From positions 1-40,672 of the IMG/VR virus record IMGVR_UViG_3300001341_000005: DNA of 40,672 nucleotides; one strand, given 5' to 3'. Shown here piece after piece: positions 1 to 40,672 of this stretch. Position 1 is the first letter of the stretch. Every line of letters begins with the position of its first letter. Both the position numbers and the translations under genes were made by a program. The notes beneath the pieces are model-generated. The model did not search any database. It worked only from the letters and a program-made list of their open reading frames with translations, and was not told the DNA's origin. The stretch comes from a virus.

Positions 1-2034
1 CCGGCCCGCGGCTTCAACCGAGGCGAAGCCCGGGTCGGGTCGCTGAAGGCGAAATTCCGCTGTCTCGGCGGGATCGACTTCAGCCCCGCGGCGATTGCCG
101 ATTTCGGCCGGCTGGCCGGCGTGCCCGGCACCTGCATGGATCTGTTTTCGCGCGCGCAATATATCGATTTTCATGGCCGCGAGCCGGGTCCGGACTGGCG
201 CGAGCGGCTTCCGTCGGACCTGCATGCGGCATTCGGAAACGAGCGGCCGCATATCATGTTTTTGTCGGCGCCGTGCAAGGGCTTTTCCGGGCTGCTTTCG
301 GAAACCTCGTCGAAGACGGCGAAATATCAGGCCCTGAACGCGCTGACCCTGCGCGGCGTCTGGTTGATGCTCGAGGCCTATAGAGACGATCCCGTCGACC
401 TAGTCGTCTTTGAAAATGTGCCGCGGATCGCGTCGCGCGGCCGGCCGCTGCTCGACCGGATCATCGCCCTGTTGCGTCAATACGGCTATGCGGTGGCGGA
501 GACGACGCACGATTGCGGCGAATTGGGCGGCCTGGCGCAAAGCCGCAAGCGGTTTCTTCTGGTGGCGCGGCATCAGGACAAGGTCCCGCCGTTTGTCTAC
601 GAGCCGCCGAAGCGGCCGCTGCTCGGCGTCGGCGACGTCCTGGACACGCTGCCCGTGCCGGGCCCGGAACCGGTCCTGCCCATGCACCGCATGCCCAGCC
701 TGCAATGGAAGACATGGGTGCGGCTGGCCTTCGTCAAGGCCGGCTCGGACTGGCGATCGCTCAACGACCTTGCGGTCGAGGACGGGTTTCTGCGCGATTT
801 CGCGATCGTTGGCGAACGCCATGGCGGCTATCTCGGCGTCCACGACTGGGGCGATTCCACCGGCGTCGTTTCCGGCCGCGGAACGCCGACGACCGGAGCC
901 TATTCGGTTGCGGATCCGCGTGTGGATGGCCACCCGAAATCCGTTCAACTGGGCGTGCGCCCATGGGACCGGCCGTCGGGCGTGGTCACGTCGAAGATGC
1001 TGGCGGGCGGCGGGCCTCATTCCGTCGCCGACCCGCGCGCCGGGCCCGGCTTCGGCGGCAAGGGCAAATACCGCGTCACGCGGATCGACGAACCGGCCGG
1101 GACGGTGATCGGCGCTTCGACGACCGGGCAGGGGGCGTTTGCGCTGGCGGATCCGCGCCTTGGCGGGGTCCGGTTCAACAATGTGTTTCGCGTCGTCGGC
1201 TATGGCGAGACATCGCCGGCCGTGACCGGCGGCGGCATGCCGTCGGCTGGCGGGCTGGGTGTCGCCGATCCGCGCTGCAACTGGTCGCCCTCGGCGCATC
1301 GCAACAAGCTTGCCGTCGCCGATTGGGAAAGCCACGCCGGCACCGTCACGGGAAGCCGCGCGCCTTATTCCGGCGGCGGGTCGGTCGCGGATCCGCGGTG
1401 CAACGGATACCGGCCGAACGCCTTTCACAACAAGCTGTCGGTTCAGGGCTGGGATGCGCCGTCCAAAACCGTGACGGGCGGGCAGCACGTCCAGTCGGGC
1501 GCGCTGTCGGTCGCCGATCCCAGACCGGATTTCGCTCGCGACGGCCGCGACGCCTATCTTACCGGCGGCCATTACGGCGTTGTTGACTGGAAGTCCGAAA
1601 GCGGGACCGTGTCCGGATCCGCCAGACACGACAATGGCCGATGGTCGGTCGCGGATCCGCGCGTCGCCGCGTGTTCGGACCAGGGCGCGGCGTCCTCCCT
1701 TCCGGCACCGAACGACCGCCTGTTCGCGGTCATTCGCGCGCTGGACGGAACCTGGCACCGGCCGTTCACGACGTTGGAGTTGGCCGCCCTGCAGGGCCTG
1801 GTCGATCCGCACGAGGTGCTTGAGCTGGACGGCCTGTCGGATTCCGCCTGGCGCGAGCGCATCGGCAACGCCGTGCCGCCGCCTGCGGCCAAGGCCATCG
1901 CCGACACGATGGGCCAGACCCTGCTTCTCGCCTGGTCCGGCGAAACCTTCATGCTTTCGAATGAACCGATCTGGGTCCGCAATCTTGCGGTTGGGATCGC
2001 TGTTCGGGGCCAAACCACGGGAGACAGACCATGA
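1..2034 (+). CDS. DNA cytosine-C5 methyltransferase with seven internal repeats, 5'-truncated
   Basis: This gene would methylate C5 of cytosine in phage or host DNA, most likely to evade restriction. The frame is open from base 1, so the start lies outside the window; the GTG at 121 is internal because protein-like sequence ending FRCLGGIDFSPAAIADFG precedes it. Visible motifs in order are the catalytic PCKGFS (Cys codon 274-276), FENVP (about 409-423), QSRKRF (538-555) and a C-terminal RIGNAVPPPAAKAI. Between the last two, where the target-recognition domain sits, are seven units of about 40-46 residues, each with a GTVTG-like core and ending SVADPR or a close variant (at 904, 1021, 1141, 1258, 1381, 1507 and 1645). 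The stop overlaps the next start (ATGA). The fold call is secure; the repeat role is unknown. Confidence 0.93.
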   Translation, partial: PARGFNRGEARVGSLKAKFRCLGGIDFSPAAIADFGRLAGVPGTCMDLFSRAQYIDFHGREPGPDWRERLPSDLHAAFGNERPHIMFLSAPCKGFSGLLSETSSKTAKYQALNALTLRGVWLMLEAYRDDPVDLVVFENVPRIASRGRPLLDRIIALLRQYGYAVAETTHDCGELGGLAQSRKRFLLVARHQDKVPPFVYEPPKRPLLGVGDVLDTLPVPGPEPVLPMHRMPSLQWKTWVRLAFVKAGSDWRSLNDLAVEDGFLRDFAIVGERHGGYLGVHDWGDSTGVVSGRGTPTTGAYSVADPRVDGHPKSVQLGVRPWDRPSGVVTSKMLAGGGPHSVADPRAGPGFGGKGKYRVTRIDEPAGTVIGASTTGQGAFALADPRLGGVRFNNVFRVVGYGETSPAVTGGGMPSAGGLGVADPRCNWSPSAHRNKLAVADWESHAGTVTGSRAPYSGGGSVADPRCNGYRPNAFHNKLSVQGWDAPSKTVTGGQHVQSGALSVADPRPDFARDGRDAYLTGGHYGVVDWKSESGTVSGSARHDNGRWSVADPRVAACSDQGAASSLPAPNDRLFAVIRALDGTWHRPFTTLELAALQGLVDPHEVLELDGLSDSAWRERIGNAVPPPAAKAIADTMGQTLLLAWSGETFMLSNEPIWVRNLAVGIAVRGQTTGDRP
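844..1662 (+). repeat. Seven protein-level tandem repeats ending SVADPR inside the C5 methyltransferase
   Basis: The hexapeptide SVADPR (variants ALADPR, GVADPR) recurs at 904-921, 1021-1038, 1141-1158, 1258-1275, 1381-1398, 1507-1524 and 1645-1662, at spacings of 117, 120, 117, 123, 126 and 138 bases. Each unit also has a W/Y-rich start, a GTVTG- or GVVSG-like core and a Gly/Ser-rich loop. The DNA has diverged at third positions, so these are old protein repeats and not a recent DNA expansion. Confidence 0.9.
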
Positions 2035-2321
2035 CCATATCGCGCGAGGAAGCGGGGCGCCGGGGGATCAGGGTGGCATCGCAGTTTTCGATTGCGAGCT
2101 GCACCGACCCGACCTGCGGATGTTCGGGCCTGTTCATTCAGCTTGTTGATGAGGACGGCGCTGTCTTTGCGATCGCGCCCTTCGGTTTGGATCTGGTCGA
2201 CACGATTGTCCGCAATCTTTTGCTGTCGGCGCAGGCGGTCGCACAGGCGCAGGGCGGAGAAGATTCGTCCGTGCATGGTCCGGGTTCGGGTGCGCCGTTC
2301 ACGAAATCCAGCGTGCATTGA
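2031..2321 (+). CDS. Small conserved-looking protein of unknown function
   Basis: A 96-residue protein that I do not recognise. It starts at an ATG overlapping the methyltransferase stop by four bases, with GGGAGA just upstream, so it is probably translated by coupling. Residues about 24-31 (CTDPTCGC) form a compact cysteine cluster that could bind metal or be redox-active. A hydrophobic, beta-like stretch follows (LFIQLVDEDGAVFAIAPF), then a helix; the tail is Gly/Ser-rich. No signal peptide or membrane segment is evident. Position suggests it serves phage DNA metabolism, but no function can be assigned. Confidence 0.65.
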   Translation: MTISREEAGRRGIRVASQFSIASCTDPTCGCSGLFIQLVDEDGAVFAIAPFGLDLVDTIVRNLLLSAQAVAQAQGGEDSSVHGPGSGAPFTKSSVH

Positions 2322-2348
2322 CACGGAGCGAGAGGAGCGGAGCGAACC

Positions 2349-2720
2349 ATGACCCACGATTCTCACACCCGATGGAACTGCCCGCACTGCCATCGACCCG
2401 GTATCGATTCCTGGCACAAGGCCTACTACGACGGATCTGGCTTAAGCGAGACCGAAGTCCTTTCGCACTTCTGCCAGTTCTGTTCCGCGTTTTTGGTCGT
2501 CTCCTATCGCGGTCCCGCAGGTGTGCCGCATGTGATCGTGCCGTGGATTGGGACCAAATGTCCCGCCAGTGAAATGATTAGTCTCGAGGATGCGGCATTT
2601 GCCGAGTTTTTGAAAGATCCTTGCGCTGGCGCACCTCTTACGCCGGCAACCATGCGGGATGGCGATTGGTCCCGCGGGTGTTTGTTTGTTCTGCCCGTGG
2701 CCCCGGAGTGCTGGCCATGA
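2349..2720 (+). CDS. Small zinc-ribbon-like protein, function unknown
   Basis: A 123-residue protein. CPHCH near residue 10 and CQFC near residue 42 are two CxxC pairs about 32 residues apart, the spacing of a zinc ribbon. A hydrophobic stretch (FLVVSYRG) follows the second pair, and the C-terminal half is irregular. Start ATG 2349 has an AGGAG-type site in the upstream GAGAGGAGCGGAGCG. The stop TGA 2718-2720 overlaps the next ATG at 2717. Proteins like this are frequent next to phage replication and methylase genes. The exact role is not known. Confidence 0.65.
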   Translation: MTHDSHTRWNCPHCHRPGIDSWHKAYYDGSGLSETEVLSHFCQFCSAFLVVSYRGPAGVPHVIVPWIGTKCPASEMISLEDAAFAEFLKDPCAGAPLTPATMRDGDWSRGCLFVLPVAPECWP

Positions 2721-3025
2721 ACGAACCCAAATGTCCCAGATGCGGCGACGACGACGGCGTGTTGCTGTGCGGCGACTGCATGTTTGCCCAGATCGACGCG
2801 GAAGCGGCCGGGCTGCCCATCCTTTCCCCGCATCTGATGAAACTGTTACGCAACCTCCGAACCTTCGTCCCGACGGCGGACGATCGCGCGGAGCAAAAGA
2901 CAGTCTTCGTTCGGGACCTAGTGGTGCGGTGTCGGCATGGAAGCGGCGAATTCGAGCAGTGCGCCGCATGCCGCGATGAGGCGCGAGATCAGCAAGAGGC
3001 GCTTTCGGATACGGGGGCACCATGA
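2717..3025 (+). CDS. Small zinc-ribbon protein, function unknown
   Basis: A 102-residue protein beginning MNEPKCPRCGDDDGVLLCGD. CPRC and CGDC form a compact zinc knuckle in the first 20 residues, and a second pair (CRHG...CAAC) lies near the C-terminus. A longer frame upstream is open, but the ATG at 2717 overlapping the preceding stop (ATGA) is preferred because the protein-like sequence begins there. Its own stop overlaps the start of the helicase-methyltransferase at 3022, so the four genes 2031-5562 look like one translationally coupled unit. Function is unknown. Confidence 0.65.
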   Translation: MNEPKCPRCGDDDGVLLCGDCMFAQIDAEAAGLPILSPHLMKLLRNLRTFVPTADDRAEQKTVFVRDLVVRCRHGSGEFEQCAACRDEARDQQEALSDTGAP

Positions 3026-5562
3026 ACTATCGCGACTTCCTCGAAGCCAAAATGACTTTGGCCGAACCGACTGGTTTCCACATTGATCCGGCCGACGTCA
3101 ATCCGAACCTGGCGCCGCACTGTCGGGCGATCGTTCCATGGGCGCTTTCGGGCGGCTGCCGTGCGATCTTTGCGGCCTTCGGACTGCACAAGACCTCGAT
3201 CCAGCTTGAAATCATGCGCCATGTCGCCCGGTGTCACGGCGGCCGGCAGCTTATTGTCGCTCCGCTTGGCGTAACGCACGAATTCATGGCGGAAACCGAT
3301 GAGCGGTTCCGGGACCAATTTGCCGTCACGCCGCGGTTCATTCGGCGCGACGCCGAAATCGACGGCGACGGGCTTTATCTGACGAACTATGAAAGCGTGC
3401 GCGACGGCCGGCTGGATCCCGGCCTGTTCAACGCGGCGAGTCTCGATGAGGCGGCGGTGCTGCGGTCGTTCGGATCGAAGACCTATCAGGAATTCCTGCC
3501 CCTGTTCGAGGGCGTGCCCTATCGTTTCGTCGCGACCGCGACGCCGTCGCCGAACCGGATCAAGGAACTGATCCATTATGCCGGCTTTCTGGGCGTGATG
3601 GATACCGGCCAGGCATTGACACGGTTTTTCCAGCGTAATTCCAAAAAGGCCGGCGACCTTCAGCTTTATCCGCACAAGGAAGATGAATTCTGGCTTTGGG
3701 TGCATTCCTGGGCGATCTTTCTGCAGAAGCCGTCGGACCTCGGGTTCAGCGACGATGGATATGAACTGCCGGCTGTGACGGTGAACTGGCACGAAGTGCC
3801 GAGCGACCATTCCACGGCCGGGGCGGATCGGGACGGGCAGGGGCGGTTGTTTCGCAATGCCGCGCTCGGGGTTTCGCAGGCCGCGGCGGAAAAACGGTCG
3901 AGCCTTGCCGCCCGGGTCCGGAAGCTTATGGAAATCCGTGCCGAGGGTCCTGACGCGCACCGGATCATCTGGCACGATCTTGAAGCCGAGCGCGAGGCGA
4001 TCGCCGAAGCCGTGCCGGATGCCCGCGCGATCTACGGGGCGCAGGACCAGGCCGTCAACGAACGAAACGCCGTCGACTTCAAATATGGACGCTTTGCCGA
4101 ACTGGCGACGAAGCCGGAAATGTCCGGCGTCGGCTGCAATTTTCAGCGCCATTGTGCGTGGTCGGTGTTTCTTGGCATCGGCTTCAAGTTCCATGATTTC
4201 ATCCAGGCGGTCCACCGCACCGTCCGGTTCGGCCAGACCCGGCCCTGCAGACTCGACATCATCCATTCCGAAGCCGAACGCGAGGTCCGCCGGAACCTGG
4301 AAACCAAATGGGCCGAACATGACGCGATGATGGCGCGCATGACCGCGATCATCCGCCGGTACGGGCTGGGCCGGTTGCCGGTTGCGGAAGTCACCGGCCG
4401 GTCGATCGGGGTGGAGCGAAAGGCAGTCGCCGGCAATCGGTTCCGCGCGGTCAACAATGATTGCGTCGACGAAACCGCGCGCATGGATCCCGACAGCGTC
4501 GACCTGGTCGTGACCTCGATCCCGTTTTCCAATCACTATGAATATACCGATTCCTACAACGATTTCGGGCACACCGACGACAACGATCATTTCTGGCGCC
4601 AGATGGACTTCCTGACGCCGGAACTCTTGCGGATCCTCAATCCCGGTCGGCTCGCCTGCATTCACGTCAAGGACCGGGTTTTGTTCGGCGCCGTCACGGG
4701 CGCCGGCGCGCCGACCATATCGCCATTCCATGCCGAAGCGATCCTGCACGGCCGTCGCCACGAGTTCGACTATGCCGGCATGATCACGATCGTGACCGAC
4801 GTGGTGCGAGAGAACAATCAGACATACCGGCTGGGCTATTCCGAAATGTGCAAGGACGGATCGAAAGCCGGGGTCGGCTGTCCGGAATATGTGCTTTTGT
4901 TCCGCAAGCCGCAGAGCGATCGGGGCCGCGGCTATGCCGACGTTCCGGTCGTACGCGACAAACAGGACTATTCCCTGGCGCGATGGCAGATCGATGCGCA
5001 TGCCTATTGGCGATCGGCCGGGGATCGGCTCGTGCCGCCGGCGGAATTCGCCGAACGGCTCAAGACGCTCGGCATGTCCGATATCACCGCGATCGTTAAA
5101 CGGTTCAGTCTGGCTGAAATCTACGACCACGATTATCTCGTGCGGCTGGGCGAGGAACTGGGCGACCGCCTGCCGAAGACGTTCATGGCGCTTGCGCCGG
5201 CATCGGCGCATCCTGACGTCTGGCACGACGTGGCGCGCATGAAGACGCTGAACGGCGACCAGGTCCGGCGCAATGTCGAGATGCACATCTGCCCGCTTCA
5301 GTTCGACATCGTCGACCGGCTGATCGAACGCTTTTCGATGCCCGGAGAGACCGTCTACGACCCGTTCGCCGGATTGATGACCGTGCCGCTGCGCGCCGTC
5401 CTGAAGGGGCGGATCGGCCTCGGCTGCGAGCTGCACGAGGGCTATTTCCGCGACGGCGTTCACTATCTCACCGCGGCCGAAGCGGAGATCGAGACGCCGA
5501 GCCTGTTCGATTTGATGGATCCGGGGGAGGGGGCGCCGATGCGGGAGGTTGCCAATGTTTGA
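3022..5562 (+). CDS. SNF2-like helicase fused to a beta-class DNA N4/N6 methyltransferase
   Basis: An 846-residue fusion. The N-terminal half resembles an SF2/SNF2 ATPase: a Walker A-like FGLHKTS at 53-59, LDEAAVL (motif II) at 141-147, TATPSPN (motif III) at 172-178 and a motif VI-like stretch starting QAVHRTVRFGQTRP at about 395. The C-terminal half is an amino-methyltransferase with permuted order: catalytic TSIPFSNHYEY near 498 in place of DPPY, then the AdoMet-binding DPFAGLMTVPLRA near 780. It probably methylates exocyclic amines of phage DNA during or after replication. It overlaps the upstream and downstream genes by four and eight bases. The Walker A is degenerate (GLHKT for GxGKT), so ATPase activity is uncertain. 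Fusions of this type are known in phages. Confidence 0.88.
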   Translation: MNYRDFLEAKMTLAEPTGFHIDPADVNPNLAPHCRAIVPWALSGGCRAIFAAFGLHKTSIQLEIMRHVARCHGGRQLIVAPLGVTHEFMAETDERFRDQFAVTPRFIRRDAEIDGDGLYLTNYESVRDGRLDPGLFNAASLDEAAVLRSFGSKTYQEFLPLFEGVPYRFVATATPSPNRIKELIHYAGFLGVMDTGQALTRFFQRNSKKAGDLQLYPHKEDEFWLWVHSWAIFLQKPSDLGFSDDGYELPAVTVNWHEVPSDHSTAGADRDGQGRLFRNAALGVSQAAAEKRSSLAARVRKLMEIRAEGPDAHRIIWHDLEAEREAIAEAVPDARAIYGAQDQAVNERNAVDFKYGRFAELATKPEMSGVGCNFQRHCAWSVFLGIGFKFHDFIQAVHRTVRFGQTRPCRLDIIHSEAEREVRRNLETKWAEHDAMMARMTAIIRRYGLGRLPVAEVTGRSIGVERKAVAGNRFRAVNNDCVDETARMDPDSVDLVVTSIPFSNHYEYTDSYNDFGHTDDNDHFWRQMDFLTPELLRILNPGRLACIHVKDRVLFGAVTGAGAPTISPFHAEAILHGRRHEFDYAGMITIVTDVVRENNQTYRLGYSEMCKDGSKAGVGCPEYVLLFRKPQSDRGRGYADVPVVRDKQDYSLARWQIDAHAYWRSAGDRLVPPAEFAERLKTLGMSDITAIVKRFSLAEIYDHDYLVRLGEELGDRLPKTFMALAPASAHPDVWHDVARMKTLNGDQVRRNVEMHICPLQFDIVDRLIERFSMPGETVYDPFAGLMTVPLRAVLKGRIGLGCELHEGYFRDGVHYLTAAEAEIETPSLFDLMDPGEGAPMREVANV

Positions 5563-5923
5563 TATGGACACCGAAAGCTGGATTGCCGCGGCCGTGGTCA
5601 GGACCTGCCTCGCGGTTGCCGAAAGCGAACATTGGGTCGTATCGGGCGATGTCGTTCGAACCGGCATCTGCCCGAAATGCCGGGCCCGGGAGGCCTTCGC
5701 CATCCATACCGGTCAGGACCGGTGGAAGTGCCCGATCTGCAATGCCCGCGGTGACGATTCCATATCGCTGATGGCGCACATGTTGGATATCGACCATGCG
5801 CAGGCGATCGGCTGGCTGGCGAAGCTGGACCAGCCGGATGGCGTGTCGGAAGCCATGCTGCGCGAGCGGTTTCCGATCAACCCGGTCGATCCGCGCGTCG
5901 TCGATTTGCGGAGGGTCGCCTGA
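5555..5923 (+). CDS. Zinc-finger protein resembling a primase CHC2 domain
   Basis: A 122-residue protein. Start ATG 5555 is preferred over the TTG at 5549 because GGGAGG (5542-5547) lies about seven bases upstream. Cys39/Cys42 (CPKC) and Cys59/Cys62 (CPIC), followed by a helical region (DSISLMAHMLDIDHAQAIGW), match the layout of primase-type zinc fingers, in which the finger is followed by a helix that packs against it. It lacks any polymerase domain. The stop overlaps the start of the true primase (TGATG), so the two products may act together. Its role, perhaps template recognition or regulation, is inferred. Confidence 0.65.
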   Translation: MFDMDTESWIAAAVVRTCLAVAESEHWVVSGDVVRTGICPKCRAREAFAIHTGQDRWKCPICNARGDDSISLMAHMLDIDHAQAIGWLAKLDQPDGVSEAMLRERFPINPVDPRVVDLRRVA

Positions 5924-7230
5924 TGCTCTATCCGCCGCACGTTCTCGACGATATCCGCAACAAGCTGAACATATCCGACATTGCCGGCCGGCTTGTGACC
6001 TGGGACGCGAAGAAATCGAAACCGGGGAAGCGGGAATATTGGGCCTGTTGTCCGTTCCATGCCGAAAAGACGCCGAGCTTTCATGTCCGCGACCGGCGCG
6101 GGTCCTATCATTGCTTCGGGTGTGGCGCGACGGGCGACATTTTCCGGTTTGTCAGTGAGACCGAGGGAATCAGCTTTCGTGAGGCCGTCCAGCGCTTGGC
6201 CGGCGAAGCGGGCTTGGCCGATGGCGGCCTGGCGCCGATCCCGCCCGAAGAACTGGACCGCCGGCGACGCGAGGCCGAAGCGGCCAGGGAACGGGCGGAG
6301 CAGAAGGAGAATTGGTATCGGGAGAGCGAGCGCAAAAAGGCCTATGGCATATGGAGGGGTGGGGAACCAATCCGCCGATCCGCGATTGAACGCTACCTGT
6401 TTGCGCGCGAGGTCTGGCCGCTGCCGTCTGAAATACTGATCCGGTGCGCGCCGGAACTGCCCTACTGGCACACACGCAAGAACGAAACAACGGACGAAGA
6501 CGAACCCTACATCCTCCATACCGGCCCAGCCATGCTGTTGCCGATCACCGGAGCGACCGGCCATTTTTTAGGTGTGCACATCACCTATATCGACCCGGAC
6601 CGGCCGGGGAAGAAGCTGCATATCGTTTGCCCGGACAGTGGCGAAGTCCTGCCGTCGAAAAAGATCCGGGGATCGAAACGCTGCGGAGCGATCCGCCTGG
6701 TTCTGCGTAACCAGCCGAAGCGGCTGGTAATCGGGGAAGGCTTTGAAAACGTCATTTCGGTTTTGCGGGCAGAGCTGGCGCGGGGGGCGAAGTACCGCCG
6801 TGAAACCGTCCTGCAGACGGATTATTGGACATCGATCAGCCTGCAGCATCTGGGCGGCAAGGCGGCTGAAACGGTCCCGCATCCGACCCTGAAAACCAAG
6901 GCCGGCCGAATCGCGAAAGTGCCCGGACCTGGTCCGGACTTTTCCGACGAACGCGCCTTGTCGATCCCGGAAACAGTCGAGGAGGTCATCACGTTGATGG
7001 ACGGGGATTCCGACCCGTTCACCTGCGAATGCGTGCACCGCCGCGCCGCGCGCCGCTGGGCGGTGCCGGGGCGGATCATAAAGGCGGCGCATCCGGGCGA
7101 CGGCGTTGATTTCAACGACGTCCGACGGTTGGGCACGCCGGCCGAAGCCGCTGCGCCCGCGGCGCAGCCTGGGCCAATGGCAGAGTGCCGCGAAGCGGCT
7201 CCGATCGAGGAGGTCGCGCGTGGCGAATAA
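5923..7230 (+). CDS. DNA primase with CHC2 zinc finger and Toprim domain
   Basis: A 435-residue primase that would make RNA primers for phage DNA synthesis. The CHC2 finger is clear near residues 42-70 (CCPFHAEKTPSFHV, then YHCFGCGATGD), followed by the helix DIFRFVSETEGISF that is typical of DnaG-like fingers. A charged helical linker (about 105-145) follows. The Toprim-like domain shows LVIGEGFENVISVLRAE and the acidic ITLMDGDSD, with a final DGVDFNDVRRLG that is common in phage and plasmid Toprim_3 proteins. The gene overlaps its upstream neighbour by one base of start/stop and the downstream helicase by eleven bases, so all three are likely co-translated. Confidence 0.9.
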   Translation: MLYPPHVLDDIRNKLNISDIAGRLVTWDAKKSKPGKREYWACCPFHAEKTPSFHVRDRRGSYHCFGCGATGDIFRFVSETEGISFREAVQRLAGEAGLADGGLAPIPPEELDRRRREAEAARERAEQKENWYRESERKKAYGIWRGGEPIRRSAIERYLFAREVWPLPSEILIRCAPELPYWHTRKNETTDEDEPYILHTGPAMLLPITGATGHFLGVHITYIDPDRPGKKLHIVCPDSGEVLPSKKIRGSKRCGAIRLVLRNQPKRLVIGEGFENVISVLRAELARGAKYRRETVLQTDYWTSISLQHLGGKAAETVPHPTLKTKAGRIAKVPGPGPDFSDERALSIPETVEEVITLMDGDSDPFTCECVHRRAARRWAVPGRIIKAAHPGDGVDFNDVRRLGTPAEAAAPAAQPGPMAECREAAPIEEVARGE

Positions 7231-8704
7231 TCCCAATGACGACAGGATAAATGCGGCGATCGCCTCGGCAAGTCCTCTGGACGATGACGATTTTGACGGC
7301 AGAGAGAGCAGGGACGAAGGGGGAGGTTTGCCGAATTCGTTCGGCTACTCCGTTGATAAACTCAACCAGGAATGGGCCTTGGTTTTGATCGGTTCCAAGG
7401 CCGCCATCATCCGAGAAAAGCCGGATGCGCCGGTCGAGGATCGGATCCGCATTCTGACGACACAGGCGTTCGGGACCTGGATGGCCAACCGGCCGACGGA
7501 AGTCCGTGCTGCCGACGGCAAGATCAAGCGCGTGAGCTGGGCCACGCGATGGATTTCGGATCGCGGTCGCCGGACCTATGACGGGATCGAGTTTTTTCCG
7601 AACCCGGATGGTGCGGCCAACACGTCCGGTTACCTCAATCTATGGCAGGGCTATTCCACTGCGCCGGACGCCGGCGCCGGCTCTTACGGTGTGTTTCGCG
7701 ACCACATGCTGACCAATTTCTGCAGCGGCGATGAACGGTTGTTCGAATGGGTGTTCGCCTGGTTCGCCCAGATGGTGCAGCGGCCGCGGGAAAAGATGGG
7801 CACCGCGATCGTGATCCGCGGCAAGCAGGGCGCCGGCAAGACCACCGTCGGCGACGTCATGGGGTCGTTGTTCGAGGCACACTATTTCCTGGTCGATGAG
7901 CCGCGCTATGTCACTGGCAACTTCAACGCACACATGGCGTCCTGTCTGTTGCTTCAGGCGGAGGAAGCAGTCTGGGCCGGCGACAAGGTCGCGGAAGGCA
8001 AACTGAAGGGCCTGATCACCGCAAAAACCCAGATGATCGAATCCAAGGGCATCGATCCGTTTCGCCTGACCTCTTACAATCGGATCATGATGACGTCGAA
8101 CGAAGACTGGGTTGTTCCAGCCGGCAAAGACGAACGTCGTTATTGCGTCCTCGATATCGCGCCGAACGCGGTCGAGAGCTTCGAGTATTTCGATGAAATG
8201 TATGAGGAATTGAACAATGGCGGGCGTGAAGCCCTGCTTGCCGATCTGCTCGCCTTCGATTTGTCGAAGGTAAATCTGCGCCTGGCGCCGAAGACCAAAA
8301 GTCTCTTGGAGCAGAAGATCCGGTCATTCAATCCGATCGAGTCGTTTTTGTTTCTCCGCCTTTATGAAGGGTATCTGTCCAGCAAGATCAGCGGCTGGCC
8401 ACCCGATGGCGAGATAAAGAAGGAAGCCCTTTTCAATCAGTATCTGGATGAATCCGACCGTATCGGCATCAAGCGCCGGCAGGATCAGACCGCGTTCGGG
8501 ATAGGGCTGAAACGACTGATACCCGCCGTCAGAACCAATCTGAAGCGCATCGATACCGAAACCAACACCCGCAAGGGCTTTTACGGTTTCCCGTCGCTGC
8601 AAGCCTGCAGGGACGCGTTTGAAGCGGCATTGGGACAACCGGTCGATTGGCCAGACGACGACGAACCATGGCTCAAGGAAGAAGGGGAGGACGCGGATTT
8701 TTGA
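7220..8704 (+). CDS. D5/DUF5906-type phage replicative helicase
   Basis: A 494-residue SF3-like ATPase that would unwind the replication fork with the adjacent primase. Walker A is GKQGAGKTT at 201-209. Next come LLLQAEEAVWAGDKVAEGKL (Walker B/sensor region) and LTSYNRIMMTSNEDWVVP, then the arginine-rich DERRYCVLDI, all hallmarks of the DUF5906 family. Start GTG 7220 is preferred because GAGGAGG lies at 7207-7213; the frame is open further upstream but overlaps the primase too deeply. The C-terminal region (about 400-494) is likely DNA- or origin-binding. The iteron-like repeats start directly after the stop. Confidence 0.88.
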   Translation: MANNPNDDRINAAIASASPLDDDDFDGRESRDEGGGLPNSFGYSVDKLNQEWALVLIGSKAAIIREKPDAPVEDRIRILTTQAFGTWMANRPTEVRAADGKIKRVSWATRWISDRGRRTYDGIEFFPNPDGAANTSGYLNLWQGYSTAPDAGAGSYGVFRDHMLTNFCSGDERLFEWVFAWFAQMVQRPREKMGTAIVIRGKQGAGKTTVGDVMGSLFEAHYFLVDEPRYVTGNFNAHMASCLLLQAEEAVWAGDKVAEGKLKGLITAKTQMIESKGIDPFRLTSYNRIMMTSNEDWVVPAGKDERRYCVLDIAPNAVESFEYFDEMYEELNNGGREALLADLLAFDLSKVNLRLAPKTKSLLEQKIRSFNPIESFLFLRLYEGYLSSKISGWPPDGEIKKEALFNQYLDESDRIGIKRRQDQTAFGIGLKRLIPAVRTNLKRIDTETNTRKGFYGFPSLQACRDAFEAALGQPVDWPDDDEPWLKEEGEDADF

Positions 8705-8710
8705 CGTTTT

Positions 8711-8980
8711 GTCCTACCTAGGTTGGACAGGTGATAAGAGGTTGGACGGGATTAAAGCGTTTGGTTTCAAAGGTTTGGCCTACCTGTCCAACCTGTCCAA
8801 CCTTTTTCGGGTGGTCCGTGCGCACGCGGGCGCGAAAGGCGATTGACCCCTCCAGCCCTGTTCGTTTTGGCGCTGAAAGGTCGGACAGGTTGGACTTTGG
8901 TTGCAAGCGTTTGAAAGCGTTGAGGAATATGTGTCCTACCTTTGATTTTCAAGGTTGGACAAGGTTGGACAGGTTGGACA
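8711..8980. repeat. GGTTGGAC iteron cluster, candidate replication origin
   Basis: This non-coding stretch after the helicase holds six exact GGTTGGAC copies (8721, 8740, 8888, 8953, 8963, 8972), two exact inverse copies (8786-8793, 8795-8802) and near copies (GGTCGGAC at 8879; GTCCTACC at 8711 and 8933). Three copies at 8953-8979 are spaced 9-10 bases, close to one helical turn. Two of the near-inverse copies make inverted repeats with forward copies (8711-8728 and 8933-8960). Iterons beside primase and helicase genes usually mark an origin. A role as a regulator-binding region is the main alternative. Confidence 0.6.
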
Positions 8981-9002
8981 TCGGCGGTTCTAGCAGGCGG
9001 AA

Positions 9003-9632
9003 ATGGGAAACATGGCATATCAGAGCATCTATCAAAGCCCGGAAACGGGCGGTGATGACTTCACCCGGCGGAAGGTCCTTGCCGATCATAGGCGGTCGCG
9101 CGCGATCGGCCTTATGGCGGCGGCCTGTCCGGCATCCGGAATGGCGGGCCGGTCGGGCGTCGACCCGATCACGCAATTGGCCATGCAGAAATCCGGCAAG
9201 CGGACGGTCCTCAACAAGGACCAGGTGCGGGCGGCCGGGTGGATCCGCGCCCTGGCGTCGGCGGCAAGCCATGTCGGATCGAACGCCTCGCCCTTGCTTG
9301 GCGAACGGGTCGACACGTCCTGCCGTGCTGATCGGGACTGGATCATCGTCAGTTCGATGGACGCCCATGCCGAGGCCGGCGCCATGCTTGGCGAGATAGC
9401 CGAACTGGTTGGCGAGGAAGCGTTCATCATCCTGATTCGCGTCGCCGTCCATTTCCAGACCGTCGGATCGGCCGCGATCATCCTGGAAGACGATCCGGAC
9501 GCGATCGAGCGCGGAACCGCGCGCGCGGCCACCAAACAGCTATGCGGCCGGACCTTGCGCTCTACATTGCGCCGTGTGGCCGAGAAAATGCCGTCAGACG
9601 TCGAACTCAACGAAGAACACAAAAAAAGATAA
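9003..9632 (+). CDS. Unrecognised phage protein, possible late-gene regulator by position
   Basis: A 209-residue protein that I do not recognise from sequence. A basic N-terminal region (FTRRKVLADHRRSRAIG) precedes a mixed domain with a helical middle (EAGAMLGEIAELVGEEAFIILI) and a basic, Arg-rich C-terminus. No cysteine cluster or clear helix-turn-helix is visible. The start could be ATG 9003 or ATG 9012; AGGCGG at 8995-9000 fits 9012 better by spacing, but neither is decisive. It is the last gene before a promoter, a terminator and the late operon, the place of antiterminator Q in lambdoid phages, so a regulatory role is an inference from position only. Confidence 0.6.
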   Translation: MGNMAYQSIYQSPETGGDDFTRRKVLADHRRSRAIGLMAAACPASGMAGRSGVDPITQLAMQKSGKRTVLNKDQVRAAGWIRALASAASHVGSNASPLLGERVDTSCRADRDWIIVSSMDAHAEAGAMLGEIAELVGEEAFIILIRVAVHFQTVGSAAIILEDDPDAIERGTARAATKQLCGRTLRSTLRRVAEKMPSDVELNEEHKKR

Positions 9633-9669
9633 AATTTCGGGATGCGTTTCTATGGCCTTCTATTTGCTG

Positions 9670-9698
9670 TTGACAGTGTATTAGAGGGGGTGTATTCA
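9670..9698 (+). promoter_or_regulatory. Candidate late promoter
   Basis: TTGACA (9670-9675) is a perfect -35, followed after 17 bases by TATTCA (9693-9698), a partial -10 match. It sits in the 170-base gap upstream of the late operon and about 20 bases before a terminator-like hairpin, a promoter-then-terminator layout like lambda pR'/tR'. Confidence 0.45.
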
Positions 9699-9719
9699 AA
9701 TCGTCAATCTCAACCAGTG

Positions 9720-9749
9720 CGCCCGACGGCTAACCCCGGCGGGCGTTTT
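9720..9749 (+). terminator. Rho-independent terminator upstream of the late genes
   Basis: CGCCCG (9720-9725) pairs with CGGGCG (9740-9745); the stem extends inward through CGG/CCG after a single mismatch, and TTTT follows directly at 9746-9749. It would stop transcripts from the upstream promoter after roughly 45 nucleotides unless they were antiterminated. Confidence 0.55.
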
Positions 9750-9752
9750 GAT

Positions 9753-9780
9753 TCAAACCAGTCAGATCTGACTGTTTTGA
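9753..9780. promoter_or_regulatory. 28-bp near-perfect palindrome, candidate operator
   Basis: The core CAGTCAGATCTGACTG (9759-9774) is a perfect 16-bp palindrome, and the symmetry extends to 9753-9780 with one mismatched pair (9758/9775). It lies just after the terminator and before the first late gene. A dimeric regulator site is likely; an RNA hairpin followed by TTTTG is the alternative. Confidence 0.5.
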
Positions 9781-9802
9781 CCGGGGATATTCCGAGACAT
9801 CA

Positions 9803-10327
9803 ATGCTTCACGTAGACGCTGCCGAGTATGACCGGCTGGGGCGCGCCTTCGCGCGTCTGCCGATGGAAATGCGGGCCAAGGCCTTCGGCCGCACCATGCG
9901 CCGCATGAACTCCATGGTCCGCACCCGCGTCGTCAAGCGGTCGTCACAGCGGATCAAACTTGCCCAGAAGCACATCCGCGAAGTCTACACCATGCTCAAC
10001 ACCGGGTCCGACACGCTGGAACACGTTGTCCGGTCGGGCTGGGTTCCGCTGATCAAGATGGGCGCGAGGCAAAACACCAAGGGTGTGTCGGTTCGAGGGC
10101 GCGGAACGATCGCCGGCGGCTTCATAGCCACCATGGCCAGCGGCCACGAGGGCGCGTTCAAGCGCAAGACGTCGCGCCGCACGCCGATCCAGGAGCTGTT
10201 CGGCCCGAACCCGGCAAGCGATATCGGAAATCATCCGGATGTTTTCGCCGACGTCCTGGCTGAAGTCGGAAACATCCACCTGGCGCCACGCCTTTTGCAC
10301 GAAACCCTACGCCTGTTGCCGAAATGA
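9803..10327 (+). CDS. Minor tail protein Z-like (gpZ family)
   Basis: A 174-residue protein matching the lambda gpZ / prophage minor tail protein Z family in style: a basic amphipathic N-terminal region (MRRMNSMVRTRVVKRSSQRIKL), a Gly-rich central part (VSVRGRGTIAGGFIATM) and the closing motif RTPIQELFGPNP. In lambda, gpZ acts at the tail-to-head connector during tail completion. Here the gene is upstream of the terminase and away from the other tail genes, which is unusual. Start ATG 9803 has only a weak upstream site. Family assignment is moderately secure. Confidence 0.7.
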   Translation: MLHVDAAEYDRLGRAFARLPMEMRAKAFGRTMRRMNSMVRTRVVKRSSQRIKLAQKHIREVYTMLNTGSDTLEHVVRSGWVPLIKMGARQNTKGVSVRGRGTIAGGFIATMASGHEGAFKRKTSRRTPIQELFGPNPASDIGNHPDVFADVLAEVGNIHLAPRLLHETLRLLPK

Positions 10328-10362
10328 CGCGGTTTTCTGCGGTTTTCGGCCGTTCCGACGCT

Positions 10363-10382
10363 GTGTTGCATCTCTGCAACAC
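10363..10382. promoter_or_regulatory. Inverted repeat in the gap before the terminase genes
   Basis: GTGTTGCA and TGCAACAC form a perfect 8-bp stem with a TCTC loop. A second GC-rich inverted repeat (CCGGCCCC/GGGGCCGG, 10396-10423) follows. Neither has a T-run. They may be an operator, an attenuator or an mRNA processing site; the rest of this 170-base gap shows nothing else but a lone TTGACA at 10467. Confidence 0.3.
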
Positions 10383-10497
10383 CGTAGGGACCGTACCGGC
10401 CCCATTGGGCCGCGCGGGGCCGGGGGACCCCGAGATTTGTGCAGTAAATCAAACTCTGAGATTGGGTTGACAGGGTTTACAGAAAGAGGCCTAGCGG

Positions 10498-11055
10498 TTG
10501 ACAGACGAACCTCACGTGATGGTGACGCTGAAGGAGATCGCTGAACGCGAAGGGGTGTCCGTCCAGGCGATATCGAAAGCGGTTAAGGCCATGCCGGATC
10601 TTCCGGTTGAACGGGATACCCGTGGCCGTGTCAAAACAATCTCGTTGGCACATTTCGAACATCACCGTGGACAGTATGTCAATCCAGCCAAAACCCAGCG
10701 GAAGCAGCCGGCGGCTGCATCGGATTCCTTCGATGAGGCGCGGCGTCAATCGGAGTGGCTGAAGGTCGACCGGTTGAAGCTGGAACGGCAGGAGCAACTC
10801 GGTAACCTCGTTCGCAAGGACATGCTGGTGATTGCTCTTGAGCGGTGCGCCAGTGAAATTCAAGCGCGCGTCGATCGGATCGCGAACGTAGCCGATGAAG
10901 GCGCCCTTGCGGTTTCGAAGGAGGGTGCCCATGGGCTCCGGGTGCTGCTGAGGGAATCTGCGAAAAACATGAATACCGATATCGCAGACATACTGGCGAC
11001 AATTGCTGACGCCGCTCCGGAAACGGATTCTCTTATCGAGGACGTCGACGCATGA
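10498..11055 (+). CDS. Terminase small subunit
   Basis: A 185-residue DNA-recognition subunit that would bind the packaging site and recruit the large subunit. The N-terminus holds a helix-turn-helix (VTLKEIAEREGVSVQAISKA) as in lambda Nu1-type small terminases. A charged helical middle (SEWLKVDRLKLERQEQLG) follows, and the rest is helical and likely oligomerises or contacts the large subunit. Start TTG 10498 is chosen because AAAGAGG lies about eight bases upstream; an ATG at 10519 would keep the HTH but has no ribosome site. The stop overlaps the large subunit start (ATGA). Confidence 0.8.
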   Translation: MTDEPHVMVTLKEIAEREGVSVQAISKAVKAMPDLPVERDTRGRVKTISLAHFEHHRGQYVNPAKTQRKQPAAASDSFDEARRQSEWLKVDRLKLERQEQLGNLVRKDMLVIALERCASEIQARVDRIANVADEGALAVSKEGAHGLRVLLRESAKNMNTDIADILATIADAAPETDSLIEDVDA

Positions 11056-13028
11056 ATACGCACGTCGGAGCGTTGCGCCTGGTCGGAGCAACATTGTCGG
11101 AGGGGATCCGCCCAAGGCCGCGGCCTCGTTTTGTCGACTGGCTTCAAAAAAACATCGTTCTGGTCGACGGACCGAAAAAAGGCGAATTCTGGTCGATTGA
11201 GGACGCGCCGTACTTACCGGCGATCGCAGAATGTCTTGACCTGAGTCATCCCGCGAATTTCATCACTGCGCGGAAATGCCAGCAATCGGGGGTATCAATC
11301 CTGGCGTTGGCCTGGTGTCTCTATCTCGCGGAACACGCCCCAGACAATATCCTGTACGGAGTGCCCGGTGTGGACGCACTTGCGGAGATGTCAGGCGAAA
11401 AACTGCAGCCGATGATTGACGAATGGCAGAAGGCAACTGGCAAAAGAGTTATTCTGCCGGTGACGACCCGGGCATCAGGCGGATCGTCGACGCACAAGAA
11501 AAAGTTTCCGGGTGGAGTGTTGATTCTTGCCAACGCAAACACGGTTATGGATCTGTCGGCCAAAACCGCACGCTACGGAGTCCAGGACGAACTTTCGAAA
11601 TGGCAGATGCTACCGAACGGTGCGGATCCTGAAACTCTGTTCTTTGGGCGATTTACTGCATTTCGCCGGCAGAAATCCTACAAGATTTTCCGATTGTCGA
11701 CACCTGAATATGACAGTGGAGACGAACTTGGTGAAGGGCCGGGGCATTGTCGGATCGATCGCAGTTACATCCGCTCGGATCAGCGCGTTTGGATGGTGCG
11801 TTGCCCGCATTGTGACGAGGAGTTCGTGCAGACCCGGTCGAGTTTCGAAATTGATCGCGACCATCCGCACAGGAGCTGCCAGGTGTGTCCGAATGGCCAT
11901 CGGATCAGTGAAACGGAACGTGTGTCGATGGTGCGAGTCGGACGGTATGTTGCGACTGAAAGCGGCCCGGATCTGCATCCTGGGTTTCATATTGATGCAT
12001 TCATGTCGCTGATGATGTCTTATGAGGCAATTGCTGAAGATTTCCTGGCATCGGAAGGTAAAGGCGAGGCTGGCGAGAAGGATTTTTCGAATCTAGTGCT
12101 TGCGTTGCCATATGCGATGCGCGGTAACGCTCCCGACCATCAGCGGCTGATGGAGCGGCGTGAGGACTATCCGGAGGGGCGGATCCCTGCCGAGGGCCTG
12201 ATCTTTGTCGGTGGCGCTGATGTTGGGCACAATGAAATCTATGTCGAACTCGTTGCTTTTGCGGAGGATCGGCAATCGTGGTCGGTGCACGTGGAAATCA
12301 TAGACGGTTCAACTGACGACCCGAATGCCGGTGCTTGGTTGCGACTGGATGAGCTCTATCGCCAGTCGTTCCCGGATGCCTTCGGAAACGGTGACCGACG
12401 GATCGAGGCACTGGCGGTCGACGCTGGCGACGGCAACCGGACAACACAGGTGCTGGAATGGTGTCGCCGGCGTCCGAACACGTACGCGGTCAAGGGCATG
12501 CCTGGGCGCGGCGTTCCGGCGATCTCACTGCCGCAGAAGCGGTCAGTGAACCGGAGGGGTAAGCGACAGAAGTTTAAGGGTGCGCAGACTTGGCCAGTGG
12601 GGACCTGGTCCCTGAAAGGCGAACTCTACGGTAATCTGCACAAGGTCGGTGTCGCAGCGGGAGAACCGGAGGATCCGCCGGGATACTGTCATTTCGCTCG
12701 CTGGCATGGCGAGGATTACTTCAAGATGGTGACCGCGGAATACTTCCACACCGAGATCAAGCGGGGCCGGTTGGTCGAAGAATGGCGAAAAATTCGGCGT
12801 GATAACCACTTCCTTGATACCCGAATTTACGCGATGGCGATGGCGGAACATCTCGGCCTATCTCGACTTACGGCTGACGGCTGGGCCCGCCTAAGAGCGA
12901 GGTTTTCGACCCCACAGGTAGACCTCTTGTCCGGTGTGGTCGAGCAGATCGCCGCCGAACCTGAAACTTCGGCGCAAGCGCGGAAACGACCGACTCTCTC
13001 CGAGATTGCAGCGAGCTTGAATTCCTGA
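11052..13028 (+). CDS. Terminase large subunit, GpA family
   Basis: A 658-residue ATPase-nuclease that pumps DNA into the prohead and cuts it. The N-terminal ATPase region shows a deviant Walker A (RKCQQSGVSIL near 74-84), as in lambda gpA whose loop is also non-canonical, and an acidic QDELSKW that fits Walker B. Acidic patches in the C-terminal half (GGADVGHNEIYVELVAF; LAVDAGDGN) fit the nuclease domain. Size matches the family. It overlaps the small subunit by four bases and lies four bases before the portal. Its start ATG 11052 is supported by that coupling. Confidence 0.93.
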   Translation: MNTHVGALRLVGATLSEGIRPRPRPRFVDWLQKNIVLVDGPKKGEFWSIEDAPYLPAIAECLDLSHPANFITARKCQQSGVSILALAWCLYLAEHAPDNILYGVPGVDALAEMSGEKLQPMIDEWQKATGKRVILPVTTRASGGSSTHKKKFPGGVLILANANTVMDLSAKTARYGVQDELSKWQMLPNGADPETLFFGRFTAFRRQKSYKIFRLSTPEYDSGDELGEGPGHCRIDRSYIRSDQRVWMVRCPHCDEEFVQTRSSFEIDRDHPHRSCQVCPNGHRISETERVSMVRVGRYVATESGPDLHPGFHIDAFMSLMMSYEAIAEDFLASEGKGEAGEKDFSNLVLALPYAMRGNAPDHQRLMERREDYPEGRIPAEGLIFVGGADVGHNEIYVELVAFAEDRQSWSVHVEIIDGSTDDPNAGAWLRLDELYRQSFPDAFGNGDRRIEALAVDAGDGNRTTQVLEWCRRRPNTYAVKGMPGRGVPAISLPQKRSVNRRGKRQKFKGAQTWPVGTWSLKGELYGNLHKVGVAAGEPEDPPGYCHFARWHGEDYFKMVTAEYFHTEIKRGRLVEEWRKIRRDNHFLDTRIYAMAMAEHLGLSRLTADGWARLRARFSTPQVDLLSGVVEQIAAEPETSAQARKRPTLSEIAASLNS

Positions 13029-13032
13029 CGCC

Positions 13033-14607
13033 ATGTCAACAATTGCAAACATATCCCGGCCGCGGTCTCTGCCGCCGGTTCAGTCGATGGTTCCGCGTGC
13101 AGGTTATATGCGCGGGCCGATCGAGGAGAAAAGCGACCTCCTGATTGGCGGTCCGCCGCTGCGCGATATTTCCGAAGACGTAAGGCGGGCCTGGACGCCG
13201 GCTGCGGCTCGAACCATCGAGGTGCTGCAGAACAATGGATGGATCGCCGGTGGCGTGGATGCGGCAATTTCCACGATCATCGGTTCCGGATTGAAGCTTA
13301 ATGCACAGCCGGATTACGAGGCACTTGGCTGGACCGCAAGTGAAGCCTCAGTCTGGGCCCGTCGTGTGGAGAGGCGCTATGAAGCGCGATGCCGCAACAA
13401 ATGGGCGGTCGACGCGGGCGGTCGATACACAGCAGGTCAGATGGAGGCGGCACATCTCAGACAGTGGTTCGCCACGGGCGAAGGGCTAACTCAGATCGTG
13501 ATGATCAATCGTCCGGGTATAGAGACAGCGACACGCGTCAGGCTTTTGCCGTCGCACTGGCTGAGCCGAGAAACAAACCCGCATGAGCGGCTCCATCAGG
13601 GGGTTAGGCTCGATGGCAATGGTGCACCGAAATCCTATAAACTGCGGTTGCCGGACAGCCACGGCATCAAGAGGGACGTGGAATTCCGGGCTCGCGATCG
13701 TTTTGGCCGGACGATCATCAATCTTGTCTTCGACGGCATGGCGGGACAGTATCGTGGAATCACATTATTCGCTCCGGTGCTAAACACGTTACGAAACTTC
13801 GACCGGCTGTCCGGTTCGACCCTGCATGCCGCGCTGTTGCATGCAATCTTCGCAGCGACTGTAGAGAGTGACTATCCCACTGAAGAAGTGCTCGCGGCGC
13901 TTGGCGGGGACGACACCTCGGCTCCGTTCATGGACTATATGGCGGAGACGGCCAAGTGGCACAAGAAAGTGGACATCCGGCTGGGGAGCTATGGCAAAAT
14001 CCCTCACCTTATGGCTGGCGAGCGGCTGAATTTGCAGGGTTCGAAACATCCCAACTCGAATTATGAGCCCCATGCCAATTTTCTCCTGCGCGAAGTGGCG
14101 CGTTGTTTCGGTTGCCTTTTTGAAGATTTGACTGGGGACTATCGCGGGTCGTCATATTCATCGTTGCAGAACGGTATCGCCAAGAATTGGCCCATCACAC
14201 TCTATCGCAGACAACATATTGCAGTGCCCTTTCGTCAGACTGACTACGATGCCTGGTTGGAAGAGGATATCGACCGCGGCTTCACATCGTTTCCGGGAGG
14301 GATCGACGGCTTCGTGCGTAATCGCGCCGCAGCGACCCGCGCGGAATGGCGCGGACCGCCGAAACCTGTTGCCGACGAGATAAAGGCGGCCAAGGCCGAT
14401 GAAATTTACTACCGCCTTGGTGTGAAGACACAGCAGCGGATCGCGGCCGACCGTGGTGATGACATCGAGGATGTTCACGAACAGCTTTCCCGGGAACGGG
14501 AGAGCCGTACTTCCAGAGGCTTGGATGAACCGTCGACTAGTACGATGGGCAATACTATCGGGGCTGAACGGGAAGAGGATGACGACGAGGAGCGCGGCTC
14601 GGCATGA
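13033..14607 (+). CDS. Portal protein, lambda family
   Basis: A 524-residue portal subunit forming the twelve-fold ring through which DNA enters and leaves the capsid. Typical lambda-B features are the early aromatic/Arg-rich region, WTPAAARTIEVLQNNGWIAGG (a motif of the clip/stem region), a central LLPSHWLSRETNP, and the ending DEPSTSTMGNTIGAEREEDD. Start ATG 13033 follows the terminase stop by four bases. The gpW joiner overlaps its end by four bases. Order terminase-portal-gpW differs from lambda, where gpW lies between terminase and portal. Confidence 0.92.
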   Translation: MSTIANISRPRSLPPVQSMVPRAGYMRGPIEEKSDLLIGGPPLRDISEDVRRAWTPAAARTIEVLQNNGWIAGGVDAAISTIIGSGLKLNAQPDYEALGWTASEASVWARRVERRYEARCRNKWAVDAGGRYTAGQMEAAHLRQWFATGEGLTQIVMINRPGIETATRVRLLPSHWLSRETNPHERLHQGVRLDGNGAPKSYKLRLPDSHGIKRDVEFRARDRFGRTIINLVFDGMAGQYRGITLFAPVLNTLRNFDRLSGSTLHAALLHAIFAATVESDYPTEEVLAALGGDDTSAPFMDYMAETAKWHKKVDIRLGSYGKIPHLMAGERLNLQGSKHPNSNYEPHANFLLREVARCFGCLFEDLTGDYRGSSYSSLQNGIAKNWPITLYRRQHIAVPFRQTDYDAWLEEDIDRGFTSFPGGIDGFVRNRAAATRAEWRGPPKPVADEIKAAKADEIYYRLGVKTQQRIAADRGDDIEDVHEQLSRERESRTSRGLDEPSTSTMGNTIGAEREEDDDEERGSA

Positions 14608-14858
14608 CGTCAATCTTTACCGGTATCGATATGAGCGACCCGTGCGCTGTTTGGCCAAAACTTCAGGAGGCACTCGACCGCCTTCTTGCTGGTGAGCGGA
14701 CGTCCGAAATTGAGATGCGGACCCAAGTTTCTTCGGTTCGCAAAGAATTCGCTCAAACGGATCGGATGGCGCTGCAACAGCGGATCAGGATCCTCAAACT
14801 GGAATGCGCGCGCAAGACGACAGGACGTCCGTCTAGGCGTGCGATAACCTTCGGGTGA
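14604..14858 (+). CDS. Head-tail joining protein, gpW-like
   Basis: An 84-residue protein with the gpW pattern: a helical LQEALDRLLAGERTSEI, a short beta stretch (TQVSSVRKEFAQTDR), a helix (MALQQRIRILKLEC) and a basic tail (TTGRPSRRAITFG). In lambda gpW plugs the portal after packaging so that the tail can attach. It overlaps the portal stop (ATGA) and is followed at once by the protease gene. Its place after the portal rather than before it is noted under the portal. Confidence 0.8.
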   Translation: MTSIFTGIDMSDPCAVWPKLQEALDRLLAGERTSEIEMRTQVSSVRKEFAQTDRMALQQRIRILKLECARKTTGRPSRRAITFG

Positions 14859-14863
14859 TATCC

Positions 14864-16138
14864 ATGACGAGAGTTTTGGAAGCCGCGCGGTCAGCGCCAT
14901 GGTTGATGCTGCCGGAGAGAGTTGAAGAACTGTTCACGATTGCAGCGCGGGAAAACGATGTTTCACCGGAAACTTTGGAGGCATATCGAGCTCGTTTCGT
15001 TCCGTCCGCCGAGCGGCTGACCGTCAGGGGGGAAACAGCAATCATACCGGTTATCGGGCCGATGTTTCGGCGGGCAAACATCTTCACAGATATAAGTGGC
15101 GCCACATCTTATGACATGGTGCGCCGCGACCTCCAAAAGGCCCTCGACGATCCGTCGTTCAAGTCGATCATTTTGAATATCGACAGCCCTGGCGGGGAAG
15201 TTAATGGGGTGTCGGAACTAGCGGACGCAATATTCGCCGCACGGTCTCGAAAACCGATCATCGCATACATCGGCGGCACGGGGGCGTCTGGTGCCTATTG
15301 GATTGCATCGGCGGCATCCGAAATTGTGATCGATACGACCGCATTGCTGGGCTCGATCGGCGTCGCGCTTGAAGTGACAGATACGACTGCCAGGGACGAA
15401 AGCCGTGGTGTCCGGCGAGTGGAATTTATTTCCAGGCGCGCACCGGGCAAGAGACCGAATATGGATTCCGAAGACGGACGCGCACGGATTCAACGCGTCG
15501 TGGACGATCTTGGCGACATCTTTGTGTCCGCTGTTGCGCGCAATCGTGGCGTCTCCGAGACGACAGTCGATGAGAAGTTTGGCCAGGGGGATATGCTCCC
15601 CGGCGCGAAGGCAGTTGCAGCCGGTATGGCTGACCGCCTTGGAAGCTTTGAAGGTCTTATTTCGGAACTTTCCACTGCCCCCGGTAGGGGCACCCTCAAC
15701 TCGCAAAATCGGAGATCATCCATGAGCGAATCCACCGACGCACCCGTCGTCGAACAGAATGCGGGCATTCCAAGGGCTGATCACGAAACGGCGGTCTCCG
15801 CGGCTCGGGCTGAAGGAGAGAAGGCGGGTGCCGACTCTGAACGGCAACGGCTCGCCGCAATCGTCGGCGCGGAAGGTGTCGCAGGTAACGCCAAAAAGAT
15901 GTCGGCTGCAATGGAACTTGCTGCCAAATCGCCGCAAATGAGCGCCGAGGATGTGATCGGGTTCGTCTCGGCGAATGTTACTGCGGCTCCGGAGAAGCCG
16001 GAAGCCCCTTCGGCTTCGCTTGAAGATCGAGCGTCTGACCGCGATCCCGTTGGTGAGGCGACGGCGGGTGGCGACAAGCCAACTTCCGGACTTTCTCGTT
16101 TGATTTCAGCGCAGTCCGAACGGCTAAAACAACGTTGA
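14864..16138 (+). CDS. S49-family prohead protease with C-terminal scaffold
   Basis: A 424-residue protein. The N-terminal half is a SppA/ClpP-fold serine protease that matures the prohead, with GASGAYWIAS containing the nucleophile (Ser142) and a candidate catalytic Lys near 196 (APGKRPN); DSPGGEVNG upstream is the oxyanion region. The C-terminal third is acidic, Ala/Glu-rich and helical, as expected for a scaffold. Start ATG 14864 is preferred to GTG 14855 because GGGTGA precedes it by five bases; either is possible. An internal start at 15722 probably makes the scaffold alone. Confidence 0.9.
   Translation: MTRVLEAARSAPWLMLPERVEELFTIAARENDVSPETLEAYRARFVPSAERLTVRGETAIIPVIGPMFRRANIFTDISGATSYDMVRRDLQKALDDPSFKSIILNIDSPGGEVNGVSELADAIFAARSRKPIIAYIGGTGASGAYWIASAASEIVIDTTALLGSIGVALEVTDTTARDESRGVRRVEFISRRAPGKRPNMDSEDGRARIQRVVDDLGDIFVSAVARNRGVSETTVDEKFGQGDMLPGAKAVAAGMADRLGSFEGLISELSTAPGRGTLNSQNRRSSMSESTDAPVVEQNAGIPRADHETAVSAARAEGEKAGADSERQRLAAIVGAEGVAGNAKKMSAAMELAAKSPQMSAEDVIGFVSANVTAAPEKPEAPSASLEDRASDRDPVGEATAGGDKPTSGLSRLISAQSERLKQR
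15722..16138 (+). CDS. Nested scaffold protein (Nu3-like) from an in-frame internal start
   Basis: The in-frame ATG 15722 has GGAG at 15711-15714, seven bases upstream, and would yield a 138-residue protein identical to the C-terminal part of the protease. It is Glu/Ala-rich and helical with a charged tail, as expected for a capsid scaffold. Lambda makes Nu3 from the end of gene C in the same way. The start is inferred from spacing and precedent, not proven. Confidence 0.65.
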   Translation: MSESTDAPVVEQNAGIPRADHETAVSAARAEGEKAGADSERQRLAAIVGAEGVAGNAKKMSAAMELAAKSPQMSAEDVIGFVSANVTAAPEKPEAPSASLEDRASDRDPVGEATAGGDKPTSGLSRLISAQSERLKQR

Positions 16139-16206
16139 TTGTTCGCGCGCTTCTGCGTCCGCGGCTTTGCGTCGACGACTGACAGGTCACTAGAAAGGAA
16201 TCCACC

Positions 16207-17184
16207 ATGACCATGCAGATTTATAAGGGCACGGCGCCGAAACGGCCGTCGGATCTTTTGAAGTATGAACTTAATGCCGAATTTTGTCGTTCTGGTTTCA
16301 CGCTGCTCGCGGGTTCAGGGGCGGAGCGTGTGGTGAAAATGGGAGAATTGCTGGCCCAAAGCGTCACTGCCGGCGCAGCCGCCGTGGCGGCCGATGCAGG
16401 CAATACCGGCGATGGCACTTTGTTCATGGATGTGACCACGCCGATTGGCGCAATCGCCCAGGAAGGCAACTACATCGTTGAATGTATCGGGGGCGACTTC
16501 GACGGCGTGATTGCGGCTGATGCTGGCAATACCGGAAACGGTGCTGGAACAATGCACATGACGAAGACAGCCGAAGGCGTCAAAGCGGGGGTCTATACGG
16601 TAACATTCATTGAACCCGTGTCGAACCTCGGAACGTTTCAGGTTGAGGACCCGGACGGAACCCTTGTCGGAACAGGCGTCGTCGGTACGCTGTTCGACAA
16701 TGTGATTAAATTTACGATCGCGGACGGCGCCGCTGATTTTGTTGCCGGTGATATATTTCGTGTGACGGTGTCGGCGGTTGTCCCGACCGATGGCGGGCTG
16801 TTTTCTGTATCCGCGCCGGATGGTTCTGTGCTCGCAAACGCAACGGTGGGCGTGGCGTATGCAGGTACGCATATCCAGTTTACTATCGCTGACGGCGCGA
16901 TCGACTTTGCTCTCGGTGACAAGTTCACCGTTTCACTTTCGGGCATTGTTGGAAAGGCGGTCGCCTGGGCCCCGGGCGCGACGGACGGTACCGAAGTGAT
17001 CTGGGGTATCGCGCTCAAGGACATTGTTGCTTCTGATGGCGCCGATGCAGCCGGCGGCCTTGGTCTGCTCCGCGGCCCGGCGCTTCTTTTCCAGGGCGAA
17101 ATCGTCTGGCCGTCGGGTATCACGCTGGCGCAGAAAGCAACGGCTCTCGCCAAGCTCGAGGCGCGCAACATTCTGGTGCGCTGA
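16207..17184 (+). CDS. Head decoration protein D family, with internal repeats
   Basis: A 325-residue protein, much longer than lambda gpD (110 residues). The N-terminal part and the final GEIVWPSGITLAQKATAL fit the decoration-protein family, which trims and stabilises the expanded capsid. Between them are repeated beta modules: the phrase ADAGNTG occurs twice (near 61 and 106) and the phrase KFTIADGAADFVAGD/QFTIADGAIDFALGD occurs twice (near 170 and 225). AAAGGA lies seven bases before ATG 16207. The insertions may be extra surface-exposed domains. The family call is good; the repeat role is unknown. Confidence 0.82.
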   Translation: MTMQIYKGTAPKRPSDLLKYELNAEFCRSGFTLLAGSGAERVVKMGELLAQSVTAGAAAVAADAGNTGDGTLFMDVTTPIGAIAQEGNYIVECIGGDFDGVIAADAGNTGNGAGTMHMTKTAEGVKAGVYTVTFIEPVSNLGTFQVEDPDGTLVGTGVVGTLFDNVIKFTIADGAADFVAGDIFRVTVSAVVPTDGGLFSVSAPDGSVLANATVGVAYAGTHIQFTIADGAIDFALGDKFTVSLSGIVGKAVAWAPGATDGTEVIWGIALKDIVASDGADAAGGLGLLRGPALLFQGEIVWPSGITLAQKATALAKLEARNILVR

Positions 17185-17211
17185 GGCCTTTATCACTCAT
17201 GGCCACAGGTT

Positions 17212-17249
17212 CCAAGCAAGTTGCCGTGCCACTCGCGGCACTTGCTTGG
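17212..17249. other. Strong intercistronic hairpin between decoration and capsid genes
   Basis: CCAAGCAAGTTGCCG (17212-17226) pairs with CGGCACTTGCTTGG (17236-17249) as a 14-bp stem with one bulged T and a nine-base loop. No T-run follows, so it is not a simple terminator. It could protect or process the capsid mRNA or pause transcription, tuning the decoration/capsid ratio. The other bases of this 147-base gap hold only the capsid ribosome site. Confidence 0.5.
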
Positions 17250-17331
17250 GCTCGCGATCTTCGGCCAGCCAATCCACCCATCCTTTAACAGTGCGGTTGT
17301 CCGCGCCTTGCGACCATGAAAGGGCTGTAAG

Positions 17332-18378
17332 ATGCCTGAATTCGATTTTTCCTACACAAATGTCGACCTCACTCAGGAAGTGAACCGTCTCCCGAACACC
17401 TACGGTATGATCAACGCACTCGGCTTGGCGCCGATTGAGCCAAGAACCACGCGCTATGTTCGGATAGAGTTGAAAGATGGCAAACTCTATGTGCTCGCCG
17501 CACGAGAACGCGGCGCTCCGGGCACCGTGGGCCCAGGTAAGTCCGAGGGATACATCATTCTTGAAATTCCGCATTTCCCGCACCTGGAGTCGATCCGCGT
17601 CGACGATGCGGACGGGCTCCTGGAAGTGGTCAACGGTACAGTTACGCCGCGCTCGATCGACCGGGAGCTTGCACGTAAGTTGATGGAGATTCGGAGAAAC
17701 CACTCGATTACGCTGGAATACATTCGGATCGGAATGTTGAAAGGGGTGATCAAGGACGGTGAAGGGACTGAACTCTACGACCTTTTCGACGCCTTCGACA
17801 TTACGAAGAAGTCGGTGGATTTCAAGCTTGGCACAGCAAGTACGGATGTGCGCGAGAAGTGCGAAGAAACCATCGACCATGCGATGACCAAACTGCAAGG
17901 AGAGACAACTAACGGCGTCGAGTCGATTGTCGATTCTAAGTTTTTCAACAAGCTGATTGCCCATGCGAAGGTCGAAAAATTCTGGTTGCAGGCTCAAAAC
18001 TCGAGTGAGCATCGCGAGTTGAATCGCCAAATGCTAGGCGGTTCCTGGGGCCGCGTGTTTGATTTTGGCGACGTCCGTTTTCGGGAGTACAAGGGCGGCT
18101 TGCCGGTGAAAGATTCCAGCGGAAACATCACGACCGAGGCGAACGTTGCCGAGAATACCGGGCATGCCTATCCGTCCGGCACACAGTCGATGATGCGTAC
18201 GTTCGAGGCCCCCGTGCACCACATTGACATGATCAATGAGGAGCCGGACCAGGACACGGTCTATATTTCAGTGAAGGAGCTCGACCACGGCGAGGGTTAC
18301 GAGTTGAAGTCACAATCGAACCGGTTGGCTGTGTGCAAGCAACCCGAGTGCCTGGTCGAACTTAAGACTTCGAACTAG
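17332..18378 (+). CDS. Major capsid protein, lambda gpE family
   Basis: A 348-residue shell protein of HK97 fold. Sequence marks of the family are the N-terminal FSYTNVDLTQEVNRLPNTYG, the proline/beta-rich RYVRIELKDGKLYVLAA and ARKLMEIRRNHSITLEYIRIG, and the C-terminal region rich in beta strands (YISVKELDHGEGYELKSQS). Length is close to lambda gpE (341). AAGGG about ten bases upstream supports ATG 17332. It stands downstream of the decoration gene and upstream of the joiner genes, as in lambda. Confidence 0.93.
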   Translation: MPEFDFSYTNVDLTQEVNRLPNTYGMINALGLAPIEPRTTRYVRIELKDGKLYVLAARERGAPGTVGPGKSEGYIILEIPHFPHLESIRVDDADGLLEVVNGTVTPRSIDRELARKLMEIRRNHSITLEYIRIGMLKGVIKDGEGTELYDLFDAFDITKKSVDFKLGTASTDVREKCEETIDHAMTKLQGETTNGVESIVDSKFFNKLIAHAKVEKFWLQAQNSSEHRELNRQMLGGSWGRVFDFGDVRFREYKGGLPVKDSSGNITTEANVAENTGHAYPSGTQSMMRTFEAPVHHIDMINEEPDQDTVYISVKELDHGEGYELKSQSNRLAVCKQPECLVELKTSN

Positions 18379-18384
18379 TCTTCC

Positions 18385-18771
18385 ATGACCTTCTTCAACG
18401 AAATCGCGTCCGCGGCGGCGGAAGCCGCGGACGTTTTCGGCCATGATGAATTCGTGGCCACGCCGATGATCCATGCAGCGCACGGAAATCCCGAACCCGA
18501 CCCGGCCCGTAGCGCATTTGCATTCAAGGGGCAGTTCGATGCTGACCCTGAATTGTCGGCCTCCGGAGGGGGACGGGCTGTTCGTCCCGACACCGAGCAA
18601 AAGCGGTCCTCCGGCAAATTCTTGATCACGGCCTTCTCCGCCGCATGGCCGCATGCGCTGAGAAACGGCGATCGGATTACCCGGACCAAGACCGGTGAAA
18701 AATTCACGGTCGCCACGACCATGCCGGACGGCAGGGGACATGTGGCGCTGACGTTGAACCGAGCGAAATGA
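18385..18771 (+). CDS. Head-tail completion protein, gpFII-like
   Basis: A 128-residue protein whose order of features matches lambda FII: an acidic N-terminal helix, then AFKGQFDADPEL, a beta region LITAFSAAW, the turn LRNGDRITR and the closing FTVATTMPDGRGHVALTLNR. In lambda FII caps the packaged head and forms the tail-docking surface. Start ATG 18385 has no obvious ribosome site and lies six bases after the capsid stop, so it is probably translated by coupling. The next start overlaps its stop (ATGA). Confidence 0.75.
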   Translation: MTFFNEIASAAAEAADVFGHDEFVATPMIHAAHGNPEPDPARSAFAFKGQFDADPELSASGGGRAVRPDTEQKRSSGKFLITAFSAAWPHALRNGDRITRTKTGEKFTVATTMPDGRGHVALTLNRAK

Positions 18772-19517
18772 CAACCATCGCTGCAACCGTACTGCGCCAT
18801 GCCGCCCGCGAAGCCCTGGCGCCCTATTCGGCTTATCTGGCCGGCAATGGCTTCCCGACAATCGCACAGGCGCGCGTCTTCGTTGACCGCGGCGCCTTTG
18901 CGGACGATCTGGGCGATGAGGGCGAGGAGTTGCCGACGGTTTCGATTTATTCGCCGCAGCGCGACGGATCGGAGCGGGGGCGGTCGCAAGGATCCGCCGC
19001 GGCGGATTGGATTATCGATCTGCATGTGATCCTGACGATGGCCGTCCTGGATAACGGTGACGGCGTGGCCAGTGTGATGGCGGCGCATTCATCGCCGCAG
19101 GCGGAAGCCAAACTGGAATTTCTGGGGTGGCAGATCCGCCATCTGTTGCTTGTCGGCGAACAGGGCGCGGCGTTTCGGCATCTGGCGAAGAAAGTTCCAA
19201 AGATCGTGACGCGCGGCTTTTTCGATCCCGGGCTGCAACTGGCGATCGCGCAACATGAAATGATCATCACCTGTGAGTGCGACGATCGCCTGAGAGACGA
19301 TGCCGGCGGGATCCCGGGCAAAGTTGAGGAGGTTCGCCAGATGCTGCCGGAAGGTTCGGACGGGCGGACATATCTCGATCAGTTTGCGGCCGCGGTTGAC
19401 GAAATTACGCGCGCGCCGATCACCGATATTCGTTTCGGCGCCAATGTCGGCAAGCCGGCGCCGGCCACACCTGAAGACGGCGAGCTGCAGGCTCGTGTCG
19501 ATCCAACGGAGACCTGA
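18768..19517 (+). CDS. Phage head-tail or tail-completion protein, function inferred
   Basis: A 249-residue protein located between the head-completion and tail genes, where Mu-like and lambda-like phages encode a tail terminator or adapter. I see no decisive motif. The N-terminal half has an alternating hydrophobic pattern, the middle is beta-like (DWIIDLHVILTMAVL) and the C-terminal third is acidic (APATPEDGELQARVDPTET). It starts at an ATG overlapping the upstream stop. Assignment as a completion protein rests on position only. Confidence 0.65.
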   Translation: MTTIAATVLRHAAREALAPYSAYLAGNGFPTIAQARVFVDRGAFADDLGDEGEELPTVSIYSPQRDGSERGRSQGSAAADWIIDLHVILTMAVLDNGDGVASVMAAHSSPQAEAKLEFLGWQIRHLLLVGEQGAAFRHLAKKVPKIVTRGFFDPGLQLAIAQHEMIITCECDDRLRDDAGGIPGKVEEVRQMLPEGSDGRTYLDQFAAAVDEITRAPITDIRFGANVGKPAPATPEDGELQARVDPTET

Positions 19518-19520
19518 CCC

Positions 19521-19841
19521 ATGGCGAAACTTGTCCGATGCGTGTTGGCCAATCTGGAGCACACATTGCCGATGCCAGATCGTGGCTATCATCTATTTCC
19601 GCAATCCGAACACGGACGCGTCGTCGATGTCGAAAAACCGTTCTATCGGGCCGCTCTGAACGACGGTTCGATCCTGCGGCACCCGGACCCGAAAGCGGCG
19701 GAAGACGCGCTGGCGCGCGAAGCCAAACAAGCCGCCGTTGAGGCCGCATCAGCGGCAAATACAGCGGACAATTCAACGAATGACGATTCCAGCGCTGGTG
19801 ATGCCGGCGCCCGGAAACCAGCCAAAGGAGCGAAATCATGA
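19521..19841 (+). CDS. DUF2635-like phage protein
   Basis: A 106-residue protein. Residues 30-55 (SEHGRVVDVEKPFYRAALNDGSILR) fit the DUF2635 pattern of small proteins placed directly before the Mu-type tail sheath. The rest is a low-complexity Ala/Asp/Asn/Lys tail. The family has no firm function; it is likely a minor tail or tail-assembly component. It overlaps the sheath start by four bases (ATGA), which links it to the tail operon. Confidence 0.7.
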   Translation: MAKLVRCVLANLEHTLPMPDRGYHLFPQSEHGRVVDVEKPFYRAALNDGSILRHPDPKAAEDALAREAKQAAVEAASAANTADNSTNDDSSAGDAGARKPAKGAKS

Positions 19842-21334
19842 GCGGCGTAGGCTTTGAAAACATCCCCGGCAGCGGCCTGGTCGCGCCGCTTCTGACGTTT
19901 GAGCTGACGTCCGGCGGCACGTTCGAGTCGCCGGCGCGGGAACTGATCGTCGGATTCAAGAATACCGGCGCGACGATCCCCTTGAACACGCCGACGGCGG
20001 TATCCAGCCACAATGAAGTGCGGGAGATTGCCGGCGTCGGGTCGATGCTCGAGGACAAGTTCCGGATTGCCCGGCTAAATGCACCGGCGCAGGAAATCTG
20101 GGTCATGGCGATCGACGATGTCGGCACCGCGGCGGTGTGGACGGCGACCGTCGACAGTGTGCCGGATGCAGGTGTCGGCATCCTGGAAATCGGCGGCGAC
20201 CCGGTTTCGGTGACGGTAGCGGACGGCGACGCGGTTGGGGATGTGGCAACCGCCCTGGCTACGGCGATCAATGGGTACTACGACGAACTCTCCGGGACAT
20301 CCCTGCAGGTCACCGCGGCGGCGGCTCTTGGGGTCGTCACGATCACCGCCCGGCACAAGGGGGCGATCTTCAATGATCTGGACTTTTACCTGCCGCCGAC
20401 CGGCAACGTGCTTGCCGGCAAAGTGACCTTGGCCGTCGACACCGCGGGCGCCGGCGATCCGGATTGTTCCGCGGGCCTTGCCGCCCTTGGCGACAATCCG
20501 TTTGATTGGCAGTCCTGGACGTTTTCAGATGCGACCAATCGCGGCCGCTATCGCGATGCGATGGATGACGTTTCCGGTCAATGGTCCTATTTGCAACAGA
20601 TCTATGGCCATGTTGGCATGTCGATCGGTGGGACCACGTCCGAAGTGACGACGATCGGTCTTGGGGAGAACGACCGGCACAAGACCGGTATTTTCTATCC
20701 GAACGGTACAGGCGGAACGCCGACACCGCCCTGGCGTTGGGATGCGGGCCTGCTGTCCAGGGTCGTGCCGTGGCTCGTGGATGGCGCACTCGGCAATGTG
20801 TCGAGGAACCAGACGGGGTTGATCGTCAAGGGATTGCGGCCGCCGCGGGATCCGTCGAAAAACTCCGACTACCCCACCCGTAACGCGTTCAACAAATCCG
20901 GGATCGCGACCTGGCATGTGACGGCGTCCGGTCAGGTGGCGGTCGACAAGCTTGTGACCATGTTCCGGCTCGACCCGCAGGGCCTGCCGGATTCAACGTT
21001 CCGCGACATCCAGTCCATGGGGCAGATGATGTACGCGCTGCGCCGGTTCCGGTCGTTCCTTGCAAGCGAACATGGCCAGAAGGCGCTTGCCGATTCCAAT
21101 CCGACCGATCTCGGCGCGATTTCCACGCCGAAGGATATCGAGGGGACCATGTACCGGGTTGCCGATACGATGCCGGGCGTCTTGGAAAACGCCAGGTTCA
21201 TCGTTCAGCGCAACCCGGAAAATCACAATCGGGTCGATATCATGGCAGATCTCGATCGGGTCAATGCACTTGACGTCATGGCCGGCAATGCCCGGCTGCA
21301 TTCCCAATTCACCGAAGCGAACGGCCTGGCCTGA
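19838..21334 (+). CDS. Contractile tail sheath protein, Mu gpL-like
   Basis: A 498-residue subunit of the contractile sheath. Family marks are the N-terminal GFENIPGSGLVAPLLTFEL, the central FDWQSWTFSDATNRGRYRD and ENDRHKTGIFYPNGTGGTPT, and the C-terminal DPQGLPDSTFRDIQSMGQM. Contraction of the sheath drives the tube through the host envelope, so this phage is a myovirus. The gene is followed by the tube gene and then by the assembly chaperones, the order of Mu gpL, gpM, gp41/42. Confidence 0.93.
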   Translation: MSGVGFENIPGSGLVAPLLTFELTSGGTFESPARELIVGFKNTGATIPLNTPTAVSSHNEVREIAGVGSMLEDKFRIARLNAPAQEIWVMAIDDVGTAAVWTATVDSVPDAGVGILEIGGDPVSVTVADGDAVGDVATALATAINGYYDELSGTSLQVTAAAALGVVTITARHKGAIFNDLDFYLPPTGNVLAGKVTLAVDTAGAGDPDCSAGLAALGDNPFDWQSWTFSDATNRGRYRDAMDDVSGQWSYLQQIYGHVGMSIGGTTSEVTTIGLGENDRHKTGIFYPNGTGGTPTPPWRWDAGLLSRVVPWLVDGALGNVSRNQTGLIVKGLRPPRDPSKNSDYPTRNAFNKSGIATWHVTASGQVAVDKLVTMFRLDPQGLPDSTFRDIQSMGQMMYALRRFRSFLASEHGQKALADSNPTDLGAISTPKDIEGTMYRVADTMPGVLENARFIVQRNPENHNRVDIMADLDRVNALDVMAGNARLHSQFTEANGLA

Positions 21335-21376
21335 CGGCCGGCACAAACGTTTCGAACCAGATCAGGAGACTAGGCC

Positions 21377-21742
21377 ATGTCAGAATTCGGCGGTGAATTT
21401 CGGTTCCGTTATGCCGGCGGTAACCCGCTTACAATGCGCGGGGAAACGACGATTGATCCGACCAATACGGAAAACACGACCGTCGTCAATCAGAACGGCT
21501 CGCTGGCGAAGGTCGTGGGTCTCATGCCCTATCGGCTTGAATGCACGTTCGAGGATGGCGCGGCGGTCGATTGGGATGCAATCCTGCGGGCGACGGAAAT
21601 CGATTGCACGATGACCGAAGACTATACCGGGACGGTCTATACGATGACCGGCGGTCATTTCGAGGGCAAGCCGCGGGTCAACCGGAACAATGGCGAGGTG
21701 TCGGGCCTGGCCTTCGTCGGTCGCCAGTTCCGGAAGGCGTAG
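21377..21742 (+). CDS. Tail tube protein, Mu gpM-like
   Basis: A 121-residue protein with the compact beta-rich composition of Mu gpM and family: SEFGGEFRFRYAGGNP, the VNQNGSLAKVVGLMPYRLEC region, and the C-terminal YTMTGGHFEGKPRVNRNNGE. It would polymerise into the inner tube surrounded by the sheath. Start ATG 21377 follows the sheath by 42 bases with AGGAGA close upstream. Confidence 0.85.
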   Translation: MSEFGGEFRFRYAGGNPLTMRGETTIDPTNTENTTVVNQNGSLAKVVGLMPYRLECTFEDGAAVDWDAILRATEIDCTMTEDYTGTVYTMTGGHFEGKPRVNRNNGEVSGLAFVGRQFRKA

Positions 21743-21745
21743 AGC

Positions 21746-22105
21746 ATGTCGACGGATTACCCGCTCACACTGACGTTGTCGAAATCCTATCCGTTCGGCG
21801 ACGGTAAGTTCAGCACGTTGCGGTATCGCGCGCCGCGATTTCCTGACTACGTTGCCGAGGGCAAGCCGCAACAATGGGTTTATGGGGACGGGAATCGCGT
21901 TCTGCAGGTCTCGACCGAATGCATCAACGCCTATGTTGATCGACTGTTTGAACGCTCCGACCATGTCCAGATCGCTGACCTTGCGGACACGCTTTTGATT
22001 GAGGATACGATCCTCGATTTTTTTACAGAAGCCCGAATTTCCAACGCTACGCAAGCGGACTCCTCTGGCGATTCGGATGGCGACCGTCAGATCTCCGGGA
22101 CCTGA
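21746..22105 (+). CDS. Tail assembly chaperone, zero-frame product (Mu gp41-like)
   Basis: A 119-residue protein read without frameshifting. The core (LTLTLSKSYPFGDGKFSTLRYRAP, about residues 6-30) fits phage tail assembly chaperones that coat the tape measure before tube assembly. Sequence up to about residue 93 is well structured; the zero-frame tail beyond it is Ser/Asp-rich and low-complexity, as expected for a default terminated product. It lies three bases after the tube gene. The longer frameshifted version is described separately. Confidence 0.8.
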   Translation: MSTDYPLTLTLSKSYPFGDGKFSTLRYRAPRFPDYVAEGKPQQWVYGDGNRVLQVSTECINAYVDRLFERSDHVQIADLADTLLIEDTILDFFTEARISNATQADSSGDSDGDRQISGT

Positions 22106-22173
22106 CCTTTGCCGAAATTGAATTCTATGCGGCGGACTTCGCGGACTGGTCCGAAGCCCAGTCCGATTCCTGA
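21746..22173 (+). CDS. Tail assembly chaperone, -1 frameshift product (Mu gp41/gp42-like)
   Basis: At the slippery run T TTT TTT (22018-22024) a -1 slip re-reads base 22024 and continues to TGA 22171-22173, giving 142 residues: the first 93 shared with the short product, then 49 in the second frame including LLWRFGWRPSDLRDL and TFAEIEFYAADFADW, a pattern of gp42-like chaperones. Two overlapping tail chaperones joined by a frameshift upstream of the tape measure are conserved in long-tailed phages, and P2 E+E' uses a very similar T-rich site. The second frame has no ATG of its own near the overlap. Confidence 0.75.
22018..22024 (+). other. Slippery site for -1 ribosomal frameshifting
   Basis: Seven consecutive T residues lie in the zero frame as gaT TTT TTT aca. 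Both tRNA-Phe pairings stay unchanged after a -1 slip. A small CGCT/AGCG stem lies about 20 bases downstream (22045-22057) and may act as a pause, although it is weak. Confidence 0.7.
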
Positions 22174-22188
22174 CCTGAAGGTGCACGA

Positions 22189-24141
22189 ATGAGCACGCGC
22201 GAAGTCGAAGCCAGGTTACGTCTCAAAGCGTTCGACGATACCGGCACGGTCTTTAAAGGCCTGTCGAAACGGTTCGACCGCATGGTCCGGCAAGCCGGGG
22301 CGTTCAACCGTCAGGCCGGCGCCATGAACCGGTCGGTTCGACGGCTTGACCGCGGGTTCATGGGTGTCGCCGCCCGGGCGACGACGTTCCTGGCGCCCGC
22401 CGCCATTACGGCCGGAATGAATGTCGCGACCAAACGATTTGCGTCGTTTGAGCGGGAATTGCAGCGTCTGGTGATTACGGGCGAGGCAACCGACGATCAG
22501 ATCGGTGTCGTCAAAAAGCGGATCGAGGAGGTGGCCGACGTCGCGGCGTTGCCGATCGCCAACGTCAAGGAAGGCTTTGCGTCCCTGCTTGAGGCTGGCA
22601 AGACGGTCGAGGAAGCTTTGAAACTGCTTGAGGCAACGAGCGTTGCCGCGCAGGCCTCCGATTCCCGGGCGGCGGACCTGGCCACCACGATCATTGCCGT
22701 CGGCGACAATCTGGGCTTTGCGGCGGACCAGGCCCAGCTTGCCTTCGACATCATGATCAAGGGCGGCAAGCTGGGCAAATTCGAATTGAAGGACATGGCT
22801 CAGCATCTGCCGGGCCTGGTTCCGCAATTCGCCAATCTCGGCATGAAGGGCGAGGAAGGTCTAATCCGTCTGGTCGCGATGATGCAGACGGTTCGCTTGC
22901 AGACCGGCGATGCCGGCCAGGCTGCGACAGCGCTCGGCGACCTGTTCCAGAAAATGGAAGTCGACACGGTCCAGAACAAGTTCAAAAAATTCGGGATCGA
23001 CGTTCGGTCATCGTTGGCGAAGGCGCGACGCGAGGGCAAGGATCTGATCGAGGTATTTCTTGATTTGGCGAAAGAGGCGACCAAAGGCGATCTGTCGAAA
23101 CTGCCGCAACTGATCCCGGATAAGGAAATGCGGCGTGCGGTCAACGCCATGCTGCAGGAACGCGGGCGCCTGAAGGGTTTTGAAAGCGAATTGGACAACG
23201 CCGCCGGCGAAACCGCCAAGGACCTGTCTCGGTTGACCGACGACGCGCAGGCCTCTCTCGATCGCTTGGCGAATTCCTGGGATCAGACGGTGCGCCGGAT
23301 CGGCGCGCTATCCGCCAAGATCCTTGTTCCGGCGTTCGACACGCTGAACAAGGCGCTGGATCCGGACACGTACACGACGATCCGTGACGATCCGATTATT
23401 GCCGAAGCCCTGCGCGAAGGCGGCACGACATTCGGGATCACCGATCGACACAAGAAGATCATCACCGCGGAGCGTGACAAGCTTAACGCTGAAATCGGGT
23501 CGATCCTGGCTCGCGGTGACAGCGCGTCCGCCATGGAACAATCGGGTGTGCAATTGTTGAGGCACGAACTGGCGGCTTTCAACGATGCACTTGCGCGGAT
23601 CGAAAGCCAGGGCGTCGACGGTACCCGATTCGATTTCCTGCCACCCGTTATTCAACAGGCCGGATCGACGTTCCCCGACGACCCGGCCCTGAAATCCGAA
23701 ATCGCGGCGCCGCGGTCGAAACCCGGTGATCGCATGACCATCGGCCTGCCGCGCAGCAAGCCGGGCGACGGGGTGTTTATCGGCAGTGGTCGCCGTCAGC
23801 CGACGGGGTCGCAGGCCGCGCCGGATCTCCCGGCGCCCCGCGCCGATTTTGAATTCTTGAAACCGGTGTCGGTGGATGACGGCGCGGTTCGTGAAGCGGA
23901 AAAGGCCTTCGGCGACATTGAACGCGCCGCCGATATCGACCTTTCGGCGGCGGGCAACAAGGCCATGGGCGGCTTCGTAGACGGTTTCGAGCAACAGGCG
24001 GCGCGAGCGATCATGAAGGCCGAGGAAACCCGTGCAAAGATCGAAGCGATCATGAGCAAACCGATCCGTGCGAACGTGTCGATCAGTGCCAACGCAAATA
24101 TCGGCCGCGGCATGCCGAACATTGACGAAGGGGACGGTTAG
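22189..24141 (+). CDS. Tape measure protein
   Basis: A 650-residue protein that sets tail length. The N-terminus (about 1-45) is basic and helical; the stretch AARATTFLAPAAITAGMN looks like a membrane-active segment as in many tape measures, and the middle is predicted coiled coil with the conserved GFAADQAQLAFDIMIKGGKLG and MAQHLPGLVPQFANLG region of the TP901-like family. The C-terminal third is low-complexity and helical, with RANVSISANANIGRG at the end. It is shorter than Mu-like homologues of long tails, so the tail is probably short, about 0.1 micrometre by the usual 0.15 nm per residue. Confidence 0.9.
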   Translation: MSTREVEARLRLKAFDDTGTVFKGLSKRFDRMVRQAGAFNRQAGAMNRSVRRLDRGFMGVAARATTFLAPAAITAGMNVATKRFASFERELQRLVITGEATDDQIGVVKKRIEEVADVAALPIANVKEGFASLLEAGKTVEEALKLLEATSVAAQASDSRAADLATTIIAVGDNLGFAADQAQLAFDIMIKGGKLGKFELKDMAQHLPGLVPQFANLGMKGEEGLIRLVAMMQTVRLQTGDAGQAATALGDLFQKMEVDTVQNKFKKFGIDVRSSLAKARREGKDLIEVFLDLAKEATKGDLSKLPQLIPDKEMRRAVNAMLQERGRLKGFESELDNAAGETAKDLSRLTDDAQASLDRLANSWDQTVRRIGALSAKILVPAFDTLNKALDPDTYTTIRDDPIIAEALREGGTTFGITDRHKKIITAERDKLNAEIGSILARGDSASAMEQSGVQLLRHELAAFNDALARIESQGVDGTRFDFLPPVIQQAGSTFPDDPALKSEIAAPRSKPGDRMTIGLPRSKPGDGVFIGSGRRQPTGSQAAPDLPAPRADFEFLKPVSVDDGAVREAEKAFGDIERAADIDLSAAGNKAMGGFVDGFEQQAARAIMKAEETRAKIEAIMSKPIRANVSISANANIGRGMPNIDEGDG

Positions 24142-24600
24142 ATGGCGCGGGACTGGACCAGGGCATTCTGGCCTGCGACCTTCAAGGGATTTCCGTTCGA
24201 AGTCGATGTCGACGAATTCGAGGGCGGGCGGCGTGTCTCGGTTGCCGAAGTGGCTTATCGCGACGACCCGATCACAGAGGATTTCGGCGGACGGGCGAAG
24301 CGGGCCTTCGTGACGGCCTATCTTGCCAGCGATTTCGTCGACGGGGCGAGCGTGGGGTTTGCCGCGATATTGGGATCGTCGGGCCCGGGGCTCCTGACCT
24401 TGCCTCTTGGCATTCAGGGTCTTTATCGCTGTGAACATTTCCGCCGCGTTCGCGAGAAGGATCGTAACGGCTATATCGCCTTCGATCTGGAATTCGTGAC
24501 GGCCGGTCTTTCGTCCGTTCCGTTCGCTGCCGGCGCGATCGTGCCGCGGCTTTCACATCTGGCGACCGCGGGGCGAGCCGCCCTTGGAGCGACCTTCTGA
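24142..24600 (+). CDS. DNA circularisation / tail-hub protein, N-terminal domain (Mu gpN N-half)
   Basis: A 152-residue protein matching the N-terminal domain of Mu gpN (DNA_circ_N family): it opens MARDWTRAFWPATFKGFPFEV, has VSVAEVAYRDDPITEDFGGRAKRAF, and a conserved beta region ending LEFVTAG. In Mu, gpN is a single protein of about 490 residues. Here this domain ends at 24600 and the C-terminal part is a separate gene starting at 24600 (TGATG overlap). The products probably form one baseplate hub complex. Confidence 0.8.
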   Translation: MARDWTRAFWPATFKGFPFEVDVDEFEGGRRVSVAEVAYRDDPITEDFGGRAKRAFVTAYLASDFVDGASVGFAAILGSSGPGLLTLPLGIQGLYRCEHFRRVREKDRNGYIAFDLEFVTAGLSSVPFAAGAIVPRLSHLATAGRAALGATF

Positions 24601-25268
24601 TGGCGTTTTTTGATGAAGCCATTGCGCTGTCGATCGCGCAGGAAGCGGAGCGGGTCCGCGGGGCGATCCTGGCCGTTCCGGTTGCCGACGATCTGGACGC
24701 CGATTTGAACGATCTTTTGGATGGCTTCGACGACGCGGTCGCGACGGCCGCCGACGCGCCGAATGCGTTCGGGCCCGCTGTTTTGGACCTTTGCCGGTTT
24801 GTCGGGCGCGAGAACGATCCTAACCTGCAGGCGATTGCCTTCCTGGACGCATTGGCCGGGGCGAAATCTGAAGACGACAGGGTCGCCGCGATGACCGATT
24901 GCGCATTTGTCTATGGCCTGGCGTTGTCGATTGTACGAAAGACCTTTGCCGCGCGCCAGGATGCTCTTGGTGCGCGATCTGAATTCCTGGTCGCGGCGGG
25001 AGCCGTGCAGAACGTTGCTGGCGTGCACCTCGGCGCCGATGTGTTTGACTGGTTGTCCGAAGTCGTCGGTGCGGCGTCCTCGCATCTGTCGGAGACCGCC
25101 GCCAACCGTATGCCGTTGGTGACGGTCGAGACCGCGCACTCGTATTCATCGACGCATCTGGCGCACCGTCTCTATGTCGATCCTCAGCGGGCCCGCGAGC
25201 TGGTCGATCGCAACCGGGTATTGACGCCCTTGTTCCTGCCGATCCGCCTGGAGGGGCTCGCAGCGTGA
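24600..25268 (+). CDS. DNA circularisation / tail-hub protein, C-terminal domain (Mu gpN C-half)
   Basis: A 222-residue protein. Its C-terminal region (HLAHRLYVDPQRARELVDRN and RVLTPLFLPIRLEGL) matches the end of Mu gpN, where an AHRLYGDA-like stretch and an HPxFVP-like stretch are found. The N-terminal part is acidic and helical. The start overlaps the preceding stop, consistent with gene fission and retained coupling. Function as a baseplate hub or DNA-tail connector part is inferred from the family and neighbours. Confidence 0.72.
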   Translation: MAFFDEAIALSIAQEAERVRGAILAVPVADDLDADLNDLLDGFDDAVATAADAPNAFGPAVLDLCRFVGRENDPNLQAIAFLDALAGAKSEDDRVAAMTDCAFVYGLALSIVRKTFAARQDALGARSEFLVAAGAVQNVAGVHLGADVFDWLSEVVGAASSHLSETAANRMPLVTVETAHSYSSTHLAHRLYVDPQRARELVDRNRVLTPLFLPIRLEGLAA

Positions 25269-26374
25269 TCATGTCCGACGTTCTTGAACATATCGAAATC
25301 ACGGTCGATGGCCGGCCGATCCATAACTTCATGGATTTTTCCATGACGTTTGGCGCGGAGCAGGCCGTCAGAACCGCTACGATCGCCATGGGAGGGCCGG
25401 TCGAGGAGGATGATTTTCCGTTTCCCGACATGCCGGCGACGATTACCGCCAACGGCGACCTGCTTTTGACGGGCGTCGTGCGGGATGCGAACCCGGGGCA
25501 TCAGGACTCCGATGGCGGCGTCATCTGGTCAGCGTCGATCACGTTCGTTTCGAAGCCTGTCGATACGACGGAATCGTCCATCGTGCATCCTTCCGGAGAA
25601 GTTCGCGACAAGGATTTGGCGGAGGTGGCTCGGGCCATTGAAAGCGCCGGCGTCGAATGGAAATCGTCCGGACAATTGTTCGATGTGCCCTTGCACAGGG
25701 TTGTGCCAGGTCGATCGGCGTTTCGCGAAATCGAGGAATTGGCGCGGTCACGGGGCATTCTGCTTTACGACGATGAAACCGGCGCGATCAATATGGCGAA
25801 GGGACCGGCCGGCCGTCACGCCGGCGGGCTCGAGCTGGGCGTCAACCTCCTGTCGGCGGATGCGCAATTGACCGGTCGCTATCGCCACGATCCGATCATC
25901 GTTCGCGGCCAGGCCTCGACAGGATCCGGTGACGGCGCGTTGCGCCCGGAAGCCGAAGTCGCCAATCCGGCCCTTGGCCGCCGGCGTCCGAAAGTGATCC
26001 TGTTCGAAGGCGAGCCGACGATGGACGCCTTGAAAGGCAGGGCCGAACAGGAACTGACCCGGCGCGAAGGCCGCTCGAAGTCCGCATCGTGTGAAGTCCC
26101 GGGATGGCGCGACCGCGCCGGCGAATTCTGGATGTCGAACTATCTGGTTCACCTGAAGGATCCCCTGATCTTTCTTGACCAGGACATGCTGATCAAGGGC
26201 GGTACGTTCAGCCAGAACGACGGCGGGACGCGGGCCCGTCTGGACCTGGTCGACCCGAGGGCGATGAACGGCGAGGATCCGAAGGGTGAAGGCGACAGCT
26301 TCAAGGTCGACAAGCCAAAGGCGAAGGTTGCTGCGAAACCCGCATCGACAGGAGGCGCGCTTGAGCCGGTTTGA
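25265..26374 (+). CDS. Baseplate hub protein, Mu gpP-like
   Basis: A 369-residue hub subunit. Family marks are the N-terminal HIEITVDGRPIHNFMDFSMT, a beta region TANGDLLLTGVVRDANPGH, then FREIEELARSRGILLYDDET, the conserved fold of gp27/gpP hub proteins. The C-terminal tail (after about 320) is Lys/Ala-rich and unordered. GTG 25265 has GGAGGGG seven bases upstream, which favours it over ATG 25271 at thirteen bases. It is followed by the spike gene, whose ribosome site AGGAGG lies within this gene's end. Confidence 0.85.
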   Translation: MIMSDVLEHIEITVDGRPIHNFMDFSMTFGAEQAVRTATIAMGGPVEEDDFPFPDMPATITANGDLLLTGVVRDANPGHQDSDGGVIWSASITFVSKPVDTTESSIVHPSGEVRDKDLAEVARAIESAGVEWKSSGQLFDVPLHRVVPGRSAFREIEELARSRGILLYDDETGAINMAKGPAGRHAGGLELGVNLLSADAQLTGRYRHDPIIVRGQASTGSGDGALRPEAEVANPALGRRRPKVILFEGEPTMDALKGRAEQELTRREGRSKSASCEVPGWRDRAGEFWMSNYLVHLKDPLIFLDQDMLIKGGTFSQNDGGTRARLDLVDPRAMNGEDPKGEGDSFKVDKPKAKVAAKPASTGGALEPV

Positions 26375-26867
26375 TTTTCAGTTTGGCCGGTTCGAGGTGA
26401 CCGGCGATATCGAGGAAGCGGGACAGCAATTGCTGAACGGGGCCGGTCGGGCCGGCGAAGTGCCGACGAAGGTCTTGTCGAGCCAGCAACACGGGTTCGC
26501 CTCCCGCCTTCCAGCGGGATCGCTTGGCTTCCAGGTGGCCTTCGGCGGCCGATCGGCGCAGCGCGTCATCCTTGGCGGCGAAAATCCGGCGATGCGGCCG
26601 AACCTGCAAACCGGCAATGCCGCAATCTATGACCATAATGGGCATATCCTGAAGGTCATCGACGAAGGCATGACGATCGACGTCAAGGATCAGACAGTAG
26701 AGATGCGCCAGGGCAGTCTGAAAATCACCGTGACCGACAATGATGCGTTCATCGAAGTCGGCGCGGACAAGAAGGTCTACCTGGGCGGGAACCCGGACGA
26801 CCATACGTTCGCCAAGGTTCAGACCCAGTCCGGGCCGTCGCTGAACGTTTACGCGAGAATTGCCTAA
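26361..26867 (+). CDS. Baseplate spike protein, Mu gp45-like, TTG start
   Basis: A 168-residue protein of the gp45 family, the trimeric spike that punctures the outer membrane. It shows GLQF-type N-terminal SRFDFQFGRFEVTGD, the central LGFQVAFGGRSAQRVI and the beta-helix-like closing region (KITVTDNDAFIEVGADKKVY). TTG 26361 is chosen because AGGAGG (26350-26355) lies five bases upstream, while an ATG 75 bases upstream adds non-family sequence that is read within gpP. It overlaps the gpP stop by 14 bases. Confidence 0.82.
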   Translation: MSRFDFQFGRFEVTGDIEEAGQQLLNGAGRAGEVPTKVLSSQQHGFASRLPAGSLGFQVAFGGRSAQRVILGGENPAMRPNLQTGNAAIYDHNGHILKVIDEGMTIDVKDQTVEMRQGSLKITVTDNDAFIEVGADKKVYLGGNPDDHTFAKVQTQSGPSLNVYARIA

Positions 26868-26872
26868 ATCCG

Positions 26873-27418
26873 ATGTCCATCCGGATCATACCCATCGAGG
26901 TGGCGGAGACGCCGCCGCTCGTACCGGACATTGTCTGGGACGGCCGTTGCGGCGACTTTCGCCGCGTCGGCGCCACCGAGCCGGGCAATCCGTTCGGATT
27001 GCAATCGCGGCAACAATTGGCGACCGCTGTCCTGATTTGCCTCCAGACCGATCGGGCCGTCGAACCGGAAGCTTTGCGCGACGGTGATGAGCAGCGGGGA
27101 TGGGCCGGCGATGCCTTCGACCTGGACGAGGGCAGGGGAGAAGGTCCGCTCGGATCGCGCTTATGGCAATTGCGGCGAGCGACATTGGACGAAACAAAAA
27201 CGCCGCGGTTTGCCGAATATGCCTGTCGGGAGGCCCTGCAGACTCTGATCGATCAGGGGGCTGTTGCCTGGATCGACTTTTCTTCCACGGTCCTGATGGA
27301 CCAGAACCGTTTTGAATTCACCGTGACCTTGTTCGGGCGTGATGGCCGCGAACTCCATCAGCAATCCTTTGCGATTTTGTGGGATCAATTGAATGGCGTT
27401 GCCCGTCCCCTCGATTGA
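26873..27418 (+). CDS. Baseplate protein, Mu gp46-like
   Basis: A 181-residue wedge component. The family marks are PDIVWDGRCGDFRR, then AVLICLQTDRAVEPEALRD, and GWAGDAFDLDEGRGEGPLGS. In Mu, gp46 forms the baseplate wedge with gp47 and gp48. It lies five bases after gp45 and overlaps gp47 by 26 bases. It is about the usual length for the family. Confidence 0.85.
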   Translation: MSIRIIPIEVAETPPLVPDIVWDGRCGDFRRVGATEPGNPFGLQSRQQLATAVLICLQTDRAVEPEALRDGDEQRGWAGDAFDLDEGRGEGPLGSRLWQLRRATLDETKTPRFAEYACREALQTLIDQGAVAWIDFSSTVLMDQNRFEFTVTLFGRDGRELHQQSFAILWDQLNGVARPLD

Positions 27419-28469
27419 CGAATTGTCGGCAAAGGCCCGCGCGGCCTATGCATCGGCGCTTGGCCTGGTTGAGGCGATCATCTGGCCGAACACGCACTAT
27501 GTGCATGCCAAGGTCCTGGCGCTGGTCCTGCATCCGGTCTACCTGCGCCTTGATGCGCTTTACCGGCAGATGTTTGCGTCGACGGCCGATGAATTGCACC
27601 TGGAAGGCCGACACGCCTATGAACGCGGCATAAGGCGCAATCGGGCGTCGAAGGCAGGCGGAACCGTAACGACAACGGGAACGCCAGCCACGGTCTATCC
27701 CGCTGGCATTCAGTACCTGTCGGGCAATCTGGTTTACAGAACGACGGCCGAAGCGGTCGCGGCCGGCGATGGCGCCCTTTCGTTTACAGTCGAGTCCTTG
27801 GAGCGGGGCGCGGCGGCCAACTTGGCCGCGGCGGTCAAACTGACACTTGCCGACCCGGCCTTATCGCCAGGCCTCGCCGCGACGGCCGATGTCGGCCCGG
27901 ACGGCCTCGGCGGCGGCGCCGATAAGGAAACGGTCGACAGCTTGCGCGCCCGGGTCCTGGAACACAAACGCCGGCCGCCGCAAGGCGGCGCGGAAACTGA
28001 CTATGCCGCATTTGCCCGGGCGGTCCCCGGGGTCACCGCGGCGTGGGCGAAATCCTTCGTGAACGGGCCGACGACGATCGGAGTCTGGTTTCTGTTCGCG
28101 GATCGCCCGAACGGGATCCCGACCGCTGCGGACGTAGCGGTGGTTGACGCGGAGATTGCGAAACTGCGCATGATCCGGGTCGGGTTTGAGGTCAACGCGC
28201 CGACCGCCGTTGCGGTTCCGATAACCATCAAACTGACACCCGACGAGGTGTCGCTGCGCGCCAAGGTCGAGGCCTCGATCGCGGCCATGTTCGTCGCCAG
28301 GACCCGGCCGGGACTGCCCGACGATGATTTCGTGTTGCCGCCTGAATGGATCTCCGAAGCGATATCCGACACGCTTGGCGAGGATCGCCACACATTGAGC
28401 GTGCCGGCGGCGGATGTGACCTTTGCGGCCGGTGAATACCCGGTCCCCGGCGCCATCACCTGGGTTTAG
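27393..28469 (+). CDS. Baseplate J-like protein, Mu gp47-like
   Basis: A 358-residue wedge protein. The N-terminal LVEAIIWPNTHYVHAKVLAL, the central ALSFTVESLERGAAANLAAA and the conserved KETVDSLRARVLEHKRRPP with GGAETDYAAFARAVPGV are typical of the Baseplate_J family. It joins the wedge to the hub and tail fibres. Start ATG 27393 lies 26 bases inside gp46, suggesting coupled translation. Confidence 0.9.
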   Translation: MALPVPSIDELSAKARAAYASALGLVEAIIWPNTHYVHAKVLALVLHPVYLRLDALYRQMFASTADELHLEGRHAYERGIRRNRASKAGGTVTTTGTPATVYPAGIQYLSGNLVYRTTAEAVAAGDGALSFTVESLERGAAANLAAAVKLTLADPALSPGLAATADVGPDGLGGGADKETVDSLRARVLEHKRRPPQGGAETDYAAFARAVPGVTAAWAKSFVNGPTTIGVWFLFADRPNGIPTAADVAVVDAEIAKLRMIRVGFEVNAPTAVAVPITIKLTPDEVSLRAKVEASIAAMFVARTRPGLPDDDFVLPPEWISEAISDTLGEDRHTLSVPAADVTFAAGEYPVPGAITWV

Positions 28470-28515
28470 AGCCCAAGAGGCGTGCAGCGGCAAAGCCGCG
28501 ACAGGGAAACAAATA

Positions 28516-29268
28516 ATGTCGACATGGCACATTGTGAGCGGCGCGGTCTTTGATCCGCCGGACGACGGGATTTTGATCGAATGGCCGTGCCCGGACGATC
28601 TGGAAGCCGCTGTTCTCGATACCCGGGACGCAGAGTCGGATCCGGACGAAACCGACCTGACGAACCAGATCGTCGCCCTTTTGCCCCAGGGCGCGGCCTG
28701 GGGCACGCCGGACGGCGAGGTGCACAATCCGGCCAGCGAGATGACGACGTTCTGGCGCGGCTTTGCCGGCGTGCTGAAACCGCTTTATCAGCGCATGTTT
28801 TCAACGGCGTTGGAATCGACCGTCTCGACGATCACGGACTCGCTTGAGGGTTGGGAGACCGATTTCGGATTGCCGAACCCCTGTTTCGGGACGGATCAAT
28901 CGCTTGAAACCCGTCTCCGCGCGGTCGTGGCCAAGGAGCTGTCGCCGGCAACGATCTCGCCCGGCGACTATCTGTGTCTGGCTGCGCGCCTCGGTTTCGA
29001 TATCCGCATCGAGGAGCCCGAAGCCTTCGAATGCGGCGTGTCGGAATGCGGGCTCGACCATGAAACCGCGACCGTCAATCTCGAGGTCGAATGGGTCGTG
29101 CATCTGGCGGCGGGCCCGTCTGACTATTTCGAGGCGGCGATCGGCGAGGCCGGTGTCACGCGCCTGCTCGACTGGCCGGCCAATGAAGAACTGGAATGCA
29201 TATTCCGCCCGCTGCGGCCGGCCTGGTCGCTTCTCTATTTCGACTATTCCGAAGTGATTGGAGCTTGA
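28516..29268 (+). CDS. Baseplate/tail-end protein, Mu gp48-like (DUF2313)
   Basis: A 250-residue protein. Family marks are LLPQGAAWGTPDGEVHN near residue 56, YQRMFSTALESTV and the C-terminal ELECIFRPLRPAWSLLYFDY. In Mu the homologue completes the wedge. Start ATG 28516 follows an AGGGAAA site; an upstream open extension lies between the genes and adds no family-like sequence. It is two bases before the tail fibre ATG. Confidence 0.85.
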   Translation: MSTWHIVSGAVFDPPDDGILIEWPCPDDLEAAVLDTRDAESDPDETDLTNQIVALLPQGAAWGTPDGEVHNPASEMTTFWRGFAGVLKPLYQRMFSTALESTVSTITDSLEGWETDFGLPNPCFGTDQSLETRLRAVVAKELSPATISPGDYLCLAARLGFDIRIEEPEAFECGVSECGLDHETATVNLEVEWVVHLAAGPSDYFEAAIGEAGVTRLLDWPANEELECIFRPLRPAWSLLYFDYSEVIGA

Positions 29269-29269
29269 C

Positions 29270-29938
29270 ATGTACAGAACGCCGCCCGTTGGTTCTGCAA
29301 ACTTTGCCGACTGGAAAGATGGAGACCGTGCAGCGGGGACCAAGGGATCCCGTGTTCCGCACCGGGCATTTACCGATCTGATCGAGGAAATCGCCTTCGC
29401 TCTGGAACAATTTGGATTCACTTTGGATCCAGACGACCTGACGCAGGTGCACCAATTGTTCAAGCTTTTAGGTCAACCCGGGCCGAATGATCCGCCAATA
29501 GCACCGAACCTGCCGAGGATGGTTTACTACGTTGACGGGTCGCAGGGGTTCCCTGACGCTGTTGCGACCAACGTGAGTTTCGCCACGGAAGAAGAAAACA
29601 ATTTCATCGACTCCACATTTGATGGGGTCCTATGGACCTGTGGACCCTCGGACGGAGGGTTGTTGCTGATAATGTCTTGCATGGATTTTGTCGGTGGCGC
29701 GGGCGCAAGAGGCATTAACGTGCACATCATGAAAACCGGTGTTGCGCAAGGGGTGGCAAAGGACAACAGGACGTCAGGAACCTCGGCGAACCTCGGCGCG
29801 TGCGTCGCTTTTTGTGGCACGGTCTCTCCCGGAGAAAGTTACTACATTCGAGTTTCCCGAGATGATGCGGGCGGCGGATCAGGTTTCCCGACCGCGTTCA
29901 CAAGCCGGTTTTCAGTTACCAAATTATCCGTTGCATAG
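29270..29938 (+). CDS. Tail fibre or receptor-binding protein
   Basis: A 222-residue protein. The N-terminal 70 residues (MYRTPPVGSANFADWKDGDRA) fit the baseplate-attachment part seen in short tail fibres of Mu-like phages. The C-terminal half is Gly/Ser/Asp-rich and beta-like (VGGAGARGINVHIMKTGVAQ and GESYYIRVSRDDAGGGSGF) and probably folds as a receptor-binding domain. ATG 29270 follows GGAG by about eight bases. No carbohydrate-cleaving motif is seen. Receptor specificity cannot be inferred. Confidence 0.7.
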   Translation: MYRTPPVGSANFADWKDGDRAAGTKGSRVPHRAFTDLIEEIAFALEQFGFTLDPDDLTQVHQLFKLLGQPGPNDPPIAPNLPRMVYYVDGSQGFPDAVATNVSFATEEENNFIDSTFDGVLWTCGPSDGGLLLIMSCMDFVGGAGARGINVHIMKTGVAQGVAKDNRTSGTSANLGACVAFCGTVSPGESYYIRVSRDDAGGGSGFPTAFTSRFSVTKLSVA

Positions 29939-29948
29939 AGGGCCCGTC

Positions 29949-30608
29949 ATGCCAGATGAACAAGAGCCGGTGAAACCGATGATCAAGCCGTTCCAGTCGG
30001 AAACACGGCCGCTCGATGAAGCGGCGTATCTGGGCTTGCGCATTGCTTTGGAGTCAACGGAATATGATGGCGCGAATGTTGGATTGTTTAGATTGCCGGA
30101 TGGTTCATTTGAAATCCGTTTTCCTGAAACGATGGCGCAGATCATCGACGCGCTGGTGTCAGACATGCCTGCACTTCAAAATGCCAGCTTGGTGCGGGCT
30201 CGGGCAAGGGCCTATCGGCGCGTTGTCGATTATGTCGACAGTTTCACAAAAGAGATTGTGAAGCAGTATCCGGATGCCGAGACGATGGCCTGGCCGACCA
30301 AGCAGGCGGAAGCGCGCGCGGTTCTCGCCGGCGGCGATGTGGCCGACACGTTGATTTTGAAGGAACTCGTTGCCGCGATGGATCTGGACGCCGCCGGCGT
30401 CACGGCGCTTGCGAACTCGGTGCGGGAGAAAGCTGCCGACTTTGCAAAGATGTCTGCCGCGATCGAGGGACTGCGCAATCTCGCCGAAACGCAGATTGCG
30501 GCCCTTTCGTCCGTCGACGACGTAGATCCGCTGGTCGACACCCTGATCGATGCGGCGCGGGCTAAAGCGGTTGAACTCGGTTTCGGCGGGGCGGTTTCTT
30601 CGGTTTAG
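29949..30608 (+). CDS. Probable tail-fibre-associated protein
   Basis: A 219-residue protein directly after the fibre gene. ATG 29949 follows GAGGG with about six bases spacing; a longer upstream frame runs into the fibre gene and is not needed. Residues about 90-135 (VDYVDSFTKEIVKQYPDAETM, then WPTKQAEARAVLAGG) resemble a pattern I recall from phage proteins placed after fibres, probably fibre-assembly or fibre-associated proteins. The rest is helical. I could not assign a specific family with confidence. Confidence 0.55.
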   Translation: MPDEQEPVKPMIKPFQSETRPLDEAAYLGLRIALESTEYDGANVGLFRLPDGSFEIRFPETMAQIIDALVSDMPALQNASLVRARARAYRRVVDYVDSFTKEIVKQYPDAETMAWPTKQAEARAVLAGGDVADTLILKELVAAMDLDAAGVTALANSVREKAADFAKMSAAIEGLRNLAETQIAALSSVDDVDPLVDTLIDAARAKAVELGFGGAVSSV

Positions 30609-30629
30609 GCAGGGAAAGGACGATCGGTA

Positions 30630-30902
30630 ATGTCCATTCGCGATGACATCGGGGCTAAGGAGGCGGCGCGCATGGATGCGGGGAGATTTGTGGAGCTGTT
30701 TTTGGGGCCGTCCGGTGGATTGTTCGGTCTTGGTTTTCTGACCGGCGCGTTCGTTGCCTTCAAGTGGATCGCGCCGCGTCTTTATGGCGCCGAACTGCGG
30801 GCTATGCGGCGCGAGATCGACGAATTGCGCGAGGAAATCGCGCCCTACCGCGAATTCAAGGAAAACATGGCCTTGAACGCTATGCAGGCGAAACAGGTGT
30901 GA
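30630..30902 (+). CDS. Small membrane protein with coiled coil, lysis-region
   Basis: A 90-residue protein with one likely membrane helix (LFGLGFLTGAFVAFKWIAP, about residues 31-50) and then a charged, heptad-like helix (ELRAMRREIDELREEIAPYREF). Such topology is seen in phage spanin-like and holin-associated proteins. A full spanin pair occurs later in the window, so this is probably something else. It overlaps the next gene (ATGA-type junction at 30900-30904), implying coupled expression with the PAS-domain protein. Confidence 0.6.
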   Translation: MSIRDDIGAKEAARMDAGRFVELFLGPSGGLFGLGFLTGAFVAFKWIAPRLYGAELRAMRREIDELREEIAPYREFKENMALNAMQAKQV

Positions 30903-31282
30903 TGATGGATCTTGACGGCGCACTGGCGGCGACAGCCTATCTGGGGCTGCGGCCGGAAGCGCTTTGCATCACGGACCACTTAAGCCAGATCGTGTTCGCG
31001 GCCCCGGCTTTCTGCACGCTGTTCGGATATTCCGATTATCGCGAAGTGGTCGGACGTAACGTTTCGGAGCTGATCGATCGGGGGATTGATCATCCGCACG
31101 GGTCCGACATGACGTCGAGGATTCGGGAAGGCGGCCGCTTGCGGTTTGCACAGGACGGCGTGGTCCGGGGGCGCAAGGTGGACGGAACGGCCTTCGATGT
31201 CTTCATCGGCGAACGGCAGATGTTCCCGGCCGGAAACAGGATCTTCATGAGCTGTGTCGCGCGGCTGCCCGTGACGGACTGA
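30902..31282 (+). CDS. PAS-domain protein
   Basis: A 126-residue single-domain protein with a clear PAS fold: ALCITDHLSQIVFAAPAFCT and LFGYSDYREVVGRNVSELID, then a helix and the beta strands around RLRFAQDGVVRGRKVDGTAF and GNRIFMSCVARLPVTD. PAS domains bind small ligands or cofactors and mediate protein contacts. No kinase, cyclase or HTH output is attached. ATG 30902 and ATG 30905 are both possible. The preceding gene, a membrane coiled-coil protein, overlaps it. Its presence between fibre and endolysin genes is unusual; a sensory role in lysis timing is a guess. Confidence 0.75.
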   Translation: MMDLDGALAATAYLGLRPEALCITDHLSQIVFAAPAFCTLFGYSDYREVVGRNVSELIDRGIDHPHGSDMTSRIREGGRLRFAQDGVVRGRKVDGTAFDVFIGERQMFPAGNRIFMSCVARLPVTD

Positions 31283-31326
31283 ACGCGACGAACCGTCGGC
31301 CCAGCCGACAATCACCGGAGACCATT

Positions 31327-32274
31327 ATGAAAATCGATTACGCAATGCTTCGCGCGTTGGCGCCGCGCGTGCGCGGACAAAAGGGCGCCCGGCAGGAACA
31401 AATCCTGCGCGAACTTGGGCCGATCATTGACGACACCGCGGTCAAGTTCCGCATCGACACGGCGCTGCGCAAGGCGCATTTCCTTGCCCAGATCGCGCAC
31501 GAAGCCGATGGCTTCTGCACGACCCGGGAATATGCATCCGGCGCGGCCTATGAGGGGCGCAGGGACCTGGGTAACACGCAAAAGGGCGATGGCCGGCGCT
31601 TCCGGGGCAGGGGGCTGATCCAGACGACCGGTCGGGCCAACGTCACAGAGTTTTTCAAGTGGTGCCGGTCGAATAACCTGAACCCGCCGAATTTTGTCGA
31701 CCGGCCGGACGCGCTCGAGGGCATGCCATGGGCCCTGTTGTCGGCGGTCTATTATTGGCAGTCGCGGAAACTGAACCGATACGCCGATCGTGACGACATC
31801 GTCATGGTCACGAAGCGCGTCAATGGTGGCAGGAACGGCCTGGCGGATCGGCGGCATTACCTAGCCAAGGCGAAGACGCTGCTTGCGGTCAAGGCCGGCG
31901 CGGCTGTGTCGAGCCGCCAGAACGGCATCAGGGTCCTCCGCCGCGGGTCGGAAGGCGAGGCGGTCGAAGGCCTTCAGCGCCGGTTGGTCGTTCATGGGTT
32001 CCCCGTCGCCATCGATGGCGATTTCGGGCCCGGCACGGAAACGGCGGTTCGAACCTTCCAGGCGCAGAACGGTTTGACCGTCGACGGCCTGGTCGGGCGC
32101 GACACGCTGGCAAAGCTCGCCAAGGATCCGCCGCCGAAACCGATTCCGAAGCCGGTTGCAATTGTCGTCGATGACAATGCGCCAAAGGCGGACCAGGCCA
32201 ATGGCTTCTATTCCCTGATCGCGGCCATCGTGGCGGCTGCCGGCGCGGGTTGGCAAATGTGGTTTGGAGGTTGA
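31327..32274 (+). CDS. Endolysin: GH19-type catalytic domain with peptidoglycan-binding domain
   Basis: A 315-residue lysin. The catalytic region (about 1-185) fits the GH19/chitinase-like lysozyme fold: HEADGF with candidate acid Glu59, YEGRRDLGN with Glu76, and GRGLIQTTGRANV. Residues about 203-265 are a PG_binding_1 domain (VLRRGSEGEAVEGLQRRL and VDGLVGRDTLAKL). A Pro/Lys linker (PPPKPIPKP) leads to a hydrophobic C-terminal segment (YSLIAAIVAAAGAGWQMWF) that may anchor the protein. It cleaves host peptidoglycan at lysis. Fusion of a C-terminal membrane segment is unusual. Confidence 0.88.
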   Translation: MKIDYAMLRALAPRVRGQKGARQEQILRELGPIIDDTAVKFRIDTALRKAHFLAQIAHEADGFCTTREYASGAAYEGRRDLGNTQKGDGRRFRGRGLIQTTGRANVTEFFKWCRSNNLNPPNFVDRPDALEGMPWALLSAVYYWQSRKLNRYADRDDIVMVTKRVNGGRNGLADRRHYLAKAKTLLAVKAGAAVSSRQNGIRVLRRGSEGEAVEGLQRRLVVHGFPVAIDGDFGPGTETAVRTFQAQNGLTVDGLVGRDTLAKLAKDPPPKPIPKPVAIVVDDNAPKADQANGFYSLIAAIVAAAGAGWQMWFGG

Positions 32275-32276
32275 GC

Positions 32277-32531
32277 ATGCAAACCAAGAACCCGGCCAAA
32301 TCGAAGATCAACCTGTATGCCCTGATCTTTGCGATCGTATCGCTACTTGGCGTCTGGGGCGTGTTCCCCGAAGACGTGGTCAACAAGATCAACCAGACGC
32401 TTGTCTATCTGTCCGGGCCCGTCCTTTACGTGTTGCGGACCTATTTCACCAATACGCGGTTGGCCTGGCGCAACGAGACCAGCGACATCGCGATCGCGCC
32501 CGACCTTTTCGATGGAGACGACAATGTTTGA
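32277..32531 (+). CDS. Holin-like small membrane protein
   Basis: An 84-residue protein with two hydrophobic segments (LYALIFAIVSLLGVWGVF at about 12-29 and LVYLSGPVLYVLRTYF at about 48-63), a size and layout typical of class II holins. ATG 32277 follows GGAGG (32266-32270) by six bases. It lies between the endolysin and the spanins, as expected of a holin that times lysis. Assignment is by topology and context, since holins share little sequence. Confidence 0.7.
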   Translation: MQTKNPAKSKINLYALIFAIVSLLGVWGVFPEDVVNKINQTLVYLSGPVLYVLRTYFTNTRLAWRNETSDIAIAPDLFDGDDNV

Positions 32532-32769
32532 TCTGATTGCATCCACAATCCCCGGCGGATTCGGCGGGCTTATGGCCAGTGTCGCGGCTCTGTTCACGCT
32601 TGGTGCGACCTGGCTGTTCGGCCGGTCGCAGGGCCGAAACGCGGAGCGGTCGAAGGCGATGAGGCGGACGATCCGGACTTACGAAGTCCAGGACGATGTC
32701 CGCCGCGACGTCGCCGTCATGTCGGAAGCGGAACTGGAAAAGGAGCTGATGAAATGGTCAAGGGACTGA
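32524..32769 (+). CDS. Inner-membrane spanin candidate (i-spanin, Rz-like)
   Basis: An 81-residue protein with an N-terminal membrane helix (GLMASVAALFTLGATWLFG) and a charged helical remainder (RTIRTYEVQDDVRRDVAVMSEAELEKEL) that fits the coiled coil of an i-spanin. It overlaps the holin by eight bases and the following lipoprotein gene by sixteen. In lysis the i-spanin and o-spanin link and fuse inner and outer membranes. The layout is that of overlapping Rz/Rz1 pairs. Confidence 0.7.
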   Translation: MFDLIASTIPGGFGGLMASVAALFTLGATWLFGRSQGRNAERSKAMRRTIRTYEVQDDVRRDVAVMSEAELEKELMKWSRD

Positions 32770-32957
32770 TCCTCGCCGCGGCCCTGATCCTGGCCGGCTG
32801 CGCCACGCCGACCAGACCCGGCGACTTCTGTGTCGGCAATCAGCCGCGGATCCTGTCACCGGCCGTCATTGCCGCGATGACGATCGAGGAAAAGCGGCGG
32901 GCGGTGGAGCATAATTTGAAGGGTGAGCGGCTGTGTGGCTGGAAACGTGCCGGCTAA
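32754..32957 (+). CDS. Outer-membrane spanin lipoprotein candidate (o-spanin, Rz1-like)
   Basis: A 67-residue lipoprotein: MVKGLILAAALILAGC has the lipobox LAGC with Cys16 as the lipidation site, and the mature part ends HNLKGERLCGWKRAG, a pattern I recognise from Rz1-type spanins of phages. It overlaps the i-spanin gene by sixteen bases. It would be anchored in the outer membrane and complete envelope disruption after the holin and endolysin act. Confidence 0.75.
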   Translation: MVKGLILAAALILAGCATPTRPGDFCVGNQPRILSPAVIAAMTIEEKRRAVEHNLKGERLCGWKRAG

Positions 32958-33015
32958 GGGCGCCTTTGCATGATCACCCGCATAATCCGCGTCGAAATCT
33001 GTAAAACCGAATTCG

Positions 33016-33675
33016 CTATTCGATCAGGTCCGCCCCGCTCGATCGCGATGAATTCACCGCCCGGCCGACGCGTCGGCCGGACAGTTCCGCCCCGCGATTG
33101 TTGGTCAACAAGGCCTTCGCGTCCGCCGCATCCGTTTCCGGATCCATCCAGGCATCATAGTGTCTGGCATCCAGTATGATAGGCATGCGGTGGTGCAGGT
33201 GCGCTATCGCCGGATCCGCCGCCGCGGTCAGAATCGTGCAACTTGTAATGTCCAGGTTCGTATTGTGTGCCCATAAGCCGGCGAAGGCGAACGGCGCGCC
33301 GTCGGGCAGGGTGATGTACCAGGGATCTTTCTTGCCGTCGTCTTCGTTCTTCGTCCATTCGAAATAGCCGTCGGCCGGAATAAGACAGCGTTTCGACTTG
33401 AACGCCTCCCGGAACGCCGGCTTTTTGTCGGCGTCTTCGGAGCGGGCATTAAACAGGGTCCATTTCGGGATTTCCTTCGCCCAGAACGGCACAAGCCACC
33501 ACCGCGCGTCAAACAGGCGCCGCTCGCCATCGATGTCGGCGACGGTCAGAACGTCCTGTGTCGGCGCGATGTTGTAGCGGGCGGGCACGTTGCGGGCCTG
33601 GTCTTCGGACCTGACCAGATTGTAGGCCTCGTGCATTTCCGCCCAGGAGTAGTGAAGGGTAAATCGTCCGCACAT
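33016..33675 (-). CDS. SRAP-domain protein (YedK/HMCES-like), AP-site DNA crosslinker
   Basis: A 219-residue protein starting MCGRFTLHYSW, where Cys2 becomes the catalytic N-terminal residue that crosslinks to abasic sites in single-stranded DNA. The other motifs are FNARSEDA, GYFEW and HHRMPIILD. ATG 33675 is supported by AAAGGA upstream. It reads opposite to the late operon, with which it converges. Carrying it in a prophage would protect replicating or damaged phage DNA, and the SOS-associated annotation of the family fits a prophage. No LexA-like box was seen near the start. Confidence 0.92.
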   Translation of the reverse strand: MCGRFTLHYSWAEMHEAYNLVRSEDQARNVPARYNIAPTQDVLTVADIDGERRLFDARWWLVPFWAKEIPKWTLFNARSEDADKKPAFREAFKSKRCLIPADGYFEWTKNEDDGKKDPWYITLPDGAPFAFAGLWAHNTNLDITSCTILTAAADPAIAHLHHRMPIILDARHYDAWMDPETDAADAKALLTNNRGAELSGRRVGRAVNSSRSSGADLIE

Positions 33676-33833
33676 CGCGGCATTCCTTTCTGTCCAAAGA
33701 GACAGGGAGACCGGAGTGGTTGCAACGCTCCGATCACGGGGTCATAGCAAAACAGCCCCGCCGACGAAAAGGCAATTATCGCCGTCCCTGCCGCTGCTAG
33801 TCGACAGCGGGACGATTGATACACTGGAAACCA

Positions 33834-34043
33834 ATGGAGTCTATACGCTGTGCCGGCTGCGACCGTCTGTTGTTCCGTCAGGAACCGGGCGCTCTTGCCG
33901 GAACCCTTGAACTGAAATGCCCGCGCTGCGGTGCGATGAACATCTTCAGGCCTTCAGAGCCTCTACCGGAACGCCATTCCGAGCGTCGCAAGGACAATCG
34001 ATATGGCGGATTCGCGCGTCGAGGCCACTTCCCCAAAAAATAA
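33834..34043 (+). CDS. com: Com-like zinc-ribbon protein (Mu Com family)
   Basis: A 69-residue protein: CAGC near residue 6 and CPRC near 30 make a zinc ribbon, followed by NIFRPSEPLPERHSERR and a basic tail. This is the pattern of phage Mu Com, which binds mom mRNA and exposes its ribosome site. ATG 33834 follows GGAAA and is preferred to ATG 33816. The gene overlaps the downstream C5 methyltransferase start by 41 bases, so it sits where Com sits relative to mom. Its target here is therefore probably the methyltransferase mRNA; this is an inference. Confidence 0.8.
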   Translation: MESIRCAGCDRLLFRQEPGALAGTLELKCPRCGAMNIFRPSEPLPERHSERRKDNRYGGFARRGHFPKK

Positions 34044-34830
34044 GGCGCGCCCGCCCGATCGTCCCAAACTGTCGGTCCTGGATCTGTTTTCCGGGATCGG
34101 CGGCTTTTCGCTGGGACTGGAACGGACGGGCGGCTTCAGGACGTCCGCGTTCTGCGAGATCGACGGGTTCGCCCGCTCGATCCTGCGCCGGCATTGGCCG
34201 GCGGTCCCGATCTTTGATGACGTTGTCAAACTGAGGGGCCGGGATGTCGGACCAATTGACGTTGCTTGCGGGGGATTCCCCTGCCAGGATATCTCGTATG
34301 CCGGCCACGGTGCCGGACTTAAGGGTCAGCGAAGCGGGCTCTGGTCCGAAATCGCCCGTCTTGTTGGCGAGCTTCGACCCCGCTACGTGGTCGTGGAGAA
34401 CGTGTCAGCGCTGCTTGTTAGAGGACTGGACACGGTTCTCGGCGACCTGGCCGCGCTCGGGTATGATGCGGAATGGCATTGCATCGGAGCTGGAAACATT
34501 GGCCTACCGCACGGCCGGGATCGGATCTGGATTGTTGCCTACCCCATTGGCCAGCGAACCGATCGGCTGGTCACGCGTGAGCAAATCCGATCCGCGGCGC
34601 TCGATATCCAGAACGGTCGGGCGAGGTGGGCAGATCAGATTTACCTTTTTCCCTCAGTGGATCGGATGGTCGCTAACACAGACGGTCGAATTGGCCGAAA
34701 CGATCATGGGCTACCCAAAGGGCTGGACCGGCTGAAGGCGGTCGGCAACGCGATCGTGCCGCAGATCGCGGAGTTGATCGGGCGGGGGATTTTGAAAGCG
34801 GATGGACGCACGGCCGCCGGCGCTTTATAG
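34003..34830 (+). CDS. DNA cytosine-C5 methyltransferase downstream of Com
   Basis: A 275-residue enzyme with the motif order intact: DLFSGIGGFSLGLERTG (AdoMet), GGFPCQDIS (catalytic Cys), VVENVSAL, GLPHGRDRIW and the C-terminal LKAVGNAIVPQIAELIGRG. The target-recognition region between the fourth and last motifs is short. ATG 34003 has AAGGA (33990-33994) eight bases upstream, inside com. CGCCAT (33972-33977) can pair with the start-region ATGGCG (34003-34008), which could hide the start codon. It likely protects phage DNA. Another protein-like frame runs through it from 34244. Confidence 0.92.
   Translation: MADSRVEATSPKNKARPPDRPKLSVLDLFSGIGGFSLGLERTGGFRTSAFCEIDGFARSILRRHWPAVPIFDDVVKLRGRDVGPIDVACGGFPCQDISYAGHGAGLKGQRSGLWSEIARLVGELRPRYVVVENVSALLVRGLDTVLGDLAALGYDAEWHCIGAGNIGLPHGRDRIWIVAYPIGQRTDRLVTREQIRSAALDIQNGRARWADQIYLFPSVDRMVANTDGRIGRNDHGLPKGLDRLKAVGNAIVPQIAELIGRGILKADGRTAAGAL
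34244..34735 (+). CDS. Overlapping ORF inside the C5 methyltransferase, protein-like in a second frame
   Basis: A 163-codon frame, +1 relative to the methyltransferase, with ATG 34244 preceded by GAGGGG (34233-34238) at five bases spacing. Its product contains WRTCQRCLLEDWTRFSATW, then PRSGMMRNG and a final MGYPKGWTG. From memory I associate WPRSGM and LMGxPxGWT motifs with a family of phage ORFs found beside C5 methyltransferases. It could be a real overprinted gene or a chance open frame; I cannot test it here. Confidence 0.35.
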   Translation: MSDQLTLLAGDSPARISRMPATVPDLRVSEAGSGPKSPVLLASFDPATWSWRTCQRCLLEDWTRFSATWPRSGMMRNGIASELETLAYRTAGIGSGLLPTPLASEPIGWSRVSKSDPRRSISRTVGRGGQIRFTFFPQWIGWSLTQTVELAETIMGYPKGWTG

Positions 34831-34893
34831 CTGGGCGGCATTCAGGCGCCGGCGTCAAGCCTGGCTGCGGAGAATGCGGGCGGCGGCGGTGGG

Positions 34894-35355
34894 CTATTTT
34901 CCAGAGTGCGCGTCGCCGCTCTTTTTCAGATATTCGTTCACGGCGTTTTCGACCTGTGCCGAAACAGGACGACCGCCGCGCATCATCGAAGCGACGCGGG
35001 CCGAACTTCCGCGATTGAAGCCGATGGCTTCTGCGAATGCGGACACGCTCAAGCCGGATCGTTTCCATGCCCGTGTTAGTGTTGCCGGCGACATGCGCGG
35101 GTTGAGGTTCCAATCATGCAGTTCGCCGGTTTGTGCGGAGTATGCCGGCGAATGCGGCCCCGTATCCTGCAGAAGAACCCAGCCTGAAGGGCGACGCTGG
35201 ACATAGTCGTGCTTCATCAGGCCGGACATGTAGACCCAGACACTGGATTCCTCGCTGCCTGACAATTCCATCATTTGCTCGACCCCGACCGGCCCAGTTG
35301 CCGATCGGAGTGCGTTCCACATTTTCTGGCGGCCGCCGCCGGATCGTCTGATCAT
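34894..35355 (-). CDS. HTH-type regulator-like protein
   Basis: A 153-residue protein with two likely DNA-binding parts. The N-terminal VGVEQMMELSGSEESSVWVY and following helix look like a winged-helix/HTH. The C-terminal LSVSAFAEAIGFNRGSSARV is a lambda repressor-like HTH. It is the last gene of a leftward set that starts at the divergent promoter region near 37290. Dual HTH architecture suggests a regulator of the accessory genes. Function is not established. Confidence 0.6.
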   Translation of the reverse strand: MIRRSGGGRQKMWNALRSATGPVGVEQMMELSGSEESSVWVYMSGLMKHDYVQRRPSGWVLLQDTGPHSPAYSAQTGELHDWNLNPRMSPATLTRAWKRSGLSVSAFAEAIGFNRGSSARVASMMRGGRPVSAQVENAVNEYLKKSGDAHSGK

Positions 35356-35370
35356 CGATCTAAACCGTTC

Positions 35371-35715
35371 CTATGCGTTGATACAATCGAGAATTTCCTG
35401 TTCGTTGTAGAACCGGAGGACGCCTGAATGCTTCGATTGGTGCATGAACGCCACGCTGTTTGTCGTCCCGCGAAGGCGATCCAGTTTTTCGGCAATATCC
35501 ATTATGGCTTCACGATGTGCCGGGTCTGACTCCCAACGACAAAAATTGTTGGTGTCGACCAATTTGTAATCGTCAATTCGGATGCTGGGGCAGCCGGTCT
35601 TGTTGTCCTTTGGGACATCGACCCGCTGAATGAGCAGACCCTTGTGATAGGCGCGCAGCACCTTCGCGGCAGGATGATCTTCGTGAACGGTATAGTCGAT
35701 GGATTGCATGATCAT
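35371..35715 (-). CDS. Small protein of unknown function, leftward accessory operon
   Basis: A 114-residue protein that I do not recognise. It is mixed alpha/beta: a beta-like start (SIDYTVHEDHPAAKVLRAYH), a basic middle (LIQRVDVPKDNKTG) and a helical REAIMDIAEKLDRLRG. TAGGAG lies eight bases before the first ATG (35715). It is followed by a 15-base gap to the HTH gene. A promoter-like TTGAAT-N16-TACATA lies upstream at 35762-35789. Confidence 0.55.
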   Translation of the reverse strand: MIMQSIDYTVHEDHPAAKVLRAYHKGLLIQRVDVPKDNKTGCPSIRIDDYKLVDTNNFCRWESDPAHREAIMDIAEKLDRLRGTTNSVAFMHQSKHSGVLRFYNEQEILDCINA

Positions 35716-35761
35716 GGTTTCTTTCTCCTAAGAGCGGCCCGTAGGGCGTTGCAATAATTGA

Positions 35762-35789
35762 TATGTAGCACCTTGGAAAAGTAATTCAA
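35762..35789 (-). promoter_or_regulatory. Candidate internal promoter for the leftward accessory genes
   Basis: On the minus strand TTGAAT (plus 35784-35789) is followed after 16 bases by TACATA (plus 35762-35767). It would transcribe the last two leftward genes. The inverted repeat CCTTG/CAAGG overlaps the -35. Matches are moderate and spacing is slightly short. Confidence 0.3.
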
Positions 35790-35798
35790 GGTCACTCG

Positions 35799-36056
35799 CT
35801 ATCTATTATTCGTTTTCCACGGCGGCGGCGGCATATTCGGATAGGTCTTGCGGATGAACAGCCCATAACAAGCCGCCTCGATCTTCGCGTCGCAGCCTCC
35901 GGTTTTCCATTTCTTGATCGACAGGGGGTGCACGTCGAGGGCCTTCGACGCATCGGTGTCGAACCGAAATCCCATCGCGGCCATCCATTCCTGGAATTCC
36001 TCCGCTGTCAGCCCCTTTTCGGCGCTGACAGCGTCCTTGTCGTCATTATCCGCCAT
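35799..36056 (-). CDS. Small HTH-like protein
   Basis: An 85-residue protein starting MADNDDKDAVSAEKG (ATG 36056, with GAGGGGAC just upstream on the minus strand); a longer open frame further upstream is not needed. The middle (LTAEEFQEWMAAMG and TDASKALDVHPLSIKKWK) is a helix-turn-helix of XRE type, and the tail is Pro/Lys-rich. It is likely a DNA-binding accessory regulator of the leftward operon. Confidence 0.6.
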   Translation of the reverse strand: MADNDDKDAVSAEKGLTAEEFQEWMAAMGFRFDTDASKALDVHPLSIKKWKTGGCDAKIEAACYGLFIRKTYPNMPPPPWKTNNR

Positions 36057-36063
36057 AGTCCCC

Positions 36064-36369
36064 TCACACCATAACCGATTGGAATTCGGCCCAGATTTCA
36101 GCAACGACCCCTTTGTCGGATGCCGGCTTGACGGTTTCGTTCGCCTTGCCGGCATGGCTGATTTCCATGCCGTCGACAAGTTTGTTTTTCATGAAGATGA
36201 TGCTGCAATTGTCGGCTTGTGTGAGGGCGTCCCATGCCTTCGCCAGGGATCGTCCATTGTATACCGGCGTCACGTCGCGGCCGGGCTTTGAGACATGATA
36301 GACGTTGGTGGTCCATCCTTCGTCCATCATCATGGTCTGGATCAATTGATAGCCAAGTATCGAGTCCAT
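36064..36369 (-). CDS. Small protein of unknown function, leftward accessory operon
   Basis: A 101-residue protein (MDSILGYQLIQTMMMDEGW). TAGGAG lies eight bases before its ATG. It is beta-rich in the N-terminal half (NVYHVSKPGRDVTPVYNGRS) and helical later. No recognised motif or signal peptide. It ends seven bases before the next leftward gene. Confidence 0.55.
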   Translation of the reverse strand: MDSILGYQLIQTMMMDEGWTTNVYHVSKPGRDVTPVYNGRSLAKAWDALTQADNCSIIFMKNKLVDGMEISHAGKANETVKPASDKGVVAEIWAEFQSVMV

Positions 36370-36379
36370 TGCCTGTCTC

Positions 36380-36769
36380 CTATGTGTTTCTTTTTTTCAA
36401 AATGGCCATACGCACATCGCCGACCTTCCCGCAAACTTCACCGTTGCGGCGAATAATGTCGTCCTTCCTTGGAACCTGGACTTTGACCGTCTTGCCGTCA
36501 TGTCCGAAATACGCCCGAATTTCTGCAGCAGTCACGTCCGGCGGGTCCTGTTTTACCGTTGCGGGGTCAGGAAAGCGTAGTCCCTTATTGTAAAGGCAAA
36601 AACCCGCACCGTCGGACCGTCTTGCGCGATGCCAGCCGGGACCGAGGTCTTTCGCAGGATCCCCGTATCGGTCGTGATCCTCGGTGTTGATCCACATCAG
36701 TTCCCATTTGTATGTCCCGTCCGGCATTGTGATGCGGAATTCAAACGGGGTGTTGTGCTTGAGGGTCAT
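36380..36769 (-). CDS. Small protein of unknown function, leftward accessory operon
   Basis: A 129-residue protein beginning MTLKHNTPFEFRITM. The central KWELMWINTEDHDRYGDPAK is Trp/His-rich, and FPDPATVKQDPPDVTAAEIR with the Lys/Arg-rich VKVQVPRKDDIIRRNG follows. ATG 36769 has AGGGA upstream. An upstream extension is open but overlaps the neighbouring gene. I cannot name it; it may bind nucleic acid given its basic C-terminal region, but this is a weak inference. Confidence 0.55.
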   Translation of the reverse strand: MTLKHNTPFEFRITMPDGTYKWELMWINTEDHDRYGDPAKDLGPGWHRARRSDGAGFCLYNKGLRFPDPATVKQDPPDVTAAEIRAYFGHDGKTVKVQVPRKDDIIRRNGEVCGKVGDVRMAILKKRNT

Positions 36770-36783
36770 CGTTCTGTTTCCCT

Positions 36784-37014
36784 TTATGGCTTGATCAGGG
36801 TTCGGGCATAATCCACGGCGTTCATGCCCTTCGGAACGTGGTAAGCATGGCCGGAAATCGTCCACCATTCGCCGGTTTCGGTGTCTTCCCAGACGACCTT
36901 GATGATGCCGTTCATGTTCGCCTGAATTGCAAGGGTGGCGCCATCGTCACCAGGATCGCGACACAGAACGGACCATCCCTTGGGATCGAGGACTTCGGTT
37001 TGTTCGATAAACAT
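36784..37014 (-). CDS. Small protein of unknown function, leftward accessory operon
   Basis: A 76-residue protein beginning MFIEQTEVLDPKGWSV. It has a beta-like centre (NMNGIIKVVWEDTETGEWW) and no recognised motif. ATG 37014 has GAAGGG upstream at about nine bases. It is the second gene of the leftward operon and follows the first by 17 bases. Confidence 0.55.
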   Translation of the reverse strand: MFIEQTEVLDPKGWSVLCRDPGDDGATLAIQANMNGIIKVVWEDTETGEWWTISGHAYHVPKGMNAVDYARTLIKP

Positions 37015-37031
37015 AATGAATGACCCTTCGA

Positions 37032-37244
37032 TTAGAATTTGGGCGCCGCGGCGTAGTGGAAATTGAAGCGGTTTTTGCCGCATTTGCGGGCGATGACGAT
37101 TTGACGGCTTCCGGAGTCCGAATAGCTGACGCCATGCCAGCTTTCGACGATCTGTTTAGGGGTTCTGCGCATTCCGAGCGCGATGAACATCTCGCGGGCC
37201 TGGCCCAGGCTGTCGAAATCCAAGCTGTGGTTCTGGTCAATCAT
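37032..37244 (-). CDS. First gene of the leftward accessory operon, unknown function
   Basis: A 70-residue protein (MIDQNHSLDFDSLGQAREMF). ATG 37244 is chosen because AAGGAG lies seven bases upstream and a TTG before it adds nothing. It has a helical start and a basic, Cys-containing end (ARKCGKNRFNFHYA). Its ribosome site and upstream leader are part of a 38-bp inverted repeat shared with the first rightward gene. Confidence 0.55.
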   Translation of the reverse strand: MIDQNHSLDFDSLGQAREMFIALGMRRTPKQIVESWHGVSYSDSGSRQIVIARKCGKNRFNFHYAAAPKF

Positions 37245-37291
37245 CAAGCATCTCCTTGTCAGGTGGGCTCCGGTGCCCTGTTGATGAACCT

Positions 37292-37319
37292 AATTTATAT
37301 ATTAATATGAAAAATTCAA
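37292..37319 (-). promoter_or_regulatory. Candidate leftward promoter of the accessory operon
   Basis: On the minus strand TTGAAT (plus 37314-37319) is followed after 16 bases by TAAATT (plus 37292-37297). The AT-rich surroundings allow other choices, so the exact site is uncertain, but some leftward promoter must lie here to express the genes beyond 37244. Confidence 0.4.
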
Positions 37320-37352
37320 GATAAAAAATATAAAAATATATAAAAATGGAGA

Positions 37353-37380
37353 TTGAAATAAGGGCCGATGGCCCTATATA
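37353..37380 (+). promoter_or_regulatory. Rightward promoter with an operator palindrome
   Basis: TTGAAA (37353-37358) is followed after 16 bases by TATATA (37375-37380). Between them AGGGCC-GAT-GGCCCT (37361-37375) is a perfect inverted repeat that fills the spacer, an ideal site for a repressor. It would drive the DnaJ-domain gene. Confidence 0.55.
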
Positions 37381-37429
37381 TAAAGCATCGACAGGGCACT
37401 GGAGCCCACCTGACAAGGAGATGTTCGAT

Positions 37430-37930
37430 ATGAAGAAGTCAGACGCATTGTCCATCCTGGACCTGACCGATGAAGTCACTGAAGCCGACGTCAAAAAGGC
37501 TTATCTGGCCGCGGTCAAGAAATACCATCCCGACGTCAATCCGGCCGGCGAAGAAATGATGAAGCTGGTCAACGCCGCATTCGAAGCCCTGAAGGGTTTC
37601 GAGGGCGATTGTGAAGATGCCGGCGAGGCACAGGCCGATTACGGCGTCGCCCTCAACAAAGCCCTGAACGCAATCATCGCCATTGCGGATCTGGAAATCG
37701 AGATCTGCGGTGCGTGGATCTGGGTCGGCGGCGAAACCTTCGCCTACAAGGATGTACTGAGGGGCGCGGGTTTCAAGTGGGCGAAGGCCAAACGCAAATG
37801 GCATTTCCGCCCCGCCAACTGGAAATCGCGGTCGCGCGGCGGCGTATCCATGGAAGACATCCGCGGCAGGTACGGCAGCGTCCGGCCGTCCCGCCCGCAA
37901 CGCGATGAACTGGAAGGGAATGCGGCATGA
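37430..37930 (+). CDS. DnaJ-domain protein
   Basis: A 166-residue protein. Residues about 7-45 form a J domain with the HPD tripeptide (KKYHPDVNP), which would stimulate a DnaK-type chaperone. The C-terminal part (about 103-150) carries the domain GAWIWVGGETFAYKDVLRGA and KWAKAKRKWHFRPANWKS, a combination I recall from mobile-element J-proteins. ATG 37430 is chosen because AAGGAG is nine bases upstream, while ATG 37421 directly abuts it. A host chaperone may be recruited for replication or regulation. Confidence 0.8.
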   Translation: MKKSDALSILDLTDEVTEADVKKAYLAAVKKYHPDVNPAGEEMMKLVNAAFEALKGFEGDCEDAGEAQADYGVALNKALNAIIAIADLEIEICGAWIWVGGETFAYKDVLRGAGFKWAKAKRKWHFRPANWKSRSRGGVSMEDIRGRYGSVRPSRPQRDELEGNAA

Positions 37931-38583
37931 GCGCCGCAGACCTTCTTGCCATCGTCCAGCCCGTCGCCGAACACATGTTCGGCGACGGTGTCGAGGTGGA
38001 AGAATTGCATTCCTATTGCGTCACCGTCCGGCATCCGAGCGAACCGGTTTCGCTGTCCTTTCGCAATCCGACCTATCCCGAAGCCATGACAAAGCGCCTC
38101 GTGATCACGGCTGACCTTCCCCGCACCGTGAGGGGATCATATGCGCACCTGTGTTACTACATGCCGCGGCTGGAAAGTGGCGGCCTTGCGCAATCGCCGA
38201 AGCGAACAATTGCAATCGCGCGCATGATTGCCGACCCGAAGCGGATCGCGGCGGAGATCCATCGCCATGTCGTCGGCCCGGCGATCGAGCCGGCCCGCAA
38301 GGGGGTCAAGGCGATCGCAAACGAACATTATCAAAAGCGCTGCCTGGAAGACGCAACCCGCCGCATTGCCGATTTGCTGGCCGGCCGGGCTTACATTCCG
38401 CAGGACGGCCGGGATACATTCACCGCGTCGGGCCGAATCGGCGATCTGAACGTGTCGGTCAAGACGGGTAGGGCGGTTACGACACAAATGCAGATAACCG
38501 CCGGCATGGATGTCCTGGAAGACTTGACGAAATACCTGGTCGCCCGTGAGCGGCGCCGCAACAAAAGGGACGATCGGTCATGA
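37927..38583 (+). CDS. Unknown protein, rightward accessory operon
   Basis: A 218-residue protein overlapping the DnaJ-domain gene by four bases (ATGA). It is helical in large parts, with a likely beta region (ELHSYCVTVRHPSEPVSLSF) and a final basic tail (VARERRRNKRDDRS). I recognise no motif. Its coupling to the J-protein suggests a shared task. It overlaps the next start by four bases. Confidence 0.6.
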   Translation: MSAADLLAIVQPVAEHMFGDGVEVEELHSYCVTVRHPSEPVSLSFRNPTYPEAMTKRLVITADLPRTVRGSYAHLCYYMPRLESGGLAQSPKRTIAIARMIADPKRIAAEIHRHVVGPAIEPARKGVKAIANEHYQKRCLEDATRRIADLLAGRAYIPQDGRDTFTASGRIGDLNVSVKTGRAVTTQMQITAGMDVLEDLTKYLVARERRRNKRDDRS

Positions 38584-38831
38584 CCGACAAGCTGGAACGA
38601 CACAAACGGGACCGCGACACATTCAAGGCGCGTAAGCGCGAGCTGGGCCTGTCGGACAATCAAATCGGCAGAGCCCTGAATGTTGATCCCAGAACGATCC
38701 GTCGATGGTTGGCGGATCCGGAAACGACCGACACGGCCAGGCCACCGAACCCGATCGCGCTGCGGGTGCTGGATTATTTCGTCAAACGAGGGGGGATCCC
38801 GTCAGATTGGCCGACGGCCGAAGACGGGTAG
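38580..38831 (+). CDS. Small HTH regulator-like protein
   Basis: An 83-residue protein with an HTH (LGLSDNQIGRALNVDPRTIRR) near residues 22-42 and a basic start (MTDKLERHKRDRDTFKARK). It overlaps the preceding stop by four bases and could be the repressor that acts at the palindrome near the shared promoter. That pairing is a guess based on proximity. Confidence 0.65.
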   Translation: MTDKLERHKRDRDTFKARKRELGLSDNQIGRALNVDPRTIRRWLADPETTDTARPPNPIALRVLDYFVKRGGIPSDWPTAEDG

Positions 38832-38868
38832 GCTTTACATTTGATCCCGTTTTGTTCATGTCTTCTGG

Positions 38869-39087
38869 ATGAAAAAGCAGCCGGTTGTCGTCGAGACGTT
38901 GGGGGATTTGAAGCGAAGCGGGATCGATCTGTATATCGCGTGCGACAACGGCCTGTGCCACCACCCGGGCGGGTTTCGGCGGGAGGAACTGATTGCGATG
39001 TTCGGTCCGGACAAGCCGTATCGAAATCTTCGGTACAAGTGTAAGAAGTGCGGCTTCAAGGCCAGTGGGCGGCTGGTGACGTTTTGA
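38869..39087 (+). CDS. Small zinc-ribbon-like protein
   Basis: A 72-residue protein with CDNGLCHH and CKKCGFK, two metal-binding pairs about 30 residues apart, and a basic end (KASGRLVTF). No ribosome site is obvious before ATG 38869. Phage proteins of this style are common near integration ends. It is the last recognisable phage gene before the attachment site. Confidence 0.6.
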   Translation: MKKQPVVVETLGDLKRSGIDLYIACDNGLCHHPGGFRREELIAMFGPDKPYRNLRYKCKKCGFKASGRLVTF

Positions 39088-39099
39088 TCGCGAAAATGT

Positions 39100-39122
39100 G
39101 GGTAACAAATTGGGTAACAAAT
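39100..39122. repeat. Two GGGTAACAAAT repeats before the attachment site
   Basis: GGGTAACAAAT occurs at 39100-39110 and again at 39112-39122, a 12-base period. Short direct repeats beside an att core are typical arm-type binding sites for integrase or excisionase. No integrase gene is in the window to pair with them. Confidence 0.5.
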
Positions 39123-39173
39123 GATGATTTTCGTCTTTTGATCTATTGATTTTATTGAAGAAATTTTGTGTGC

Positions 39174-39194
39174 CGAGTCCTCTTCACCGCACCA
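39174..39194 (+). other. Candidate right attachment site at a tRNA 3' end
   Basis: From 39174 the sequence reads CGAGTCCTCTTCACCGCACC and then A, which fits the T-loop, T-stem and acceptor 3' half of a tRNA ending CCA at 39192-39194. The acceptor strand TCACCGC and discriminator A suggest tRNA-Leu. The 5' half of the tRNA is absent, as expected where phage DNA replaces it at one junction. Core length is uncertain. Confidence 0.55.
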
Positions 39195-39332
39195 TTCTGT
39201 ATCTCACGGCCGCAGGCCTCCGACGGGGCGGGCTGACCGCCGGGGCGTCCGCTTGGACGCCATGGTGCCGGTTCCAGGTCACTCCTCTCACCTGCACCAT
39301 TCTGTATCTCGCGGCCGCTGGCCTACGACGGG
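39174..39332. repeat. Imperfect direct repeat of the tRNA 3' end and its downstream flank
   Basis: The segment from about 39174 to 39226 recurs in altered form from about 39281 to 39332; both share ACCATTCTGTATCTC, then CGGCCGC and a following GGCCT(A/C)CGACGGG. The second copy keeps a CACC-T-GCACCA tRNA-like end. It may be a footprint of earlier integration or of tRNA duplication. The remaining bases up to 39390 show no gene. Confidence 0.5.
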
Positions 39333-39390
39333 TCAAATTGATCACCCGGGCGACCGCGTAAACGCCTCGTTGCAGTTCCTAATCGCGACA

Positions 39391-39825
39391 TCACGGCCGT
39401 TGGTGGCTGGACATCCACTTCGCGCGCTGCTGTTTCTGGAGAGTGCGAAGTCGGCGCATTTGCTGCGGGGTCAGGATTTCCGCCATGCTGCTTTCCATTT
39501 TCGTTCTGGCTTTGCTCATGTCTGAACGCGCAGCCAGCATCTTGTGCAACGGCGGTCGATTGCCGTTTGCAGGGTCGATCCCGTGTTTGTGCATCACCTG
39601 CCGCATCGATTGACCGAATTCCCGCATGACCTTGCGAACCGCCTTTTGTTGTGCGGTGTCGAGCGTCAGCTCATTGGTAATGCGGGCTGCCAGGTCGTCA
39701 ATCCGCTTTCGACCGGAGGCCTCCTCTGCCATTGCCGGTGCAAGGGCGAACAGGATCAAAACCATCAAAATCAGGGATGTAACAACCGCAAGCGGCGGTC
39801 TGAGGCGGACACGCAGGGTCATCAT
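39391..39825 (-). CDS. Periplasmic Spy/LTXXQ-like protein (host)
   Basis: A 144-residue protein with a signal peptide (LAVVTSLILMVLILFALAPAMA, cleaved near residue 33) and a helical, Lys/Arg/Gln-rich mature part containing LTLDTAQQKAVRKVM and ILTPQQMRRLRTLQKQQ, two LTxxQ-like motifs of the Spy/CpxP family of periplasmic stress or metal-response chaperones. AGGAGG lies close before two adjacent ATGs (39825, 39822), and the second has better spacing. This is host chromosome beyond the prophage. Confidence 0.72.
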   Translation of the reverse strand: MMTLRVRLRPPLAVVTSLILMVLILFALAPAMAEEASGRKRIDDLAARITNELTLDTAQQKAVRKVMREFGQSMRQVMHKHGIDPANGNRPPLHKMLAARSDMSKARTKMESSMAEILTPQQMRRLRTLQKQQRAKWMSSHQRP

Positions 39826-39961
39826 TGTCCTCCTGTTTGCACTGAGGCAGCTGAACCGGCGGCCGGGTCGTCCACGAAGCCGCGCTGGTCCCGGTTTACG
39901 ATCCGCGCATTGCCTCGGTGTTTCGGTCAGGTAAAGAAATGTAAAGGGCCGTCGAGAAGCG

Positions 39962-40672
39962 CTATCGACACCGCCGAAATTGAGCCGGCGTCGCGCCGAG
40001 ACGCACGCGGAATACCGTTGTCATGTGGGCATGGGACGAAAATCCGCAGGCCAGCGCTACGTCGCTTAACCCGCGCTCCGATTCCTGCAGGAGTGCGCGT
40101 GCACGCGCAATGCGCCGGTCGATAATGTGATCATGCGGGGCCTTGCCGATCGCAGCCTTGAAAGCGCGAGAGAAGAATCCCGGCGAAAGGCCAAGTGCCT
40201 TGGCCAGTGACGCGACCGTCAAGGTTCGATCCAGATGGCCTTCAATCAGGTCATCCACTTTTCGCAGGCGTGCCGGGGTCATCCAGCGTTCTGCGCGACG
40301 CGGAAAACTCGGATTGCCAAGGGCCTCGCCGACGCGTTCGGCCAGGATTTCCGCCTGCGCTTCAAGCAGAAGCGGGTCCGGGGGATTGATCGCGAGAAGC
40401 TGCTTTCTGATGGACTGCGCCGCGGCAATGGCTTCCGTGTCTATGCGATCGTTGAAGAGGCGGGTTGCGTTCCAGTGAGTGCCCTCACGATCCGGATCGC
40501 GTTCCGTCGGGATCAGTTTCAGATACTCGCCGCCGCTGCCGGACCGGGAAAACACGTCGCAGGCAAGGGGTACGAATGCCAGGCTGTTGGGGCGTGTCCA
40601 GAACGGGCGGTTTCGATCGCTGGCGAAGGCGTGCTCGCCGCGCTGACTGTCGAAGGCAAAGCCTATGCCGGG
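39962..40672 (-). CDS. AraC-family transcriptional regulator, N-terminus outside the window (host)
   Basis: A regulator cut at the right edge: the frame stays open to base 40672, beyond the GTG at 40555, with protein-like sequence (RPNSLAFVPLACDVFSRSG). The C-terminal AraC DNA-binding domain has two HTHs, LTVASLAKALGLSPGFFSRA and LSDVALACGFSSHAHMTTVF, ending FRVRLGATPAQFRRCR. The upstream ligand-binding part is incomplete. It lies 136 bases from the divergent-looking Spy-like gene on the same strand. Its target is unknown. Confidence 0.85.
   Translation of the reverse strand, partial: PGIGFAFDSQRGEHAFASDRNRPFWTRPNSLAFVPLACDVFSRSGSGGEYLKLIPTERDPDREGTHWNATRLFNDRIDTEAIAAAQSIRKQLLAINPPDPLLLEAQAEILAERVGEALGNPSFPRRAERWMTPARLRKVDDLIEGHLDRTLTVASLAKALGLSPGFFSRAFKAAIGKAPHDHIIDRRIARARALLQESERGLSDVALACGFSSHAHMTTVFRVRLGATPAQFRRCR

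Follow-up and report, generated by a model that had tools for sequence, protein, structure and literature searches.

A probable structured 5′ leader RNA in two head-to-head copies between divergent operons of an alphaproteobacterial-type phage

The window analysed in this work is the whole 40,672-base virus record IMGVR_UViG_3300001341_000005, which belongs to an alphaproteobacterial-type tailed phage with a terminase closest to that of Rhizobium phage PPF1 (63%). Two operons diverge within it from the two arms of an inverted repeat, and the locus has the following features.

34894-37014, minus strand: remainder of the left operon, small proteins without assigned function, the last of which (34894-35355) is HTH regulator-like
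37032-37244, minus strand: first left-operon gene, a 70-aa protein of no known family with coding-like third-position G+C
37243-37286, minus strand: left leader, the second copy (40/44) of the element, inverted, its end overlapping the left gene's start codon (ATG 37244-37242)
37287-37385, no strand: A+T-rich region (21% G+C) holding both candidate promoters, whose positions come from consensus only
37292-37319, minus strand: weak candidate left promoter by consensus, TTGAAT-N16-TAAATT, without a G+C-rich palindrome
37353-37382, plus strand: candidate right promoter, TTGAAA-N16/18-TATATA
37361-37375, no strand: palindrome AGGGCC-GAT-GGCCCT in the right promoter spacer, a candidate HTH operator; related cassettes are palindromic there too
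37386-37429, plus strand: right leader, a 44-nt predicted three-way-junction element with AAGGAG, ending one base before ATG 37430
37430-37930, plus strand: first right-operon gene, a J-domain protein (Pfam PF00226, 5.7e-10)
37927-38583, plus strand: right-operon gene for a 218-aa protein with no family match
38580-38831, plus strand: third right-operon gene, an HTH regulator of the phrog_14076 family with homologues in operons behind other leaders

The J-domain protein family occurs in more than 2,000 mostly conjugative enterobacterial plasmids, and one Kordiimonas genome carries three copies of it.

The two arms (37243-37286 and 37386-37429) are inverted copies matching at 40 of 44 positions, and within the inner 38 nt (37249-37286 and 37386-37423) they differ at just two leader positions, 5 and 15. 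By far, this is the strongest local inverted repeat of the window, the runner-up reaching 31/44, and the identity beyond the arms is at chance level (12/40 inside and 6/40 outside). The 99 bp separating the arms have 21% G+C, compared with 60% window-wide, and AAGGAG lies in both arms, a few bases 5′ of where each gene has its first ATG (37244, minus strand; 37430, plus strand). The initial annotation had described a 38-bp inverted repeat with two mismatches, which is exact and can be extended to 44 nt with four mismatches; its further statements, that the repeat flanks an AT-rich region and contains the ribosome sites of both first genes, are likewise borne out by the G+C values and by the AAGGAG in each arm.

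The leader motif was found nowhere else in the window, nor in another record of this phage, which overlaps the window up to position 37014 and stops there. This record, IMGVR_UViG_3300001473_000098 (L083-L085), is 100% identical to the window over 2-37014, ends 229 bp before the inverted repeat, and continues 14.6 kb further left up to an integrase-like gene. A terminase-based search for relatives retrieved only this near-identical record, ending before the repeat, and no similar repeat separates divergent genes in the related phages PPF1, AmM-1 and RR1-A. A 91-nt direct repeat (39178-39373, 76% identical, spacing 105) lies near the right end of the window record, just outside the phage genes.

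Transcription of the right operon is predicted from consensus to start at about 37386-37389, ahead of ATG 37430, and that of the left operon at about 37286, from a weaker promoter-like sequence, ahead of ATG 37244. A stricter promoter scan found no promoter, and therefore these placements follow from consensus matches. With these predicted starts, each arm would coincide almost exactly with a complete 5′ leader that begins near the transcription start and reaches the start codon. The left and right promoters are unrelated in sequence, the match being confined to the leaders.

Three further copies of the leader were found, each of them single, in two bacterial genomes (G776 and G1331) and in Paracoccus phage Pkon1, and each is followed by a different small gene and then by a homologous HTH gene (phrog_14076). 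A covariance model built from the two arms (R1) and searched in about 1,120 genomes yielded one outstanding site, in G776 (order of Pseudovibrio axinellae), with 32.3 bits and an E of 1.1e-4 per genome, which over about 1,120 genomes is singly not significant. The G776 locus aligns with the right side of the window over 73 nt, comprising promoter palindrome, −10, leader and ATG, with a score of 51 against a shuffled maximum of 29. All nine substitutions in its leader are either unpaired or fall in two compensated pairs (2/44, A-U to G-C; 26/31, U-A to A-U; simulated p 8e-4), and a 3-nt deletion takes out optional CA/UG pairs. The leader there is followed by a 58-aa coiled-coil/membrane-like protein and then, as the second gene downstream, by an HTH protein of 65 aa sharing 51% identity with the right-operon HTH of the window. 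A family-wide search with another model (R2) led to G1331 (E 0.0019 over 329 genomes, singly not significant), where the order is promoter, leader, 64-aa protein and HTH homologue, with phage-lysis-like genes nearby; the promoter, at the position homologous to that of the window's right side, is TTGACA-N17-TATATC with the spacer palindrome AGGCAC-AAT-GTGCCT. The G776 and G1331 matches are counted because of their promoter, start codon and HTH context. Pkon1 was found through its HTH protein alone in a phage search, and its leader, upstream of p72-p71 and behind the homologously placed promoter TTGACA-N17-TAAATC with the palindrome TAGCGCC-ATT-GGCGCTA, was scored at E 9e-8 by R2, a model trained without Pkon1. 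Pkon1 p72 and the small protein of G776 have phrog_6330 in common, and their HTH proteins are both phrog_14076. The phrog_14076 gene is in the operon of the leader on the right side of the window and in G776, G1331 and Pkon1, the exception being the left copy of the window.

Other routes to relatives gave nothing comparable. None of the J-domain homologues in viral contigs and genomes has the repeat or the leader; one of them, in Aquimarina (L022, about 4857-4980), has a long inverted repeat of unrelated sequence just upstream. Exact and relaxed DNA patterns found no homologue in IMG/VR, where one pattern match (L095), at the end of an open frame and without a repeat, was judged to be due to chance, and searches through the left gene and the 218-aa protein gave no useful relatives. 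The other inspected covariance-model matches (L100-L102, L109, L110, L116-L121 and L123-L129), which lack the promoter palindrome and the HTH gene, were set aside. Similar-looking leaders (AGGUGAGGC..GUGCC..CC....GGAG) were seen in Vibrio phage IKEMa6-1 (L146, about 1236-1285), where the leader folds as a three-way junction, and in Aeromonas phage 56 (L147, about 1241-1290); both look-alikes lie 5′ of a small gene and a phrog_14076-like HTH gene.

The HTH-linked promoters have in common a palindrome between −35 and −10, constant in place and varying in sequence, which is present on the right side of the window and in G776, G1331 and Pkon1, and absent from the left promoter of the window. Palindromes at the same place also occur in a Tritonibacter plasmid with phage-like genes (TAGGGGCATTTGCCCCTA) and in Ruegeria phage DSS3-P1 (TAGGGTCCAAATGGACCTA). 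G1331, Pkon1 and Tritonibacter have strongly symmetric palindromes (8-9 pairs), the remaining promoters less symmetric ones, and at least 7 pairs were found at 1.5% of the TTGA[CA]A control sites; for G776, the palindrome is AGGGC/GCCCT as read from the sequence, because the scored stretch cut it short. This spacer palindrome, at the right promoter and in related cassettes, is a likely operator of the HTH protein. The putative operator and the leader are separable, since no leader accompanies the HTH relatives in G458, G003 and the Ruegeria phages and the hairpin leader of Tritonibacter is a different one.

The conserved predicted fold is a three-way junction formed by an outer stem running to the start codon, a GGGC-N6-GCCC hairpin, and a CC(U/A)-loop-(A/U)GG hairpin that contains the Shine-Dalgarno (SD) GG, paired in all five leaders. 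The two arms differ at positions 5, 15, 39 and 41, of which 5 pairs with 41 in the predicted fold (G-C in the right arm, A-U in the left) and 15 and 39 are unpaired; as 1-4% of chance substitution sets are equally consistent with the pairing, this compensation is suggestive only. Among the five leaders from four loci, 96.7% of cells are in standard pairs, four pairs have two-sided compensatory changes, and almost no pair is broken. The covariation score of 0.300 was reached in none of 500 shuffles, and sliding the 3′ side lowered it to at most 0.092. The alignment (A9) of these leaders, only five from four loci, was fitted to the model and is thereby biased towards the structure; however, when the bare sequences are folded, the minimum-energy structure is this three-way junction in 5/5 leaders, whereas only 2% of random 48-mers from the window form any three-way junction. 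The GGGC/GCCC helix is invariant in all five and therefore neither supports nor opposes pairing. The fold energies are unexceptional (z −1.2 to −1.9), and occlusion of the SD, being ordinary for this phage, was rejected as evidence by itself. No Rfam family matched at gathering score, and the Rfam miRNA matches, far below cut-off, reflect the giant hairpin of the entire inverted repeat. A CsrA/Rsm target was rejected because a loop GGA is not conserved (the upstream hairpin loops are ACUGGA, ACCGGA, AAUGAA, AAUAGA and AAUGAA).

Based on these findings, we propose that the inverted repeat probably, though by no means certainly, represents a structured 5′ leader RNA of a mobile phage control cassette, present twice in head-to-head orientation. 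The leader is best read, from comparative sequence evidence, as a structured element that controls translation within an autoregulated phage cassette and that was copied onto a second accessory operon. In such a cassette, the HTH protein would repress the palindromic promoter and thereby autoregulate transcription, while the leader would act after transcription, on translation, by opening or closing around the ribosome site, a switch that could be driven by an RNA-binding factor or by the ribosome itself. In this prophage, the leader would have been placed, without the operator palindrome, before the divergent accessory operon; because the palindrome is only at the right promoter, the left operon seems to have gained the leader without the operator, and therefore both operons would share translational control while their transcription would be controlled separately. 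The initial annotation had suggested that both mRNAs begin with the same leader, a possible shared control target, and this view is supported and strengthened by the single leader at three other loci, the compensatory base changes and the linked regulator gene.

The arms could instead act as DNA, with the GGGC-N6-GCCC just 3′ of each start being a second operator of the HTH repressor, so that one protein controls both promoters. The invariance of the GGGC/GCCC core in 5/5 leaders would fit an operator inside the leader; this core is similar to the spacer palindrome of the right promoter, and at each of the four loci the leader is accompanied by a linked HTH gene. However, this explanation does not account for the fact that all 44 nt as far as the start codon are conserved, or for the compensatory changes in the outer stem and in the SD hairpin, and some HTH homologues exist without the leader. 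Moreover, the spacer palindrome differs among phages while the leader core is constant, and therefore one protein specificity would not fit both; we regard the DNA operator as unlikely. It is also rather unlikely that the left copy is simply a good ribosome-binding leader gained by inverted duplication, with no shared regulatory role across the operons. The phage has only two copies, and their 91% identity is compatible with fairly recent copying, but the similarity begins and ends with the leader, one compensated pair accounts for two of the four arm differences, and the leader is conserved in other phages without any duplication.

The initial annotation had offered, as an alternative, a recombination site that can invert the promoters; inversion of this 99-bp segment would amount to phase variation. 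The long, nearly perfect arms around a promoter region would suit such a site, and the second assembly of the phage stops 229 bp short of the repeat, at window 37014. Against it, the homologous leaders elsewhere are single, the similarity ends at the leader boundaries, and each side has its own promoter-like sequence, the two being different. A scan of the flanking genes (34894-39087) recognised no recombinase family, the integrase-like gene of the related record is located at its distant end, and no record in the other orientation was found, the one other record of the phage ending before the repeat. Promoter inversion is thus not supported, and we consider it highly improbable. Invertons, or invertible promoters, resemble the present locus in having inverted repeats on both sides of a promoter region; in contrast, two diverging promoters lie between the repeats here, the repeats are predicted functional leaders, and neither an adjacent recombinase gene nor an alternative orientation was seen.

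In phage Mu, a structured leader controlled by Com provides translational control of the accessory gene mom. The window likewise has a structured leader at phage accessory genes and encodes a Com-like zinc ribbon (PF10122, 3e-8), the gene of which overlaps a C5 DNA methyltransferase gene (33816-34830) in an arrangement like Mu com-mom. However, the present leader is at two other operons and its relatives are HTH-linked; because the Com-linked methyltransferase gene has no leader motif upstream, a role of the Com-like protein at the leaders gains no support from the placement of the motif. Autoregulated phage HTH repressor operons (phrog_14076 and phrog_7950) share with the window a small HTH protein in a probably self-controlled operon and the promoter palindrome, whereas the present cassette also includes a conserved structured leader, which was apparently copied by itself to another operon.

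Among published ideas, the closest is that of the Start-Associated Sequences (SAS/ESAS) of Cluster K mycobacteriophages, which are phage-specific repeats at ribosome sites with function not established; the SAS, GGGATAGGAGCCC, is 13 bp long, directly precedes the start and occurs 11-19 times per genome (PMC3203893). Both are phage-specific repeats containing the ribosome site of several unrelated non-structural genes, and GGGATAGGAGCCC resembles GGGCACYGGAGCCC. In contrast, the SAS itself is the ribosome site, while the present element has its true SD 15 nt further on, is 44 nt long, forms a predicted three-way junction and is linked to an HTH regulator; with two copies of this different element, the window falls outside the SAS/ESAS. 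A literature search for three-way-junction leaders in such phages, mostly outside subscription journals, retrieved nothing, and the word "promoter" is absent from the main text of the Pkon1 paper (PMC6536676); no published description of this leader family was found, and it may be previously undescribed.

In a more speculative extension, which we hold to be doubtful, the leader would be a transferable RNA operator that a phage protein recognises in trans, so that phages could build translational regulons by copying the leader before new accessory genes. The trans-acting factor would possibly be the phrog_14076 HTH protein, which would then act on the RNA hairpin as well as on the DNA palindrome, and, if this is true, the look-alike leaders of the Vibrio and Aeromonas phages would extend the RNA-operator system beyond Alphaproteobacteria. 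The accessory genes of a prophage need to be quieted or tuned without disturbing lysogeny, and a compact promoter-leader module that can be copied and brings its own regulator would offer a general solution. The head-to-head copy would represent the reuse of the leader as a separable part, and one leader before two operons provides a testable handle on phage translational regulons.

Elsewhere in the window, direct and inverted arrays of the 9-bp iteron GGTTGGACA lie at 8720-8990, between a primase/helicase-like gene and the next gene, and these arrays look like an iteron replication origin; Aurantimonas phage AmM-1 carries a different 9-bp iteron, GGGAGGCTA, at the same position after its primase (L097, 44310-44551).
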